DNA of 64,000 nucleotides from Bacteroidia bacterium (GTDB taxonomy: Bacteria; Bacteroidota; Bacteroidia; B-17B0; Aurantibacillaceae), in NCBI GenBank assembly GCA_014378485.1, contig JACMNO010000092.1, forward strand, positions 62,001 through 126,000. Reading direction: 5' to 3'. Shown in pieces: positions 1 to 64,000 of this stretch. The position numbers and the translations under genes are program-made. Each line of letters begins with the position of its first letter. Position 1 is the stretch's first letter. The notes below the pieces were generated by a model, which was not told the DNA's origin, did no database searches, and saw nothing but the letters and a program-made list of their open reading frames with translations.

Positions 1-33
1 TTGCCACAGCTAATGGAAAGTAAAGAAGATTAA
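1..33 (+). CDS. possible 3' end of a gene entering from the left edge
   Basis: Frame 1 of the plus strand is open from the window edge and stops at TAA 31-33, reading LPQLMESKED. If real, its stop overlaps the stop of the convergent minus-strand gene by 4 bases. Ten codons are too few to name a family; the sequence left of the window would decide. Confidence 0.25.
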   Translation: MPQLMESKED

Positions 34-656
34 ACAATTTTCTTCCACCACAAAAAGTAATTTAAGTGCCTGTTTTTATTTAAGCTGATTTCATGTAAGA
101 GTAATAATTCTATTTGTTTTTCCGAGAGTTTTACTGCTTTATCCATTGGAACAAGTGCTTTTTGAGCATACCAGGTTTGGCTCATCAGGTTATTTTTTCT
201 TTCGTCTTCAGTTAATTCCTGTTCTAAACGGTGAGCTGTTAAATTAACACTTTCATAACTTGCTTTAGCATGTGGATGGTCCCAGCCCAATAAATGACCA
301 ATTTCATGAGGAATAGTGCGGATGTTTTTGCCGGAAATAATATCGTTTACATAATATTTATTAAGTTTTATTCTTAGCCCTTTAAAATCTGCTTCTGCAG
401 GATTGTTACCGGGAATAGTATCGACTATTTGAAATAAAATTTTCTGCGGTGAGCACTGAGATATTTTTTTAAGAATGCTAACATGAATGGACAGTTGTAG
501 TTTGTATTTCCCTACCGGGCCATTATACACTCTGTTTAATTGAGAAATAATTGCATCCTTTAATAAAGAAAGATCAAATCGGGTAGCACTGGTATTTATA
601 ATATCTGTGTCGATATTAATCAAAACAAATAAATCTTTTTCTTTTACTGAAATCAT
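30..656 (-). CDS. small metzincin-like zinc metalloprotease, cytosolic by appearance
   Basis: A 208-residue protein with the extended zinc motif HEIGHLLGWDH at residues 117-127 (HExxHxxGxxH: His117, His121 and His127 as ligands, Glu118 as general base). A methionine follows at 158 (NNLMSQTW), positioned like a metzincin Met-turn. This combination is the family signature; the substrate is unknown. No signal peptide or membrane segment precedes the domain and there is no obvious prodomain, so a cytosolic location is inferred. It starts 2 bases after the serine hydrolase gene stops and looks like the last gene of a minus-strand operon. I cannot place it in a named metzincin family. Confidence 0.72.
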   Translation of the reverse strand: MISVKEKDLFVLINIDTDIINTSATRFDLSLLKDAIISQLNRVYNGPVGKYKLQLSIHVSILKKISQCSPQKILFQIVDTIPGNNPAEADFKGLRIKLNKYYVNDIISGKNIRTIPHEIGHLLGWDHPHAKASYESVNLTAHRLEQELTEDERKNNLMSQTWYAQKALVPMDKAVKLSEKQIELLLLHEISLNKNRHLNYFLWWKKIV

Positions 657-658
657 TA

Positions 659-1831
659 TTATTTATTGCCATACATTGATAGGGCTGCATCTATGCAATA
701 ACCAACATCCAAAGGACAGTGTGCAGTACCCGGAATTCTTCTTTTACGAGCCAAGCGGCTGATGACCAGTTTTTTTTCAGGAACACAGATCACGTATTGG
801 CCAAGCATGCCACGCATGTAAAAAACAGTCAGGCCTTTATAAGTTGTGAGCCACCAGGAATATCCATAAGTATGATTTGGAGTGCAATCTTCTTCATTAC
901 ATGTAAATGGTTTTATAGAAGCGTTTACAAAGTTACTGTCCAATAATTGTTTTCCTTCCCAGTTTCCCTGGTGCATGTAAAGCTTGCCCATGCGAGCAAA
1001 ATCTTTTGCGTTGCTGTTGATGCAACAAAATGCTTTTTCCAGACCATCCTTTTTATCTAGGCTCCAGTAAGCATTGTGTTCACAGTTTAAGGGAGTCCAC
1101 AGTTTTTCACTGAGGTATGTTGATAACGGTTTGCCGATTGCGTTTGCAATACAATATCCAAGTAGGGCAGTGTTACCGCTAAGGTATTTATAAATTGTTC
1201 CTGGTGTACTGGCAGAGTCTTCATAGCTGGCCGAAGCTTTCAACAAATCAGTTCCATAATAACCTTCAGCAGGGTATGAAAACGGGTTAGAATAATTCTC
1301 ATCAAAGGCAATCCCTGAAGTCATGGTTATTAAATGCTGCAGGGTAATTCCTGCACGCCAACCGGTTTTAAATTCAGGAATATAACTACTCACTGGTTCA
1401 TGAATACTTTTTATAAATCCATCCTGTATGGCAAATCCAAGTAATGCACCTGTATAGGATTTCGCCATACTGAAAGAATTGGTATGTGAAGTATCACTAA
1501 AGTTATCCCAGTATTGTTCATGAATTAAAGTATCATTTTTTATGATCACCAATGCGTGCGAAGCAACTTCTCGCATTAACTTTTCTAAATGTCCAGGTAA
1601 TTTTTTGGTGTTATACCATTTGGATAATGGCCATGGCTTTGGATCATTGGCTTCGACTTTCCTGTTCTCAAAGATATTGTATTCTGTGGCGCTCGGACCG
1701 CTTTTGCCTTTTAAATAGGTTGTTCCAATGGCTTTATATAAATACCATCGGCCCGATAATACAATGATACAATTGATCAGAATAAATATCAGTAACATAC
1801 TTCCTAGTAAATATTTAAGCAGTTTTTTCAT
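659..1831 (-). CDS. serine hydrolase of the beta-lactamase/esterase (class C) fold
   Basis: A 390-residue protein counted from the chosen start. A single hydrophobic N-terminal segment (about residues 7-26) suggests membrane anchoring with a periplasmic catalytic domain. The nucleophile motif S-M-A-K lies at residues 121-124 (SxxK). A later Y-L-S-G-N replaces the usual YxN, and a C-terminal R-G-M-L-G-Q stands where S12 enzymes carry HxG. The family includes penicillin-binding proteins, esterases and DD-peptidases; substrate cannot be assigned. The ATG at 1831 is preferred over an in-frame ATG at 1852 because it forms a 4-base ATGA overlap with the lipB stop, typical of translational coupling. 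Confidence 0.8.
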   Translation of the reverse strand: MKKLLKYLLGSMLLIFILINCIIVLSGRWYLYKAIGTTYLKGKSGPSATEYNIFENRKVEANDPKPWPLSKWYNTKKLPGHLEKLMREVASHALVIIKNDTLIHEQYWDNFSDTSHTNSFSMAKSYTGALLGFAIQDGFIKSIHEPVSSYIPEFKTGWRAGITLQHLITMTSGIAFDENYSNPFSYPAEGYYGTDLLKASASYEDSASTPGTIYKYLSGNTALLGYCIANAIGKPLSTYLSEKLWTPLNCEHNAYWSLDKKDGLEKAFCCINSNAKDFARMGKLYMHQGNWEGKQLLDSNFVNASIKPFTCNEEDCTPNHTYGYSWWLTTYKGLTVFYMRGMLGQYVICVPEKKLVISRLARKRRIPGTAHCPLDVGYCIDAALSMYGNK

Positions 1832-2541
1832 GTTAATAAAACAAGCTCGCATTCAAAAAGTTTACTGAAATTTTTTTGAAGTATTTTTTTTATCTCAGGA
1901 ATATTGACATCTTGCCCAATTTCTCTATTTAGACTAGTGACTGCCTTATCCTGTATGCCACATGGGATAATATGTGAAAAATAATCCAAATCAGAATTTA
2001 CATTGAAACCCCAGCCATGCATGGTAACCCAGCGACTGCATCTAACTCCAAAAGCACAGATCTTGCGGGCTTTAAAAAAATCATCAGGGTCCAGCCACAC
2101 ACCGGTTTCACCTTTACTTCTTCCTCCTTTGATTCCATATTCATCTAGTGTCAGTATAACGGTTTCTTCCAGTAGACGAAGGTATTTGTGTATGTCTGTA
2201 AAAAAATGATCAAGGTCAAGAATAGGATAACCAACTAACTGTCCGGGACCATGGTAAGTGATATCGCCGCCACGGTTTATTTTATAGTAGCTGGCGTTTT
2301 TTTGTTGTAATTCATCCTCATTAATTAAAAGATGGGACGTGTCCCCGCTTTTTCCTAAGGTGTAAACATGGGGATGTTCAACAAATAATAAATGATTTTT
2401 TGTAATAACTTGTTGATCCTGTTCGAGGCTTCTGTTAGCAATTTTTTGTGAAATAATCTCGTTAAATAAATTTTCCTGATAGTCCCAACAGGCTTTATAG
2501 TCCATAAGACCAAGGTCTTTAAAGAGTACTTGCTTATTCAA
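1828..2541 (-). CDS. lipB: octanoyltransferase LipB
   Basis: LipB moves octanoate from octanoyl-ACP onto the lipoyl domains of 2-oxoacid dehydrogenases and the glycine cleavage H protein, the first step of lipoate assembly in the cytoplasm. The 237-residue protein has the family block RGGDITYHGPGQLVGYPILD starting at residue 90, then ARKICAFGVR around 158-167 containing the catalytic Lys160, and the catalytic Cys194 in IIPCGI. Length is normal. It starts 18 bases after the SIS isomerase gene and overlaps the serine hydrolase by 4 bases. LipA is not in the window. Confidence 0.95.
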   Translation of the reverse strand: MNKQVLFKDLGLMDYKACWDYQENLFNEIISQKIANRSLEQDQQVITKNHLLFVEHPHVYTLGKSGDTSHLLINEDELQQKNASYYKINRGGDITYHGPGQLVGYPILDLDHFFTDIHKYLRLLEETVILTLDEYGIKGGRSKGETGVWLDPDDFFKARKICAFGVRCSRWVTMHGWGFNVNSDLDYFSHIIPCGIQDKAVTSLNREIGQDVNIPEIKKILQKNFSKLFECELVLLT

Positions 2542-2559
2542 TTAAACAGTTGTTAAGGA

Positions 2560-3543
2560 TCAGCTTAATTTAGCTAATTCGTTTTTCAGATTAGTGATCA
2601 CGTTCACTTCCACAGCGTCAATGTTTCTAAGATCCGCAATATAACAAGAGATCCAATCGCCAATATTTATCAGGTAAAAGAACTGCTCCACTTTAGTATT
2701 TCCTTCCGCGGTTATATCTGTTACTGAACTACAGTATTTCGCAAAGATAGATTTACAAAGGTCATAACGCTTGATGGTTCTTTCATAATCAAAAGACGTT
2801 CTGAAAGTGATAACTGCTAAAGTATCATTTTTTTCGGTCCAGCCTACTAATTCATTATGGTTCATTTCCGGGAAGGTATGGTGCCAGCATAACATTTTAC
2901 TATTTTCATTGATTTGTTGTCTGAACCTTATAGCCGCACCTTCACAGGATCCTAATGAATAAATTACCGGTATTTTGTGTAATAATTTTCTGGCAATAGT
3001 TGTAGCTTCCGCTTTGATATGTTCTTTTTCTAAATCTAATAATGTGATCGTGGATCTCACCTGCGCTAAAAGGTCAGTTTTTACGAATTCATTAAACTGG
3101 ATGATCTTCAATAATTGAACCAACGAGTAGCCAATGCATGAGCGTGGAGGATGTCCTCCGGGAATAATGATGGTATCAAAATTATGGCTTTTTGCGATTG
3201 ACTCTACTTCTCCTCCGCTTGTCACGCAAACGATCTGTGCCTGTTTGGCAATCGCGTGCTTCATGGCAGAAAGAGTTTCTTCTGTGTTACCACTATAAGA
3301 AGAAATGATTACCATCGAATTTGAGTTCACAAATTCAGGTAAAAAATAATCCTTATTAATTATGATTGGAATATGACATTCTGTTTGAACTAATTCGGAT
3401 AGAATAGAACCACCTATTCCAGAACCTCCGAGCCCTGTTACAACGATGTTTTGAATGTTATGTTTCTTTGTAAGGACTGCCTTATTGGCAATGTCTAAAG
3501 CTTCCTGTAATTGTTTGGTAAATCCCTCTACTAGTGTTTTCAT
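2560..3543 (-). CDS. bifunctional phosphoglucose/phosphomannose isomerase (SIS domain)
   Basis: Two SIS sugar-phosphate domains: GGSGIGG at residues 39-45 and the phosphate-binding loop SSYSGNTEET at 81-90. The C-terminal half carries EMNHNE at 226-231, the region holding catalytic residues in the dual-function PGI/PMI family first described in archaea. Expected activity is interconversion of fructose-6-phosphate with glucose-6-phosphate or mannose-6-phosphate in the cytosol. Length (327 aa) fits this family and not the 550-aa classical Pgi. It sits in the minus-strand run between the thioesterase and lipB. Dual specificity is inferred from the family. Confidence 0.85.
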   Translation of the reverse strand: MKTLVEGFTKQLQEALDIANKAVLTKKHNIQNIVVTGLGGSGIGGSILSELVQTECHIPIIINKDYFLPEFVNSNSMVIISSYSGNTEETLSAMKHAIAKQAQIVCVTSGGEVESIAKSHNFDTIIIPGGHPPRSCIGYSLVQLLKIIQFNEFVKTDLLAQVRSTITLLDLEKEHIKAEATTIARKLLHKIPVIYSLGSCEGAAIRFRQQINENSKMLCWHHTFPEMNHNELVGWTEKNDTLAVITFRTSFDYERTIKRYDLCKSIFAKYCSSVTDITAEGNTKVEQFFYLINIGDWISCYIADLRNIDAVEVNVITNLKNELAKLS

Positions 3544-3608
3544 ATGAAAATTTCGAGTAGTAAAGTTAGCAAAAATATGGGAAATGTAAAAGCTAAAATG
3601 TTATATAT

Positions 3609-4049
3609 TTATAATGCTTTTTCGAATGATAGCACTGATTCTTTCCATTCTGAGGGTACATTAATCGTTTCTTTGGTGTCATAATTAATGCAAACCATAG
3701 TGCTTTTACCAAAGGCGCAAAGATATTTATTATGAATGTCTTCTACAGTTAATACATTTTCAATTTCGAAACTTTTTGTACCAAAGCGCGATATTTTAGT
3801 GTAGCAATACACGTTGTCCTCTAAGATTATAGGGCGTTTATAAGTAATTTCCGTGTTAGCCAGGATCATCCCTGTTTTGATCCAGTCAATGCTATTTCTG
3901 AATACATCTTTAAAATATTCAACGCGTGCAGTTTCAAAATAGGTAATGTGATTGGCATTATTTGCATGGCCTTGCTTATCAATGTCCTTAAACCGGACCT
4001 GGATTTTTAGTTTATGAGTATAGGAGGATAATAGCTCGTGTAATTCCAT
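3609..4049 (-). CDS. acyl-CoA thioesterase, hotdog fold (4HBT/YbgC type)
   Basis: A 146-residue single hotdog domain. The segment RFKDIDKQGHANNANHITYF (residues 19-38) matches the 4-hydroxybenzoyl-CoA thioesterase signature, with the catalytic-type aspartate (Asp24) before GHANN, followed by a helix containing FETARVEYF. Such enzymes hydrolyse acyl-CoA or acyl-ACP thioesters; the native substrate is not predictable. It begins 16 bases after the polyprenyl synthase gene ends, so co-transcription is likely. Confidence 0.85.
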   Translation of the reverse strand: MELHELLSSYTHKLKIQVRFKDIDKQGHANNANHITYFETARVEYFKDVFRNSIDWIKTGMILANTEITYKRPIILEDNVYCYTKISRFGTKSFEIENVLTVEDIHNKYLCAFGKSTMVCINYDTKETINVPSEWKESVLSFEKAL

Positions 4050-4065
4050 GGTTAATATTTTTAAA

Positions 4066-5049
4066 CTATGCTTCCCGCTTTAATAAGTCCAGTGCAAAGG
4101 TTTTTAAATTATTTTTTTTAGAGATATCTGCTTCAAGTTCACCCAAATGTTTTAAAGCAATATCCGTATGTTTATTGGCTTCATTAATTGCCAGCTCTTT
4201 TACATGTGTTTGATTGTAAATAGCTGTTACCTGTTTTATTTTTTCAGAATGTAAAATCTCTTGTGAATAAAATAAATGATCTAACTCTTTTGTTTCTGAT
4301 TCGTTGGCTAATTCGTAAGCGCCTAATAGCAAAAATGTTTTTTTGTTTGCGATTATATCTCCACCAACCTGTTTACCAAATTTCTGATCATCGGCATAAA
4401 CATCTAACACATCATCCAAAATCTGAAATGCTATACCTACATGTTTGCCAAATTCATAAACATGTTCCTGTTGCATAGCGGAAGCATTGGCACAAATAGC
4501 TCCCATTCCTAAACTACAACCTAGTAATACGGCTGTTTTATTGGTGATCATTTCAATGTAATTTTCAATACTGACCTTGTCCCATGTTTCAAAATTCATA
4601 TCCATTTGTTGGCCTTCACAAACTTCAACGGCGGTTTTAGAAAACAACTTAAGCAACTCCGGAACCTTTACCGGGTTTGATTTGTTCAATGCCTGGTAAC
4701 TTTTAACAAGTAAGCCATCGCCACTTAATAAGGCGATGTTTTCACTCCATTTTTCATGTACAGTAGTACTTCCCCTTCGCAACGGTGCTTTGTCTAATAC
4801 ATCGTCATGCATGAGTGAAAAATTATGAAACAATTCAACCGCTAAAGCAGAGAAAATGGCTTCCTGTGGGTCCGCTCCAAAAAGGTCACAACCAATAAGT
4901 GTTAACAGTGGCCTTACCCGTTTTCCGCCTAAACCAATGATATAACTCATTGGCTCATACATTTCTTTTGGTAAAGAACTGTTTAAGGCGTGCTGTTGTT
5001 CTTCAACGGCTTTTTTTAAAAGTTTGATTAAGGGAGCATATGCCTGCAC
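4066..5049 (-). CDS. polyprenyl diphosphate synthase (trans-type)
   Basis: Trans-isoprenyl diphosphate synthase that condenses isopentenyl diphosphate onto an allylic primer. Both Asp-rich motifs are present: DDVLD at residues 82-86, followed by RRG, and DDVLD at 212-216. The fifth residue before the first motif is Phe77; an aromatic residue there usually limits products to C15/C20, so a farnesyl or geranylgeranyl synthase is a reasonable inference over a long-chain quinone synthase. Length (327 aa) is normal. It appears to be the first gene of the minus-strand operon running down to position 30. Confidence 0.88.
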   Translation of the reverse strand: MQAYAPLIKLLKKAVEEQQHALNSSLPKEMYEPMSYIIGLGGKRVRPLLTLIGCDLFGADPQEAIFSALAVELFHNFSLMHDDVLDKAPLRRGSTTVHEKWSENIALLSGDGLLVKSYQALNKSNPVKVPELLKLFSKTAVEVCEGQQMDMNFETWDKVSIENYIEMITNKTAVLLGCSLGMGAICANASAMQQEHVYEFGKHVGIAFQILDDVLDVYADDQKFGKQVGGDIIANKKTFLLLGAYELANESETKELDHLFYSQEILHSEKIKQVTAIYNQTHVKELAINEANKHTDIALKHLGELEADISKKNNLKTFALDLLKREA

Positions 5050-5196
5050 GTTTTTTTTGTTTTTTTTCTCGAAGAGTTCCCTGATTAAGTTACAAGGAGC
5101 TTTGCAGAGTTTTGTTTTTTTATTTGTTATTTCTGTGTAACTAAATTTTTATCTGTGTAAATCGACAAAAAATATTCCTGCATTGATGCAAATAAA

Positions 5197-6063
5197 TTAT
5201 TTAGCTTCCGCCATTTTTAATAAGTACGTTCCATAACCGCTTTTGGTTAAGGGCGTTGCTATTTTAATCAGTTGTTCTTTGGTGATGAAGCCCATTTTAA
5301 AAGCTACTTCTTCAATACACCCGATTTTTAAACCCTGTCGTTCTTCAATGACCTGCACAAATTGACCGGCTTGCATTAGAGATGCGAAGGTTCCAGTGTC
5401 TAGCCAGGCGGTTCCCCGGTCAAGAATGGAAACCTTTAGTTTTTTACGTTTTAAGTATTCTTTATTTACGTCCGTTATTTCGTATTCTCCGCGCGGTGAT
5501 GGTTTTAATGTTTTAGCTATTTCTACAACTGAGTTATCATAAAAATATAATCCCGGTACCGCGTAATTTGATTTAGGATTTTCTGGTTTTTCTTCAATGG
5601 ATAAAACATTATGATCCTTGTCAAAGTCAACTACACCATAACGTTCCGGATCACTCACATGATAAGCAAATACAACACCGCCATCCGGGTTATTTATATT
5701 CTGAAGCATACGGCCCAAACCTACACCATAAAAAATATTATCACCTAATACAAGTGCGACTTTATCATTTCCGATAAATTTTTCACCAATCACAAAAGCC
5801 TGTGCTAAACCATTTGGTATTTCCTGTACCGCATAAGTAAATTTACAGCCTAGTTCTTCGCCTGTTCCTAATAGTTTTTCAAAGTTGGGAAGATCGTGCG
5901 GGGTAGAAATAATTAATATTTCATTGATTCCTGCCATCATCAAAACAGATAAAGGATAATAAATCATGGGCTTATCATAGATCGGCATCATTTGTTTACT
6001 CATAGCCAGTGTTAATGGATGTAAACGTGTTCCTGAGCCTCCGGCTAATATTATTCCTTTCAT
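5197..6063 (-). CDS. rfbA: glucose-1-phosphate thymidylyltransferase
   Basis: RmlA/RfbA makes dTDP-glucose from dTTP and glucose-1-phosphate, the first step towards dTDP-rhamnose and related surface sugars. The N-terminus reads [18 protein letters not shown], the nucleotidyltransferase G-rich loop, followed by [17 protein letters not shown], which is diagnostic. Length (288 aa) is typical. The other rml genes are absent from the window. It is separated from its downstream neighbour by 147 bases with no gene. Confidence 0.95.
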
Positions 6064-6098
6064 TTGATATAAGTTTAAAGAGGCTTAAAAATAAGGTT

Positions 6099-6842
6099 TT
6101 ATTTTAAATGCCGGACTTTTTTATAGCGTTTTTTGGCTCTTAGCCATCGTATGTCTTTTATGATTTCTTTCACATCTATCACTAAACCGTAGGAATAAAA
6201 GAACCCATCAAAATCAATGCGTGGTTCACTATGGATTAAAACTTTACGGTATCCGATGGAGGTAGTTAATCCAAATTCACGGAAAGGCTTTAATGTGATC
6301 TCACTACCAATACTGAAAGGAACAAAAGCGCCGACAGAGTGGTAAATGAGCGTATCTTTTTTATCATTATAGATATTTAGGTTCGAATAACCCAAACCAA
6401 GATTGATGGGAAATCCAAATTTTATGTAGCGCCTGTCAATCAGTAGGTATTCAAAATTAATTGTCCCATAATAGAGGTCAAGGTCTCTCATAGTTTGTAC
6501 CTGCCGCTCTTTTAATTTTAGATTAGCCCGACTTTGTGAATCTACTTGGTAGTAACCAATACCAAATTTGTAGCGACTTTTATATAGTATGCCGGTATAA
6601 ATACCCTGAATATCAACAGGTGATTTACGCATAAAAGATTTTCGGTTATCTAGTGCTATTTGAGGGTAGATTTTTTTTGGAGTAAAAATTCTTATAGAGT
6701 CCCTAATGTAGGCCTCTTTTGTTTTTTTTGACAATTTAGTTGTTTGAGAAAATAGTATTTGGAAAGGAGAAGTATACGCTATTGCATATAAAATAAATCG
6801 ATAAATATTTCGCTGTATCCAACTCACACTTCTATTGCACAT
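6099..6842 (-). CDS. uncharacterised secreted protein, probably outer-membrane associated
   Basis: I do not recognise a named family. From the ATG at 6842 the 247-residue protein opens with a basic stretch and a hydrophobic core (FILYAIAYTSPFQILFSQ) resembling a signal peptide cleaved after FSQ. The rest alternates hydrophobic and polar residues with many aromatic and glycine positions (for example YKFGIGYYQVD and GLTTSIGYRKVL), as in small beta-barrels. Longer frames start at 6893 or 6953; the last would overlap the divergent ctaA start and lacks a signal-like N-terminus, so I chose 6842. Confidence 0.6.
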   Translation of the reverse strand: MCNRSVSWIQRNIYRFILYAIAYTSPFQILFSQTTKLSKKTKEAYIRDSIRIFTPKKIYPQIALDNRKSFMRKSPVDIQGIYTGILYKSRYKFGIGYYQVDSQSRANLKLKERQVQTMRDLDLYYGTINFEYLLIDRRYIKFGFPINLGLGYSNLNIYNDKKDTLIYHSVGAFVPFSIGSEITLKPFREFGLTTSIGYRKVLIHSEPRIDFDGFFYSYGLVIDVKEIIKDIRWLRAKKRYKKVRHLK

Positions 6843-6951
6843 ATTGGTTTTGAAAATACATAATTTAGAACTAAAAAGGTTATTTAGTTTCATAAAAAAG
6901 ATGTAAATAATTGGCAAATGCTTAGTAAATTTACAGTCAAAATCTATTCCC

Positions 6952-8007
6952 ATGATCTCTCAAAATCCTAACAGGGCAGTTATTTACTGGTTATTTTCGG
7001 GCTGTACGCTGATTTATATTATGGTAATAGTTGGATGCATTACCCGTTTAACGCACTCCGGCTTATCCATTACCGACTGGAATTTTATGGGATCCATGCC
7101 TCCTTTCTCTGAGGAGGATTGGCTGGAACGCTTCATTAAATACCAGCAAAGTCCTGAATTTATAAAAGTGAATTATAGTATGCAGATGCCTGAATTTAAG
7201 CACATCTTTTTTTGGGAATACACGCACCGAATGATTGGAAGAGTAATGATGTACGTTTTTGCTATTGGATTAATAATTTTATTGATTAGAAAAAAAATCA
7301 GTAAACAAATGCTGTCATCACTCATTTTATTATTTTTCATGGGAGCCATGCAGGCTGTAATTGGCTGGTGGATGGTTTACAGTGGTTTACAGCAAAAACC
7401 GGCAGTAAGTCATTTTAGGTTGGCTATTCATTTAATGAGTGCCTTTACCTTATTTGCTTTTACCTTTTGGTTCGCACTTAAACTATTAAATCCTAAAGAA
7501 GATGTTCAGGAAAATAACGGACATAAATTAAAATGGTGGTCGCTTACTTTTTTTGTGGTGTTAATCATCCAGATTGTTTATGGCGCTTTTACGGCTGGTT
7601 ACGTAGAAGGTGATGCCGCAAAGATCCGTCCGGGAAAAATATTTAACACCTGGCCAAAAATGGGTGATGAATGGATGCCGGAACAGGTAACCATGAAAGA
7701 TAATTTTTATCTGAACTTTTTCGAGAATGCAAGTGGGATTCAATTCATGCACCGGATGCTGGCTATTGTAGTTTGTATAATATTATGTATTATCTGGTTC
7801 AAGTCTACCAAACTGAAATTAGGTCCATCTCAATATCGTGGAGTTACTTTTTTAATTTATGGGGTTACTATTCAGTTTATTTTGGGAGTCATTACTTTGG
7901 TATACCATGTGCCAGTTGTATTGGGAGTTTTGCACCAGACAGGTGCTTTCTTTTTATTTGCCACTACGGTGTATTTGTTGTTTCATACGTTTAAGAGAAA
8001 TAAATAA
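6952..8007 (+). CDS. ctaA: heme A synthase, COX15/CtaA type
   Basis: Membrane enzyme oxidising heme O to heme A for aa3-type cytochrome oxidases. The 351-residue protein has about eight hydrophobic segments and the paired heme-ligand histidines of the family: His92 in EYTHRMIGR, His160 in HFRLAIHLM, His267 in FMHRMLAI and His328 in LGVLHQTGA. The N-terminal stretch GCITRLTHSGLSITDWN is typical. It is alone on the plus strand and ends 3 bases from the convergent thioredoxin-fold gene, with no obvious terminator between them. Confidence 0.93.
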   Translation: MISQNPNRAVIYWLFSGCTLIYIMVIVGCITRLTHSGLSITDWNFMGSMPPFSEEDWLERFIKYQQSPEFIKVNYSMQMPEFKHIFFWEYTHRMIGRVMMYVFAIGLIILLIRKKISKQMLSSLILLFFMGAMQAVIGWWMVYSGLQQKPAVSHFRLAIHLMSAFTLFAFTFWFALKLLNPKEDVQENNGHKLKWWSLTFFVVLIIQIVYGAFTAGYVEGDAAKIRPGKIFNTWPKMGDEWMPEQVTMKDNFYLNFFENASGIQFMHRMLAIVVCIILCIIWFKSTKLKLGPSQYRGVTFLIYGVTIQFILGVITLVYHVPVVLGVLHQTGAFFLFATTVYLLFHTFKRNK

Positions 8008-8010
8008 AAA

Positions 8011-9423
8011 CTATCTCACGCCGGGAATCGTATTCTTTTTTCTCGGCCTGAACAAGGCGTTGAACTTATATTCGATGCCCTCACTTGGCATCAATGCAGG
8101 TGATTGAGCTAACTGCATTTGTGGATTGATGAAGTAAAACCCGGATAATGTTTTAATATTGTAAGCCTTTTTTGCTGAACTGTTTGGTGCCTGGTGCAAA
8201 ATGATCCAGTCCTGTTTAGGATTTGTCTTTAAATAGGTTCTGTATGTTGTCACACTATCATCTAAACAAACACTGATAAAAGTAATTTTATCTTTAAACT
8301 TTTTTTTTAGGTCGATGATCTTTTGCATCTCTTTCTGGCTCGTTTCACTTTCGCTGGAAAAGAAATTAAGGTAAATGTATTTCCCTTTATAATTAGAAAG
8401 GTTAACTTTCATGCCGTCTTTATCATTTACCACAAAATCAGGAGCAGGTGCTCCCGGCTGTAATTGATTGATGGTTTGGAGCATATTAAAGGCAATGCTT
8501 TTGTGTTCTCTTATATTGGTTTCACGATAGATTTGTTCAATCACACTTTGCACCTGCTTTTTATCAAATTCAGGGCTATAGTAAAAATCGATCAGACCCT
8601 TTAAAATTAAAAGTTCACGCAAGGTGTCATTGCTAATAGATTTATCTTCTTTCAATTGGTTTTTAAGGTCTCTGTAATCCGCAAAGGCATTAATGCTATT
8701 GTAGATATTGCCGCCATTTTTAGTAGAAGAAAATGCTTTTAAATAACCTTTAAAGTGAATATTAAAAAACTGCATGTATTCATAATTTGAATATTGTAAA
8801 GGTCTTCTATCAATAAATTTTTTGTATAAAATAGTTTTATTTCGGGAGGTGCTTGAAAAAAAATCCGCAAATGAATAATCGACATAATTTTTGAAGTAAG
8901 GGTTTTTAATGTGTGAATACCTTTTTTTTGTCGAAACTAAAAACGTATCAAGCATAATATTTAATTTGGCCGGCGATAAATAGCCGACTTTGATATTTAA
9001 AAATAAATTATTGTATTGTGTATTAAAATCTACAATTAAAGCATTTAACTCCGTGCTGTCTTTTCCATAAACACTAATATCAACAGTAGTTTGCGTTCCT
9101 TCCTGATTATTAGTTAACGAATCTTTTGGAGGAAAATAAATGCCATATACAAAATTGGGTTGTACATAAATTTTGCCCACTAAATTATTAATATTGATAA
9201 GGACAGGCCTTGTAATGTTTGATTGTAGTTTTAATTCAAAATAACCATCTTTATCAATGGTATCGGCACTTTCTTTAATAAGGTTGTACGTGATATAATC
9301 GGTGAAATCATTTAAAACAATTTCCTTACCAATATGTGAAGCATGCGCTTTTCCCTTGATGGTAATATTTTGTGCGTTGCAGGTAATGAAAGCACTGGTT
9401 ATAAAAAGGAGGATAAGGCGCAT
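8011..9423 (-). CDS. TlpA-like thioredoxin-fold protein lacking the CxxC active site
   Basis: A secreted or envelope protein (signal peptide about residues 1-17, MRLILLFITSAFITCNA) with a long N-terminal region resembling the DUF4369-type domains of Bacteroidota, and a C-terminal TlpA/thioredoxin domain from about residue 325 (GAPAPDFVVNDKDG, then YKGKYIYLNFF). Where TlpA proteins carry W-C-x-x-C, this one reads SSESETS at 356-362, so both cysteines are replaced by serine (359 and 362). It therefore cannot do dithiol exchange; a binding or structural role is inferred. A Bacteroidota-type -7 box lies just upstream. Confidence 0.75.
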   Translation of the reverse strand: MRLILLFITSAFITCNAQNITIKGKAHASHIGKEIVLNDFTDYITYNLIKESADTIDKDGYFELKLQSNITRPVLININNLVGKIYVQPNFVYGIYFPPKDSLTNNQEGTQTTVDISVYGKDSTELNALIVDFNTQYNNLFLNIKVGYLSPAKLNIMLDTFLVSTKKRYSHIKNPYFKNYVDYSFADFFSSTSRNKTILYKKFIDRRPLQYSNYEYMQFFNIHFKGYLKAFSSTKNGGNIYNSINAFADYRDLKNQLKEDKSISNDTLRELLILKGLIDFYYSPEFDKKQVQSVIEQIYRETNIREHKSIAFNMLQTINQLQPGAPAPDFVVNDKDGMKVNLSNYKGKYIYLNFFSSESETSQKEMQKIIDLKKKFKDKITFISVCLDDSVTTYRTYLKTNPKQDWIILHQAPNSSAKKAYNIKTLSGFYFINPQMQLAQSPALMPSEGIEYKFNALFRPRKKNTIPGVR

Positions 9424-9438
9424 ACGTTTCTATAATAC

Positions 9439-9446
9439 CAAATATA
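9439..9446 (-). promoter_or_regulatory. possible -7 promoter box for the thioredoxin-fold gene
   Basis: On the minus strand this reads TATATTTG, matching the Bacteroidota -7 consensus TAnnTTTG, 15 bases before the ATG at 9423. I find no clear -33 TTTG at the right spacing. Confidence 0.35.
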
Positions 9447-9507
9447 CTATTAGTTACATGATTTATTTGTGCGTAGCTTATTAAAATATGTTATTGTTTT
9501 TTTTGAA

Positions 9508-9641
9508 ATACATAGACTCATAGGAAAGTTAGCTTGACAGCGAATGATTGAAAAAAATAAAGAAGTGCCCTCGCTCCCTTTCTCCGCTCTCTTATTAAAC
9601 TTATGAATACAGATCAAAAACTATGTGCCTATGTGTTTAAA
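9508..9641. repeat. ACATAG-ended inverted-repeat element, copy A
   Basis: The right end, CTATGTGCCTATGTG at 9621-9635, is the exact reverse complement of 15 bases in the left end of copy B (16893-16907). The left end (ACATAGACTCATAGGAAAG, from 9510) is a degenerate inverted counterpart. The roughly 90-base interior has no open frame. It fills most of the 219-base space between the thioredoxin-fold gene and rsmD. Confidence 0.6.
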
Positions 9642-9642
9642 C

Positions 9643-10188
9643 CTACTCAGCGGTTGAATGAGAAAAGAAGCTGAAATTTACATTTCCGTATTTACGGGTT
9701 TCAATATAATTTTTCTTCGCGCTTAAGTCTGTTTTTTGGCTATGCTCTATGATCAGCCAGCCATCTGCATTTAATAAATTATGAGTAAACACGAGATCAT
9801 GAATTGCTGCAATATTTTCCAGTTCATAAGGAGGGTCCGCAAAGATCACATCAAATGTAGAATGTGATTTTTCGAGGTATTTAAAGACATCAGCCCTGTC
9901 CGTAATAATAGAATTTAACTTTAAAGCTTTGGCCGTGTCTTTTAAAAAAAACAAACAAGGTGTATGTTTATCAATGGCGTAAATTTTTTGTGCGCCACGG
10001 GAAGCAAATTCCAGGCTGATGTTTCCCGTACCACAAAACAAATCAAGTACGGTTAAGCCATCAAAATCTATTTTATTATTTAGAATATTAAACAATCCTT
10101 CTTTGGCGAAATCAGTGGTTGGCCTCACCGGTAAATTTTTCGGAGCGATGATCTGCTTTCCTTTATGTGTGCCTCCGATTATTCGCAA
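9643..10188 (-). CDS. rsmD: 16S rRNA (guanine(966)-N2)-methyltransferase
   Basis: RsmD methylates G966 of 16S rRNA within the assembled 30S subunit using S-adenosylmethionine. The 181-residue protein opens with MRIIGGTHKGKQI, the family N-terminus, has the SAM-binding DLFCGTG at residues 49-55 and the catalytic DPPY at 118-121. Length is normal. It overlaps the upstream DUF3822 gene by 10 bases, an arrangement often seen in Bacteroidota. Confidence 0.93.
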   Translation of the reverse strand: MRIIGGTHKGKQIIAPKNLPVRPTTDFAKEGLFNILNNKIDFDGLTVLDLFCGTGNISLEFASRGAQKIYAIDKHTPCLFFLKDTAKALKLNSIITDRADVFKYLEKSHSTFDVIFADPPYELENIAAIHDLVFTHNLLNADGWLIIEHSQKTDLSAKKNYIETRKYGNVNFSFFSHSTAE

Positions 10189-11021
10189 AACAATCGGTTT
10201 ATTAATGTATAATTAAAATGTTGTGGGGATCCGTTAACGGCTGACCAGTTGATATTTTTGTGACCAATAGCCAGGCGTATGTTTTTAATGTATTTTTTTA
10301 AGGAGCTTATTAAACCCGATGTACTGTCTAAATTGCCTGCAACAGTAATATTAACAGTTAAAGGATTAAACTGATATTGTTCTAAAATAAACAATACATA
10401 ATACAAAACATCTTCCTGTGTTTTAATAGAAAACTGATTTGCTAACATCAATTTATGATCCTGTTTTACTACTATTTCAATATGGTTCTCATGAATAACC
10501 AGCAAAATATCTTCTTTGGTTAATTCTTCAGCTTGTAGCATCAAACGTGATAATAGGGTTAGCGTATGCTTTAGTTGATGTTGAGGATACAATTGATCTA
10601 GTGTTGATTTTAATGTTTCATCAATAGCATAGATCAGTTTGATATCAGTGTTCACATCATCGGTTAAAACCAATTTATCAGCGACAGTACCTGCATTAAA
10701 CTCTAAAATTGAACGACTGTTTTCAGGTTTATAAAAAGTGCCGGGGCATAATGTAAACTGAGGATCAAAATAGTTGACATATACATGCTGATATTTCTTT
10801 TTTGAGAATTGAAAATGCCTGATGGCATTCATCAAATGTTCGCTATGAGTCTGATTGATTAAATGATCAATGGGATAGTGAACAATGTATAATGGTTTAT
10901 TTTGTTCAGACTGTAATTCGCAAAACCCGATCAGGTTATCTGATAATTCGATCACCAGGCAATCTGCCAGATCGGAGAGTTGCCCAAAAGTAGAATGATC
11001 GATATGTAAATCCGCCGACAT
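10179..11021 (-). CDS. DUF3822 family protein
   Basis: A 280-residue protein without signal peptide or membrane segment. The neighbourhood (overlapping rsmD), the length and sequence features such as FKPENSRSILEF-type phrasing around residues 95-110 and the C-terminal LAIGHKNINWSAV point to DUF3822, a family I know from Bacteroidota next to rsmD. I infer an actin/ASKHA-like fold from the family, not from visible motifs. Function is unknown; a role in ribosome maturation is only suggested by context. Confidence 0.65.
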   Translation of the reverse strand: MSADLHIDHSTFGQLSDLADCLVIELSDNLIGFCELQSEQNKPLYIVHYPIDHLINQTHSEHLMNAIRHFQFSKKKYQHVYVNYFDPQFTLCPGTFYKPENSRSILEFNAGTVADKLVLTDDVNTDIKLIYAIDETLKSTLDQLYPQHQLKHTLTLLSRLMLQAEELTKEDILLVIHENHIEIVVKQDHKLMLANQFSIKTQEDVLYYVLFILEQYQFNPLTVNITVAGNLDSTSGLISSLKKYIKNIRLAIGHKNINWSAVNGSPQHFNYTLINRLFCE

Positions 11022-11072
11022 AAGTGATTACAAAATTAATCTATTAATGGAATTAGGAAAAGAAATTGTCAA

Positions 11073-11795
11073 TTATTTAGGATTAATGACTTCGTCCGGA
11101 ATTTTATCCAGTTGTTTGATATTAAAATATTCTTCAACCTGCTCTGTTTTACCGTTTCTTATAAAAGTCACCTTGGTTTCCATATAACCACCACAACTTT
11201 TTTGAAAGGCATCAAAGCTCAGATCTATCATACTTTCGGGATCCATTTTTTCAATGATACGTATTACCCTGAATGTTTTTTTATCTACCCAGGCCTGGTT
11301 GGATAAGGTATCTTCTTTAATGGCTCCTATGACATACACATTTTATTTTTTCCATTTTTGTGCGGATAGTATTTGTGTATTGTAATGTTTTTTTTCAAGA
11401 CGTGTTACGACATCATTAATTTCCCTGTAATAAATGCCACCTAAAAGCAACAGCAATGTATTTAAATCTTATGTTTTCTTATTAAACTGATTATTTTTAT
11501 AACGATAAGAGCTGTCATTTTTAAAAATTACAATATTTTCATCTTCTGGAGCACCGAAATTAATCCTGAATTTATCAGGAAGCTCTATAGCCCCGTGCCA
11601 TTCAGATTTTCCAATGATACTATAGTTCCGGTAATGCATATTTTTTTGAGAAAAGGTATATGACCGGCAGGGTCTGTTTTTATATTTTTGGTGCATTTCA
11701 TTGAGCACTTCTTTTCCTGTTTCAAATTTAGTTTTAAAAACACTGTAAATGCGGATTCCAATTATAACCTGCGAGAAACAGCATAAGGTAATCAT
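11073..11795 (-). pseudogene. secreted LolA-like/outer-membrane lipoprotein-sorting-type gene broken by two in-frame stops
   Basis: Two open segments, 11469-11795 (108 codons) and 11073-11339, lie in the same frame. The 41 codons between them are open except for TAA at 11469-11471 and TAA at 11343-11345, and they translate to protein-like sequence (IYYREINDVVTRLEKKHYNT). Joined, this gives one protein of about 240 residues ending in KIPDEVINPK, whose WHGAIELPDKFRINFG and WVDKKTFRVIRI phrases recall LolA-like domains. Upstream of the ATG at 11795 the frame also encodes a hydrophobic signal-like stretch with no ATG, so the original start may be lost too. Family placement is tentative; the lesion pattern is seen directly. 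Confidence 0.75.
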
Positions 11796-11829
11796 CAGAA
11801 AAATAAAAATGCAGCTTAATTTACACCTA

Positions 11830-12591
11830 TTAATAGGTTAATTGGCGGTGAAACTCAGAGCAAATAATGGCGCAGGCATTAGCTGCATTTAAGGATTCAC
11901 TTCCATTGCTATTCGCTGCCGGAATTGTTATACGGTTGGTGATATGCTTCATCACTTCATTGGAAATGCCATTAGCTTCGTTGCCAATAATGATTACACC
12001 TGTTTGTAATTTGCTGGTATAAATGTTTTCACCTTCCAATACAGCCCCATAAACCGGGATGTTTTTCAAGTGAGGTAATAATTGATCAAAAGCAAGGGTG
12101 ATCACATTCACTCTCAAAATTGCACCCATACTGGCCTGGAGGGTTTTTGGATTATAAACTTCCGTAGAATTCGGAGAACAGATTACCTGACGGATACCAA
12201 ACCAATCCGCAATACGGATAATAGTTCCCATATTACCGGGATCCCTGATGTCATCAAGATATATGGCAGTAGAATTTATTAATGGAGAAGGGTCAAATTT
12301 TGCATGTGTGATTTTTACAATGGCTAAAACCTGGTTAGGATTTGCAAGAAGACTTATCTTTTTAAGATCCTCTGCGCTGATTTCACTGAATTTGATATAA
12401 TTTTTCTCTAAAACAGACCTTCGTTCATCAATATATTCAATCGTCGCAAAAAGTTCCTTAATCTCAAATTTGTGATCATGAATAAACTCAGTCACTAATT
12501 TTATCCCTTCAACAATAAACAAACCTTCTTCCTCTCTGTGCTTTTTAGAGTGGAGGGATTGTATATATTTTATCTGATTTTTACTAATCAT
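11830..12591 (-). CDS. TrmH/SpoU family RNA 2'-O-methyltransferase
   Basis: A SPOUT-class methylase: motif 1 includes DDIRDPGNMGTIIRIADWFG (residues 113-132, with Asn120 and Arg126), motif 2 IIGNEANGIS (201-210, Glu205) and motif 3 NSNGSESLNAANA (227-239). An N-terminal substrate-binding domain (residues 1-95) matches the TrmH-like RlmB/YsgA arrangement. It methylates ribose in rRNA or tRNA; the target is not predictable. It is divergent from tamL across 43 bases. Confidence 0.88.
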   Translation of the reverse strand: MISKNQIKYIQSLHSKKHREEEGLFIVEGIKLVTEFIHDHKFEIKELFATIEYIDERRSVLEKNYIKFSEISAEDLKKISLLANPNQVLAIVKITHAKFDPSPLINSTAIYLDDIRDPGNMGTIIRIADWFGIRQVICSPNSTEVYNPKTLQASMGAILRVNVITLAFDQLLPHLKNIPVYGAVLEGENIYTSKLQTGVIIIGNEANGISNEVMKHITNRITIPAANSNGSESLNAANACAIICSEFHRQLTY

Positions 12592-12634
12592 TTTTTAAAC
12601 CTAAATTAGTAGGCTATAAATGTAACTAAACCAT

Positions 12635-15178
12635 TTGACCTATAAACAGGATATTAAAAGTATTTTAAGACATACCCCTGGGGCTAGCTTTGCTGTTTTT
12701 TATTTTTTATTTTTGGTGTTGATTTTTTCTTCCTGTAATGTGAACAAGCATTTAAAAGAAAATGAATATTTACTGAATAAAAATACGGTGAAACGCAATG
12801 GAACAAACATTGATAAGGGTGATCTCGAGGCTTTCATCAGGCAAAAGCCAAACCGGAAAATTTTAAAATTAGTGCGTTTTAACCTATGGTTATACAACCA
12901 GGTGGATCAGAAAAAAATGCTTGAAAAGAAAGAAAAAAGAGACGCAAAATATGACCGAATCAATGCTAAACGAGTAGAAAAAACAAACCGCAAAAATGAG
13001 AAGAGATTAAAGCAAGGCAAAGCCACTAAAATAACTAATCTTAAAAATAAGGAAAAGCCAACATTTCGTGAAAGTATAATGGAAGCAGGCGAACCACCGG
13101 TTGTTTTGGATACTTTTTTAACCAAACTCACTAAAAACCAATTACAAAAATTTGTGTTCTCGAAAGGTTATTTTGATTCTGATGTAAGGGACAGCATTGT
13201 TTTGGATGCGAAGAACAAACGAGCTAAAATTTATTATTTTATTTCCAAATCAAAACCTTATTATATTAAAAACATTAACTACAAAATCGAAGATCCTCTC
13301 ATTGAGTATTTTATTTTAAACGATACCATTCCTACATTAATTAAACGCAATACCATTTATGATGAAGATGTTTTTCAGAAAGAAAGATCGCGTATCACAG
13401 AAAGTCAACTGAATAACGGGTATTTTTATTTTGCCCCTGAATATGTTTATTACCTGGCGGACACTAACCTGGTTGGGCAGAATGTGAATCTGACTATTGG
13501 GGTTAAAATGTTTTCACGATCTTTCAATGAATCAAACGATTCTGTTGTGTATGTTAATCATCCACGTTTTTATATAGGTAATGTATATGTAATTCCTGAA
13601 AATATTCCTGATTTCAGGGGAAAAGCGAATGATGTATACATGAAAGACACGGTAGAATACAATGGACTAAAAATTCTGCATAATGATAAGCTGAAGTTCC
13701 GAAAAAAGGACCTCACGAGGGATATCACAGTTTCACCGGGGCAGTTATATCAGCAAAATTATTCAGAAGAAACCTATAAAGGAATGACTTCATTGAAAGT
13801 TTTTAAAAGTGTGTACATTCAGTACATCAAAAATCCTTTATTCTCGGACAAACTGGATTGCTATATTGTTTGCCAGCCTATAGTTAAACAAGCTACTACT
13901 ATTGAAACGGAATATAATTATACCTACGGCAACAGTGGTATTGCAGGGAGTTTGGTGTTTCAAAATAAAAATGCTTTCAGAGGCGCTGAGTTAGTTGAAT
14001 TAAAACTGAAAGGATCTATCACTGCTCAAAAACAATTTAACACAACTCAGACTTCCACTAATATTAATGACGTTAGAAACACATTCAATACAATACAATT
14101 TGGGCCTGAATTAAATATTTATTTCCCAAAGCCCTTGTTCCCTTTTACCTTATTTTATTATAAAAAAAATGCAAATGAAAAAAGATATTTTACCCAACCA
14201 AAAACAATATTAAATCTTTCTGTAAATTATCAGTCAAGACCTGAATTTAGCAGAACGATTTCCAGTATCTCTTATGGTTTTAAATTTACGAATAGCAAAA
14301 GATTGTTTGCTTACGATGTAATTCCTTTAGAAGTGTATATGGTTAAAGCAAAATTGTTTGGAAATTTTCAAAGTGATTTATTAAAACTAAATGATTTCTT
14401 TTTATTGAATTCTTTTCAGGATCACATCACTACTTTATCAAAGATCTCAGCGACCTATAATAACCAAGGAATCAGTAAAAAAAGAAACTTAATGTATTTA
14501 AGGATGAGTATAAGTTCTTCAGGAAATATATTACGAGGAATTTATTCAGCTACTGATCAACCTAAAGATGCTCAGGATAGGTATTTAATTGAAGGAATTC
14601 CTTTTTCTCAATTTGTAAAAATTGAGTCGGATTATCGGTTTTATATTAAAGTTAGAAAATTAGGGAAATTGGTGTATCGTTTGGCCGGTGGTTTCGGCCA
14701 ACCTCTTAAAAACCTGACATCTTTGCCATACGAGCAAAGTTTTTTTGGTGGAGGTCCTAACACCAACCGGGCTTGGCGCGCAAGAACATTAGGACCCGGC
14801 AGTTATGCGCAACCTGATTCGGTTAGTGCGCGATATGATAAAATTGGTAATATTCAAATAGAAAGCAATATTGAATATCGTTTTCATATATTTAAATCAT
14901 TTTACGGCGCCTGGTTTGTAGATGCCACTAACATTTGGTTATCCTACAATGATCCAAATAAACCTAACGGACAATTTAATTTAAATCGATTCTATAAAGA
15001 ATTTGCCATAGGCACTGGCTTTGGCTTACGTTATGATTTCAGTTTCTTTGTACTGAGATTGGATGCGGCCATGCGTGCTCACGATCCCCAATATGCTGAG
15101 AATAAAAGATGGGTTTTAGGAACACAAACACTACGGCAATCTGCCATTTTAAATTTCGGTATTGGTTACCCTTTTTAA
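12635..15178 (+). CDS. tamL: TamL, lipoprotein-type Omp85/TamA homologue
   Basis: Outer-membrane Omp85 protein of the TamA branch; in Bacteroidota this member carries a lipoprotein signal. Here the hydrophobic stretch FAVFYFLFLVLIFSSC ends at a lipobox cysteine (Cys34), followed by NVNKHLKENEYLLNKN. Residues about 90-150 form a Lys/Arg/Glu-rich insertion, then POTRA-like repeats and a C-terminal 16-strand-type barrel ending in ILNFGIGYPF with a terminal aromatic residue. The only in-frame start giving the signal peptide is TTG at 12635; there is no upstream ATG. Its proposed role is translocation or assembly of outer-membrane proteins with TamB, which is not in the window. Confidence 0.85.
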   Translation: MTYKQDIKSILRHTPGASFAVFYFLFLVLIFSSCNVNKHLKENEYLLNKNTVKRNGTNIDKGDLEAFIRQKPNRKILKLVRFNLWLYNQVDQKKMLEKKEKRDAKYDRINAKRVEKTNRKNEKRLKQGKATKITNLKNKEKPTFRESIMEAGEPPVVLDTFLTKLTKNQLQKFVFSKGYFDSDVRDSIVLDAKNKRAKIYYFISKSKPYYIKNINYKIEDPLIEYFILNDTIPTLIKRNTIYDEDVFQKERSRITESQLNNGYFYFAPEYVYYLADTNLVGQNVNLTIGVKMFSRSFNESNDSVVYVNHPRFYIGNVYVIPENIPDFRGKANDVYMKDTVEYNGLKILHNDKLKFRKKDLTRDITVSPGQLYQQNYSEETYKGMTSLKVFKSVYIQYIKNPLFSDKLDCYIVCQPIVKQATTIETEYNYTYGNSGIAGSLVFQNKNAFRGAELVELKLKGSITAQKQFNTTQTSTNINDVRNTFNTIQFGPELNIYFPKPLFPFTLFYYKKNANEKRYFTQPKTILNLSVNYQSRPEFSRTISSISYGFKFTNSKRLFAYDVIPLEVYMVKAKLFGNFQSDLLKLNDFFLLNSFQDHITTLSKISATYNNQGISKKRNLMYLRMSISSSGNILRGIYSATDQPKDAQDRYLIEGIPFSQFVKIESDYRFYIKVRKLGKLVYRLAGGFGQPLKNLTSLPYEQSFFGGGPNTNRAWRARTLGPGSYAQPDSVSARYDKIGNIQIESNIEYRFHIFKSFYGAWFVDATNIWLSYNDPNKPNGQFNLNRFYKEFAIGTGFGLRYDFSFFVLRLDAAMRAHDPQYAENKRWVLGTQTLRQSAILNFGIGYPF

Positions 15179-15274
15179 TATACTTTTTTGCCTTTTAAAA
15201 TTGCCCATTCCATATCGGATATCTCATCCTGATCTCTCAAAAAAGGTTATCTTTATACCCTTATTTCAAATTTA

Positions 15275-16858
15275 ATGAGCTTTATAGAAGAATTACATAA
15301 GAGAAAAACCTTTGCCATTATTGCCCATCCCGATGCCGGTAAAACTACACTCACCGAAAAATTATTATTATTCGGAGGAGCTATTCAGTCTGCGGGAGCT
15401 GTAAAATCAAACAAAATCAAAAAGTCAACGACTTCCGATTTCATGGAAATTGAGAAACAACGTGGTATCTCTGTATCAACATCGGTTATGGCTTTTGATT
15501 ACCGTGACTTTAAAGTGAACATTCTCGATACTCCAGGCCATGAAGATTTCGCTGAAGATACGTACAGAACTTTATCCGCTGTGGATAGTGTAATTATGGT
15601 GATTGATTGTGTGAAAGGCGTGGAACCGCAAACGAGAAAATTACTGGAAGTTTGCCGCATGAGAAACACGCCGGTGATCGTATTTGTAAATAAAATGGAT
15701 CGCGAAGGGCAAAGCCCGTTTGATTTATTAGATGAGATCGAAAAGGAATTAAAGATCAGGGTGCGCCCGTTAACATGGCCAATTGGGATTGGTAAATCTT
15801 TTAAAGGCGTTTATAATCTATACGAAAAAAAATTATCTCTTTTCCAAGGCGACAGTAAAACAACGGTTGAAGAAAGTGTGGTATTGGATAATGTGAATGA
15901 TAGTGAAATTGAAAAGTACATCAGCGAAGATTTCGCCAATCAGTTACGTGATGACATTACTTTAATAGATGGCGTGTATGATGATTTTAATAAAGAAGAA
16001 TATTTAAAAGCGAATGTCAGTCCTGTATTTTTTGGAAGTGCCGTGAATAATTTTGGTATCAAAGAATTACTGGATTGTTTCGTGGAGATTGCTCCCACAC
16101 CGCAAGGTAGGGATACGGATGTAGCCGGTTATGTAGAACCGGAAACTCCGAAGTTCAGTGGTTTTGTTTTTAAGATCCACGCTAATCTTGATCCCAAGCA
16201 CCGTGACAGAATTGCTTTTTTAAGAATTGTTTCAGGAAAGTTTGAGCGTAATAAATATTACTATAACGTGCGTGAAGGAAAAGATATGCGTTTCAGTAAT
16301 CCAACGGCTTTTATGGCGCAGCAAAAATCTGTTATTGATGAATCTTTTCCGGGCGATGTGATTGGTTTATATGATGCCGGTAGTTTTAAAATTGGTGATA
16401 CGTTAACGGAAGGCGCTAAATTTAATTATAAAGGAATCCCTAGCTTCTCGCCTGAATTATTTAAATATGTTACCAATCTCGATCCGATGAAAACAAAACA
16501 GTTGCAAAAAGGATTGGAGCAGTTAACGGATGAAGGGGTTGCACAGCTATTTACAAAAAAAGCGGATGGCCGGAAAGTAGTAGGAACTGTTGGAGCCTTA
16601 CAGTTTGAGGTTATTCAACACCGCTTGAAATCAGAGTACAATGCATCCTGTGGTTATGATTCCGTCAACTTATATAAAGCACTTTGGATCGAATGTAACG
16701 ACAAGAAAAAACTGGAGGAATTTTTAATTGATAAATCAAACCATATCGCCTACGATAAAGAAAACCGATTGGTTTTTTTAGCGGAGTCTGCCTGGTTATT
16801 GGAAATGGCGCAAACCAAGTTCCCTGAAATTAAGTTTCATTTAAAGAGTGAGTTTTAG
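15275..16858 (+). CDS. prfC: peptide chain release factor 3
   Basis: RF3 is a translational GTPase that recycles RF1/RF2 after termination. G1 reads AHPDAGKTT (residues 17-25), G2/G3 include [11 protein letters not shown] and DTPGHEDF, and G4 is NKMDRE. The insert [20 protein letters not shown] separates it from EF-G. Length (527 aa) is standard. It follows tamL by 96 bases with its own ATG and is followed by repeat copy B. Confidence 0.95.
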
Positions 16859-16887
16859 GTAAAAATCTTCAATAAATCTTTTAAAAA

Positions 16888-17036
16888 TTAACCACATAGG
16901 CACATAGAAAAATAAATGGGAAAGAAGGAGTTATAGAAAAACATGTTTTTTCCACATAGTTTTCTATATGAAAAGCGTAGCTTCTATATATCTCTGAATT
17001 ACTGTCGTTCAAAAACTATGGCTCTATGTGTTTAAA
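16888..17036. repeat. ACATAG-ended inverted-repeat element, copy B
   Basis: The left end TTAACCACATAGGCACATAG (16888-16907) and right end CTATGGCTCTATGTGTTTAA (17015-17034) form imperfect terminal inverted repeats. The interior contains another CCACATAG (16952-16959) and a weak hairpin around TATATGAAAAGC/GCTTCTATATA. No open frame. It fills the 207-base gap between prfC and the hexapeptide-repeat gene and resembles copy C in the first 35 bases. Confidence 0.65.
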
Positions 17037-17065
17037 AAACAAGTACAAATTAAACTCATAATGTT

Positions 17066-17680
17066 ATGGCAAATATTTTTGAATTCAACGGTTACAAACC
17101 GGTAATAGATAAAAGTTCTTTCATTCATCCCAATGCAACCGTGACGGGAAATGTGATCATTGGAAAAAATGTTTATATCGGTCCGGGCGCTGCTATTCGT
17201 GGTGACTGGGGACAAATCATTATTGAAGACGGTTGCAATGTTCAGGAAAACTGTACCATTCACATGTTTCCTGGAACAACAGTGTTGTTAAAGGAAGCTT
17301 CTCATATAGGCCATGGGGCAATTATTCATGGTGCCACTATTGGGAGAAATGTGTTGGTTGGTATGAATGCGGTGGTGATGGATAATTGCATCATTGGAGA
17401 TAATTGTATCATTGGTGCTTTATGTTTTGTACCGGCAGATACAGTGATAGAAGATAAAAAAGTGGCTGTTGGAAATCCTGCAAAAATAGTAAAGGATGTT
17501 AGTGATGAGATGATGGCATGGAAAACAAAAGGCACTGCGTTATACCAGCAATTACCCGCTGATTGTTATGATAGTTTAAAACCATGTGAGCCTTTGCGAA
17601 GAATGCCTGCTTACCGACCCGACCAACAAAACGAATACATAACTTGGAACGAAGAAAAAAATAAATCTAAAATAAAATAG
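17066..17680 (+). CDS. gamma-carbonic-anhydrase-like hexapeptide protein (PaaY/CaiE type)
   Basis: A left-handed beta-helix built from hexapeptide repeats through residues 20-130 (for example IIGKNVYIGPG and IGRNVLVGMNAVV). The gamma-carbonic anhydrase residues appear intact: Arg45 and Asp47 in IRGDWGQ, and candidate zinc histidines His66, His83 and His88 (HIGHGAIIHG). The C-terminal extension YQQLPADCYDSLKPCEPLR is characteristic of PaaY/CaiE proteins, which act as thioesterases or carbonic anhydrases. No phenylacetate or carnitine genes are nearby, so the pathway role is open. It is convergent with the DUF6089 gene, 16 bases away. Confidence 0.82.
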   Translation: MANIFEFNGYKPVIDKSSFIHPNATVTGNVIIGKNVYIGPGAAIRGDWGQIIIEDGCNVQENCTIHMFPGTTVLLKEASHIGHGAIIHGATIGRNVLVGMNAVVMDNCIIGDNCIIGALCFVPADTVIEDKKVAVGNPAKIVKDVSDEMMAWKTKGTALYQQLPADCYDSLKPCEPLRRMPAYRPDQQNEYITWNEEKNKSKIK

Positions 17681-17696
17681 TGTCAAGTGCTAATGA

Positions 17697-18515
17697 CTAA
17701 TGATCATAAGCATAACAAGGCGGTGCCACAAAACTTAATTTAAAATTAAGGGTTAGGCCGAAAAAGAAATACCAGTCTTTGGTTCTTGGGTTCCCGCGCT
17801 GCTCATTCACATTACTTCCTGCGTTCTTTGAACGGTCAGATAATTTCACTCCATTAACAGTTGTAAAAGGTGTTGCAAAAGGATCAGGATAGGTTCCGCT
17901 CACGTCATCCAGGTAATCAGTAAAAGTTTTTCTTGGGCCCCATTCAAGACCAATGCCTACTTTTTTACTGACATTCATTTTTAACCCAAGTCCGAAAGGA
18001 ATAGCCATTTGAGTTAAGCGATATCTTTTTGATTGCCCTTCGGTATTTAATGGTTGAAGGTCTATCCAAAAATTACCCATTTGAGCCCTCGGTTTAAAAG
18101 TGAAAACATCCAATCCTAAAAATAAATAAGTTGTGAATTTATATTTATCGTTACTGATCCTGTATTCCAGAAAATTAAATTCGGCGATTGCATTAAATTC
18201 AATGATTCTTGATTTGAAATTCAGATTACGCTGAAGCTGATCTTCATCTTCACTCTGGGAATCATCACCCATAATATTGCCATAATTAACGCCACCACGG
18301 AAAGCATAGCGGTAATTCGGTGTAAAACGGTAAAAAATTCCGCCAGCCGGCTGAGTCAGATTAAATTGTTTTCGTGGGTTCAAATCACCAATATAGTATG
18401 AACCGCCCAGCATAATGCCAACTTCATGTTGACGAAAGTTTCGTTTTTTTGTTTGTGAAAACAAATTTGACGTAACCATCAGGAAAGTAAATATCAGGTA
18501 GATGAAAAATTTCAT
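17697..18515 (-). CDS. DUF6089-type outer-membrane beta-barrel protein
   Basis: From the ATG at 18515 (MKFFIYLIFTFLMVTSNLFSQ) there is a clean signal peptide; an upstream in-frame ATG at 18530 adds only MRYTN. The mature part begins with HEVGIMLGGSYYIGDLNPRK, typical of Bacteroidota DUF6089 proteins, the group to which I believe the T9SS-associated PorG belongs, and continues as alternating barrel strands. In many relatives such a gene stands directly before uppS-bamA; here it lies about 18 kb from that cluster. It is 41 bases downstream of the T9SS-tailed subtilase gene. A T9SS role is possible but not shown by sequence alone. Confidence 0.72.
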   Translation of the reverse strand: MKFFIYLIFTFLMVTSNLFSQTKKRNFRQHEVGIMLGGSYYIGDLNPRKQFNLTQPAGGIFYRFTPNYRYAFRGGVNYGNIMGDDSQSEDEDQLQRNLNFKSRIIEFNAIAEFNFLEYRISNDKYKFTTYLFLGLDVFTFKPRAQMGNFWIDLQPLNTEGQSKRYRLTQMAIPFGLGLKMNVSKKVGIGLEWGPRKTFTDYLDDVSGTYPDPFATPFTTVNGVKLSDRSKNAGSNVNEQRGNPRTKDWYFFFGLTLNFKLSFVAPPCYAYDH

Positions 18516-18571
18516 ATTCGTATAACGCATTTCTATAAAAAATAGTATTCGAAAGTACTAAATTTTAAAGG

Positions 18572-20680
18572 TTATAATATTATTATTTTAACCTTATAAG
18601 TTGCATTTTTTTCTTCGCTTATTAGTAAATACAAGCCTGCTGCCAGTGTATTTCTTTTAAAAATATAATTTGTTGATGAACAAATATCTTCCATCACTAA
18701 TTGTCCGGAAGAATTGTATAATCTTATTTTTTTAAAATTTGCAGTTGAGAATAATAAATTTGTTTCGTTACTTAATGGATTTGGGAAAACCTGCATACCC
18801 GCTTCATGTGACAGAACCTTGACATTTGCAAGAACCTCTCCGCAGGTCATCGTTGCAAACCCATCCAGTTTCCCGTATCCCCATTTATTGTTAGGTAAAG
18901 CGGTTGTTGTAAAAATATCATTATACGCACAATCTATGATGGCTTGTTTTAACTGTTGATTGGTTGCTGTTGGATGTCTCTGAAAATATAATGCAGCTAA
19001 GCCTGCCACGACTGGACTGGAAGAAGAAGTGCCCCCGGCTGTGACATGATATCCTCCCTGCGCCACCACGTAAGGTGCGTTAACTTTTAAATTAATGATA
19101 TGCGCTAAAGGCGAGGCTGCTAAAATAGTAGCACCGGATGCTGTAATATCCGGTTTGATCCGATTATCTCTGGTTGGTCCTGCACTACTGCTGGTATGTA
19201 ACTGACCTGCTATATCTTGATTAACCTGCAAAGTATTTGTAAAATCAAAATATCTGTTTCTGTTAATGTAATTTCCAACAGCAATTATTTCATCACTGCA
19301 TTGAAAGCCACTGACAATTGATTGTATCGTATCTGCCATTTTATAATGAATAATTTTTGGGTATTGCGTAAGACTTGGTAACCCTGTAGTTTTATAATTA
19401 AAATCCCATGAATCTATTCTTCCTGATCCTGTATGACAAAGACTCCATAAATAACCTAGGCTGTCTGCTTTGATAGTAATATCTAATTCATAGACTCCGA
19501 AGGAATTAATGCTTGCAACACTTGTCACAATTCCTATTCTGTTTGAGTTATTATAAATTGTGTCTTTTTTTAATGTATTTAGTGCATAATTATAGGGTTT
19601 GAATGAAATAGCGCCCAGGTCTGTTAAACTCTGATTAGTTACGCCTACGCTGTATCTTACATTTTTGATCTGGCTGGTGTCTGAATATTCTACAACATTA
19701 ATGAAATTTCCTGAACCATTGATCCATGTGAAATTTGTATCAGTGCTCACAACGTTATATCCAACGTGAAATTTTGTAGAGCCACCATTTCCGCAAGCTG
19801 CCACCATAGCTCTTCCTGGAACATTAGCGATTAAATTATTAATGATCTGCGATTCAAGATCTGTCCCGTCGTGGCTTCCGTAATAATCGCCAACACTTGC
19901 ATTTATCACTAATGGTTTATTAATTACCTGGGATTTTGTAATGATATATTGCAAGGCATCAGAGATAGTAAATCCTGGCCTGTTGAAATCCAATGCCACA
20001 ACAATAAGGTCAGCTTTAGGAGCCATACCTTCGTAACGGTTAACCGAATAACCATTTCCTGCCGCGATGCCGGAACTGTTTGTTCCATGCCCGAAATGCG
20101 TTAAATCGTTATGGGTACAAAGTCCTTGGTCTATTCCGTTATTATCCCATTCTTGTCCGTATGTAAACATCGTAGGAGTATTTGCCGCTAATGGTTTAGT
20201 CATGTCCCATAAATATTTAATTCTCGATTTTCCATTAATGTCTTTAAAATCAGGATGATTAAAATCTGTTCCTGAATCAATGATCCCAATAATTACTCCT
20301 GAACCATCATAAGCCTGATTTAGCGGTGTGGCCCCCAGTTTAATAGGTTTTATTCTGTTTCTCACTATACAGGTGTCTCCCATTAATTGAAGGTGATGTT
20401 GTGTGCATTCAATTCTTACAATATTTTTTAACCTAGATATTTCTTTAATAGATTGAATATTAGTTGTAATGGAATAAATATTCCCGGCTTGGTACTGGAA
20501 TTTTATATCGGGAAACTCTGAAAAATTAATTTCAGTACCGGGCTTTGCTAGCACCAGAACATTTATTTTTTCTGCTGTGTTTCCGAATTCAATCTTTCGA
20601 ATCAGTTCTGTGTTAAAGATAGATTGAGCATTTATTCTAAAAAATAACACGGTGATAAAAAATGTAAAATACAGCTTCAT
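18572..20680 (-). CDS. secreted S8 (subtilisin-like) serine protease with T9SS sorting domain
   Basis: A 702-residue extracellular protease. Signal peptide at about residues 1-18, then the S8 triad: Asp135 in IIGIIDSGTDF, His198 in HFGHGTNSSG and Ser552 in GGTSSSSPVVAG (the usual GTSMA is GTSSS here, but the catalytic serine is kept). About 350 residues separate His and Ser, longer than in minimal subtilisins, which implies an inserted domain. The last 75 residues (VFPNPLSNETNLLF, ending with a Lys-rich KVKIIIL strand) form a T9SS type A sorting domain, so export is to the cell surface or medium. It is divergent from the gene at 20730. Confidence 0.9.
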   Translation of the reverse strand: MKLYFTFFITVLFFRINAQSIFNTELIRKIEFGNTAEKINVLVLAKPGTEINFSEFPDIKFQYQAGNIYSITTNIQSIKEISRLKNIVRIECTQHHLQLMGDTCIVRNRIKPIKLGATPLNQAYDGSGVIIGIIDSGTDFNHPDFKDINGKSRIKYLWDMTKPLAANTPTMFTYGQEWDNNGIDQGLCTHNDLTHFGHGTNSSGIAAGNGYSVNRYEGMAPKADLIVVALDFNRPGFTISDALQYIITKSQVINKPLVINASVGDYYGSHDGTDLESQIINNLIANVPGRAMVAACGNGGSTKFHVGYNVVSTDTNFTWINGSGNFINVVEYSDTSQIKNVRYSVGVTNQSLTDLGAISFKPYNYALNTLKKDTIYNNSNRIGIVTSVASINSFGVYELDITIKADSLGYLWSLCHTGSGRIDSWDFNYKTTGLPSLTQYPKIIHYKMADTIQSIVSGFQCSDEIIAVGNYINRNRYFDFTNTLQVNQDIAGQLHTSSSAGPTRDNRIKPDITASGATILAASPLAHIINLKVNAPYVVAQGGYHVTAGGTSSSSPVVAGLAALYFQRHPTATNQQLKQAIIDCAYNDIFTTTALPNNKWGYGKLDGFATMTCGEVLANVKVLSHEAGMQVFPNPLSNETNLLFSTANFKKIRLYNSSGQLVMEDICSSTNYIFKRNTLAAGLYLLISEEKNATYKVKIIIL

Positions 20681-20729
20681 ATTAGAAATATTATACCATT
20701 AAATTACAAATAATTTAGATATTTACAAT

Positions 20730-21380
20730 ATGCGAAATTATTTGTTTTTAGTACTGCTTGGCTTTTTATATTTCAGCCAATTGAAAGCACAGGACTCTAT
20801 TCCTTATACAAAAGATTTCCGGCTCTACGAAGGCCTTTATTTAGGGTATCAGGATTTCAGGTATAACTGGCCAATTTCAAAAGAGAAGATAATTACTAAC
20901 ATTAATAAAACGCAATTGGATTTTTATTCCAAACTAATTGAAGAAGAATTTATTACTTATACGGAAAGAGACGGTTCCATTTCTAAAGTTAAATCTGATG
21001 GCGTTTGGGGCTATTGTCAGAATAATATTATTTTTATTAACCAGGATAAAAATTTTTATAGAATCCCTGTGTTTGGGGCTATCAGCAATTTTATAGGAAC
21101 AGCCGAAGTTATTAATTATTCTCCCGGATATGATCCTTTTATGAATGCTCCAATGAATAGCAACAGCGTTAAAACACGTGAGATCAGGCAATATTTGTTT
21201 GATTTTTACAGTGGCGAAATTACACCTTCAAGCATCGAAAAAATAGAAGAATATTTAAAACGTGATGAAGAAATCTACAAGGAATACAACGCTTTAAGCA
21301 AAAAAAAGAAAAGGGAAATGGTGACAAAATATATAAGAATGTATAACGAAAAGCATTTGGTATATTTTCCAAAAGGGTGA
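20730..21380 (+). CDS. uncharacterised secreted protein
   Basis: A 216-residue protein with a clear signal peptide (MRNYLFLVLLGFLYFSQLKAQ, cleavage near residue 21). The middle contains alternating strands (SDGVWGYCQNNIIFINQDKN, RIPVFGAISNF) and the C-terminal 50 residues are charged and helical (EEYLKRDEEIYKEYNALSKKKKREM). I do not recognise a characterised family; similar small secreted proteins are common in Bacteroidota. It is followed by the WG-repeat gene on the same strand after 91 bases. Confidence 0.68.
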   Translation: MRNYLFLVLLGFLYFSQLKAQDSIPYTKDFRLYEGLYLGYQDFRYNWPISKEKIITNINKTQLDFYSKLIEEEFITYTERDGSISKVKSDGVWGYCQNNIIFINQDKNFYRIPVFGAISNFIGTAEVINYSPGYDPFMNAPMNSNSVKTREIRQYLFDFYSGEITPSSIEKIEEYLKRDEEIYKEYNALSKKKKREMVTKYIRMYNEKHLVYFPKG

Positions 21381-21471
21381 TTATGACTAAATTAAATTTT
21401 TAGCTATTAATGTACAATATTGTGACTAATACTATTTTATTAGTTATACATTTAATTTAAAATTAATTTAA

Positions 21472-24267
21472 ATGAAAAAAAGGTTACTTCTAATCTGTTT
21501 TATTCTTTTTTATTATCATGCTATTTTTGCTCAACTACATATTGCAAAAGATAACATTAATTGTTTATATGGTTTAAAAAACGAAAACAACAAGTGGATA
21601 TTAAAACCAACTTATACGTACATTGATGAAGTTTACCGTAACAGTTCAGTATTTCAAGTGTTTGATGGGCAATATAGAGGGATAATCTCTGCTGAAGATG
21701 GTAAAGTTATTATACCATGTTGCCAAGATAGATTTGATATTAGTTTCCATTATTTTTTAGGATATAAAAATGAAAAAATAATGGTTTATAACAGAGATGG
21801 TAAGCCACTTACTCAACAAATTTACGACCAAATAACCCCATATGCTTATTCTAAGGATTATTTATGGTGTTATAAAAACTTCCCAGATTCTGTTTTAACA
21901 TCGTTAATGCAAGTAGATGTTGGTTTTTTGTTTCATGATGTGAATGGTTTGGTACGTGAGTGGCGTGATAGTACTTACACTATTATCCAAGATAACCGTG
22001 ATATATCTTATATGAATTTAGGAATAATAGATTCAGTAGGAAAAATAATTTTACCAAAAAAGTATAACGAAATAGAAATTAAAAAAGGATATTTTATTGC
22101 TAAACAGAAAGATACAGTTTTGTTTTTAAACAATAAAAATGAGCTCATACTAGAACCATTTGCAACAATAAAAATAATACAACAACTTAATAATGTCGAA
22201 AAGTTTATTGTTATAAAATATGATACTTCTTGCAGTTTGATTAATGGCAAATTACAAACTATTATACCATTTAAAGAATACGATAAAATAGATTTTGTAA
22301 ATAGTAAAACTGAATTAATACTTGTAGCTAAAAATAGAAAATACGGAATAATTGATAGTCATGGTAAAGTAATAATCCCTATAATTTATAATAAAGTAAA
22401 GCCCGTAAATAATCAATATTATTATGCTAATCATTACTATTATTACGGAGATAGTAGTACTGTGTTTTTATGCGAATTGAATGGTAAATATGGCTTATTA
22501 AACGAACAAGGTAAAGCATTATTAGATTTTAAATATGAGTTAATCTCTAAAAATTATTCAGGTAATTACAACGATGAATTAAATTATTTAAAATATGGCA
22601 ACGATATTTATTTTATTAATCACGATTGTAAAATGACAAAATATACTTTTTTATTTAATAATGAATTTGGCTCATTTTACAACAATAATATATCTGTAAT
22701 TTGTTTAAAAAAATATACAGACGGGAAAGAAAGAATTATTACTAATTATAGTAAAGACGGCATTTTCGTATCCGGAGATCATTTTTTTATAAGTGTTTAT
22801 ATACCAACTGGCTATAATAATTATGAAATAAATGTGTATGATTATCAGGGTAATTCAATTTACCCCAATCAATTAAAAGCATTTTATCGAAATGGATTTT
22901 ATTTACCAAATACTAAAATTAATGAATTTGGTCCGACTAAATTTTACAGTGCAATCTATGCTGTTACTAAATCTAAACGATTGGGTTTATATTCATATTA
23001 TTCAGGAAAATTATTAGTTGACACTCTCTATTCATCAATAATATCTAGTTCTAGTTTGTTTTATAATTCAAATAATATTAATTTGATATGCAAGAAATAT
23101 TTTTCTAATCAATATGATATTTACGATACGCTTGGAACTATAGTTAAAACAATAAATTGCGATACAATTTATCAAGACCAAAATTTAAATTATAAAAAAG
23201 TTGCAATTAATGGTAAAATGGGAATTATAAACAATAATTATGATTGGCTTATAAAACCGCAGTATAAGTATATAGAATTTTTAACCGAACATCTTTTTTT
23301 AGTTATCAATCATAATAAGAAAGTAGGAATTATTGATGTAAATAATAAGTTAATTGTTGATACAGCCTACACAGATTTTTTACCAGTATTTAATAATTAT
23401 CACCCTAATTTTTTTGCTACAAACGATACTATTAATGGATTTACAGCTGCTAAAAAAGAGCAGTGGTGGTTACTGAAAAATTCTAATGAACGAATCTTAG
23501 TTAATGATAAAGGTAAAAGTATTAAATCATACTCTAGTAGCGATAGTTGTTTTAATATAATACAGAATATGCTTTTAAAATTTGCTTTTAATGGAGCTTA
23601 CATGCCTTGTAGCGACGGCTTTTGCGACTATAGCTTTATTAATTCAGGCGGCAGCCATAACATTGCAGACGGCGCCTTAAAAATCACTATGATTAAAGAG
23701 GATAAAGATTTTTTATTAAAACAGACATATATAAATCAGTTGTTTGATATTTTGGAAAAAGCGTATTCAAATGAAATAAAAATTTTAAAAAATTATAGTA
23801 ACCCAACTTTAGGATTTACTACAGATAGTCGTAAAATTTTGAAAAATGTGTTACATAAGGAAATTTATTCTTTTGGTAAAAGTTACGTGTCGCTATATAT
23901 TAATGATCTTTCCTTGTCTCCTGATTCAGGCTACTATAGTAATGATTATTATAATAAATATAATTACGACAATTATATTTTCGTTAATGGCAAGTTAAAC
24001 ATCATCAGCTTTTCGGAGGTTTTTAAAAACGATGATTTTTTTAGAACAGAAATAATGGAGGCTATCAAAAAAGACGAAGATTTAAAACTTGATTGTACGG
24101 ATATGAGTAATATTTATCAAAAAATAAATGGTAGATATGCTTTGACTAAAGATGGAGTAAATTTATTTATTGAAGATGAAAATTATGACCTTAGAGCGAT
24201 ATTAATCCCTAAACATAGACTAAACGCTAATAAAGGATTTAACTGGCTAATTCCTTATTTAAGATAA
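21472..24267 (+). CDS. WG-repeat protein, secreted, unusually AT-rich
   Basis: A 931-residue protein with signal peptide (residues 1-20). I count about eight degenerate WG units, for example YGIIDSHGKVIIPIIYN, YGLLNEQGKALLDFKYE, MGIINNNYDWLIKPQYK and VGIIDVNNKLIVDTAY. The C-terminal 150 residues (YVSLYINDLSLSPDSGYYSN and onward) resemble a DUF3298-type domain. WG proteins are thought to be repeat scaffolds at the cell surface; function is unknown. Codon use is markedly richer in A/T than in the neighbours, with long Asn/Tyr/Lys/Ile runs, which may reflect recent acquisition or relaxed selection. Confidence 0.78.
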   Translation: MKKRLLLICFILFYYHAIFAQLHIAKDNINCLYGLKNENNKWILKPTYTYIDEVYRNSSVFQVFDGQYRGIISAEDGKVIIPCCQDRFDISFHYFLGYKNEKIMVYNRDGKPLTQQIYDQITPYAYSKDYLWCYKNFPDSVLTSLMQVDVGFLFHDVNGLVREWRDSTYTIIQDNRDISYMNLGIIDSVGKIILPKKYNEIEIKKGYFIAKQKDTVLFLNNKNELILEPFATIKIIQQLNNVEKFIVIKYDTSCSLINGKLQTIIPFKEYDKIDFVNSKTELILVAKNRKYGIIDSHGKVIIPIIYNKVKPVNNQYYYANHYYYYGDSSTVFLCELNGKYGLLNEQGKALLDFKYELISKNYSGNYNDELNYLKYGNDIYFINHDCKMTKYTFLFNNEFGSFYNNNISVICLKKYTDGKERIITNYSKDGIFVSGDHFFISVYIPTGYNNYEINVYDYQGNSIYPNQLKAFYRNGFYLPNTKINEFGPTKFYSAIYAVTKSKRLGLYSYYSGKLLVDTLYSSIISSSSLFYNSNNINLICKKYFSNQYDIYDTLGTIVKTINCDTIYQDQNLNYKKVAINGKMGIINNNYDWLIKPQYKYIEFLTEHLFLVINHNKKVGIIDVNNKLIVDTAYTDFLPVFNNYHPNFFATNDTINGFTAAKKEQWWLLKNSNERILVNDKGKSIKSYSSSDSCFNIIQNMLLKFAFNGAYMPCSDGFCDYSFINSGGSHNIADGALKITMIKEDKDFLLKQTYINQLFDILEKAYSNEIKILKNYSNPTLGFTTDSRKILKNVLHKEIYSFGKSYVSLYINDLSLSPDSGYYSNDYYNKYNYDNYIFVNGKLNIISFSEVFKNDDFFRTEIMEAIKKDEDLKLDCTDMSNIYQKINGRYALTKDGVNLFIEDENYDLRAILIPKHRLNANKGFNWLIPYLR

Positions 24268-24325
24268 TTTCTTATTGAAAAAATTCAATTATTTGACTTA
24301 AATTCGTAGCTCAAATTTTTTTATT

Positions 24326-26014
24326 ATGTCAGAAGTAGGAAGACAAATTATTTACAGTATGGTTAATGTATCTAAGATACATCCACCACAAAAGCAAGTA
24401 TTAAAAGATATTTATATCTCCTTTTATTACGGAGCTAAAATTGGTGTTTTAGGTTTAAATGGTTCCGGTAAATCATCATTATTACGCATCATGGCGGGGA
24501 TTGATAAAGATTACTTAGGAGAAATTCACCAGTCACCCGGCTATTCTATTGGTTTGTTGGAACAGGAACCAAACTTAGATGAAACTAAAACAGTAATTGA
24601 AGTAGTTCGTGAAGGTGCTCAAAAGCATGTGGATATTTTGAATGAATTTGAAGAAGTAAACAATAAGTTTATGGACGAAGAAATATTAAACGATCCAGAT
24701 AAAATGGATAAGTTAATTAATCGTCAGGCTCAATTACAAGATTTAATTGATCAACATGATTTATGGAATTTAGATACCAGGTTAGAGCGCGCCATGGATG
24801 CGCTTCGTTGTGCGGAAAGTGATACACCAATTAAAATATTATCAGGAGGTGAGCGCCGTCGTGTGGCTTTATGCCGTTTGTTATTACAAGAACCGGATAT
24901 TTTATTATTAGATGAGCCAACTAACCACTTGGATGCTGAATCGGTTGATTGGTTAGAGCAACATTTACAACAATATAAAGGAACAGTAATTGCGGTAACC
25001 CATGATCGTTACTTCTTAGATAACGTTGCCGGTTGGATTTTAGAGTTAGACCGCGGAGAAGGAATTCCTTGGAAAGGAAATTACTCATCTTGGTTAGAGC
25101 AAAAAGGAAACCGTTTAAAACAAGAAGAGAAAACAGAATCTAAACGTCAAAAAACATTAGCGCGGGAGTTAGACTGGGTACGCCAGGGAGTGAAAGGACG
25201 TGGGGTAAAACAAAAAGCCCGTTTGAGTAACTACGATAAAATGATGAATGAGGACATTAAGGATAAAGAAGAACGATTGGAAATCTTTATTCCTAACGGT
25301 CCTCGACTTGGTAACGAAGTGATTGAAGCCACTGAAGTTTCTAAAGGATTTGGTGACCGTTTGTTATATGAACACTTAAACTTTAAATTACCACCAGCTG
25401 GAATTGTAGGTATTATTGGGCCAAACGGTGCCGGTAAAACAACTTTGTTCCGAATGATTATGGGTGAAGAACAACCAAACGGCGGTGAATTTAAAGTAGG
25501 TCCGACAGTAAAAATTTCATACGTAGATCAGAACCATAAAGAACTTGAACCCAATAAAACAGTTTATGATGTACTAAGTGGTGGCCTTGATAATATTACT
25601 TTAGGTGGGAAAGCCATGAATGCGCGTGCTTACATTTCGCGCTTTAATTTTGGTGGAAGTGATCAGGGAAAAAAAGTATCAGTGTTATCTGGTGGAGAAC
25701 GTAATCGTTTGCATTTGGCAATGGCTTTAAAGAACGAAGGAAATGTATTGTTATTGGATGAGCCTACCAATGATCTGGATGTAAATACATTGCGTGCGTT
25801 GGAAGAAGGTTTAGAGAACTTCGCTGGATGTGCTGTAATAATTAGTCACGATAGATGGTTCCTGGACCGTGTGTGTACGCACATTCTAGCATTTGAAGGC
25901 GATAGCTCGGTTTATTGGTTTGAAGGAGGTTATAGTGAATATGAAGAGAATCGCAAAAAACGTTTAGGAAATGTAGAACCAAAACGCCCACGCTATAAAA
26001 AACTGACTATTTAA
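24326..26014 (+). CDS. ettA: energy-dependent translational throttle protein EttA (ABC-F)
   Basis: ABC-F ATPase that binds the ribosomal E site and gates entry into elongation according to the ATP/ADP ratio. Two ABC domains, each complete: Walker A GLNGSGKSS (43-51) and GPNGAGKTT, signature LSGGERRRVAL and LSGGERNRLHL, Walker B LLLDEPTNHLD and LLLDEPTNDLD. There are no membrane segments. Length (562 aa) and the N-terminus IYSMVNVSKIHPPQKQVLKD match EttA rather than Uup or antibiotic-resistance ABC-F proteins. A strong hairpin terminator follows the stop. Confidence 0.95.
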   Translation: MSEVGRQIIYSMVNVSKIHPPQKQVLKDIYISFYYGAKIGVLGLNGSGKSSLLRIMAGIDKDYLGEIHQSPGYSIGLLEQEPNLDETKTVIEVVREGAQKHVDILNEFEEVNNKFMDEEILNDPDKMDKLINRQAQLQDLIDQHDLWNLDTRLERAMDALRCAESDTPIKILSGGERRRVALCRLLLQEPDILLLDEPTNHLDAESVDWLEQHLQQYKGTVIAVTHDRYFLDNVAGWILELDRGEGIPWKGNYSSWLEQKGNRLKQEEKTESKRQKTLARELDWVRQGVKGRGVKQKARLSNYDKMMNEDIKDKEERLEIFIPNGPRLGNEVIEATEVSKGFGDRLLYEHLNFKLPPAGIVGIIGPNGAGKTTLFRMIMGEEQPNGGEFKVGPTVKISYVDQNHKELEPNKTVYDVLSGGLDNITLGGKAMNARAYISRFNFGGSDQGKKVSVLSGGERNRLHLAMALKNEGNVLLLDEPTNDLDVNTLRALEEGLENFAGCAVIISHDRWFLDRVCTHILAFEGDSSVYWFEGGYSEYEENRKKRLGNVEPKRPRYKKLTI

Positions 26015-26019
26015 TAATA

Positions 26020-26050
26020 AGTCCTTTCAAAAATTGAAAGGACTTTTTTA
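26020..26050 (+). terminator. intrinsic terminator after ettA
   Basis: Perfect 11-bp stem AGTCCTTTCAA (26020-26030) with TTGAAAGGACT (26034-26044), loop AAA, followed by TTTTTA. It starts 6 bases after the ettA stop codon. Confidence 0.85.
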
Positions 26051-26123
26051 TAGTCCTTGATTTGTGTGGTTATACATAGTGGACTTATTTCATTTTCTAT
26101 ATTTATTTAATAATTTAAAACGC

Positions 26124-26993
26124 TTGCTCAGGATTTTTCTCATACTTATATCTTTTGTTTTAGCATCCTGCACTAAGGATCCGGCAACCTTCACTATTGA
26201 TAATTTAAACAATAATGAGATTGGGTGTTTTGGACATGCAGGCATGGGTTCACTTTCCATCTACCCTCTTAATACTTTTGAAAGTTTTGAATCCTGCTTA
26301 AACAGGGGTGCGGATGGAACGGAAATGGACATACAGGTAACCAAAGATAGTGTGTTGATTATATTGCATGGACAGGATTTGTCAGCTAATACATCATGCA
26401 GTGGTTTGGTAAAGGACATGAACTGGAGTGATATCAGTGATTGCAAAATGAAAGGTAGATATTATAAAGACCTGGATCTAATTTCATTTGATGAGTTTAT
26501 TCAAAAAATTCCCAACCCTCAGGACATTTTTATTACCCTGGATTGCAAGGCCAATTATGGGAATTTTGATCAATCCGCTTATTTTAAATTATTTGCACGA
26601 ACCATAGTAAGAACCTTGGAAAAACATCAATTGGGTCCGCGCATTTTTATAGAAAACCTGGACGTTGGTTTTTTAGTAGCAATCAAGGATCTTAAACCGG
26701 ATGCCAATTTATTTTTATTGACGGAAGATTTTGATTTTGGAATGGAAGCTGTTCAAAAATGGGGATTTTGGGGCCTGTCGATGTCTAATCCGGCAGTAAC
26801 GAGTGAACAAATTAAGGAGGCTCATAACAAAAATATTCATGTTACACTCTGGGGTGTACGAAATGATAAAGAAAATTATTCTGCTGTTGAAAAATGTCCA
26901 GATTTCATTCAGACAGATGATATTGTTTATTTACTGAAAATTTTCGGGAAGAATAAAAAACACAAAGGATATTATTATTCGATGACAAAATAA
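26124..26993 (+). CDS. GDPD-family lipoprotein (glycerophosphodiester phosphodiesterase-like)
   Basis: A TIM-barrel GDPD domain following a lipoprotein signal (LLRIFLILISFVLASC). The frame is open from GTG 26064, but that start places 20 extra residues ahead of the signal; TTG at 26124 gives a standard lipoprotein leader and is my choice, with low certainty. Motif residues, numbered from the GTG start: His58, Glu87 and Asp89 (GTEMD) and His102. Three usually conserved positions differ: HRG is HAG, PENT is PLNT and the final HD is HG. Hydrolysis of glycerophosphodiesters to glycerol-3-phosphate is therefore plausible but not certain. Its stop abuts the stop of rnc. Confidence 0.75.
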   Translation: MLRIFLILISFVLASCTKDPATFTIDNLNNNEIGCFGHAGMGSLSIYPLNTFESFESCLNRGADGTEMDIQVTKDSVLIILHGQDLSANTSCSGLVKDMNWSDISDCKMKGRYYKDLDLISFDEFIQKIPNPQDIFITLDCKANYGNFDQSAYFKLFARTIVRTLEKHQLGPRIFIENLDVGFLVAIKDLKPDANLFLLTEDFDFGMEAVQKWGFWGLSMSNPAVTSEQIKEAHNKNIHVTLWGVRNDKENYSAVEKCPDFIQTDDIVYLLKIFGKNKKHKGYYYSMTK

Positions 26994-27722
26994 TTAATCA
27001 TCTTTCTGAAGATTCTCTAAAACAATCTGCGCTACTTTTTGTTCGGCAACTTTCTTTGATTTGTGTTCAAAAACAGCCTGGGCTTCGCCATTAATGGATA
27101 ATTCAATAGCGTATATTTTTTCTTTGCCGTTAATGTCTTCTTTTACTACCGTGTATTCAAATTGCTTTTTCTGGCGTTGCATTAAAATCTGAAATTGGGA
27201 TTTGTAATCCGTATCAGTATGTAATAGTTCATCCATATCCAGGTGTATTTTGATAATGTTATTGAGGATGAATTTCTTTGTCTTCTCAAAACCTTTGTCA
27301 ATGAACACAGCACCCAGAAGAGCTTCAAAAGCATCACCATAAGCAGATGAACTTAGTTTTTCTTTTTTAGTAAGGCGCGAGTTCAGTAATTCATCAAAGC
27401 CAAATTTTTTGGAGAGTGTAAATAAGTTCTGTCCATTAACAATACGACTTCTCATCTGTGTTAGGAAACCTTCATCTTTTGTTGGAAATAACCTGAAGAG
27501 ATATTCTGCCACCACAGCACCTAAAACAGCGTCTCCTAAAAACTCCATGCGCTCGTTGCTTTGCAGGTGTTCTGTTATTTCATTGGAAGAACTGCTATGC
27601 CTGAATGCTTGTTTATATAAGGCAATATTGTCAGGATAAAATCCTAAAATATTTTTGAGTTTTTGTCTGAACTCTTTATCTTTTTTTGAGAGTGGTATTA
27701 ATGCTGATAAAATTTTTATCAA
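26994..27722 (-). CDS. rnc: ribonuclease III
   Basis: Double-strand-specific endoribonuclease for rRNA and mRNA processing. Signature NERMEFLGDAVLG at residues 56-68 (Glu60, Asp64), second acidic pair Asp130 and Glu133 in DAFEALLGAVF, and a C-terminal double-stranded RNA-binding domain (about 175-240). Length (242 aa) is normal. It is the last gene of acpP-fabF-rnc, 9 bases after fabF; this linkage with fatty-acid genes is widespread in bacteria. Confidence 0.95.
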   Translation of the reverse strand: MIKILSALIPLSKKDKEFRQKLKNILGFYPDNIALYKQAFRHSSSSNEITEHLQSNERMEFLGDAVLGAVVAEYLFRLFPTKDEGFLTQMRSRIVNGQNLFTLSKKFGFDELLNSRLTKKEKLSSSAYGDAFEALLGAVFIDKGFEKTKKFILNNIIKIHLDMDELLHTDTDYKSQFQILMQRQKKQFEYTVVKEDINGKEKIYAIELSINGEAQAVFEHKSKKVAEQKVAQIVLENLQKDD

Positions 27723-27731
27723 AGCAATAAA

Positions 27732-28985
27732 TTAAGCGGTGTATTTTTTAATTACTACAGCAGCATTATGTCCGCCAAAACCAAATGTATTGCTGATCGC
27801 ATAATTAATAGTACGTTTTTGCGCCTTATTAAACGTTAAGTTTAATTTAGGATCAATATCCGGATCAGGAGTCACGTGATTAATAGTTGGAGGAACGATA
27901 TCATTTTGCACAGCTAAAACAGTGGCAATGGCTTCTACCGCACCTGCCGCACCTAGCAAGTGGCCGGTCATCGATTTCGTAGAGCTGATGTTCATTTTAT
28001 AAGCCTGCTCACCAAAAATATTGGTAATAGCTTTTAGTTCGGCTCCATCACCCAAAGGGGTACTTGTACCATGTGTATTAATATAATCAACTACATCAGG
28101 AGAAATACATGCGTCTTTTAAAGCACGTTGCATAACCAATGTAGCACCTAAACCTTCCGGATGAGGAGCTGTGATATGGTAAGCGTCACCGCTCATTCCA
28201 CCGCCGATAATTTCTGCATAAATTTTTGCGCCCCGCGCCAAAGCATGTTCCAGTTCTTCTAGCACCAAACAAGCACCACCTTCGCCTAATACAAAACCAT
28301 CACGTTCCTTATCATAAGGGCGGGAAGCAGTTTCAGGAGATTCGTTGCGTGTACTCATTGCCTGGCAGGCATTAAAGCCACCAATGCCACTTTCGTTAAT
28401 GGCAGCTTCAGAGCCTCCTGTAATAATAGCGTTGGCTCTTCCTAACCTAATGTAGGTAAAAGCATCTATTAAAGCAGTTGTTGAAGATGCACAAGCCGAA
28501 ACGGTTGTGAAATTTGGTCCTCTAAAACCAAAACGAATGGATATATGTCCTGAACAAATATCCGCAATCATTTTTGGAATAAAGAAAGGGTTGAAACGAG
28601 GTGTTCCATCGCCTCTGGCAAAATTAAAAGTTTCAGTTTGAAAAGTATCTAAACCTCCGATACCTGAACCCCATATAACCCCGATTTCATTTTTGTCAAT
28701 TCCTTCGGCATCAATCCCCGAATCAGCTACAGCTTGCACTGAAGCGGCAATTCCGTAGTGAGAAAAAGCATCTAAACGTTGGGATTCTTTTCTATCAAAA
28801 TAATCCTCTAGTTTAAACCCTTTAACTTCACAAGCAAATTTGGTTTTAAACTTAGATGCATCAAAACGAGTAATAGGTCCAGCACCACTAACGCCGTTAA
28901 TCAAATTTGTCCAATAATCGTTAACATTACTGCCCAAAGGTGTAACAGCACCAAGTCCCGTAACTACTACGCGCTTAAATTGCAT
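27732..28985 (-). CDS. fabF: beta-ketoacyl-ACP synthase II
   Basis: Elongating condensing enzyme of type II fatty acid synthesis. The Cys-His-His triad is intact: Cys165 (SACASSTTA), His305 (NTHGTSTP) and His342 (MTGHLLGAAG). Length (417 aa) and N-terminus RVVVTGLGAVTPLG are canonical for FabF. It begins 27 bases after acpP, its substrate carrier, and is presumably translated from the same transcript. Confidence 0.96.
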   Translation of the reverse strand: MQFKRVVVTGLGAVTPLGSNVNDYWTNLINGVSGAGPITRFDASKFKTKFACEVKGFKLEDYFDRKESQRLDAFSHYGIAASVQAVADSGIDAEGIDKNEIGVIWGSGIGGLDTFQTETFNFARGDGTPRFNPFFIPKMIADICSGHISIRFGFRGPNFTTVSACASSTTALIDAFTYIRLGRANAIITGGSEAAINESGIGGFNACQAMSTRNESPETASRPYDKERDGFVLGEGGACLVLEELEHALARGAKIYAEIIGGGMSGDAYHITAPHPEGLGATLVMQRALKDACISPDVVDYINTHGTSTPLGDGAELKAITNIFGEQAYKMNISSTKSMTGHLLGAAGAVEAIATVLAVQNDIVPPTINHVTPDPDIDPKLNLTFNKAQKRTINYAISNTFGFGGHNAAVVIKKYTA

Positions 28986-29012
28986 AAAGAATAGTTTTTT
29001 AAAGTAAAGTTC

Positions 29013-29252
29013 TTAGTTTTTTGCGTTTGCTTCAATATAAGAAATAGCATCTCCTACAGTAGCAATTTTTTCAGCTTGATCGTCTGGAATAGCAATATTG
29101 AATTCTTTTTCAAATTCCATAATTAATTCTACTGTATCTAAAGAATCTGCGCCTAAGTCGTTAGTGAAACTAGCAGTTGGAGTTACTTCTTTTTCTTCTA
29201 CACCTAATTTATCTACGATAATAGATTTTACTTTTGATGAAATGTCTGACAT
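29013..29252 (-). CDS. acpP: acyl carrier protein
   Basis: A 79-residue acidic carrier. The phosphopantetheine site is Ser37 in [10 protein letters not shown]. The ATG at 29252 ([10 protein letters not shown]) gives the standard length; an upstream in-frame ATG at 29300 would add 16 atypical residues and lies upstream of the predicted transcription start. It heads the acpP-fabF-rnc operon. Confidence 0.95.
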
Positions 29253-29278
29253 TGTGTTTTTAGTTTTAAAATTCGGGA

Positions 29279-29308
29279 CAAAGATAACGCTATGTAACAA
29301 ATATCAAA
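29279..29308 (-). promoter_or_regulatory. Bacteroidota-type promoter of acpP-fabF-rnc
   Basis: On the minus strand TTTG (29308-29305), 18 bases, then TATCTTTG (29286-29279), matching the -33/-7 consensus TTTG and TAnnTTTG. Transcription would begin about 20 bases before the ATG at 29252, which excludes the longer acpP start. Confidence 0.6.
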
Positions 29309-29368
29309 AAAAAAAGCCCCTAAGTAATTAACTGTTTATCAGATAATTACTTAAATGAGGACTTTTTT
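29309..29368 (-). terminator. hairpin terminator after the small membrane protein gene
   Basis: Inverted arms TAAGTAATTA (29321-29330) and TAATTACTTA (29344-29353), extended by AAAGCCCC and GAGGACTTT outside. On the minus strand it ends in a run of ten T, just upstream of the acpP promoter; the plus-strand side also ends in TTTTTT, so it could work both ways. Confidence 0.6.
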
Positions 29369-29417
29369 AAGATCTAACTGAATGTAATTCAGTCTACAAA
29401 ACTGATATTTTACTGTG

Positions 29418-29732
29418 TTAAGCTGATTTTTTTATTACTTTATTATGTTGGTGATGATGGAGGTTATTTCTCCGGGAAATATGACGGATATTATTTTGTT
29501 CTTTTTCTTCTTTCTGACCATATTTTTCAATCATCAGAGAAGTTACGTAAGCTATAGCTGCGAAAGCTATAACCCCAAAGAATGCATAAAATCCTATAAA
29601 TCCATCCCTTGACATTTGCTGCACAACATCATCCACAAATTTGCCCGGTGTTGATGCATTTAAAAGCTTTGATGATGTTAGTAACGAGGTTAAAATGATG
29701 GCCCGAGTTACCTTTTTTTCTGTTGTTTTCAT
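29418..29732 (-). CDS. small membrane protein with histidine-rich tail
   Basis: A 104-residue protein, family not recognised. Residues 1-27 form a basic then hydrophobic leader (RAIILTSLLTSSKLLNAS) that may be a signal peptide. A single strong membrane segment follows at about 46-68 (GFYAFFGVIAFAAIAYVTSLMI), then a highly charged tail with HHHQHNK near the end. Its own terminator and a separate upstream region support it as a real monocistronic gene. The His-rich tail could bind metal, which is speculation. Confidence 0.6.
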   Translation of the reverse strand: MKTTEKKVTRAIILTSLLTSSKLLNASTPGKFVDDVVQQMSRDGFIGFYAFFGVIAFAAIAYVTSLMIEKYGQKEEKEQNNIRHISRRNNLHHHQHNKVIKKSA

Positions 29733-29859
29733 AATTTTAAAGTATTATGTTCTTTACTTCTAAATAGTGGACAATAGAACCAAAAAACGGTTAAACAATG
29801 TTTTCGGTGGTTTTTAATCAATTTAACGGCATCAATTAAAATAAGTTACGATAATAAAA

Positions 29860-29891
29860 TTTGGATATTCAGAAAAAACTGACTACATTTG
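29860..29891 (+). promoter_or_regulatory. Bacteroidota-type promoter of rimP-nusA-infB
   Basis: TTTG at 29860-29863, 20 bases, then TACATTTG at 29884-29891 (consensus TAnnTTTG). Transcription would start near 29898, leaving a leader of about 55 bases that contains the hairpin at 29919-29939. Confidence 0.6.
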
Positions 29892-29918
29892 TCTTCGAAA
29901 ATTAATAATAGAAAGGAT

Positions 29919-29948
29919 AAGGGACGGATAAAGTCCCTTTTTTATTTT
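29919..29948 (+). terminator. terminator-like hairpin in the rimP leader (candidate attenuator)
   Basis: Stem AAGGGAC (29919-29925) with GTCCCTT (29933-29939), loop GGATAAA, then TTTTATTTT, ending 5 bases before the rimP ATG. It stands between the predicted promoter and the operon whose second gene encodes NusA, so an attenuation role is a reasonable inference. No alternative antiterminator stem is obvious. Confidence 0.6.
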
Positions 29949-29953
29949 ACCTA

Positions 29954-30418
29954 ATGATAAAAAAACAAACGATAATTGATTTAGCTACTGCTCATTTTGA
30001 AGGCACTGATAAATTTATAGTAGATGTTAAAGTGCTGACCGGAAATAAAATTGAAGTATATGTAGACGCTCCGAACCATGTTGTGATTGCTGATTGTGTT
30101 GCCTTAAGCAGGTTCATAGAAGGTAATTTGGATAGAGAGAAAGACGACTACGAATTGCAGGTGTCTTCGCCCGGCGCCACAGAGCCGTTTAAAGTATTGC
30201 CGCAATATAAAAAATACATAGGCTCTAAGGTTCTTGTTGTTACTAAAGAAGGCCTGAAACATGAAGGCGTATTATTAAGCGCCGATGAAAACGAATTTGT
30301 TATAGAAGAAACAAGAAGAGAAAAAAAGGCTGTTGGTAAAGGAAATCAAACTGTCGTAGAAAAGATAACCTTAGCATATAATCAAACAAAAGAAACAAAA
30401 TCAGTATTACCATTTTAA
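29954..30418 (+). CDS. rimP: ribosome maturation factor RimP
   Basis: Needed for 30S subunit maturation. The 154-residue protein has the two-domain RimP layout: an alpha/beta N-terminal part with ISRF-like LSRFIEGNLDRE and YELQVSSPGATEPF at about residues 65-85, and a C-terminal SH3-like barrel (KYIGSKVLVVTKEG and onward). It is the first gene of the conserved rimP-nusA-infB operon, 12 bases before nusA. Confidence 0.93.
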   Translation: MIKKQTIIDLATAHFEGTDKFIVDVKVLTGNKIEVYVDAPNHVVIADCVALSRFIEGNLDREKDDYELQVSSPGATEPFKVLPQYKKYIGSKVLVVTKEGLKHEGVLLSADENEFVIEETRREKKAVGKGNQTVVEKITLAYNQTKETKSVLPF

Positions 30419-30430
30419 AAAAACAAAACA

Positions 30431-31693
30431 ATGGAAAGTGTAAATTTAATTGAATCATTCTGGTTATTTAAAGAAGACAAAAACATTGATCGCGCAACGT
30501 TAATGAGCATCATCGAAGAAGTATTTCGTACCATGTTGGTGAAAAAATATGGTTCTGATAAAAACTTCGATATCATCGTAAATCCTGATAAAGGAGATAT
30601 TGAAATTTATAAGAACAGAACTATTGTGGATGATGAGTTTGCTGAAGATTCCTTTGATTACGATCCAAATAAACATATTAGTTTATCAGACGCACAAAAA
30701 ATTGAGCCGGATTTTGAAATTGGTGAAGAGGTTACTGAATTGGTGAAATTGGATGAGATTGGCCGTCGTAATGTATTATCAGTTCGTCAGAATTTAGTTC
30801 AAAAAATTCTTGAATTAGAAAAAACAAGTATCTATAATAAGTATAAAGAACGTGTTGGTGATATTATCAACGCTGAGGTTTACCAGGTTTGGAAAAAAGA
30901 GATCATGTTACTGGATGATGAAGGGAATGAATTATTGTTGCCTAAAACAGAACAGATACCTTCTGATTTTTTCAAAAAAGGAGATTCTGTGAAAGCAGTT
31001 GTACATAAGGTAGAATTGAAGAACGGTACACCTTCAGTAATTATGTCTCGTACAGCGCCATCTTTCTTGGAGCGTTTATTTGAAATGGAAGTTCCTGAAG
31101 TATTTGATGGTTTAATTACTATTAAGAAAATTGTTCGCGAACCTGGAGAAAGAGCTAAAGTGGCCGTTGAATCTTACGATGATCGTATTGACCCTGTAGG
31201 TGCTTGTGTAGGAATGAAAGGTTCCAGAATTCATGGTATTGTTCGCGAATTAAAAAATGAAAATATTGATGTTATTAATTATACATCCAATGCTTCATTA
31301 TTGATTCAGCGTTCATTAAGCCCGGCAAAAGTTACTTCAGTTAAATTAAATGAAGATACAAAACGTGCTGAAGTGTTTTTAAAACCTGATCAAATCTCTT
31401 TAGCAATTGGAAAAGGTGGATTTAATATTAAATTGGCTGGTAAATTGACAGGATATGAAATTGATGTTTTCCGTGATAACGAAGATACAGCAGTGGATAT
31501 TGAAGATGTTGATTTAGTTGAATTCTCTGATGAAATTGAAGAATCAGTTATTAATGCATTACAGGCAATTGGTTGTGATACAGCTAAATCTGTATTAGAA
31601 TTAGACGTTGCTGAATTAGTTCGTAGAACAGGATTGACTGAAGATGTGATTGAAGATGTGAAGCAGGTGTTACAGTCTGAGTTCGAAGATTAA
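30431..31693 (+). CDS. nusA: transcription termination/antitermination factor NusA
   Basis: RNA-polymerase-associated factor affecting pausing, termination and antitermination. N-terminal polymerase-binding domain (1-130), an S1 domain (about 135-200, VGDIINAEVYQVWKKE), two KH domains (VGACVGMKGSRIHGIV and SLAIGKGGFNIKLA) and a short C-terminal helical repeat region. Length (420 aa) fits Bacteroidota forms with a reduced C-terminus. It lies between rimP and infB. Confidence 0.95.
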   Translation: MESVNLIESFWLFKEDKNIDRATLMSIIEEVFRTMLVKKYGSDKNFDIIVNPDKGDIEIYKNRTIVDDEFAEDSFDYDPNKHISLSDAQKIEPDFEIGEEVTELVKLDEIGRRNVLSVRQNLVQKILELEKTSIYNKYKERVGDIINAEVYQVWKKEIMLLDDEGNELLLPKTEQIPSDFFKKGDSVKAVVHKVELKNGTPSVIMSRTAPSFLERLFEMEVPEVFDGLITIKKIVREPGERAKVAVESYDDRIDPVGACVGMKGSRIHGIVRELKNENIDVINYTSNASLLIQRSLSPAKVTSVKLNEDTKRAEVFLKPDQISLAIGKGGFNIKLAGKLTGYEIDVFRDNEDTAVDIEDVDLVEFSDEIEESVINALQAIGCDTAKSVLELDVAELVRRTGLTEDVIEDVKQVLQSEFED

Positions 31694-31777
31694 TAATATG
31701 TTAAGTTTTAGAGTTAGCTTTCTTTTCGTTAAATAAAAAAGCATTTTTGAATAAATAAAAGACAAGGAAATATAAGT

Positions 31778-34633
31778 ATGTCAGACGCAAAAACAATGCG
31801 ATTAAGTAAAGTAGCAAAGGAATTCAATTTATCTTTGGGTAAAATAGCGGAATTCCTCGCTGCAAAAGGTCGCCCGGTAGAAAATAACCCCAACGCTAAA
31901 ATTGGTGATGATGAATATTCTTTATTATCAAAAGAGTTTTCTGGGGACAAATCTGCTAAAGAAGAAGCACAGCACATTGGGCAAAATCTTAACAAATTAA
32001 AACGTGAGTCTATTGTTGTAGAGGATCTTAAAGCGATCAAAGCCAAAGAGCAGGAAGAACTTCGCGAGAAAGAAATTGTTGCTGCCGCTGCCGCTAAAAT
32101 AGCAGCTGAGAAAAAGAAAGCCGAAGATACCAAAGCGTTGTTAGAAAAGCTGGAAAAACCAGAGGTAAAGGAAAGTGCTGTTGCCGTTAATGAGGTTTCT
32201 GAAAGTACTATTATTTCTGGGCCAAAAGTTTTAGGTAAAATGGACTTAAGTGCCTTGAACCAAAAAACCAAGCCTGATAAAAAAACGAAGAAAGAAAAGG
32301 ACGAAGAGAAAGCCGCCGAAGAAAAAGAAACTAAAGCTGCCAAAGGCAAGAAAAATAAGGAAATAGATGTTGTTGAAGAAAAGGTAGCAGAAGTAGCTAA
32401 ACCTGAAGTTATAGCTGTTCCTGAAAAACTGGAAGAACAAAAAGAAGTATTTCATGAAACGGTCTATCAGAAATTAGATGGGCCAAAAATTATGGGTAAG
32501 ATTGAATTACCTGTAATTAAAGAAGTGAAAAAAGTCGCTCCTGGAGCAGGTCAGGGTTCATTAGCTGATAAGAAGAAGCGCAAGCGTATTCGTAAAGGTG
32601 GCATGAGTCAGGAAGAAATTAAAAAAGTTGGAACGGAGCAGGCGCAAATCGCTAAAGACAGAGCTAAAGAAAAATACGGTGATCCTCGCGCTAAAAAACC
32701 GGCGACCCGTGAAGCAAGACCTGCCTTAACAGATGTTGAAATTCAAGCGCAAATTAAAGAAACGTTAGCTCGTTTAAGTAATAAAGGATCCAAATCAAAA
32801 ACATCAAAATATCGTAGAGATAAACGTGATGATGTAAGGGATAAAATGGCTGAACAACAAGAGCAGTCAGACATTGAAAAGAAAACCTTACAGGTAACAG
32901 AATTCGTTTCAGCAAACCAGTTAGCACAAATGATGAATGTGTCTGTTACGCAGATTATTTCTACCTGTATGAGCTTAGGGTTATTTGTATCCATCAACCA
33001 GCGTTTGGATGCCGAAACTTTAGCTATTGTAGCTGAAGAGTTTGGTTTTAAAACTGAATTCGTAAGTGTTGAAGTGCAAGAAGCAATTGAAGAACAAGAA
33101 GCCGAAAATCCTGAAGATTTTGTTGAGCGACCGCCGATTGTAACCATCATGGGTCACGTTGATCATGGTAAAACATCGTTATTGGATTACATTCGTAAGT
33201 CTAACGTTTTAGCAGGTGAAGCCGGGGGAATTACCCAGCACATTGGTAGCTATAATGTAAAGATGGAAAGTGACAAATCAATTACTTTTTTAGATACTCC
33301 CGGTCACGAAGCCTTTACAGCGATGCGTGCGCGTGGAGCTAAAGTTACCGATGTTGTTATTATTGTAGTGGCGGCTGATGATAGTGTAATGCCTCAAACA
33401 AAAGAAGCAATTAACCATGCCCAGGCAGCAGGTGTTCCAATGATTATTGCCATTAATAAAATTGATAAACCAGGAGCAAATCCGGATAAAATACGTGAAG
33501 CCTTATCTGCTATGAATATATTGGTAGAAGAGTGGGGTGGTAAAGTTCAGTGCCAGGAGATTTCAGCTAAAATGGGTAAAAACATTGAACTATTATTAGA
33601 GAAAGTAGTTTTAGAAGCTGAAATATTAGACTTAAAAGCAAATCCAAAAGCAAAAGCATCAGGATCTGTTATTGAAGCAAAATTAGATAAAGGGCGCGGA
33701 CATGTTGTAGATATTATTGTTCAAAAAGGAACTATGCGTGTTGGCGATATTGTTGTGGCTGGTTGTTATAGTGGCAGAGTAAAAGCCATGACCAATGAAC
33801 ACGGATTGAACGTAAAAGAGGCTGGCCCGTCGATGCCTGTTCAATTATTAGGATTGAATGGAGCACCTACAGCAGGCGATAAATTTAACGTGATGGGTGA
33901 TGAGCGTGAAGCGCGCGAATTAGCAAACAAACGTTTACAATTACAGCGTGAACAAGGAATCCGTACTCAAAAACATATTACGTTGGATGAGATCGGAAGA
34001 CGTTTGGCTATCGGTGATTTCAAGGAGTTAAATGTTATCGTAAAAGGGGATGTGGATGGTTCTATTGAAGCCTTATCTGATTCATTATTAAAATTATCGA
34101 CCGAAAAAATACAGGTTAATATTATTCATAAATCTGTTGGTGCTATCAGTGAAACAGACGTTATGTTGGCAAGTGCCTCTAATGCGATCATTGTTGGTTT
34201 CCAGGTTCGCCCTTCTGTAACAGCACGTAAATTAGCGGAGACTGAAGAAATTGACATTCGTTTATATTCGATTATCTATGATGCGATCAACGAAGTGAAA
34301 GCGGCAATGGAAGGAATGTTAGCGCCTGAGTTTGAAGAGAAAATTGTATGTAATATTGTGGTGCGTGAAGTATTTAACATCACGAAAGTTGGAACCATTG
34401 CCGGTGCTTATGTATTAGATGGAAAAGTAATGCGCAATACAAAGATTCGTGTAATTCGTGATGGTATTGTAATTCATACAGGATCTTTAGGTTCATTGAA
34501 GCGTTTCAAAGATGATGTGAAAGAAGTAACAGCAAACTACGAATGCGGATTGAACATTGATGGTTTCAACGATATAAAAGTTGATGATATCATTGAAGGG
34601 TACGATATGGTTGAGATTAAAGCGAAGCTTTAA
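31778..34633 (+). CDS. infB: translation initiation factor IF-2
   Basis: GTPase that places initiator tRNA on the 30S subunit. N-terminal IF2_N helix domain ([20 protein letters not shown]), a long Lys/Glu/Ala-rich low-complexity linker to about residue 370, then the G domain with G1 GHVDHGKT at 459-466, G3 DTPGHEAF and G4 NKID, and C-terminal domains II-IV. Length 951 aa. It is the third gene of the operon, 84 bases after nusA, and is followed by the tRNA-Ala locus. Confidence 0.96.
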
Positions 34634-34646
34634 TAAATTATAAAAT

Positions 34647-34676
34647 TTTGAGTTGTGAATTTTTTAAATAATTTTG
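34647..34676 (+). promoter_or_regulatory. Bacteroidota-type promoter of the tRNA-Ala locus
   Basis: TTTG at 34647-34650, 18 bases, then TAATTTTG at 34669-34676. It stands 13 bases before the disrupted tRNA copy, not before the intact one, which has no comparable box directly upstream. Confidence 0.55.
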
Positions 34677-34689
34677 CAACTTAAAAATT

Positions 34690-34746
34690 GGGGGATTAGC
34701 TCATTTGGTCCCGAAAGCGTTCGGGACGCATCGCTGGCAGAGAAGT
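34690..34746 (+). pseudogene. disrupted tRNA-Ala copy with an inserted palindrome
   Basis: The first 18 bases (GGGGGATTAGCTCATTTG) are identical to the intact tRNA-Ala at 34778. The 3' half of the D arm (GCTAGAGC in the intact gene) is replaced by a perfect 20-base palindrome, GTCCCGAA-AGCG-TTCGGGAC, at 34708-34727. Then 12 of 13 bases match again through the anticodon loop (GCATCGCTGGCAG), after which similarity fades and there is no T arm or acceptor 3' strand. It cannot fold as a tRNA. It lies directly behind the tRNA promoter. Confidence 0.75.
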
Positions 34747-34777
34747 TGAAATTATAGAAATATTGTTCTTTAAAATT

Positions 34778-34854
34778 GGGGGATTAGCTCATTTGGCTAG
34801 AGCGCTTCGCTGGCAGTGAAGAGGTGACCGGTTCGAATCCGGTATTCTCCACCA
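34778..34854 (+). tRNA. tRNA-Ala (anticodon GGC)
   Basis: A full 77-base cloverleaf: acceptor GGGGGAT with ATTCTCC (two G-U pairs), D arm GCTC/GAGC, anticodon stem CTTCG/TGAAG with loop CTGGCAG giving anticodon GGC (reads GCC), T arm ACCGG-TTCGAAT-CCGGT, and an encoded CCA end at 34852-34854. A terminator palindrome starts on the next base. Confidence 0.92.
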
Positions 34855-34897
34855 AAATCCCGATCCCGAATACTTTCGGGATCGGGATTTTTTTATT
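34855..34897 (+). terminator. tRNA terminator made of a perfect 36-base palindrome
   Basis: Arms of 16 bases, AAATCCCGATCCCGAA (34855-34870) and TTCGGGATCGGGATTT (34875-34890), loop TACT, followed by TTTTATTT. It shares the CCCGAA-nnnn-TTCGGG core with the palindrome inside the broken tRNA copy, and 17 bases (34871-34887) recur exactly at 35168-35184. Confidence 0.8.
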
Positions 34898-34902
34898 TAG
34901 TT

Positions 34903-35157
34903 ATGTTTTACATTTATATTATTTATTCTAATGCGGTCGATAAATATTATGTCGGTCAAACTGAAAATATAGAAGACAGATTGGTTTCTCATAATTCAGC
35001 AATTTCAACTTACACATCAATTACCAAAGATTGGATTTTGGTTTACACTGAATCGTTTGAAACCAGGAATGAAGCCATTTGTCGGGAAAATGATATTAAA
35101 AGGAAAAAGAGCAGAAGATATATTGAGTGGTTGATATCAAAGGGTGAATTGAATTAG
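34903..35157 (+). CDS. GIY-YIG nuclease-domain protein
   Basis: An 84-residue stand-alone GIY-YIG domain. The two signature tyrosines stand in FYIYII and YYVGQT (variant YIY/YVG), the catalytic-type arginine in EDRLVSHN, and the metal-binding glutamate helix in ETRNEAICREND, with a Lys/Arg-rich C-terminus (KRKKSRRYIEWL). Such domains cleave DNA in homing endonucleases, UvrC and small mobile genes; short versions are abundant in Bacteroidota. The gene is bracketed by palindromes sharing 17 identical bases and lies just behind a duplicated tRNA-Ala. Mobility is inferred from that context. Confidence 0.85.
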   Translation: MFYIYIIYSNAVDKYYVGQTENIEDRLVSHNSAISTYTSITKDWILVYTESFETRNEAICRENDIKRKKSRRYIEWLISKGELN

Positions 35158-35190
35158 CTCTCCCGACTACTTTCGGGATCGGGACTTTTT
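35157..35190 (+). repeat. second copy of the CCCGA palindrome, after the GIY-YIG gene
   Basis: TCCCGAC (35161-35167), then TACTTTCGGGATCGGGA (35168-35184), then CTTTTT. The last 17 bases are identical to 34871-34887; the left arm is shortened by about 6 bases relative to that copy. It can still form a short stem with a T tail and probably ends transcription of the GIY-YIG gene. Confidence 0.75.
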
Positions 35191-35263
35191 AATTATATAT
35201 TCATTGCGATCTTATAATTGTACAACATATTTTGCATAAAAATTATGTATGTTTAATTGAATT

Positions 35264-35866
35264 ATGCTAAAATCAAAAATAAAATATTGTATCAATATCT
35301 GTTTATTAATTTTAATAAGCTATAAGGCATTTTCTCAAACAAAAAGTTTTACTTTAAAAACTTTTGGGGTGAAAATAGGCAAGCTTGAAGCTTACCGTAA
35401 TTCTAAAAATGAGTTTGATTCTTTTATAAGTTATAGTACTATTGATTTTATTACCATCAAAGCAGATGTAAAAACTGAAGCAATTTATAAAAATGGTATC
35501 CTCATAAAATCCGTTGTAACCAGCACTATTAATGGGCAATCCTATGTATCACAAACATTATGGAAGAAAGATCATTATCAAATTGATTGCCACGCCCGTG
35601 ATTATAATTATACTGATTCCACTTTAACAACTCCTATAAAATGGTCTGCCGGAAAATTATACTTTGAGATCCCAAAAAAAGGCGACGCAGTTTATACTGA
35701 AAGCTATGGAGTTATGGGAGTTTTAGAAGAAACAAAAAAGAATGCTTTAAAAATGACGACTCCTGAAAGCAAACAAATATATTATTACAACAATGATTAT
35801 TCCGAACTTTTAAGGATCGAGGTTATCAATAATATTAAAAACTTTGAGATGATACCGGTTAAATAG
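35264..35866 (+). CDS. uncharacterised secreted protein, DUF6134-like
   Basis: A 200-residue protein with a signal peptide (cleavage near residue 25, YKAFSQ). The remainder looks like a beta-rich fold with repeated turn-strand units (FGVKIGKLEAYRNS, EAIYKNGILIKSVV, LYFEIPKKGDAVYTE) and resembles the Bacteroidota DUF6134 proteins, though I cannot confirm that without a profile search. No catalytic motif is visible. It stands alone between the GIY-YIG unit and uppS. Confidence 0.65.
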   Translation: MLKSKIKYCINICLLILISYKAFSQTKSFTLKTFGVKIGKLEAYRNSKNEFDSFISYSTIDFITIKADVKTEAIYKNGILIKSVVTSTINGQSYVSQTLWKKDHYQIDCHARDYNYTDSTLTTPIKWSAGKLYFEIPKKGDAVYTESYGVMGVLEETKKNALKMTTPESKQIYYYNNDYSELLRIEVINNIKNFEMIPVK

Positions 35867-36020
35867 TTTGTTTGTTCTTAATTTTTCGCCGCCACCTCCT
35901 TAATAATTCGTAACACTGGCTCTTAATGGTTACTTGCATTGGGATCACATAATCATTCCAAGCCGCATAGGTAAAATAATTTGGAACATAATAATTAACA
36001 CCTTTTAAGACTAAAACCAC
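35859..36020 (-). CDS. possible 53-residue protein or gene remnant
   Basis: From GTG at 36020 the minus frame is open to TAA at 35861-35859. Its translation looks protein-like (GVNYYVPNYFTYAAWNDYV, then a basic tail LLRRWRRKIKNK). It overlaps the end of the upstream secreted-protein gene by 8 bases. No family recognised; it may be the 3' remnant of a longer lost gene, since a stop directly precedes the GTG. Confidence 0.25.
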   Translation of the reverse strand: MVLVLKGVNYYVPNYFTYAAWNDYVIPMQVTIKSQCYELLRRWRRKIKNKQTI

Positions 36021-36026
36021 CTAATA

Positions 36027-36058
36027 TTTGTGCTATTTCATGTAAAAGTGTAAATTCG
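36027..36058 (+). promoter_or_regulatory. probable promoter of uppS-bamA
   Basis: TTTG at 36027-36030, 20 bases, then TAAATTCG at 36051-36058 (one mismatch to TAnnTTTG), ending 15 bases before the uppS ATG. Confidence 0.45.
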
Positions 36059-36073
36059 TGGTTCTTAAAAAGA

Positions 36074-36814
36074 ATGAGCCACAAAGCCAATATAGATTTG
36101 CAGAAAGTCCCTCAGCACGTTGCCATCATTATGGATGGAAACGGTCGTTGGGCCAAGCAACAGGGTGAAAATAGAATTTATGGCCATTATGAAGGTGTAA
36201 ATTCTGTAAGGGATGTAGTTGAAGGTGCCGGCGAAGTTGGTGTAAAATATATAACATTATATGCTTTCAGTACCGAAAACTGGAATCGCCCGAAAGAGGA
36301 AGTAGACGCCTTAATGGAATTATTAGTTTCTACCATTAGTGCGGAAACGCCTGCTCTTAATAAAAAAAATGTTCGTTTACAGGCAATTGGTAATTTAAAT
36401 AGTCTTCCTGTAACTTGTTTACAAGAGTTAAATGAATCCATTGACTTAACTTCAATGAATACCGGTTTAACTTTAGTTTTAGCTTTAAGTTATTCCTCCA
36501 AATGGGAGTTGATCAACGCCGTGAAGCACATTGCCAATGATTTGAAAATAGGTAATTTAGAAAGTGATCAGATTAGTGAAGAACATATAGAAAAATACCT
36601 CTGCACTAGACTTATACCTGACCCAGAGTTAATGATCCGTACCAGTGGAGAACACCGTATCAGTAATTTTTTGTTATGGCAGTTAGCATATGCTGAGTTT
36701 TATTTTACTGATAAATTATGGCCGGATTTTCGTAAAGAAGATTTATTCGAAGCAATATTGAATTACCAAAACCGCGAGCGTCGCTTCGGCAAAACAAGCG
36801 AACAATTAACTTAA
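36074..36814 (+). CDS. uppS: isoprenyl transferase / undecaprenyl diphosphate synthase
   Basis: Cis-prenyltransferase that makes the lipid carrier for peptidoglycan and O-antigen. The 246-residue protein carries HVAIIMDGNGRWAKQQG (catalytic Asp in MDGNGRWA), TLYAFSTENWNRP and the C-terminal RTSGEHRISNFLLWQLAYAE. Length is normal. bamA begins 8 bases after its stop, so the two are probably cotranscribed, which is common in bacteria. Confidence 0.95.
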   Translation: MSHKANIDLQKVPQHVAIIMDGNGRWAKQQGENRIYGHYEGVNSVRDVVEGAGEVGVKYITLYAFSTENWNRPKEEVDALMELLVSTISAETPALNKKNVRLQAIGNLNSLPVTCLQELNESIDLTSMNTGLTLVLALSYSSKWELINAVKHIANDLKIGNLESDQISEEHIEKYLCTRLIPDPELMIRTSGEHRISNFLLWQLAYAEFYFTDKLWPDFRKEDLFEAILNYQNRERRFGKTSEQLT

Positions 36815-36822
36815 TCTAAATA

Positions 36823-39393
36823 ATGACATTTTTTAAATATTCAGTTTTATTTTTCCTTGTAGCTGCTTTTAAATTAAGTACGGCGCAGGTTGCCCCGATA
36901 GAGCTTAATACATCTGAAGCCCTAAATTGGTCTAAACCAAAAGAGTTCACGATCGCCGGAATTGAAGTGGAATGTTCAGAATACACAGATAAAAATATCA
37001 TCAGGCTTTTATCCGGGATTTCATACGGAGATAAAGTTCAAATTCCCGGTGATAAAATTTCTGAAGCGATTAAAAATTTATGGAAGCAAAGTTTATTTGA
37101 AGATGTTAAGATCTATTTAGTGAAAACCATCGGAACTGACGCTTTCCTCAAAATTGCAGTTGTTGAGAAGCCAAGACTTTCAAAATTCTCTTTTAAAGGT
37201 AAAGTTAAAAAGAATGATGCGGATGAGATTAGAGCTAAGATTCGATTGGTTAGAGAAAAAGTGGTAACCGATTATTCATTGGGTTACATTAAAAATATTG
37301 TTCGGGATTTCTATGTTAACAAAGGATTTTATCATGCAAAGGTTGATATAACGACAGAGGTGGACAAGACTGCTAAAACGCCGCATGTAATCGTTTATAT
37401 TAATGTGAATAAAGGAAAAAAAGTTCGCATTAAAAATTTGAATATCTATGGAAATACTATAGTGGCTGATTGGAAATTACGCCGTAAAATGAGTGACAGT
37501 AAACCATTTCGTTTCTATACATTCTGGAATTCTGGCAAATACCTGGAAGATAATTTAGAAAAGGATATGCCTGCTATTATTGCAAAATATAATAGTAAAG
37601 GATACCGTGATGCGCGTATCATTAAAGACACTGTTTATTTTGTAAAAAAGAACCGCGTGAATATTGACCTGACAATTGAAGAAGGACACAAATATTATTT
37701 CGGAGATATTAAATGGTTTGGGAATGCCAAATACCGCAGCGGACAGTTAGATACTATTTTGAATATTAAAAAAGGTGAAGTTTTTGATCAGTCTTATCTT
37801 GATCAGAAATTATTCATGAATCCTACAGGTTACGATATTTCGTCACTTTATATGGATGACGGATATTTATTTTTTAATGTAACTCCGCAGGAAGTTAATG
37901 TGCACAATGATACAATCGATCTGGATATTCACATGTATGAAGGAAAACAAGCCACGATTAATAAAGTAACTGTCATGGGTAATACTAAAACTAATGATCA
38001 TGTAATATACAGAGAGATTAGAACACGTCCTGGTCAGTTGTTTCGTAGGTCAGATATTATTCGTACACAACGTGAGTTAAGTCAGTTAGGTTATTTTGAT
38101 CCTGAAAAATTAGGAGTAACTCCAACTCCAAACGCTGCGGATGGAACTGTTGATATCGAATATAAAGTTGAAGAAAAACCATCAGATCAGATTGAATTAT
38201 CAGGTGGCTGGGGTGGTGGTCGTATTGTTGGAACTTTGGGTTTATCCTTCAATAATTTTTCTATGAAAAACATTTTTAAATCATCTGCATGGAGCCCACT
38301 CCCAACAGGTGATGGACAAAAATTCAGTATCAGGGCGCAAACCAACGGCGTTTACTATCAATCCTATAACTTATCATTTACGGAGCCTTGGTTGGGTGGA
38401 AAAAAACCGAATTCATTGAGCATATCCGGTTTCTTCTCCATGTTTAATACCTCGGGAGCAAAAAAATATGTTGATAACGCAGAAGGAACCAGGATAATAA
38501 ATCCTAACAGAAGTACCATGAAGATCATAGGCGGTTCCGTTGGTTTTGGTAAGCGTTTAAAAAAACCGGATGACTTTTTCTCTGTATATACCGAGGCAAG
38601 TTATAATTATTATGAATTACAGAATTATCCGTATTTTATTTTAGCGAATGGTTATGCAAATGATTTTAATGCTAAAATTAATATTACACGAAATAGTATA
38701 GATGCTCCTATATTTCCAAAGAACGGATCCAATTTTTCATTATTAGGTCAGTTTACACCTCCCTATTCTTTATTCAACGGAAAGGATTACGCAAAAGCTA
38801 CACCCGCAGAAAAATATAAGTTTATTGAGTATCAAAAATATAAATTTACAGCGGAGTGGTATACCCAATTAACCAACAAAAAAGCCGGAGAAGGAAAAGA
38901 AGCCCGCAACCTGGTTTTAAGAACAAAAATCGGTTACGGTATATTAGGAATGTATAATAAGAAGGTTGGTGTTTCTCCCTTTGAACGTTATTACATGGGA
39001 GGAAGTGGATTAAGTGGTTATCAGAATTTCGTGGCCAGGGAAATTATTGCTTTAAGAGGTTATACAGATAATTCATTATCCAGCTCAAGTGGAGATCCTT
39101 TATGTGCAAGATACACCATGGAATTGCGTTACCCGATTTCCTTAAATCCGCAGGCTACTATATTTATTTTAGGATTTGCTGAAGCCGGAAATACCTGGGC
39201 TAGATACAAGGATTTTAATCCTTTCCAGGTAAAGAGAAGCGCCGGTTTTGGCTTAAGGGTATTCTTACCAATGTTTGGATTGTTAGGATTGGATTATGGT
39301 TGGGGCTTTGATAATATACCGGGCAACTCCGGTTCCGGTAATGGAAAGGGACAATTCCATTTTACTCTTGGAGCGCAGTTAGGGGAATTGTAG
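36823..39393 (+). CDS. bamA: outer-membrane protein assembly factor BamA
   Basis: Omp85 core of the machinery that inserts outer-membrane proteins. Signal peptide (residues 1-21), then five POTRA-like repeats to about residue 450 (recognisable at VEKPRLSKFSFKGKVKKND, RVNIDLTIEEGHKYYFGDIK and ATINKVTVMGNTKTNDHVIY), then the barrel with the conserved RGY-type loop (LRGYTDNSLSS) and a C-terminal aromatic strand. Length 856 aa. It is followed by two skp/ompH chaperone genes. Confidence 0.95.
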   Translation: MTFFKYSVLFFLVAAFKLSTAQVAPIELNTSEALNWSKPKEFTIAGIEVECSEYTDKNIIRLLSGISYGDKVQIPGDKISEAIKNLWKQSLFEDVKIYLVKTIGTDAFLKIAVVEKPRLSKFSFKGKVKKNDADEIRAKIRLVREKVVTDYSLGYIKNIVRDFYVNKGFYHAKVDITTEVDKTAKTPHVIVYINVNKGKKVRIKNLNIYGNTIVADWKLRRKMSDSKPFRFYTFWNSGKYLEDNLEKDMPAIIAKYNSKGYRDARIIKDTVYFVKKNRVNIDLTIEEGHKYYFGDIKWFGNAKYRSGQLDTILNIKKGEVFDQSYLDQKLFMNPTGYDISSLYMDDGYLFFNVTPQEVNVHNDTIDLDIHMYEGKQATINKVTVMGNTKTNDHVIYREIRTRPGQLFRRSDIIRTQRELSQLGYFDPEKLGVTPTPNAADGTVDIEYKVEEKPSDQIELSGGWGGGRIVGTLGLSFNNFSMKNIFKSSAWSPLPTGDGQKFSIRAQTNGVYYQSYNLSFTEPWLGGKKPNSLSISGFFSMFNTSGAKKYVDNAEGTRIINPNRSTMKIIGGSVGFGKRLKKPDDFFSVYTEASYNYYELQNYPYFILANGYANDFNAKINITRNSIDAPIFPKNGSNFSLLGQFTPPYSLFNGKDYAKATPAEKYKFIEYQKYKFTAEWYTQLTNKKAGEGKEARNLVLRTKIGYGILGMYNKKVGVSPFERYYMGGSGLSGYQNFVAREIIALRGYTDNSLSSSSGDPLCARYTMELRYPISLNPQATIFILGFAEAGNTWARYKDFNPFQVKRSAGFGLRVFLPMFGLLGLDYGWGFDNIPGNSGSGNGKGQFHFTLGAQLGEL

Positions 39394-39466
39394 GCAAAAA
39401 ATGTTAATTACTAAAATAAATGTATCTTGGCACACGTTATGTTAATTCATCAAAAAATTGAATAAT

Positions 39467-39991
39467 ATGAAAAAAATAGTTTTATCAGCATTCATTATAC
39501 TTCTTACTGCAACTATTTCCTTTGCTCAGAAAATAGGTTATGTGGATACAGATTATATACTTTCAAATATTCCTGAATACAAAGCAGCACAAGCTGAAAT
39601 AGATAAAACTTCAGTTGACTGGCAAAAGGAAATCGAAATTAAATACTCAGAGATCGACAAGCTTTATAAAATTTTCCAGGCAGAATCTGTTTTATTAACC
39701 GATGACATGAAAAAGAAACGCGAAAACGAGATCATTAATAAAGAAAAAGAAGTAAAAGACTTGCAAAAGCAACGTTTTGGTGTTGACGGGGAATTATTCA
39801 GTAAAAGAATGGAGTTAGTGAAACCCATCCAGGATAAAGTTTACAGCGCCGTAAAGCAAGTTGCAGAGAAGAGCGCTTTAGCTTTTATTTTTGATAAAGC
39901 AGGTCAGGTATCCCTTCTTTATTCTAACAGTAAATATGATAAAAGCGAAGATGTTTTAACATTGCTCGGATATAATAAATCAAAAAAATAA
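39467..39991 (+). CDS. OmpH/Skp-type periplasmic chaperone, first copy
   Basis: Periplasmic holdase for unfolded outer-membrane proteins. Signal peptide MKKIVLSAFIILLTATISFA, then QKIGYVDTDYILSNIPEY, the OmpH N-terminal strand, and a long charged helical region (about 40-120) forming the tentacles. The ATG at 39467 is preferred to a TTG three codons upstream. It is 19 bases before the second copy and 73 after bamA. Confidence 0.9.
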   Translation: MKKIVLSAFIILLTATISFAQKIGYVDTDYILSNIPEYKAAQAEIDKTSVDWQKEIEIKYSEIDKLYKIFQAESVLLTDDMKKKRENEIINKEKEVKDLQKQRFGVDGELFSKRMELVKPIQDKVYSAVKQVAEKSALAFIFDKAGQVSLLYSNSKYDKSEDVLTLLGYNKSKK

Positions 39992-40010
39992 AATAAACCA
40001 ATAAAAAACA

Positions 40011-40598
40011 ATGAAAAATTTAGTAAAATCAATTGCAATTGTCGCCTTAACACTTGGGACTATCACAATGGCTCAGGCACAGAAAATCGCTCACATTAGT
40101 TTAGATTCTTTAATTACCACAATGGCTGAAAGCAAAACAGCTCAAGAGGTAGCACAAAAATATTTGAAAGATTTAGAAACTCAGGTTGCCACAATGGATA
40201 GTGAACTTCAGACTAAATATGCGGACTATATGAAAAACAAAGAAACATATTCTGCTTTAGTAGCAAGCACAAAAGAAACTGAATTACAGGATCTGAATAA
40301 GCGTATTGAAGATTTTAAAGCACAAGCTCAACAGGATTATCAACGTAAATATGGTGAATTATCTAAGCCCATTTATGATAAAGCTAAAAAAGCGATAGAC
40401 CTGGTAGCTAAAGAAAATAGTTATAAATATGTCTTAGATACAAGCTCTGGAAATATACTTTACTCAGAGGCATCTGATGATATTTTGCAGTTAGTAATGA
40501 AGAAATTGGACACAATGCCTGCGGCTCAGATTCCAGGCGCTCAGAATGCTCCCAAAACTCCTGGCACAAAACCAGGAACTAAACCTGCCGGCAAATAA
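40011..40598 (+). CDS. OmpH/Skp-type periplasmic chaperone, second copy
   Basis: The second tandem OmpH protein, 195 residues: signal peptide ending AQAQ, KIAHISLDSLITTMAESK, coiled tentacle region, then an extra Pro/Gly/Lys-rich tail (about 172-195, APKTPGTKPGTKPAGK) not present in the first copy. Tandem skp genes after bamA are usual in Bacteroidota. A strong terminator follows. Confidence 0.9.
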   Translation: MKNLVKSIAIVALTLGTITMAQAQKIAHISLDSLITTMAESKTAQEVAQKYLKDLETQVATMDSELQTKYADYMKNKETYSALVASTKETELQDLNKRIEDFKAQAQQDYQRKYGELSKPIYDKAKKAIDLVAKENSYKYVLDTSSGNILYSEASDDILQLVMKKLDTMPAAQIPGAQNAPKTPGTKPGTKPAGK

Positions 40599-40625
40599 TC
40601 CGGGGATTTTAATGATAAATTCTTG

Positions 40626-40656
40626 AACCGTCCGCTAATGAGCGGACGGTTTTTTG
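40626..40656 (+). terminator. intrinsic terminator after the bamA-skp cluster
   Basis: Perfect 11-bp stem AACCGTCCGCT (40626-40636) with AGCGGACGGTT (40641-40651), loop AATG, followed by TTTT. Confidence 0.88.
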
Positions 40657-40722
40657 CTTTTAACGAAGAGATGTTAATAATCATTTTGTTTTAATCAAAA
40701 AAAAATCGATAAAAATGTCAAC

Positions 40723-40754
40723 TTTGGTTTATTCATAAAATGGATATACTTTAT
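40723..40754 (+). promoter_or_regulatory. possible promoter of the PD40/SPOR gene
   Basis: TTTG at 40723-40726, 20 bases, then TACTTTAT at 40747-40754, an imperfect match to TAnnTTTG, 24 bases before the ATG. Confidence 0.35.
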
Positions 40755-40777
40755 TAAAGCATACAAAAAATCGAATT

Positions 40778-42907
40778 ATGAGAAAACTTAACTTTTTACT
40801 ATTAGTCTTTATTTTTGTTACTGGCTTTCTTACGGCTCAAAACAAAGATGTAAAAGAAGAAGCCGCCTATTATTTCGATTCAAAAGACTATAAAAAATCT
40901 TATGAACTTTATGATAAATTATATACCCAGGTACCTAAAAATTTTGAATATAAGTTCCGCTTAGGGTATTCATCATTGTTTTACCCTGAGAAAAAAGCAA
41001 GAGCAATAGAAATTTTTGAGGATATTAAAAGAACTGATAAATCTCCGGATGTTGATTATTATTTAGCAAAATCATACCATGTTAATTATCGTTTTGATGA
41101 AGCAATAACATCTTACGAAGCTTTTATAGTTGCTAAGGGAAATAAAATAGCCGAAGAGGATTTACCGTTTATGGAAGATGCTAAACTTGGAATAGCAAAT
41201 TGTAATAATGGAAAAGAGCTTATTGCAAAGAAAATAGTGGCTGATATTAAAAACATTGGGGCTCCAATTAATACAGATGAATTAGAGGGAGTGCCGGTTA
41301 TCTCAGCAGATGAATCAATCATGATTTACACCTATGTTGGTAAGCAAAGTACAGGTGGTTTACTGAATGACTTTTTAAAGCCTGATAAAGAAGAAGGAGT
41401 TTATCATGAAGACATATTTATCAGTACGCGCAATGATTCTACCTGGAACCAGCCCGTGGGTATTTCTTCTTTAAATACTAACGCTAATGACGCGGCGGTC
41501 GCTTTATCTCCGGATGGGCAAACGTTGTTTTCGTTTGTGAGTGATGTGAAAAATCCTGGTGATCTTTATTTCAGTTCTTTATCGGGTTCAGAATGGAGTA
41601 AACCAGAAAAATTAAATCCGAATATAAACTCTGAATTCTGGGAAGGAAGCTGTTCCATTACTGCTGATGGCAGATATTTGTATTTCGCGTCAGAACGTCC
41701 GGGTGGCCTAGGCGGAAGAGACTTGTATTTATCAGAAAAAATAAATGGCGAGTGGGGGCCCGCTGTAAATTTAGGACCATCCATTAATACACAATATAAT
41801 GAGGATGCGCCTTTTATCCATCCGGATGGGATTACCATGTTCTTTAGTTCTGAAGGTCATAAAAGTATTGGGGGTTATGATATAATGTATTCCATAAAAA
41901 AAGAAAATAGTTGGATCGACCCTTTAAGCATGGGTATTCCCCTGAATACGACAGAAGATGACCGCTATTATGTTATTAATGCAAAAGGTGATGTTGGCTA
42001 TTTCTCATCAAACCGCGGTGGGACAGGCGGTAAAGGTCAGCAGGATATTTATATGGTAACGCCCGGTATTCTTGGCGAGAAGCCTATCCTGGCTTTATTG
42101 AAGGGAAGCGTTTATGTTAATGATAAACCTTCCGAGGCTAGGATCGAAGTTATTAAAAAAGAAACAAATACGGTAATCGGCCCATATTATGCAAACTCAA
42201 AATCAGGAAAATATCTGATGGCTATTTCTCCCGGTAGTGGTTATATTGTGAAGATTATAGTGGAAGGCATGGAACCGATTGAAGAAGAAATTGATGTTGA
42301 AAAACTTCAGAAATTTGTAGAGATCAAAAAAGATTTCTATTTATATACTTCCGGATTCGAAAGTAAAAAAAATCAGATTTCTGTTAAAACAATTTTGGAT
42401 AGTTTATTAAATACCGGTACCAATGCAGAAACATTTAAAAACGATGCTAACATAAATAACATTGTAGATGCAAATGTAAAAGCGGCAGACCCTGTTAATA
42501 CGGCAACTCTGGCACCATGTAACGGAGGAGTAACACCTGATTTTTCTGAGATCAAGGGCAAATCACTAAACGATGCAGCTGTGTATAAAAAGTTAATGGA
42601 CATCGGCGGAACTATGTGTGCCGAAGGTTTGGTATTTAAAGTTCAGATAGCGGCTTATAAAAACCCTGAAAATTATAAATACGGTCATTTAAAACAATTC
42701 GGTGCACCTGAAATTGTAAACTATCCTGATGGAATAACGCGATTTACCCAACTGAGTTTTTCTACTTTAAACGAAGCTGAAAAGGCCCGTCAAAAAATTA
42801 TAGGAAAAGGCCAAAAAGACGCATGGATAACAGCTTTTATTGATGGAAAAAGGTTTACACTGGAAGAGCTGATTATGGTTAATTTTGCAGGAAAAGCCAT
42901 CAACTAG
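40778..42907 (+). CDS. TPR-PD40 envelope protein with a SPOR-like C-terminus
   Basis: A 709-residue periplasmic protein. Signal peptide (1-20), TPR region (about 25-130, DYKKSYELYDKLYTQVP and YHVNYRFDEAITSYEAF), then WD40-like PD40 beta-propeller repeats (about 170-430, for example ADGRYLYFASERPGGLGGRD and NAKGDVGYFSSNRGG), a carboxypeptidase-regulatory-like domain (about 440-520) and a final SPOR-like domain (VFKVQIAAYKNPENYKYG at about 622, DAWITAFIDGKRF near the end). The first three modules match the PorE-like family linked to T9SS; those end in an OmpA peptidoglycan-binding domain, which is replaced here by SPOR, also a peptidoglycan binder. Confidence 0.8.
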   Translation: MRKLNFLLLVFIFVTGFLTAQNKDVKEEAAYYFDSKDYKKSYELYDKLYTQVPKNFEYKFRLGYSSLFYPEKKARAIEIFEDIKRTDKSPDVDYYLAKSYHVNYRFDEAITSYEAFIVAKGNKIAEEDLPFMEDAKLGIANCNNGKELIAKKIVADIKNIGAPINTDELEGVPVISADESIMIYTYVGKQSTGGLLNDFLKPDKEEGVYHEDIFISTRNDSTWNQPVGISSLNTNANDAAVALSPDGQTLFSFVSDVKNPGDLYFSSLSGSEWSKPEKLNPNINSEFWEGSCSITADGRYLYFASERPGGLGGRDLYLSEKINGEWGPAVNLGPSINTQYNEDAPFIHPDGITMFFSSEGHKSIGGYDIMYSIKKENSWIDPLSMGIPLNTTEDDRYYVINAKGDVGYFSSNRGGTGGKGQQDIYMVTPGILGEKPILALLKGSVYVNDKPSEARIEVIKKETNTVIGPYYANSKSGKYLMAISPGSGYIVKIIVEGMEPIEEEIDVEKLQKFVEIKKDFYLYTSGFESKKNQISVKTILDSLLNTGTNAETFKNDANINNIVDANVKAADPVNTATLAPCNGGVTPDFSEIKGKSLNDAAVYKKLMDIGGTMCAEGLVFKVQIAAYKNPENYKYGHLKQFGAPEIVNYPDGITRFTQLSFSTLNEAEKARQKIIGKGQKDAWITAFIDGKRFTLEELIMVNFAGKAIN

Positions 42908-42931
42908 TCTTACTAATTTGTATTAATTATT

Positions 42932-42961
42932 AAAGGCGCTTACATCAAGCGCCTTTTTTTT
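42932..42961 (+). terminator. intrinsic terminator after the PD40/SPOR gene
   Basis: Stem AAAGGCGCTT (42932-42941) with AAGCGCCTTT (42947-42956), loop ACATC, then a T run. Confidence 0.85.
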
Positions 42962-43045
42962 GCAATAAATGTTAATGCTTGCACTTTAAGAGTTAATGAA
43001 ATTTAAAATGGAGGAAATCTATAGCCTCTTTCTTTACATATGAAT

Positions 43046-43053
43046 TAACTTTG
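43046..43053 (+). promoter_or_regulatory. possible -7 promoter box of the 61-aa gene
   Basis: TAACTTTG matches TAnnTTTG and stands 25 bases before the ATG at 43079. No clear -33 TTTG is visible at the usual spacing. Confidence 0.4.
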
Positions 43054-43078
43054 TATGTGTAATTTTAATTTGGAACTA

Positions 43079-43264
43079 ATGAGTGGAATAAACTGGGATG
43101 ATATAGAAGCTTTGGAAACTATCGCTAATCAATGCATCTATAAAGGAAAAGAAGTAGGTCAGGCAAGAGCCGCATTAAAAGCAATTTATGGCTATAATGT
43201 AATTTATTCTGATGAATTGGATGACAAGTGCAATGAAACTAAAAAAGAGGACACTGAAAAATGA
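43079..43264 (+). CDS. small acidic protein of unknown function
   Basis: A 61-residue protein from ATG 43079 (MSGINWDDIEALETIANQ); the frame extends eight codons upstream, but those fall inside the predicted promoter region. The centre (GKEVGQARAALKAIYGYNVI) looks like a helix-turn-strand, the C-terminus is Glu/Lys-rich. No signal peptide or known motif. Its own -7 box and a following terminator support expression as a single gene. I do not recognise the family. Confidence 0.55.
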   Translation: MSGINWDDIEALETIANQCIYKGKEVGQARAALKAIYGYNVIYSDELDDKCNETKKEDTEK

Positions 43265-43270
43265 GTTCAA

Positions 43271-43302
43271 AAAAAAGGTGATCCAAATGGAACACCTTTT
43301 TT
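43271..43302. terminator. bidirectional terminator between the 61-aa gene and dnaN
   Basis: AAAAAAGGTG (43271-43280) pairs with CACCTTTTTT (43293-43302), extended inside by TCC/GGA. A and T runs on both sides allow use by either convergent gene. Confidence 0.75.
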
Positions 43303-43322
43303 AATTTATTTAAAATAAAAAA

Positions 43323-44444
43323 TTAGTTATTTAACATCACCGGCATTACCAGCATCAAAACATCTTCAGCAGGGTTTGATTTTTGAGTTGGCACAATAAT
43401 ACCAGCACGGTTAGGCGCGCTCATTTCAATGGTGATCTCATCGCTTTCTAAATTTGTTAGCATCTCCAATACAAATTTAGAGTTAAATCCAATTTCCATA
43501 TCTTCACCAACATACGTACACATTAGTGTTTCATGGCCTTCATTCGCGAAGTCTAAATCTTCAGCTGAAATTGTTAACTGGCTTCCTGTAATTTTTAAAC
43601 GAATTTGATGTGTTGCTTTATTAGCAAATACACTTACGCGACGTATAGCACCTAAAAACATAGTTCTATCAACCGTCAGTTTGTTTGGGTTTTGCTTCGG
43701 AATAACAGCTTCATAATTGGGATATTTTCCGTCAATCAATCGGCACACTAAATTTATATTTCCAAAACTGAAGTAAGCATTTGTTTTATTGAATTCAACT
43801 TTAACAGCGTCATCAATTCCTGATAATAAATTCTTTAAAACATTCAAAGGTTTTTTAGGCATGATAAAAGAAGCAGAAGCCCCTGCTTTCGCATCATTAC
43901 GGGTATAACGCACTAATTTGTGCGCATCAGTTGCCACAAAAATTGAATTTTCATCATTAAACTGACAAAATACTCCGCTCATGACAGGGCGAAGATCATC
44001 GTTACCGGTTGCAAATATTGTTTTATTAATAGCGTTTCCTAATACATCACTTTTTATGATGACAGAAGAAGAAGATTCAACCTTTGGTAATTTAGGATAC
44101 TCATCACCATTATGGCCGGTTAAGGTATAATCCCCTGTTTCTGTCTTTAATTTTGCACTGAATTTTTTTGAATCAATGATGAAAGAAATAGGTTGCTCCG
44201 GTAAGTTGCTTAATGCTTCCAGTAAAGTTTTAGCAGGAATAGCAATATTCCCATTTTCAGATGATTCTACTTTGATACTTGTAGTAATGGTGGTTTCCAT
44301 GTCACTTGCAAAAAGTGTCAGCATGCCATTGTTAAGATCAAATAAAAAGCAATCTAAAATAGGAATGGTATTACTGGAGTTTAATACTCCGTTTATTGAT
44401 TTTAAATGCTTCAATAAAGTGGATGATGATACTACAAAGTTCAT
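43323..44444 (-). CDS. dnaN: DNA polymerase III beta subunit (sliding clamp)
   Basis: Ring-shaped processivity clamp. The 373-residue protein starts MNFVVSSSTLLKHLKSINGVL, shows three similar clamp domains and ends with MLVMPVMLNN, resembling the canonical C-terminal P-M-R-L strand (VMPVML). No dnaA or recF is adjacent, so this is not an origin-linked dnaA-dnaN arrangement. A -7 box lies just upstream. Confidence 0.96.
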   Translation of the reverse strand: MNFVVSSSTLLKHLKSINGVLNSSNTIPILDCFLFDLNNGMLTLFASDMETTITTSIKVESSENGNIAIPAKTLLEALSNLPEQPISFIIDSKKFSAKLKTETGDYTLTGHNGDEYPKLPKVESSSSVIIKSDVLGNAINKTIFATGNDDLRPVMSGVFCQFNDENSIFVATDAHKLVRYTRNDAKAGASASFIMPKKPLNVLKNLLSGIDDAVKVEFNKTNAYFSFGNINLVCRLIDGKYPNYEAVIPKQNPNKLTVDRTMFLGAIRRVSVFANKATHQIRLKITGSQLTISAEDLDFANEGHETLMCTYVGEDMEIGFNSKFVLEMLTNLESDEITIEMSAPNRAGIIVPTQKSNPAEDVLMLVMPVMLNN

Positions 44445-44465
44445 ATATGGTTATTTTTAATCAAC

Positions 44466-44473
44466 CAAATTTA
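44466..44473 (-). promoter_or_regulatory. -7 promoter box of dnaN
   Basis: On the minus strand TAAATTTG (44473-44466), a full match to TAnnTTTG, 21 bases before the ATG. The -33 region is weak. Confidence 0.4.
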
Positions 44474-44532
44474 ACCATATGAAATCGGGAACAGTCGTGA
44501 AATGACAGGTATTTATAAACTACTTTTTAACA

Positions 44533-45558
44533 TTATTTTCTTGGCAAAAAGTATTGGTAAGTCTGCAAAATTTTACCAAAAACATAAAATTGCGCAACTC
44601 CGTAATCCTTACCGTTGTTGTATCTTACAAATAATCTGTCTGGATCGTATTTGTAGTTGATGCCATATTCCTGATTTTTTTCGGCTATCGCATCTTTATG
44701 GAAGAATTCGCAGATATTACTTCCATTGTTTCTGTCTGTGATAGTTAGTGTTGCAAAAGGTAAACCGGATTTTGATAAGGAATCAACCAGTATGTCTTTT
44801 TTGTCTAAAACAATTTCGCAATTTACATTTTGAAAATAAGCGATGTATTGTTTCATTTTATCTTCTTCAAACGGAATGAATTTACCTTTGATTGTTTTCA
44901 GTCCAAATCGCTGCATGCTGAAAAGGTCAATCACAAATGAGGAATCCGGAACTTCATGCAATTCCATTTTGATTTGTTTAATTTGGGGCGGTCGGTAATT
45001 GATTATCAACCGGTCTCTCCAATCAATGTCATCAGTCACATAACGTGTTGATAGAAATCCGTCAAAACCGGGAATATGAGTAATAAAAGGTTCTTCATAG
45101 TTTTCACCTGTTTTTAAATTCGTGAGGATCATATACGTTCCTGTATTATCCTGTGTGGCATGACCCACATAATATTGTTTTACTTTTTCTCCCTTACTGT
45201 AAATTTCAATTTTAGTGGATTTAGCCGCCATAATCTTGATCACAGAATTTCTTCCGTTTTTCGAAACAGGAGATTTTACTTCTACGGATCGTATAGTGTA
45301 TAATAATAATTCTATCACATCGGGCCTTACGTGAAACTTCCCATTTAAAATCCATCCTTCCGGTTTTCTTTCAACTAGGATCTCTCTTCCGTTTTTATCG
45401 GCTAAAAATATTTTGTCAATAGCAGCAGTGTCTTTGTATTTAAAATCGCTCGCTTCTTTATCGATCGTTGAGGTTTTGTTTTTATTTTTATAAATGTAAA
45501 TAGAAAGTGCAGCCAGCGCAATTAGTATCGAAAGAATAAGAATGGTTGATTTTTTCAT
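44533..45558 (-). CDS. DUF4340-type membrane-anchored protein
   Basis: A 341-residue protein with one N-terminal membrane segment (ILILSILIALAALSIYIY) and a periplasmic beta-rich domain (ILVERKPEGWILNGKFHVRP, VKQYYVGHATQDNTGTYMIL) that I recognise as the DUF4340 type. Such proteins often accompany GldG-like auxiliary ABC proteins, as here: it starts 20 bases after gldG stops. It is presumably a third envelope component of the GldFG system; biochemical function is unknown. Confidence 0.72.
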   Translation of the reverse strand: MKKSTILILSILIALAALSIYIYKNKNKTSTIDKEASDFKYKDTAAIDKIFLADKNGREILVERKPEGWILNGKFHVRPDVIELLLYTIRSVEVKSPVSKNGRNSVIKIMAAKSTKIEIYSKGEKVKQYYVGHATQDNTGTYMILTNLKTGENYEEPFITHIPGFDGFLSTRYVTDDIDWRDRLIINYRPPQIKQIKMELHEVPDSSFVIDLFSMQRFGLKTIKGKFIPFEEDKMKQYIAYFQNVNCEIVLDKKDILVDSLSKSGLPFATLTITDRNNGSNICEFFHKDAIAEKNQEYGINYKYDPDRLFVRYNNGKDYGVAQFYVFGKILQTYQYFLPRK

Positions 45559-45578
45559 AATGATCTGATGTGTAAAAA

Positions 45579-47276
45579 CTAATTACTGTATTTTTTCTTT
45601 CGGATATAATATTGAATCAATCCAAAGCAAACAATAATTAGTAAAGGTAATCCCACGTTCGTCAGTTTCCATTTCGAAACCTGTGTGGCAATTTTCTTTT
45701 TATCTAATAGTCGTAATTTTACTTCACGTGAACGTAACTGAAGAAGTCCTTCATCATCCAGTAAATAATTCATACAATTTAATAGAAAAGTTTTATTGGC
45801 AAATTGCTGCTTTGTATACATATCGTATCCAACCGGGTATATCATGCCTGTAGCTCTTTGATATTCATTCTTAGCAATATCTCCATCAGCTACTACAATC
45901 ATTTTTGTAGGCGGACTCTTTTCTTTGAAATCAAATATACTATCTTCTAAAATAGCTCTTGTAATTCTGTTTTTATAATTGGATTCAAACTGACCTTCCA
46001 ACAAACAAGCGATGTTCTGAAATGAATTTGTGTATTGGCTTTCCTGCGGCTTTAATTTTACCTGTGCCGCTAAAATACGGACAGGAGTTGGTTGTGTTTT
46101 GGTATATTTTGATGTCTGTAATAAAATTGTTTTATTGATTCCTCTTGAAAATACGGTATCCAATGTTCCAATATATTCAGTACGGATGAGATCTAAATTT
46201 TTTACAATTGGATGATTGGAGGAAGGAAGAATTAAAGGATAGTAATTCCAGTAAAAAGGTTTGAAATCAGGCTGACCCTGTTTAAATCCAACATTTACGG
46301 GAACTTGTGCAGATTGAAGATCTTGTACTAATACCGGATTTAATCGTACACCATATTTGAATAAAATATCGTCTAGGTTCAGTTCGTTTTTAAATCCCAG
46401 TGAATAACCTCTGGTGGTTAATGTATCTCTATTTACATATACCGGATCAATTAGCCACAAGACTTTTCCGCCATGCATGATGAATTGGTCAATAATAAAT
46501 TTATCTTTTTCATCAAACATTGAATCAGGCTGAGCGATCACAATGGCATCAGCGCCTTTCAGAGAATACAGTTTATGATTTATGTTAACACGCGATACGT
46601 TATAGTATTCTGCTACCGAACGCATGAAATCAGCACCACGGATGGTATCTAGTTCATCATGCCCTTCAACAAAAAGAACTTCCGGTTTTTTCAACAAGGT
46701 TGTTTTACGGATTGCGTTGGTTAAACCGTACTCAAGTTCCTGCACAGAATTATTGATACTTTGTTCGGCTTCAAATCCAAGCTGACGCTTATAGATCTGC
46801 CATACGCTTTCTTTTCCTTTATAAGTAATAATTGCTCCCGGCCATATAAATGTTTCTGATACTTTTTGAGAACTCCTGTCAACGATTTGCTCAGGCATAA
46901 TGCCTTTATCATACAATTGTTTCTCGATTTTATCAGTTTCTTCTTTACTTGGATTTTCAAGTGGATTAATTAATTCATATTCCAGATTATTGTTGGAATA
47001 AGCTCTGAATTCATCCAGTAATTCTTTTGTTTCATTTTTTAAACGTGTAAAATTCGGATTGAAATCGCCTTGTAAATACACTTTAATATATACCACATCA
47101 TCCAGGTTTTTCAATAGTTTTCGGGAGGATTCTGAAAGTGTGTATCTTTTTTCAGAAGTTAAATCAAAGCGTTTAAATAAAAATGAACCAACAAAGTTCA
47201 GCAGTATAACAATAGTTAATACCACCAGGAGCATGGCTATATCTTTTCTTTTCCGTATGGATTTCTTTTGAATCAT
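45579..47276 (-). CDS. gldG: gliding-motility ABC transporter auxiliary component GldG
   Basis: The 565-residue membrane protein has an N-terminal membrane segment (MLLVVLTIVILLNFVGSFLF), a large periplasmic region with LTSEKRYTLSESSRKLLKNL and a Rossmann-like domain (PEVLFVEGHDELDT, HGGKVLWLIDPV), and a C-terminal membrane segment (VGLPLLIIVCFGLIQYYI) with a basic tail. This is the GldG/ABC_transp_aux layout. With GldF and the ATPase GldA it forms an ABC transporter needed for gliding in some Bacteroidota; the genes also occur in non-gliders. GldA is not in the window. It begins 1 base after gldF. Confidence 0.9.
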   Translation of the reverse strand: MIQKKSIRKRKDIAMLLVVLTIVILLNFVGSFLFKRFDLTSEKRYTLSESSRKLLKNLDDVVYIKVYLQGDFNPNFTRLKNETKELLDEFRAYSNNNLEYELINPLENPSKEETDKIEKQLYDKGIMPEQIVDRSSQKVSETFIWPGAIITYKGKESVWQIYKRQLGFEAEQSINNSVQELEYGLTNAIRKTTLLKKPEVLFVEGHDELDTIRGADFMRSVAEYYNVSRVNINHKLYSLKGADAIVIAQPDSMFDEKDKFIIDQFIMHGGKVLWLIDPVYVNRDTLTTRGYSLGFKNELNLDDILFKYGVRLNPVLVQDLQSAQVPVNVGFKQGQPDFKPFYWNYYPLILPSSNHPIVKNLDLIRTEYIGTLDTVFSRGINKTILLQTSKYTKTQPTPVRILAAQVKLKPQESQYTNSFQNIACLLEGQFESNYKNRITRAILEDSIFDFKEKSPPTKMIVVADGDIAKNEYQRATGMIYPVGYDMYTKQQFANKTFLLNCMNYLLDDEGLLQLRSREVKLRLLDKKKIATQVSKWKLTNVGLPLLIIVCFGLIQYYIRKKKYSN

Positions 47277-47277
47277 A

Positions 47278-48018
47278 TTACCACTTTCTGCTTTCTAAAA
47301 CGAGTTTTGATAATAAATTAAACAAGGCTATAATGCTGACAAAATAAATAACATCTCTTGTATCAATAACACCGCGACTCATGCTGATGTAATGATCATT
47401 CATTCCAAGGCCTTTTACAAAAGCATCATATTTGCCAAATACTCCGGCTGTTGATATAAAGTCAAAGCCAACGTAAGTAATGAAACAAAGTAAAAGCGCC
47501 ATGATAAAAGCAATCACCTGATTTTCTGAAATTGCTGAAGCAAAAGTTCCCACTGCTACAAATCCTGCCCCTAAAAATAATAAGCCAACATAAGAGCCCC
47601 ACATACCACCGGTATCAATATTACCTTTTGGATAACCTAATTGGTGAACTGAGTAATAATAAATTAAGGTTGGTAATAAGGAGACTATTACTAAAATGAC
47701 TCCTGCGAAATATTTCGCTAATACAATTTGTAGTTCGGTTAATGGCCTGGTTAAAAGTAATTCAATGGTTCCGGTTTTTTTTTCTTCAGAAAAACTTCGC
47801 ATGGTAATGGCTGGGATAAGGAACAAGTAAACCCATGGTGCCAGAATAAATAAAGGATCTATATTGGCAAATCCGTTTTCCATGACGTTGGAACCTGCAC
47901 TTTCTGTTGGCACCAGCCACATAAAAGTACCAATGCCTGTTATAAAAACACCAATGGCGATATAACCGATCAAAGAGCTTAAAAAACTTCGTATTTCTTT
48001 AATTAATAAGGTAAGCAT
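47278..48018 (-). CDS. gldF: gliding-motility ABC transporter permease GldF
   Basis: A 246-residue ABC-2 type permease with about six membrane segments (IGYIAIGVFITGIGTFMWLV, YFAGVILVIVSLLPTLIYYY, GLLFLGAGFVAVGTFASAI). The cytoplasmic loop MRSFSEEKKTGTIELLLTRP is the ABC-2/NosY-type signature. It heads gldF-gldG-DUF4340 and is divergent from the beta-barrel gene at 48113. Confidence 0.9.
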   Translation of the reverse strand: MLTLLIKEIRSFLSSLIGYIAIGVFITGIGTFMWLVPTESAGSNVMENGFANIDPLFILAPWVYLFLIPAITMRSFSEEKKTGTIELLLTRPLTELQIVLAKYFAGVILVIVSLLPTLIYYYSVHQLGYPKGNIDTGGMWGSYVGLLFLGAGFVAVGTFASAISENQVIAFIMALLLCFITYVGFDFISTAGVFGKYDAFVKGLGMNDHYISMSRGVIDTRDVIYFVSIIALFNLLSKLVLESRKW

Positions 48019-48026
48019 ACAGAATT

Positions 48027-48034
48027 CAAAAATA
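48027..48034 (-). promoter_or_regulatory. -7 promoter box of gldF
   Basis: On the minus strand TATTTTTG (48034-48027), matching TAnnTTTG, 8 bases before the ATG. This spacing would give a near-leaderless transcript, so the call is tentative. Confidence 0.3.
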
Positions 48035-48112
48035 GCAATAGATTTTAAAATATGCTATCTTATGTTATCCAAACCTAAAAATTAGCTTAATTTTACATAA
48101 TTACATTTCGTT

Positions 48113-50554
48113 GTGCCGAAAGCATTTTTTCTTTTAAAAAAATATGGGTTAGTGTGTATCACGCTCTTGTTTTCTTGTCATTTATTTTCTCAGGGGTTTA
48201 TTAAAGGAAATGTACTTGATAGTACCCGAAACGGATTTCCTTTTGTCAATATTGCCTTGATCAACGTCATAAACAGTTCTAATGTAAAAGGAACAATCAG
48301 TAATGAAACTGGTAAATACGAATTTGATAATGTAAAACCAGGCAGCTACCTTTTAAAGTTTTTTTCAATCGGATATCTGGAAACTTACAGCTCCGCTTTT
48401 AATGTAGACAGTGCTTCGCAAATTACAATTCCTGATAAGATCTTAAAGAGTTCTGGTATTAACCTAAATGAAGTATCGGTCACATCTATTAAAAAAACCA
48501 TTGAATTTAAAAACGGTATGACTATTTTGAATGTTGAAAACAGTATCATGGCAGCCGGAAACACGGTGTTAGATGTTTTAAAAAGAATTCCGGGTGTAAC
48601 GGTAGATAATAAAAACAATATTTCTATTTCAGGTAAACAAGGTGTTCGTATTATGTTGGATGGCAGAATGCAACAATTGTCGCTAGAACAAGTTGTAGCT
48701 ATGTTAAGCTCTATGCCTGCAGATTTAGTTTCTACTATTGAAGTGATGAAAAGTCCTCCTGTAAAATACGATGCCGAAGGTAATGCAGGAATTATCAATA
48801 TTGTAACAAAGAAAATAATAATCAAAGGATACAATGGGAGCATAAATTATAATCCGGGAATGGGACAACGTTTTGGAAACTCGGTTAATGCATCCTTTAA
48901 TTTTAAATCAAATAAAGTAACGCTGTATAGTAATGTAAATGCGATGTACAAAACATTTTTTGATCGATACGATTTTACTAAAAATGTTCAATACGAAGGG
49001 AATACAACTATCTTTAATCAAACCGGTGTACACGAAAATTTGCGAAAGTTTTTAAGTGCTAAAATAGGTTTAGATTATGAGTTAACTAAAAAAACAACGG
49101 TTGGTGTTTTGGTGTCAAGTTCTATAAATGATGCAAATCCTACTGAACATGGATACACATCTATGAATGGCTATAACGATACCGGCTTTGATCATTATAA
49201 TTACACTTCCGACGAAAAAACAATTTGGACCAATCCTAATTATAATTTTAATGCGGAGCATCGTTTTGATACCCTTGGCACTACTTTAAATTTATCGATT
49301 GATTATGCAGGCTTTAAAAATACATCTGATAGAAAAAGTGAGTCACAATTTTTTAAAAATGATAATTCCTATGCGAAATCACCATTAGGGTATGACACTA
49401 AAAATAAATCTAATGTTTCTATTTTTACACAAAAACTTGATTTTCAAAAAAACATAACATCTTCATGGTTAATGGAAACAGGTGTCAAATCTACTTTTGT
49501 GAAACAGGTTGCTAATTTTATTTTTGAAAGAAGAGATACAATAACCGCTATTTATCAGAGCGATACAGCTTACACGAACACTTATCACTACGATGAAGCA
49601 ATTGTTGCAGGTTATTTAAATTTCAAAAAACAATTGAAAAAAGGAAGTTTAGCATTAGGTGTGAGAGCTGAACATACAAATATTACAGGACGTAATATTA
49701 CTAGTGGATTTTCTTTAACTAAAAGTTATTTAAACTTCTTTCCCAATCTTTCTTTCGATTATGAGTTGACAGCAAAACAGAATTTGCAACTGAATTATAC
49801 GCGTCGACTAGACAGACCTGATTATTCGCAATTAAATCCCTTTAAACGTTTTGAGGATCAATATTATTCAGCAACTGGTAATCCAAATTTGAACCCGCAA
49901 TACAGCGATAATATAGATGTAACTCATATATACAATCAATGGATCACTAATAGCGTTGGGTATTCTTATTTTACGCAAATTATTACAGGTGTTACTCTTC
50001 AAAATGACAGCAGTAAACAATCTATACAAACACAAATTAATTTATCCAATGGAAGTTATTCTTACTATAATTTATTTATCCAAAAAGAGGTTAAAAAATG
50101 GTGGTCTTTGCAATTTTCAACAAATATTTATTATATAAAATTTAATGGTGCAATTGCTTCAGATCCTTTAAAAATAGCTAATTTATCAAGTAATTTTTAC
50201 ATTAATAATGATTTTATTTTACCGAAAAATTTCAAAGTACAATTAACAGCTCATTATGATGCTCCTCACGTATTTGCTACTACTTATATGAAAGCCAGAG
50301 GCAGTGTCGATTTTGCTATTAAAAAAACTTTTTATAAAGAAAAGTTAAATATTATGTTTCAATTTTTAGACATGTTTTATACGGATATTGATAGAAGTTA
50401 TTATAAATTTGAGAATCAGTATAGTGCTTATAATTCAAAAGATGATACTAGAAGATTTAGATTAACTTTGAATTATAAATTTGGGAAAATGAATATTGAT
50501 GTGAACGAAAAACATAGTAACGACCAAGAGAAAGGTCGCTTAAAGAAAGATTAA
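48113..50554 (+). CDS. TonB-receptor-like outer-membrane beta-barrel protein with CarboxypepD regulatory domain
   Basis: An 813-residue outer-membrane protein. Signal peptide (1-26, ending HLFSQ), a carboxypeptidase-D-regulatory-like domain (about 27-115, FIKGNVLDSTRNGFPFVNIA), a plug-like region (about 130-235, GNTVLDVLKRIPGVTVDN and VEVMKSPPVKYDAEGNAGII) and a long barrel ending in DDTRRFRLTLNYKFGKMN. This matches the outer-membrane beta-barrel (OMP_b-brl_3) relatives of TonB-dependent receptors; no TonB box is evident. The GTG at 48113 gives the signal peptide. No SusD partner or substrate clue is nearby. Confidence 0.82.
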   Translation: MPKAFFLLKKYGLVCITLLFSCHLFSQGFIKGNVLDSTRNGFPFVNIALINVINSSNVKGTISNETGKYEFDNVKPGSYLLKFFSIGYLETYSSAFNVDSASQITIPDKILKSSGINLNEVSVTSIKKTIEFKNGMTILNVENSIMAAGNTVLDVLKRIPGVTVDNKNNISISGKQGVRIMLDGRMQQLSLEQVVAMLSSMPADLVSTIEVMKSPPVKYDAEGNAGIINIVTKKIIIKGYNGSINYNPGMGQRFGNSVNASFNFKSNKVTLYSNVNAMYKTFFDRYDFTKNVQYEGNTTIFNQTGVHENLRKFLSAKIGLDYELTKKTTVGVLVSSSINDANPTEHGYTSMNGYNDTGFDHYNYTSDEKTIWTNPNYNFNAEHRFDTLGTTLNLSIDYAGFKNTSDRKSESQFFKNDNSYAKSPLGYDTKNKSNVSIFTQKLDFQKNITSSWLMETGVKSTFVKQVANFIFERRDTITAIYQSDTAYTNTYHYDEAIVAGYLNFKKQLKKGSLALGVRAEHTNITGRNITSGFSLTKSYLNFFPNLSFDYELTAKQNLQLNYTRRLDRPDYSQLNPFKRFEDQYYSATGNPNLNPQYSDNIDVTHIYNQWITNSVGYSYFTQIITGVTLQNDSSKQSIQTQINLSNGSYSYYNLFIQKEVKKWWSLQFSTNIYYIKFNGAIASDPLKIANLSSNFYINNDFILPKNFKVQLTAHYDAPHVFATTYMKARGSVDFAIKKTFYKEKLNIMFQFLDMFYTDIDRSYYKFENQYSAYNSKDDTRRFRLTLNYKFGKMNIDVNEKHSNDQEKGRLKKD

Positions 50555-51187
50555 ATGAAAAGGTCAGCAAATTTTATATCGTATTTATTTCATCCGCTAT
50601 TAATGGCTACTTATGGATGTTTATTAGTTTTCTTTGGATTATCAAACACCATTTATTATGCATTTACTCCATTGAAATTAAAGCTGGTATTAACGCTTAC
50701 AATTTTTGCTTTTACCTTTTTGTTACCGGCTTTAAATTTATTGATACTTTATAAATTGAATTATGTTTCTTCATTAAAAATTGAAAACAGGAAAGAGAGA
50801 ACATTTCCATTAATTATGACATCATTATGTTATTTCGGTCTGTTTTATATGATTTATGATTTTAATATATGGCCTGCTATTAAATTATTTATAGTGGGTG
50901 GCGGTTTGTGTATTTTATTTGCGGCTATTATTAATGTATGGTGGCAAATCAGTGCGCACATGATTGGTATTGGCGGGTTATCAGGAATGCTTTTAGCTAT
51001 TAGTTATTTTATGCAGTTACCTGTTTTCAGTGCAATATCGGTGTGTTTACTTGTAGCAGGCTGTATTGGTTTTGCCCGTTTAAATTTAAATGCACATAGT
51101 CCGGCGCAGGTTTACACTGGGTTTGCCTTTGGCTGTCTGGTGCAGTTTTCTTTATTTTTTATAGCGCAAAGTCTTACTTTTGTTTAG
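50555..51187 (+). CDS. PAP2-like integral membrane protein
   Basis: A 210-residue protein with about six membrane segments. Near the end ARLNLNAHSPAQVYTGFAFG resembles the last PAP2 phosphatase motif (Arg...His...), and SAHMIGIGGLSG in the middle resembles the second (SGH). The first motif (KxxxxxxRP) is not clear; ENRKERTFPL at about residues 78-87 may stand in for it. Lipid phosphatase activity is therefore possible but unproven. It starts on the base following the beta-barrel gene. Confidence 0.62.
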   Translation: MKRSANFISYLFHPLLMATYGCLLVFFGLSNTIYYAFTPLKLKLVLTLTIFAFTFLLPALNLLILYKLNYVSSLKIENRKERTFPLIMTSLCYFGLFYMIYDFNIWPAIKLFIVGGGLCILFAAIINVWWQISAHMIGIGGLSGMLLAISYFMQLPVFSAISVCLLVAGCIGFARLNLNAHSPAQVYTGFAFGCLVQFSLFFIAQSLTFV

Positions 51188-51201
51188 AATTTTTAAAAGG
51201 G

Positions 51202-52215
51202 ATGAACTTAATAACAGGAGCAACAGGAATAGTAGGTGCGCATGTGGCATTGCAGCTTTTATTGCAAAATAAGCCCGTAAATGCTATTAAGCGTGAAGGA
51301 AGCGATGTTTCTAAAACCAAAAAATTATTTTCTTATTACACGTCAGAGGCTGATGTTTTATTCAATAGGATAAAATGGATTAATGCCGATGTGAACGATA
51401 TTTATTCATTATTAGATGCTCTTGATGGCATTGATACAGTTTACCATTGTGCAGGTTTTGTGTCTTTTAATTCAAAAGATAACAAGCAAATGCATCGTGT
51501 AAATTCTGAGGGGACAGCTAATATGGTAAATGCCTGTTTAGAAAAAAACATCAAAGCTTTTTGTCATGTAAGTTCTATTGCCACACTTCAAAATCCCGAT
51601 ATAAAAAAAAACATTGATGAATCTGTTTATTGGAAATCATCACCGTCTGCCAGTGATTATGCCATCAGTAAATATAATGGCGAACGCGAAGTATGGCGCG
51701 GAATTGAAGAAGGTTTAAATGCGGTGATTGTTAATCCGGGAATCATTTTAAGTCCCTGTTTTTGGTCACAAAGTTCAGGTAAATTAATTCAGAGTTGTTA
51801 TAAAGGAAACCCTTTCTATACAACTGGCTCAACTGCTACCATTGATGCGAAGGATGTGGCAACTTGCATGATAAAATTGACTGAAGGCAAGCATTTCAAT
51901 CAGAGGTTTATATTAATAGAAAATAATTATTCTTTCAAGGAAATTTTTTCTCTAATACATAAAGCATTAGGTAAAAATGAACCTTCGATCATGGCTGGTA
52001 AAACAATTCTTACGTTAGCCAGATTGTTTGATGGCATTCGAAGTAGAATGTCAGGTAAAAAACAAATGATCACTAAAGAAACTGTGATTGCCGGCTTGGA
52101 TGAAAATTTCTATAAAAATGACCGAATAAAGGCAACGCTTGATTATAAATTTATTTCTTTGCAGGATACAGCGAAATTCATTTGTCAATCTTACCTTAAT
52201 GATCTCAAAAACTAA
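51202..52215 (+). CDS. NAD(P)-dependent epimerase/dehydratase-like protein (extended SDR)
   Basis: Rossmann-fold nucleotide binding at the N-terminus (LITGATGIVGAHVALQ, GxxGxxG) and the catalytic YxxxK in DYAISKYNGEREV, with SSIAT supplying the serine. Length (337 aa) fits extended SDRs acting on nucleotide sugars, steroids or dihydroflavonol-like substrates; the substrate is not predictable. It sits between the PAP2-like gene (14 bases) and CapA (2 bases). Confidence 0.82.
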   Translation: MNLITGATGIVGAHVALQLLLQNKPVNAIKREGSDVSKTKKLFSYYTSEADVLFNRIKWINADVNDIYSLLDALDGIDTVYHCAGFVSFNSKDNKQMHRVNSEGTANMVNACLEKNIKAFCHVSSIATLQNPDIKKNIDESVYWKSSPSASDYAISKYNGEREVWRGIEEGLNAVIVNPGIILSPCFWSQSSGKLIQSCYKGNPFYTTGSTATIDAKDVATCMIKLTEGKHFNQRFILIENNYSFKEIFSLIHKALGKNEPSIMAGKTILTLARLFDGIRSRMSGKKQMITKETVIAGLDENFYKNDRIKATLDYKFISLQDTAKFICQSYLNDLKN

Positions 52216-52217
52216 TT

Positions 52218-53438
52218 ATGTTTAAGTTATTATCACTTTTAATTTCTATAGGACTTATTGGTTTTTTTGTGAGTAATTGTAAGACTTCAGAAAAGACAAC
52301 CGGAACAAAAAAAGTGGAGTTTTTTGAAATTTCAAAACCTTTTGAAACTCCAAAATCTATTACCTATTTACCTCCTCCGGCCGATTCTGTTTCTACCATC
52401 ACAATCAATTTAGTAGGAGATTTAATGTGTCATCTTCCTCAAACCAATAACGCAAAATTAAGCAACGGAGAGTATGATTTTAATCCGAGTTTTGAGTACA
52501 TCAAACCATATTTGCAGGATGCAGATCTAACCATCGGAAATTTAGAGACAACATTTGCTGGTACAGTTCAGCCTTATGCTGGTTATCCGGCTTTTAATTC
52601 TCCGGATGCTTATTGCACAGCGCTAAAAAATACGGGTTTTGATTTTTTAGTAACTGCCAATAATCACAGTATGGATACCAGGGAAGCCGGTTTATTAAGA
52701 ACCATCGAAATTATTAAGCAGCATGGCTTAGGATATGCAGGCACTTACCTGAACCAGCGAGACCATGATTCTATCCGGATTTTAAATATCAAAGGGGTTA
52801 AACTTGGCATTTTAAATTACACTTATGGAACAAATGGTTCATATCCGGGCTCTGACCATAAATACATGCTAAATGTGATTGACTCTGCGGGTATTGTAAA
52901 CGCTGTAAGAACTGCAAAGACTAAAGGAGCTGATATAGTGTTGGTCTTTTATCACATGGGTGTTGAAAATGTGACAGAGCCCACTCAATCTCAAAAAGAC
53001 GCTGTCAGATATGCTCTGGAAGCAGGAGCAGCACTGGTGATTGGAGCACATCCGCATATGATTGGTCCAACACAAAAAGTTTATTCAACAACCATAAATG
53101 ATACTGCATTTGTTGCATATAGTCTTGGAAATTTTTTATCCAACCAGTACTGGAGATATACCGATGCCGGGGTGATTTTAAAAGTAACAGTTCAAAAAAA
53201 TTTCACTAAAAACACAACGTCCTTTGTGGGCGCGAATTACCTCCCCACCTGGGTTTACAGGGGAGATGGGACAAAAAAAATGCACATATTATTTCCTGCG
53301 CAATGGAACTCCGACTCTGCTAAATTACCTGAATTTTTAACAAACTCGCATCGTCAGAAAATGAAGGAAGCTTTTGAAGATACCAAAACAATACTTACTA
53401 AATATAATTCGGCATTAAAATTGAATACCATAAAATGA
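52218..53438 (+). CDS. CapA-family lipoprotein (poly-gamma-glutamate synthesis-type metallophosphatase fold)
   Basis: A lipoprotein signal (LLISIGLIGFFVSNC, Cys21) followed by a PGA_cap domain: LVGDLMCHL, DLTIGNLETTFAG, FDFLVTANNHSMD and VIGAHPHMIGPTQKVYSTT, the conserved His/Asp/Asn blocks of the calcineurin-like CapA family. CapA proteins take part in capsular poly-gamma-glutamate systems, but capB and capC are absent here and many CapA homologues have other, unknown roles. Length 406 aa. Confidence 0.82.
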   Translation: MFKLLSLLISIGLIGFFVSNCKTSEKTTGTKKVEFFEISKPFETPKSITYLPPPADSVSTITINLVGDLMCHLPQTNNAKLSNGEYDFNPSFEYIKPYLQDADLTIGNLETTFAGTVQPYAGYPAFNSPDAYCTALKNTGFDFLVTANNHSMDTREAGLLRTIEIIKQHGLGYAGTYLNQRDHDSIRILNIKGVKLGILNYTYGTNGSYPGSDHKYMLNVIDSAGIVNAVRTAKTKGADIVLVFYHMGVENVTEPTQSQKDAVRYALEAGAALVIGAHPHMIGPTQKVYSTTINDTAFVAYSLGNFLSNQYWRYTDAGVILKVTVQKNFTKNTTSFVGANYLPTWVYRGDGTKKMHILFPAQWNSDSAKLPEFLTNSHRQKMKEAFEDTKTILTKYNSALKLNTIK

Positions 53439-53544
53439 GGGGATTTTCAATAATTAAAAAAAAATGAAAAAAAGTTTTGTATAATTACATAAAACTGTAT
53501 ATTAGTATATTATAAACCGAAGATATTTTTAGAAAGAAAGATTT

Positions 53545-54162
53545 ATGCATATAGCGATTGCCGGTAATATCGGTTCAGGAAAAACAACTTTAACATCTTT
53601 ATTAGCCAAACATTATAAGTGGACTCCTCATTACGAAGATGCTGATGACAACCCTTATTTGAATGATTTTTATGATGATATGCAGCGTTGGTCCTTCAAT
53701 TTACAGGTGTATTTCTTAAACTCACGTTTCGGGCAGGTGCAGGAAATTAGGCAAGGAAAACAAAAAGTGGTTCAAGACAGAACTATTTATGAAGATGCAT
53801 ACATTTTTGCACCAAATTTGCATGCAATGGGTTTAATGACAACTCGTGATTATGAAAACTATTTCACTTTGTTTAAATTAATGGATAGTTTAGTGAAAGC
53901 ACCGGATTTAATTATATATTTAAGAGCTTCAGTGCCAACATTGGTTAAACAAATTCAAAAACGTGGAAGAGAGTATGAAAACTCCATACGTTTGGATTAT
54001 TTAAAGAGATTAAACGAAAGATATGAAGCCTGGATTACAACATATGAAGGCGGTAAGATGTTAATTGTAGATATTGATGAGATCAATTTTTCAGAAAGTA
54101 AAGAAGATCTTGGAAAAGTGATTAGAATGATTGATGCAGAAGTAAACGGATTATTTAAATAA
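53545..54162 (+). CDS. deoxynucleoside kinase (dNK/dGK-dCK family)
   Basis: Phosphorylates salvaged deoxynucleosides with ATP. P-loop GNIGSGKTT (residues 7-15), substrate region EDADDNPYLNDFYDD (31-45), the D-R-T motif at 78-80 (family DRS/ERS) and a lid with arginines (IQKRGREYE). Length (205 aa) is usual for bacterial members. It ends 6 bases before the SiaB-like gene. Confidence 0.88.
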   Translation: MHIAIAGNIGSGKTTLTSLLAKHYKWTPHYEDADDNPYLNDFYDDMQRWSFNLQVYFLNSRFGQVQEIRQGKQKVVQDRTIYEDAYIFAPNLHAMGLMTTRDYENYFTLFKLMDSLVKAPDLIIYLRASVPTLVKQIQKRGREYENSIRLDYLKRLNERYEAWITTYEGGKMLIVDIDEINFSESKEDLGKVIRMIDAEVNGLFK

Positions 54163-54168
54163 ATTATA

Positions 54169-54744
54169 TTGAACGATAATTTACATAGCGAAAAGGAGTT
54201 TGTTCAAAATCAATACGAACAAATGCTACTTGCTCATAAACAGGATGAAACTGTTTTGGTTTCTCACTATGGAGAGTTATCACAAAGCGTTATCTCACAC
54301 CTTGAAGGTGATGTTGAAGAAAAGATTACTTCTTTGGATATAGCAAAAGGACCTATCAAAAAAATATTTTTTATCAGTGTGGAAACACTTCAAAATATGC
54401 TTTTACATGGTCAAAAGAATAATGATGGTGAGCAGCATAACTTTTTCATATTAGTAAAAAATGGCTCAAACTTAAAAGTTATTTCTTCTAACTTGGTTGC
54501 TAATTCGTCCATCCCTTCGCTTGAAAAACAAATCAATACTATCAATTCATTTGATGATGAAAAAGCTTTGAAAGCATTTTATCTGGAGCACTTAGAGAAT
54601 AATACTATGAGTGAAAAAGGTGGTGCAGGTTTAGGTTTCATTACCATTGGTATGAAAAGCGGGAATAAATTGAAAGTTGATTTCAAAAAAATTAATGATC
54701 AGTTTTCTTTATTTACGTTGACTTCTTCAGTTAATTTAGGCTAA
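54169..54744 (+). CDS. SiaB-like HATPase-fold protein (DUF6272)
   Basis: A 191-residue protein starting at TTG 54169. An N-box-like ETLQNMLLHG (72-81, Asn76) and a G-box GGAGLGF (151-157) show a histidine-kinase-type ATPase fold without a phospho-acceptor histidine domain, as in SiaB of Pseudomonas, a protein kinase that phosphorylates SiaC and is opposed by the PP2C phosphatase SiaA. A PAS-PP2C phosphatase is encoded 4.3 kb away (59036). No SiaC-like gene is visible. It is convergent with the amidohydrolase gene, overlapping by 9 bases. Confidence 0.72.
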   Translation: MNDNLHSEKEFVQNQYEQMLLAHKQDETVLVSHYGELSQSVISHLEGDVEEKITSLDIAKGPIKKIFFISVETLQNMLLHGQKNNDGEQHNFFILVKNGSNLKVISSNLVANSSIPSLEKQINTINSFDDEKALKAFYLEHLENNTMSEKGGAGLGFITIGMKSGNKLKVDFKKINDQFSLFTLTSSVNLG

Positions 54745-55902
54745 TTTTTTTATTGTATAATTTCCTGAATTTTCTTCGATTAAATTAATTCCACATTTTC
54801 TGTTTTTCAAAAGTGAGCCAAATTGATCTTCGATGCCTAAAAATTCCGCGCCGTCATAAGTAGCAGCTTTCAGTAATAGTTCAAATGACACTTCTGGATT
54901 TTTTTTAACGATCGTGTTTATTTCATCTATGATAGAAAGTCCGGTATTACTGGCTAAACTATCTGTTCCAAAGGTAAGCTTACAATTATTAGATATCATT
55001 AATTGTATATCCGGCAATAAGTTTTCTATAAATAGATTTGCTTTGGGACACAGACACCAGTATAATTGTTTATGAAAACTTTGAGCAACTTGGAGATCCT
55101 CTTTATTGGTAAATGTATTGTGGACCATCAACGTATTAACTGCTATGTTAAATGCATTAATAACGCTTTGCAGGCTGCTTTTTTGTGTTGGTTTAAAATA
55201 AGAAATGGCAATATTTAAAGTTTCGTATAGCCTTAGATAATTCCCTGTCTTATTTATAAAGAAATCATTTTCAGCTTTGCTTTCCTGGTTATGAATGCTG
55301 GTTGGCTGTTTTGTCGAATAACAATGATTGCTTAATTGTTCTATCAATTTCAGTGAAGCGCTATAAGGCGCATGTGGCGCCAGGGAGGCCGATAAATTAT
55401 TACTTTTAAATTCCGACTCTAATTGTTTTCCCTCTTCAAAAACTATTTCAGAACGTTCCGGGTTTAAAGCGATCAACTCTACAAACGTATGATAATAAAG
55501 ATCCGATTTTTTTTTTGCAGCAATTGATGCGCTTGTATTACTAATATCTCCAACCGCCACAATTCCTTGTTTCTGCATTTCTGCATCCGCATGCAGCATC
55601 GCTTCTATTTGTTCTTCTGGTGATTGATCATTTCTGTGTTTTATAACAGACAAACCAAAATCAACAATACCGGTGTGTTGTTTGATAATACCTTTTAAAT
55701 GACTTAATTCTAAATGGCAATGTGTATTAATAAAACCCGGACAAATAATACCATTTAATCGTTCAATATTACTGTTCGCACTATTTTCTTCAGAAATAAG
55801 ATCAGTGAGGACGCCTTCATTGGTTATAGCCAATACGGTATTCTTTGGTAAATATTCTTTCCCTGAAAAAATCCTGTCAGCAGTTACGTAGCGCATAACC
55901 AA
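54736..55902 (-). CDS. amidohydrolase, candidate aminofutalosine deaminase
   Basis: A metal-dependent amidohydrolase: HCH at 61-63 (INTHCHLELSHL), APHAPYS with His177, HNQE (His204, Glu207), His261 and the metal-binding Asp313 in FGTDSLASN. Cytosolic, 388 aa. The HLE motif and TDSLASN fit the branch that includes epsilonproteobacterial 6-amino-6-deoxyfutalosine deaminases. With mqnB and mqnD about 6 kb away, a role in menaquinone synthesis upstream of MqnB is a good inference. Alternatives are chlorohydrolase-like or guanine deaminase-like enzymes. Confidence 0.72.
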   Translation of the reverse strand: MVMRYVTADRIFSGKEYLPKNTVLAITNEGVLTDLISEENSANSNIERLNGIICPGFINTHCHLELSHLKGIIKQHTGIVDFGLSVIKHRNDQSPEEQIEAMLHADAEMQKQGIVAVGDISNTSASIAAKKKSDLYYHTFVELIALNPERSEIVFEEGKQLESEFKSNNLSASLAPHAPYSASLKLIEQLSNHCYSTKQPTSIHNQESKAENDFFINKTGNYLRLYETLNIAISYFKPTQKSSLQSVINAFNIAVNTLMVHNTFTNKEDLQVAQSFHKQLYWCLCPKANLFIENLLPDIQLMISNNCKLTFGTDSLASNTGLSIIDEINTIVKKNPEVSFELLLKAATYDGAEFLGIEDQFGSLLKNRKCGINLIEENSGNYTIKKLA

Positions 55903-55942
55903 ATTTAAGAACTTATATCAACTTAAAATATAAATGCCGTAA

Positions 55943-56094
55943 TTTAACCACATAGGTACATAGAAAAATAATTGGTGATGAAGCTGCATGATTTGTTAAC
56001 CTAAGTTCACATAGTTGGAAGGTTCGCTTCCAGTACTATGTTTTCTTAATTACTTCTTTCATTACCGTTCATAACCCTAAGTTTCTATGTTGTT
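55943..56094. repeat. ACATAG-ended inverted-repeat element, copy C
   Basis: Outer arms ACATAGAAA (55958-55966) and TTTCTATGT (56082-56090) are perfect complements, preceded by TTAACCACATAGG as in copy B. Next, GGTGATGAA and TTTCATTACC form a second pair. The centre is a strong hairpin: ACATAGT-TGGAAG (56009-56021), loop GTTCG, CTTCCA then ACTATGT (56027-56041) with a 2-base bulge. No open frame. It fills most of the 292-base gap before rlmN. Confidence 0.65.
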
Positions 56095-56174
56095 GTATTA
56101 CTGAATCCGTCGTTTTATCTGTTGTAAATAGGATTATTCATCTAAAATCGTGTGTCTTTTTCAGTATTTATAGA

Positions 56175-56182
56175 TAACTTTG
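56175..56182 (+). promoter_or_regulatory. -7 promoter box of rlmN
   Basis: TAACTTTG matches TAnnTTTG, 12 bases before the ATG at 56195. The -33 region is not convincing. Confidence 0.4.
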
Positions 56183-56194
56183 TAAAAGATCAAC

Positions 56195-57256
56195 ATGTCA
56201 ACAAAAAAAGATATACGCGCCTTAACAGAAGCCGAAATTATTGAGATCCTGAAAGAAAAAGGAGAAGCAAAATTCCGTGCTAAACAAATTTATGAGTGGC
56301 TTTGGCAAAAAACGGCTCATAGTTTTGATGATATGTCTAATTTATCGAAACCACTAAGAGATTGGTTAAACGAAAACTTTGTGATTAATGCTGTTGCCAT
56401 TAGTGATATGCAGGTCAGCTCCGACAGAACCATTAAATGCGCTATGACTTTGTCTGACGGTAATGTGGTAGAAAGTGTTTTAATTCCCACCAAAACACGA
56501 ATGACTGCCTGTATCTCATCACAAGTGGGTTGCAGTTTAACCTGCAAATTTTGCGCAACCGGTAAATTAAAACGTTTGCGAAATTTAAATGCTGATGAGA
56601 TTTATGATCAGGTAGCTTTAGTGAAAAACTTAGCAGAAACAAAATATAATCAGCCCCTTACTAATATTGTGTATATGGGAATGGGAGAACCTTTGTTGAA
56701 TTACGCAGAAACGATTCGTTCAGTAGATCGGATTACTTCTCCTGATGGTTTAGGCATGAGTCCATCTCGTATAACAGTGAGTACCGCCGGAATTGCTAAA
56801 ATGATCATGAAGTTAGGAGATGATCAGGTGAAATTTAATTTGGCTTTATCCCTTCATGCGGCAAATGATGAAAAGCGTAATCACATTATGCCAATCAATG
56901 AAACAAACACTCTGGATAATTTGGAAGAAGCGTTGAATTATTTTTATGAAAAAACAGGTTCGCGTGTTACTTTTGAATACATCGTTTTCAAGGATTTTAA
57001 TGATGGGATTCAGGATGCAAGAGAGCTGGGGGATTTCTGTAAAAAAACGACTGCTAAAGTTAATATTATAGAATACAATCCCATTGATGATGGGGAGTTT
57101 AAACAAACAACTCCAGAACGACTAGAAGCTTTTGTGAAACATTTGGAAGGAAGAGGGATCATTGTTAATGTGCGAAGAAGCAGGGGTAAAGATATTGATG
57201 CAGCCTGTGGTCAATTAGTAAACAAAAATAAATCAACGGTACAGGTTTTTAAATAA
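56195..57256 (+). CDS. rlmN: dual-specificity RNA C2-methyladenosine methyltransferase RlmN
   Basis: Radical-SAM enzyme methylating A2503 of 23S rRNA and A37 of some tRNAs. The iron-sulfur motif CSLTCKFC gives Cys113, Cys117 and Cys120; the C-terminal catalytic cysteine is Cys338 in DIDAACGQL and the second is within TRMTACISSQ (Cys106). Length (353 aa) and VYMGMGEPLLN are canonical. It is followed after 5 bases by lepB. Confidence 0.95.
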   Translation: MSTKKDIRALTEAEIIEILKEKGEAKFRAKQIYEWLWQKTAHSFDDMSNLSKPLRDWLNENFVINAVAISDMQVSSDRTIKCAMTLSDGNVVESVLIPTKTRMTACISSQVGCSLTCKFCATGKLKRLRNLNADEIYDQVALVKNLAETKYNQPLTNIVYMGMGEPLLNYAETIRSVDRITSPDGLGMSPSRITVSTAGIAKMIMKLGDDQVKFNLALSLHAANDEKRNHIMPINETNTLDNLEEALNYFYEKTGSRVTFEYIVFKDFNDGIQDARELGDFCKKTTAKVNIIEYNPIDDGEFKQTTPERLEAFVKHLEGRGIIVNVRRSRGKDIDAACGQLVNKNKSTVQVFK

Positions 57257-57261
57257 AAATT

Positions 57262-58302
57262 TTGAAAAGGTTTATTCCAAATAATCAATCAATCTTAGAG
57301 TGGCTTAAAGCTATTGGTATTTCTTTTTTGTGTGTGCTCATCATTCGGACTTTTTTCTTTGAAATTTCTCCTGTAAGTTCTCCTTCGATGGAAAAATCCT
57401 TATTGACGGGAGATTACATGTTTATCAATAAATTATCTTTTGGCCCCCGTTTACTGAAAACTGTTTTTAGTGTTCCGTTTATTAATCAAAAATATTATTC
57501 TACACTGATTTCTTTACCTTACATGAGGTTGTTTGGTAGTCCTGACATAGAACGAAATGAGGTAGTCGTGTTCAATTATCCTCGTGAAGATGAGCACCCG
57601 GTTGATCACAGAACTTATTTTGTAAAAAGATGTATCGCACTTCCCGGTGATAGTTTCAAAATTGTTGACGGCTTGGTTTACATCAATAATAAATTAGCCG
57701 ACAATGAAAATAATTTGCAGTTTAATTATCATTTAAAATCCGAGCAGTTATTAGATTCTTCATTTATTGCCAGGTACAATTTAGTGGAGGGTGGAAAGAT
57801 CTCCGACAATAAAGATTATTCTTTCACCTTAACAAACAATTTGGCAGATACATTAAGAAGTAAAACTTACATCACGAAAATTGAAAGAAATGTTGAGGAG
57901 AAAGGAATGTGGGATGAATTTGTGTTTCCTTATAATGTTCATTATAAATGGAATGTAGACAATTATGGCTCTTTGAAAATCCCGGCTAAAGGTGATACGA
58001 TTAAATTGGATACTTTGAATTTATGTATTTTCGAAAAAATTATTTCTTCTTATGAAAGTAATTCGCTTGAATTAAAAAATGATAGCATTTTTATTAATGG
58101 AGTGTATAGTACCACTTATATCATAAAGCAAGATTACTATTTCATGATGGGAGATAATCGTCATAATTCACAGGACAGCCGTCACTGGGGATTTGTTCCT
58201 GAAGATCATGTTATTGGTAAAGCCACCCGAATTATTTTTTCAAAAGATAAGTTGTATGATAAAGGGATCAGGTGGAACAGGATTTTTCAAAGTATTCTAT
58301 AA
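57262..58302 (+). CDS. lepB: signal peptidase I
   Basis: Membrane-bound peptidase that removes signal peptides from exported proteins. One N-terminal membrane segment (IGISFLCVLIIRTFFFEI), catalytic Ser42 in SSPSMEKS, catalytic Lys122 in YFVKRCIALPGD and the C-terminal MGDNRHNSQDSRHWGFVP. A large insertion of about 130 residues between the Lys box and the GDN box is usual for Bacteroidota enzymes. The start is TTG 57262, 5 bases after rlmN; no ATG lies ahead of the membrane segment. Confidence 0.93.
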   Translation: MKRFIPNNQSILEWLKAIGISFLCVLIIRTFFFEISPVSSPSMEKSLLTGDYMFINKLSFGPRLLKTVFSVPFINQKYYSTLISLPYMRLFGSPDIERNEVVVFNYPREDEHPVDHRTYFVKRCIALPGDSFKIVDGLVYINNKLADNENNLQFNYHLKSEQLLDSSFIARYNLVEGGKISDNKDYSFTLTNNLADTLRSKTYITKIERNVEEKGMWDEFVFPYNVHYKWNVDNYGSLKIPAKGDTIKLDTLNLCIFEKIISSYESNSLELKNDSIFINGVYSTTYIIKQDYYFMMGDNRHNSQDSRHWGFVPEDHVIGKATRIIFSKDKLYDKGIRWNRIFQSIL

Positions 58303-58303
58303 A

Positions 58304-58900
58304 ATGCAAAGTATTCTTTTGTCTACTGCTTATTTACCGCCATTGAATTACCTGTCAAAACTTATTGAAGCAGAGCAGGTAGTGATCGAAAAACAGGAGT
58401 ATTTTGTAAAACAAACCTACCGTAACCGCTGTGAGATCTTAACAGCTAATGGTATATTAAGTTTAAGCATTCCTTTAATCAAACAAGCTGATAAAGAAAT
58501 TATTTCAGAAAAAAAAATTTCTTATGCCGAGAACTGGCAAAAGCAACATTGGAGGGCAATAACAAGTGCCTACAAAAATTCTCCATACTTCGAATATTTT
58601 GAAGATGAGTTCAGACCTTTTTATGAAAATCAATTTGAGTTTTTATTTGAATACAACACTCAACTTTTAAATGCTATCCTGAATATATTAAGAATTAAAA
58701 AGTCAATCGGTTTTACCACTCAATTTGAAACATTACTTATTGGAATAACAGATCTAAGAAACTTGTCTGAAATAAATAACATCAATGTTTCTGTTATGAA
58801 ACCATACTATCAGGTCTTTGCAGATAAACAAGGATTTACCCCAAACTTAAGTTGCCTGGATACGTTGTTTAATGTAGGATTAGAAACTAAATACTTCTAA
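58304..58900 (+). CDS. WbqC family protein
   Basis: A 198-residue cytosolic protein. The start MQSILLSTAYLPPLNYLSKL and the central WQKQHWRAITSAYKNSPYF are hallmarks of the WbqC family, first named from O-antigen gene clusters and of unproven function. The ATG at 58304 follows the lepB stop by 1 base; the same frame extends upstream inside lepB but without family similarity. It is followed by the cloverleaf element. Confidence 0.82.
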   Translation: MQSILLSTAYLPPLNYLSKLIEAEQVVIEKQEYFVKQTYRNRCEILTANGILSLSIPLIKQADKEIISEKKISYAENWQKQHWRAITSAYKNSPYFEYFEDEFRPFYENQFEFLFEYNTQLLNAILNILRIKKSIGFTTQFETLLIGITDLRNLSEINNINVSVMKPYYQVFADKQGFTPNLSCLDTLFNVGLETKYF

Positions 58901-58908
58901 AATAGTAA

Positions 58909-59021
58909 TTGTCAGTTCGAGTAAAAAAAATGCGCTCTTCTCATTTTTTTGTATCGAGAACGATTATTATACTTCTCGATACACATTTGCAGGAACAGGC
59001 AAATGTTACTCGAAGTGACAA
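58909..59021. repeat. 113-bp four-way cloverleaf element
   Basis: Outer stem TTGTCAGTTCGAGTA (58909-58923) with TACTCGAAGTGACAA (59007-59021), 14 of 15 pairs. Inside, three perfect hairpins follow end to end: AAAAAAATG/CATTTTTTT (58924-58950, loop 9), GTATCGAGAA/TTCTCGATAC (58951-58982, loop 12) and ACATTTGC/GCAAATGT (58983-59006, loop 8). No base lies unpaired at the junction. It occupies the space between the convergent WbqC and PAS-PP2C genes. Confidence 0.85.
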
Positions 59022-59035
59022 AATTATTTCATTTA

Positions 59036-60196
59036 TTAAATTCTGATACCAATCACTAATACATCGTCCGTTTGGTCATTGTCCTGCTTCCAGTTATTAA
59101 ATGAATATTCCAAAAAAGCTTCCTGTTCATCCATATTCATATCTTGAATAGTCTTTAGTAATTCTCTGAAGTTAGCTTTGTTTAATTTTTTGTTTTTCTC
59201 GCCGCCAAACTGATCATTGAAGCCATCAGTATATAAATAGATACTGTCATTTTTCATTAGCTGAAAAGTTTGTGTATCAAATTTTTTTTCAACACCTGAG
59301 TAAAACCCAATAGGATAACGACTTCCTTTTAATTCTGTAACACTATTTTCTCTTGAAATTAAAATAGAACGGAAGGCTCCCGAAAATGTTAAAAGGTTTG
59401 TTGCTTTTTCGATTCTTATCAAAGAAACATCCATTCCGTCGTTAAACGTCGCATCCTGATTTTTATTAATAGTCTTTTCTAATTCCTCATCTAGTGCTTT
59501 TAAAATTGATGAAGGGTCAGTTATTTTTCTATTTATAAAAACTTCCTTGAACATGGAGTTGGCCACCATGCTCATCATCGCACCCGGCACACCATGGCCC
59601 GTGCAATCCACAGCTGCAATGTACTTGTACAACTCATCTTCATAAAACCAATAGTAATCACCGCTTACAATGTCTTTTGGTTTATAAAGCAGAAATGAGT
59701 CTTCAAAATACTCATTCAGCTGTTCCTCCTTTTGCAGAATCGATTGTTGTATTCTTTGAGCATAGTAAATACTATCCGTAATGTCTTTATTTTGTTCTGA
59801 CAGTTGCCTATTACTTTCCAGTAATCGTTTCTCATTGACTTTGTTATCGGTAATATCGTATCCAATACTAACCAACTGATCATCATTGAGGTAAGACACA
59901 TTCCAGCGGATCCATTTCTTTCCACCTGCTGAGGTTCTCAATTCGTGTTCAAATGTTTGTGTGGAAAGTTTACGGTTACTGAAAATATCCAGTATTTTGT
60001 TTTTCACTTTTTCACCTTCCGGTTTTGAAAAACGCGTAGCTTCCCACCAGTTGTTACCTAATAATTCCTGTGAATTATAACCTAATAGTTGTTGGGCTGA
60101 TTTACTAACATAATCTATACTTCCATCGTTATTTAAAACGACTATCAGAGTGTTGAGTTTATCCAGGATTTGATCCTGTATATCAATTGCAAACAT
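59036..60196 (-). CDS. PAS-domain PP2C/SpoIIE-type serine phosphatase
   Basis: A 386-residue cytosolic protein: PAS domain (about 8-115, DGSIDYVSKSAQQLLGYNSQ), a short coiled linker (KRLLESNRQLSEQNKDITDS) and a SpoIIE phosphatase domain from about 150 (KPKDIVSGDYYWF; AAVDCTGHGVPGAMMSM carries the metal-binding Asp and GHG; DGFNDQFGGEKNKK and DDQTDDVLVIGIRI supply further aspartates). It likely senses a small ligand or redox state and dephosphorylates a protein partner. The SiaB-like kinase at 54169 is a candidate counterpart. Confidence 0.85.
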   Translation of the reverse strand: MFAIDIQDQILDKLNTLIVVLNNDGSIDYVSKSAQQLLGYNSQELLGNNWWEATRFSKPEGEKVKNKILDIFSNRKLSTQTFEHELRTSAGGKKWIRWNVSYLNDDQLVSIGYDITDNKVNEKRLLESNRQLSEQNKDITDSIYYAQRIQQSILQKEEQLNEYFEDSFLLYKPKDIVSGDYYWFYEDELYKYIAAVDCTGHGVPGAMMSMVANSMFKEVFINRKITDPSSILKALDEELEKTINKNQDATFNDGMDVSLIRIEKATNLLTFSGAFRSILISRENSVTELKGSRYPIGFYSGVEKKFDTQTFQLMKNDSIYLYTDGFNDQFGGEKNKKLNKANFRELLKTIQDMNMDEQEAFLEYSFNNWKQDNDQTDDVLVIGIRI

Positions 60197-60399
60197 TGGA
60201 AAAATTTTAAAAATGGAAAAATGTGAAAACTAATGGGTGCGGACTAGCACATACAGATATGCCACATGGAAATTCGGCAATATCGGTTACAAATAAAATG
60301 ATGTTTAATTCTGTTTTTCACGAAGCAAATATATAAATTATTTAATACCTCAAACAAAATTGAAAATAAAAAACATAAATATATATTACATCGAATTTT

Positions 60400-60424
60400 T
60401 CACCCTGAGAGGAGTCGAAGGGAG
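60400..60424. repeat. short imperfect palindrome of the CCCTGAG...TCGAAGGG type
   Basis: TCACCCTGAGAGGAGTCGAAGGGAG has CACCCT and AAGGGAG as partial inverted arms. Sequences of this form recur as dispersed intergenic repeats in many bacterial genomes; only this degenerate copy is in the window. The rest of the 256-base gap (60197-60452) shows nothing else I can support. Confidence 0.35.
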
Positions 60425-60452
60425 AGATGTAGAGACTTGTAGAAGTATAATT

Positions 60453-61079
60453 CTAATGCAACTTAGAACTAATTAGACTGATGAATTCTTTACGGGTTGG
60501 GTCTTTCATGAACTCTCCAGTAAAGGCAGAAGTGGTAGTAGCACTGTTTTGTTTTTGAATTCCACGCATCTGCATGCATAAGTGAGAGCATTCAATAACC
60601 ACGGCTACACCCATAGGATTTAGCGTTTCCTGTATACAGTTTTTAATCTCATTTGTTAAACGCTCCTGTACCTGCAGCCTTCGAGCAAAGGCATCTACAA
60701 CACGGGGCAATTTACTCAAACCTACAATGTAGCCGTTTGGAATATACGCAATATGTGCTTTTCCAAAAAAAGGCAACAAATGATGTTCGCATAAACTGTA
60801 CACCTCAATATCCTTTACAATTACCATCTGGCTGTAATCTTCTTTAAACATAGCAGAACGTAAAATCTCAGCAGGATTTAAATCATAGCCCTGAGTTAAA
60901 AATTGCATGGCTTTCGCCGCTCTAACAGGAGTTTTTAATAAGCCTTCACGTGCAGGATTTTCACCAACATCATCTAAAATGTTTTTATACATATCAGAAA
61001 TGGAATCAACCAGTTTGTCATTGTATTGATCTATTTTTTTGTATCCGGTAATGTCGTGTTCAAATTCTTCATTTAGCAT
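60453..61079 (-). CDS. folE: GTP cyclohydrolase I
   Basis: Converts GTP to dihydroneopterin triphosphate for folate and related pterins. Zinc ligands Cys97 and His100 ([15 protein letters not shown]) and Cys168 ([10 protein letters not shown]) are all present, as is [18 protein letters not shown]. Length (208 aa) is normal. The PTPS/QueD gene lies upstream on the same strand after 192 bases, so the product may feed both folate and a queuosine or biopterin branch. Confidence 0.95.
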
Positions 61080-61271
61080 GCCTTCAATTTTTTAGTTTGC
61101 CTTAGTTTCTTAATAATAACTTAAACGCACAGGATTTTTTTTGTAAATAATACAAAAGAAACTTACATTAAAATAACAATTATTTAAAACGTAGTTTCTA
61201 ACTTCCTTTTTCCCTAAATATCGTTATTGTTTAAATTTATTAATACAACAAGAAATTACAACTATTGTTTA

Positions 61272-61679
61272 TTATCCAAAATATTCCACATAGTTACTGT
61301 CGGTCTCGTATAATTTAATGCGATGCAGAACAGCGCCCATTTCTTTTACTTTTGGATTTAAAATATTCCAGATAAAGATCGCTACATTTTCTGTAGAAGG
61401 CATCACAGGCATTCCTTTCACATCCATATTCAGGTTTTTATGATCCAGTATTTCCGTCACATCAGTTTTGATCACGGTACTCAGGTCTTTTAAATTTACC
61501 ACAAATCCTGTATCCGGGTTTACAGCACCTTTAACAGTAACGTATAAATCATAATTATGTCCATGCCAGTTTTTATTGGCACATTTGCCAAAAGTGGCGT
61601 TGTTTTGTTCTTCACTCCAGGCCGGGTTAAATAATTTGTGCGCGGCGTTAAAATGTTCTTTGCGGGTAATATAAATCAT
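61272..61679 (-). CDS. 6-carboxytetrahydropterin / 6-pyruvoyltetrahydropterin synthase family
   Basis: A 135-residue T-fold enzyme acting on dihydroneopterin triphosphate. Zinc histidines His14 (FNAAHKL), His39 and His41 (WHGHNY) and the catalytic-type Cys33 (FGKC) are visible. The spacer FNPAWSEEQNNATFGKCANK is longer than in Escherichia coli QueD and resembles eukaryotic 6-pyruvoyl-tetrahydropterin synthase (FGKCNNPNGHGHNY). Queuosine precursor synthesis is the common bacterial role, but a tetrahydrobiopterin-like route is possible. It is divergent from mqnB across 33 bases. Confidence 0.85.
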   Translation of the reverse strand: MIYITRKEHFNAAHKLFNPAWSEEQNNATFGKCANKNWHGHNYDLYVTVKGAVNPDTGFVVNLKDLSTVIKTDVTEILDHKNLNMDVKGMPVMPSTENVAIFIWNILNPKVKEMGAVLHRIKLYETDSNYVEYFG

Positions 61680-61712
61680 AGTAAATTAACGGTGTAAAAA
61701 TACTAATTATAA

Positions 61713-62378
61713 ATGAAGATTCTTATTGTATCAGCTACACATTTTGAAGTAATGCCTTTACTGAATTTTCTGGGAATTGCCTTACCCACAAAAGGCATGA
61801 ACAATGCAAACATTGATTTTGAAGATAAAGACATTCAAGTATTAATTACCGGTGTTGGTATGGTAAATACAGCTTTAATGATGGGAAGATATATGAACAC
61901 GGTTTATGATTTGGTAATCAATGCTGGGGTTTGTGGTGCTTTTGATAAGGCGTTACAATTAGGTCAGGTAGTTTGTGTGATTGAAGATATGTTATGTGAA
62001 TTAGGGGCAGAGAATGGCGAAGAATTTATAACCTACGACCAATTGAATTTGCCCGGTGAATATATGTTTTCGGAAAACACTATAGTTTCTAATCCCAAAA
62101 TTGATTCGATTAAAAAAGTAAAAGGAATTACTGTAAATACAGTTCATGGAAACGAAGAAAGCATACAAAAAGTAAAACAGTTATTTCAACCTGATGTTGA
62201 AAGTATGGAAGGAGCCGCTTTTTTTGCTGCGTGTTCAGGAATGAAAGCAAATTATATTCAGATTCGTGCTGTTTCAAATTATGTGGAGAGACGTGATAAA
62301 AGCAAATGGCAAATGCCTTTGGCCATTGAAAATCTGAATACTTTTTTGATTAATTTTATAAAAGAAAACAAGCAATAA
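61713..62378 (+). CDS. mqnB: futalosine hydrolase
   Basis: Nucleosidase of the 5'-methylthioadenosine/adenosylhomocysteine fold that splits futalosine to dehypoxanthinyl futalosine and hypoxanthine in menaquinone synthesis. Family marks are ITGVGMVNTALMMGRY, INAGVCGAFDKALQLGQVV and DVESMEGAAFFAAC (substrate-binding Glu pair). Length 221 aa. mqnD begins 3 bases later. Specificity for futalosine rather than other nucleosides rests on the link with mqnD. Confidence 0.9.
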   Translation: MKILIVSATHFEVMPLLNFLGIALPTKGMNNANIDFEDKDIQVLITGVGMVNTALMMGRYMNTVYDLVINAGVCGAFDKALQLGQVVCVIEDMLCELGAENGEEFITYDQLNLPGEYMFSENTIVSNPKIDSIKKVKGITVNTVHGNEESIQKVKQLFQPDVESMEGAAFFAACSGMKANYIQIRAVSNYVERRDKSKWQMPLAIENLNTFLINFIKENKQ

Positions 62379-62381
62379 ACT

Positions 62382-63212
62382 ATGAATTTCTCCCTTGGTT
62401 TTTCTCCTTGTCCTAACGATTGTTTTATTTTTGATGCTTTAGTGCATAAAAAAATTGACACGAAAGGAATTGATTTTACAGTTGTCATGGAAGATGTAGA
62501 AGCTTTAAATAGCCGGGCTTTTAAGCATGAATTGGATATCACAAAATTAAGCTATCACGCTTTTTTATATTTAACAGATAAATACAACTTATTAAATAGT
62601 GGAAGTGCTTTAGGATTTAATTGCGGACCATTATTAGTTCAAAATTCAATGTTTAAGGTTGAAGATATTGATAAAGCAACGATTGCTATTCCCGGAAAGT
62701 ATACGACAGCTAATTTTTTGTTGTCATTAGCTTACCCCAAAGCAAATAATAAAAAAGAAATCTTATTCAGCGATATTGAAGATGCTATCTTGTCGCAGAA
62801 AGTAGATGCGGGTTTGTTAATTCATGAAAACCGTTTTACATATGAAGATAAAGGCTTGGAAAAAATCATCGACCTTGGTGAATTCTGGGAAAGCCTAATC
62901 CATGCACCAATCCCGTTAGGAGGTATCGTTGTAAAGAAGAGCATTGATCTTACTCTGCAAAAAATAGTAGATAGTTTAATCAGGCAAAGTGTTGAATTTG
63001 CTTTTGTAAATCCGGAAAGCTGTATGCCATTTGTAAAGCAGCATGCCCAGGAAATGAGTGAAGAGGTGATGAAAAAGCACATTGCCCTTTATGTAAATGA
63101 TTTTTCGGTGGATCTTGGAGTTATCGGAAAAAAAGCTGTTCAGTTATTGTTTAATAAAGCCATAGAAATCCATCTTATTGAGGGGGTTGCCCCTCTGACT
63201 TTTGTTAACTAG
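62382..63212 (+). CDS. mqnD: 1,4-dihydroxy-6-naphthoate synthase
   Basis: Converts cyclic dehypoxanthinyl futalosine to 1,4-dihydroxy-6-naphthoate. The N-terminus LGFSPCPNDCFIFDALVHKK is diagnostic, followed by DITKLSYHAFLYL and the VDAGLLIHENRFTY segment of this periplasmic-binding-protein fold. Length (276 aa) is normal. It forms a two-gene unit with mqnB; mqnA, mqnC and mqnE are outside the window. Confidence 0.93.
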   Translation: MNFSLGFSPCPNDCFIFDALVHKKIDTKGIDFTVVMEDVEALNSRAFKHELDITKLSYHAFLYLTDKYNLLNSGSALGFNCGPLLVQNSMFKVEDIDKATIAIPGKYTTANFLLSLAYPKANNKKEILFSDIEDAILSQKVDAGLLIHENRFTYEDKGLEKIIDLGEFWESLIHAPIPLGGIVVKKSIDLTLQKIVDSLIRQSVEFAFVNPESCMPFVKQHAQEMSEEVMKKHIALYVNDFSVDLGVIGKKAVQLLFNKAIEIHLIEGVAPLTFVN

Positions 63213-63283
63213 TTCCGCTTATCATTGTATTAAGCTATTTATATAAAATTTAATTTAAACTTGATTATTTCCTTTTATATTTA

Positions 63284-64000
63284 ATGAAAAATAAATTCAT
63301 GCAAAAATTAATATTATTAGCATCTTCATTATTGTTGATGAACCAAGGATTTTCCCAGACGTTAACTCCCGGTATCAATTTATCATATATTGATTCTTCG
63401 GCTAACCCAAGAAATGATATTTATAAATTTGCCAATGGAAAATGGTTGAATACTCAAAAAATACCTGCCAGTGATGGAAGTTGGGGAAGTTTTAATGAGA
63501 TTAATGAACGCAATATATCTAATCTCAAAGCATTAATCTCAGTAGTATCTGCAGACATGAAAGCGCTTCCCGGAACAAATAATCAGAAACTCCGTGATTT
63601 TTATTTAATGGCCATTGATTCTGTTAAAGCCGATAAAGATGGTATTAAACCAATTAATACTGATCTTGCAGCCATAGATTTGATCAAAACAAAAAATGAA
63701 TTAATCAAAAAATCGGCGCAGCTCAATAAGAAAGGCGTGGGAGGTATGATTGGTTTTTATGTGTATTCTGACTTTAAAAACAGCAATGTGAATGCCTGTT
63801 ATTTAACTCAAACGGGCTTAGGTTTACCAGATAAGGATTTTTATTTTGAACCTCAGTATGAATCGGTTAAAAACGAGTATGCCGACCATATAACCCGTTC
63901 TTTTGAATGTTCAGGAAATTATCCTGAATCTGCTAAAGCTGCTTCTGCTGCCATAATGAAGATTGAAACCGAGTTGGCTAAAATTTCGCAGAATGCTGTT
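63284..64000 (+). CDS. M13-family metallopeptidase (PepO/neprilysin-like), 5' part only
   Basis: Open from ATG 63284 to the window edge (239 codons, no stop). The start MKNKFMQKLILLASSLLLMN is a signal peptide cleaved near GFSQ; an internal ATG at 63299 is an alternative. The mature N-terminus NPRNDIYKFANGKWLNTQKI and SFNEINERNISNLKALI match the M13 peptidase N-domain (D-F-Y-x-Y-x-N-G-x-W). The zinc site HExxH lies downstream, outside the window. These enzymes cut secreted peptides in the periplasm. Confidence 0.82.
   Translation, partial: MKNKFMQKLILLASSLLLMNQGFSQTLTPGINLSYIDSSANPRNDIYKFANGKWLNTQKIPASDGSWGSFNEINERNISNLKALISVVSADMKALPGTNNQKLRDFYLMAIDSVKADKDGIKPINTDLAAIDLIKTKNELIKKSAQLNKKGVGGMIGFYVYSDFKNSNVNACYLTQTGLGLPDKDFYFEPQYESVKNEYADHITRSFECSGNYPESAKAASAAIMKIETELAKISQNAV

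Follow-up and report, generated by a model that had tools for sequence, protein, structure and literature searches.

How does a small GIY-YIG nuclease gene come to stand directly behind a tRNA-Ala gene, among palindromes and beside a broken copy of the same tRNA? This question is raised by a locus in a 64,000-nucleotide stretch of DNA from a Bacteroidia bacterium (the whole stretch that was analysed is called the window here). An earlier sequence-only reading had proposed that nuclease and palindromes are moved or copied together, that tRNA-Ala or its terminator serves as the target, and that the pair resembles REP/RAYT systems. This interpretation is partly supported, being right in outline and wrong in detail. 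The observation is larger than the window and is part of a recurrent arrangement of tRNA and nuclease, found at no fewer than 94 loci.

Locus features

On the + strand, the order is infB, broken tRNA-Ala, tRNA-Ala(GGC), terminator, GIY-YIG open reading frame (ORF), palindrome 3 and a DUF6134 gene (Table 1). The three palindromes described in the sequence-only reading are present as placed, and the 17-base direct repeat that it reported on either side of the nuclease gene is exact. Palindrome 1 was read as GTCCCGAAAGCGTTCGGGAC starting at 34708 and palindrome 2 as AAAATCCCGATCCCGAATACTTTCGGGATCGGGATTTT starting at 34854; palindrome 3 is TCCCGACTACTTTCGGGA at 35161-35178, followed by TCGGGACTTTTT. 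The intact and the broken tRNA-Ala were likewise recovered, the former by both ARAGORN and Rfam. All other Rfam matches in the window at a loose threshold were below the gathering scores. A second tRNA-Ala(GGC) match outside the window locus was not found at E <= 0.01 in the same genome, which is 89% complete.

Table 1. Features of the tRNA-Ala/GIY-YIG locus (window positions)
Feature	Position	Strand	Remarks
Broken upstream tRNA-Ala copy	34690..34745	+	nt 1-19 (34690-34708), palindrome, nt 26-44 (34727-34745)
18-bp palindrome TCCCGAAAGCGTTCGGGA	34709..34726	.	takes the place of D-arm nt 20-25 in the broken tRNA-Ala copy
Intact tRNA-Ala(GGC)	34778..34854	+	sole ARAGORN tRNA of the window; Rfam concurs
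Intrinsic terminator of tRNA-Ala (palindrome 2)	34854..34891	+	aligns with the terminator of G007
Stand-alone GIY-YIG nuclease ORF, 84 aa	34903..35157	+	PF01541; family-invariant residues present; predicted fold
TTAGCTC, palindrome TCCCGACTACTTTCGGGA and terminator half TCGGGACTTTTT	35154..35190	+	behind the nuclease gene
17-base direct repeat TACTTTCGGGATCGGGA	34871..34887 and 35168-35184	.	exact identity; common to palindromes 2 and 3

Palindrome 2 is identified as the tRNA-Ala terminator because the relative G007 carries a simpler terminator, TCCCGA-tata-TCGGGA (AAAAGTCCCGATTATATCGGGACTTTTTT), at the equivalent spot. Contrary to the earlier suggestion, the palindromes are not one family copied with the gene: palindrome 2 is a terminator, and the diagnostic palindromes are hairpins that replace tRNA arms and differ between loci. 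As for the proposed target, the tRNA gene itself is the likely one, and the terminator is an ordinary one. At the position equivalent to the upstream broken copy, the relative G012 has a broken tRNA-Ala with another palindrome (TTCCGTAAGCTTACGGAA) and G007 a degenerate counterpart. Where the window has palindrome 3, G012 has a recognisable broken tRNA-Ala with TCCCGAATCCGTTCGGGA. The TTAGCTC ahead of palindrome 3 resembles the tRNA-Ala D-arm, and the last segment of the unit is possibly what is left of a downstream broken tRNA-Ala that became joined to the former terminator, a tRNA origin that rests on these 7 bases.

The nuclease and other GIY-YIG genes of the genome

The 84-aa ORF matched the PF01541 GIY-YIG profile with E 3.7e-15, which bears out the stand-alone GIY-YIG gene of the earlier description. 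The profile match, the invariant Y, G, R, H, E and K columns and the fold place the protein in the GIY-YIG superfamily. Y3, Y14, G16, R24, H28 and E60 of the domain are among the residues invariant in 20 tRNA-linked members; Tyr, Arg, His and Glu are presumably the catalytic residues of the GIY-YIG domain. The fold was predicted with a pLDDT of 85. In a Foldseek search of the model, the top PDB match was the UPF0213 protein BH0048 (1zg2; E 2.6e-4, 32% identity), the only one under E 0.001. Most of the next matches were Slx1, with weak E-values (0.007 and above), and I-TevI ranked 14th. The protein has no separate DNA-binding part.

The nuclease evolves under purifying selection. In chosen clades, in which many pairs were saturated, dN/dS was 0.06-0.39 in 17 of 18 unsaturated between-locus pairs; the remaining pair, which is near-identical, gave 1.06. 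The window protein had no match at E 1e-5 in phage (tblastn, 50,697 records) or plasmid collections, and 2 weak relatives from IMG/VR were seen among at least 600 candidate stretches; on these results a phage or plasmid gene was rejected.

Eight GIY-YIG matches were found in the same genome. Besides the window gene and five further short genes, there are two in longer frames, of 618 aa (probably UvrC) and 725 aa. One of the short genes (L004), with an internal stop, lies behind tRNAs and tRNA-Met pieces with the palindrome TCACGCTACAGCGTGA. Two GIY-YIG genes were seen in G000 in other settings. The one on contig C54 (L001, ~1330-1800) is small, has no tRNA neighbour and apparently lies between similar direct repeats (TTCTCGATAC...CACTCGAACTGAC). 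The other (L157, C5:58502-58829), also tRNA-unlinked, lies ~90 bp behind a TCCGCCAGTTGGCGGA that is itself embedded in a CGTCATTGCGA...GAAGCAATCTC repeat.

Comparison within the genus

The locus was compared with its counterparts behind infB in 13 genomes of the genus. The nuclease gene is present in G000 and G012, and G007 has a possible relic, judged by eye. A bare tRNA-Ala stands there in six genomes (G001, G002, G005, G008, G009, G011), tRNA-Ala followed by tRNA-Val in G010, and no tRNA in G003, G004 and G006. Presence and absence at one site in close relatives, a mark of homing genes, is thus found at infB/tRNA-Ala. Differences in tRNA-Ala that might protect the carriers of the genus were looked for by eye against the non-carriers, and none were seen.

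Three patterns, describing palindrome-broken copies of Met, Ala and Pro tRNAs, were searched in 20 genus genomes including that of the window. They gave 26 matches, of which 22 (13 separate loci) have a GIY-YIG gene in the examined stretch. The other four comprise two at one contig end beside tRNA-Met copies, one tRNA-Met remnant with what seems to be an eroded nuclease end, and one chance match. Three of the 20 genomes (G000, G012, G017) have the Ala D-arm pattern, with a GIY-YIG gene at all 6 sites (3 loci), so that among the 20 the broken Ala form is confined to the three in which an Ala-linked nuclease was found. These results sustain the earlier view that nuclease, tRNA and palindromes belong together. 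The observation goes beyond chance: the 3.53-Mb genome of the window has CCCGAN{4,9}TCGGG at 8 places, 3 of them in the window locus, and the reversed pattern at none. A genome-wide family of ordinary terminators with no link to GIY-YIG genes, which had been named as the case that would speak against the unit, was not seen and is rejected, since the core is at only these 8 places and the pattern matches go with a GIY-YIG gene.

Another palindrome, TCCGCCNNNNGGCGGA, is present in 13 of the 20 genomes with 0-63 copies per genome (63 in G017, 0-15 in the others). At 25 distinct places (27 loci, with G003:C95 and G019:C106 left out as known tRNA-nuclease sites), several copies lie in the loops of terminators or repeats, and a GIY-YIG gene was found only at L157. 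In several cases (among L158, L168, L170, L184 and L185) it lies inside the loop of another hairpin, in terminators or GTCACCCTG-type repeats. From such arrangements it looks as if short hairpins invade hairpin loops in this genus.

Recurrence beside tRNA genes

A PF01541 profile search covered the genome of the window and 59 relatives, and the matches listed favour high scores. Frames over 250 aa were dropped, and split or tandem stretches were counted apart; for listed short-frame matches without a locus, 80 regions were taken and 11 left out. Among the matches listed, 122 short-frame GIY-YIG domain stretches were obtained in 117 loci, 38 of them within 500 bp of a tRNA and 84 not. Around these stretches, again among the matches listed, tRNA density was 1258 per Mb within 100 bp vs 22 per Mb at 1-2 kb, and all 30 tRNAs within 100 bp were on the same strand as the gene (27 upstream, 3 downstream).

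A second set was obtained by scanning genome_contigs with five tRNA-Ala-type members, the best 80 of 109 relatives being kept. Among these best 80, a tRNA lay within 500 bp in 66, the nearest was at 659 bp in one, and none was found in 13. Of the closest 22 of the best 80 (L187-L208), 16 adjoin tRNA-Ala(GGC), lying behind it or next to it; 2 follow other tRNAs, and 4 have no ARAGORN tRNA. Two or more nuclease domains in tandem were present in 17 of the best 80.

Both sets combined gave at least 94 non-redundant loci (that is, not identical; near-identical loci remain) with a same-strand tRNA; the gene follows the tRNA in 86 of them and precedes it in 8. The small GIY-YIG gene thus adjoins a tRNA and is nearly always directly behind it. 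For the counts of tree, junctions, inserts and partial copies, identical sequences and loci with the tRNA >320 bp upstream or >140 bp downstream were dropped.

The relatives belong mainly to Bacteroidota, and also to Ignavibacteria, Cloacimonadota and CPR MAGs. Record titles of the tRNA-linked loci include Flavobacteriales, Chitinophagaceae, Cytophagales kin, Ignavibacteria, Cloacimonadota, Neomarinimicrobiota and Patescibacteria-type MAGs; many of the named hosts are MAGs, in which binning may be wrong. If it is correct here, the CPR-labelled carriers suggest transfer over very large distances. Cultured, harmless carriers include Mucilaginibacter straminoryzae and Cyclobacterium xiamenense.

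Individual loci vary in layout. In Cyclobacterium xiamenense (L246:1990-3750), four head-to-tail units of nuclease gene and broken tRNA-Pro (~364 bp each) follow one intact tRNA-Pro, upstream of which are two 5' broken tRNA-Pro copies. In three Patescibacteria-type MAGs (L260, L264, L248), the arrangement is seen at tRNA-Lys, -Val and -Met, with palindrome-broken copies.

Broken tRNA copies and their hairpins

With ARAGORN tRNAs masked, a partial copy of the locus's own tRNA was found in 85 of 94 loci; another isoacceptor gave 14 of 94, and shuffled sequence 1 of 94. In an uncontrolled count over 109 entries, 102 had a partial copy and 82 a palindrome, tandem copies being counted apart and neighbouring whole tRNAs and terminator palindromes included. 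Of the 325 palindromes in the 94 loci, 128 (in 76 loci) are flanked on both sides by the own tRNA in order. The controls gave 0, 0 and 0 with shuffled, 0 with reversed and 4 with other-isoacceptor sequence. In the 128 cases the palindrome replaces the anticodon arm (81), the T-arm (30) or the D-arm (17). The commonest junction, nt 27-palindrome-nt 45, accounts for 26 of 128, and 50 of 128 palindromes start with TCCCGA, a common form being TCCCGA...TCGGGA. Hairpins in the T-arm often interrupt GTTC/GAATC. The median hairpin is 18 nt long and often stands in place of the 17-nt stretch 28-44.

Of 90 inserts between tRNA pieces, taken without regard to palindromes, 80 had perfect arms of 6 bp or more (shuffled, ~1%), and several of the remaining 10 are imperfect palindromes. 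Palindrome density in non-coding DNA was 3.09 per kb near the unit vs 0.25 per kb at >=800 bp away. This 12-fold excess was obtained with frames >=100 aa masked; the 37-fold excess without masking compares mainly non-coding with mainly coding DNA.

Among 57 upstream copies, 42 begin at nt 1-3 and 9 extend to nt 75; among 71 downstream ones, 47 extend to nt 75 or further and 4 begin at nt 1-3. Mismatch to the intact tRNA was 3.0% (upstream) and 1.8% (downstream) in the outer pieces, and 4.9% in the inner ones. Since the outer pieces are closer to the resident tRNA than the inner ones, the idea that a foreign tRNA was transferred whole along with the cassette fits poorly and is disfavoured.

Stems and loops also differ within loci. 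Among the copies in L232, stems stay perfect and loops vary. In L041, L043, L113 and L119, the terminators behind the tRNA and behind the broken copy have common flanks and a different hairpin, as in an exchange of hairpins; the downstream terminator of L041 has TCCCGATAGCAATCGGGA in its loop.

Taken over the loci, the unit consists of the nuclease gene with arm-swapped partial tRNA copies around it, is found at a syntenic tRNA in some members of the genus and missing in others, and is often in tandem.

Isoacceptor specificity

A tree was built from 92 tRNA-linked nuclease domains over 76 columns, domains under 60 aa or with stops being dropped; many forks are open. The isoacceptor of the adjoining tRNA changes 34 times on this tree, vs 61.2 on average and never fewer than 53 in 1000 shuffles. 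For 32 rows with an NCBI family name, there were 9 isoacceptor changes (shuffled mean 18.1) and 18 changes of host family (shuffled mean 22.0, lowest 19). For 55 rows labelled by phylum, host changes numbered 10 (shuffled mean 11.8, lowest 9) and isoacceptor changes 20 (shuffled mean 33.3). On these 76 columns with many open forks, tRNA isoacceptor groups the nucleases more sharply than host taxonomy does. None of the six commonest isoacceptors forms a single clade, the changes numbering 9 for Ala, 6 each for Met and Asp, 4 each for Val and Asn, and 3 for Pro. Spread that follows the target and not the host phylogeny, a second mark of homing genes, is found on the 76-column tree to this extent, with forks partly open and isoacceptors not single clades. 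The tRNA-linked and unlinked GIY-YIG genes are clustered as well (35 changes, shuffled mean 65.6), yet do not form two clean clades.

Interpretation

The reading preferred here, which we consider moderately probable, is that of a selfish gene, similar to a homing endonuclease gene, that lives on tRNA genes. The nuclease would recognise its cognate tRNA gene and cut it. Recombination at the cut would copy the nuclease together with pieces of the tRNA, leading to insertion and to amplification of the segment. One intact tRNA copy would be retained because, we propose, the cell needs it. Surplus tRNA copies would persist only where the recognised arm is destroyed, as the hairpin does. The hairpin copies may then act as uncuttable homology arms, the left one formed by the 5' half of the tRNA and the right one by its 3' half and the terminator.

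Several points stand against this reading. The intact tRNA of the carriers ought to remain a target, and the surplus copies are the ones disrupted by hairpins. The isoacceptors are clustered without each being one clade. A separate DNA-binding part is lacking in the protein, whose nearest folds are those of UPF0213 and Slx1, I-TevI ranking 14th. The outer tRNA pieces match the resident tRNA better than the inner ones. The palindromic, often TCCCGA-type insert is not accounted for, and similar palindromes occur elsewhere in hairpin loops. The growth of the arrays could be due to unequal recombination alone, and many small GIY-YIG genes have no tRNA neighbour (the 84 of 122 stretches among the matches listed).

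Since similar palindromes also lie in hairpin loops elsewhere, the hairpins could derive from a palindrome that invades loops in general. Independent mini-palindromes would invade loops anywhere, the broken tRNA copies would collect them only because they are hairpin-rich and free of selection, and the nuclease would be an unrelated tenant of tRNA 3' ends. The spread of TCCGCCNNNNGGCGGA over 13 of 20 genomes, with several copies in terminator or repeat loops and a GIY-YIG gene at just one of 25 places (L157), agrees with this account, which is nevertheless doubtful: palindromes in non-coding DNA are ~12 times denser near the loci, the palindrome-broken tRNA copies of the genus occur almost only with the nuclease gene, and the replaced stretch recurs. 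The local excess and the tie to the nuclease speak for a special status of the tRNA-nuclease locus. If the enzyme were instead a structure-selective nuclease like Slx1, acting on cruciform or hairpin DNA of tRNA genes and palindromes, the latter would be substrates or products and not a protection. Hairpin arms are indeed replaced by hairpins, stems are perfect and loops variable in L232, and Slx1 follows UPF0213 among the structural matches of the model. However, those matches are weak, and pure structure selectivity leaves the isoacceptor clustering unaccounted for; we regard this account as unlikely.

It is very improbable that the broken copies yield a functional tRNA-like RNA (a decoy, guide or antidote) working with the nuclease. 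An 18-nt hairpin in place of 17 nt, upstream copies that mostly start at nt 1-3 and mostly perfectly paired arms would suit such an RNA, but an acceptor stem cannot form, since most upstream copies have no 3' end and most downstream ones no 5' end, and the inner pieces are more decayed than the outer. That a stray GIY-YIG gene merely happens to lie beside a tRNA pseudogene and terminators can hardly be entertained: palindrome 2 is truly a terminator and these genomes have many small GIY-YIG genes, but recurrence at the 94 or more non-redundant loci, together with the isoacceptor clustering, refutes coincidence.

The homing-like reading may be extended, tentatively and with more chance of being wrong than right, to a system widespread among bacteria in which an isoacceptor-specific mini-nuclease at tRNA genes drives the replacement of arms by ready-made hairpins and thereby immunises the surplus copies. 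We know of no homing element with such hairpin-for-hairpin exchange. It is this part that may be new in principle, free-standing homing endonucleases being already known. A search of open-access titles and abstract openings, with subscription papers and preprints outside its scope, found no description of the bacterial arrangement. If the reading is true, a large and so far unnamed class of chromosomal selfish elements lives on tRNA genes in several phyla, and the palindrome-bearing broken tRNAs of Bacteroidota genomes would be explained. Nucleases from frames of only ~80-165 aa seem to distinguish isoacceptor genes and would offer very small candidate sequence-specific nucleases. The persistence, in its carrier, of a nuclease aimed at an indispensable gene becomes testable.

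Comparison with known systems

The window protein is similar to UPF0213 (BH0048, 1zg2) in size and predicted fold. To our knowledge, UPF0213 proteins have no tie to tRNA genes; a difference also lies in the many small GIY-YIG genes without a tRNA neighbour in the same genomes. With integrative elements at tRNA attB sites, the unit shares the position at the tRNA 3' end and the partial duplication of the tRNA, but here both 5' and 3' tRNA pieces are duplicated and arms are exchanged for hairpins. No integrase-sized ORF lies between the tRNA copies of the window locus, and the duplicated tRNA pieces are broken by hairpins, so an integrase island was rejected there. With REP/RAYT pairs, the unit has in common a nuclease-type gene near short palindromes. 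The analogy drawn in the sequence-only reading is unsupported because the palindrome core is at only 8 genome places and the steady partner of the gene is the tRNA. The window gene encodes a GIY-YIG protein and not a tyrosine transposase, genome-wide REP palindromes are not what was found; those seen here take the place of tRNA arms and differ from locus to locus.

SegB of T-even phages is a free-standing GIY-YIG homing endonuclease encoded within a tRNA cluster; according to the accessible text of the source, it cuts inside tRNA genes and is required for tandem amplification of the tRNAs and its own gene (PMC13096335). In the same text, 23 of the 83 cut sites that were mapped carry the motif RAWTSGAAC (PMC13096335); we read this motif as that of the T-loop on the other strand. 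The segB gene is described as inserted between two tRNA genes (PMC2988022, accessible text). SegB is phage-borne and the bacterial system chromosomal, and the window protein had no tblastn match at E 1e-5 in the phage collection that would link it to the SegB subfamily. The accessible text reports no isotype preference for SegB (PMC13096335), vs the isoacceptor clustering seen here, and makes no mention of hairpin-broken tRNA copies. In both systems a free-standing GIY-YIG gene adjoins tRNA genes, and SegB is the closest experimental precedent and a better model than REP/RAYT.
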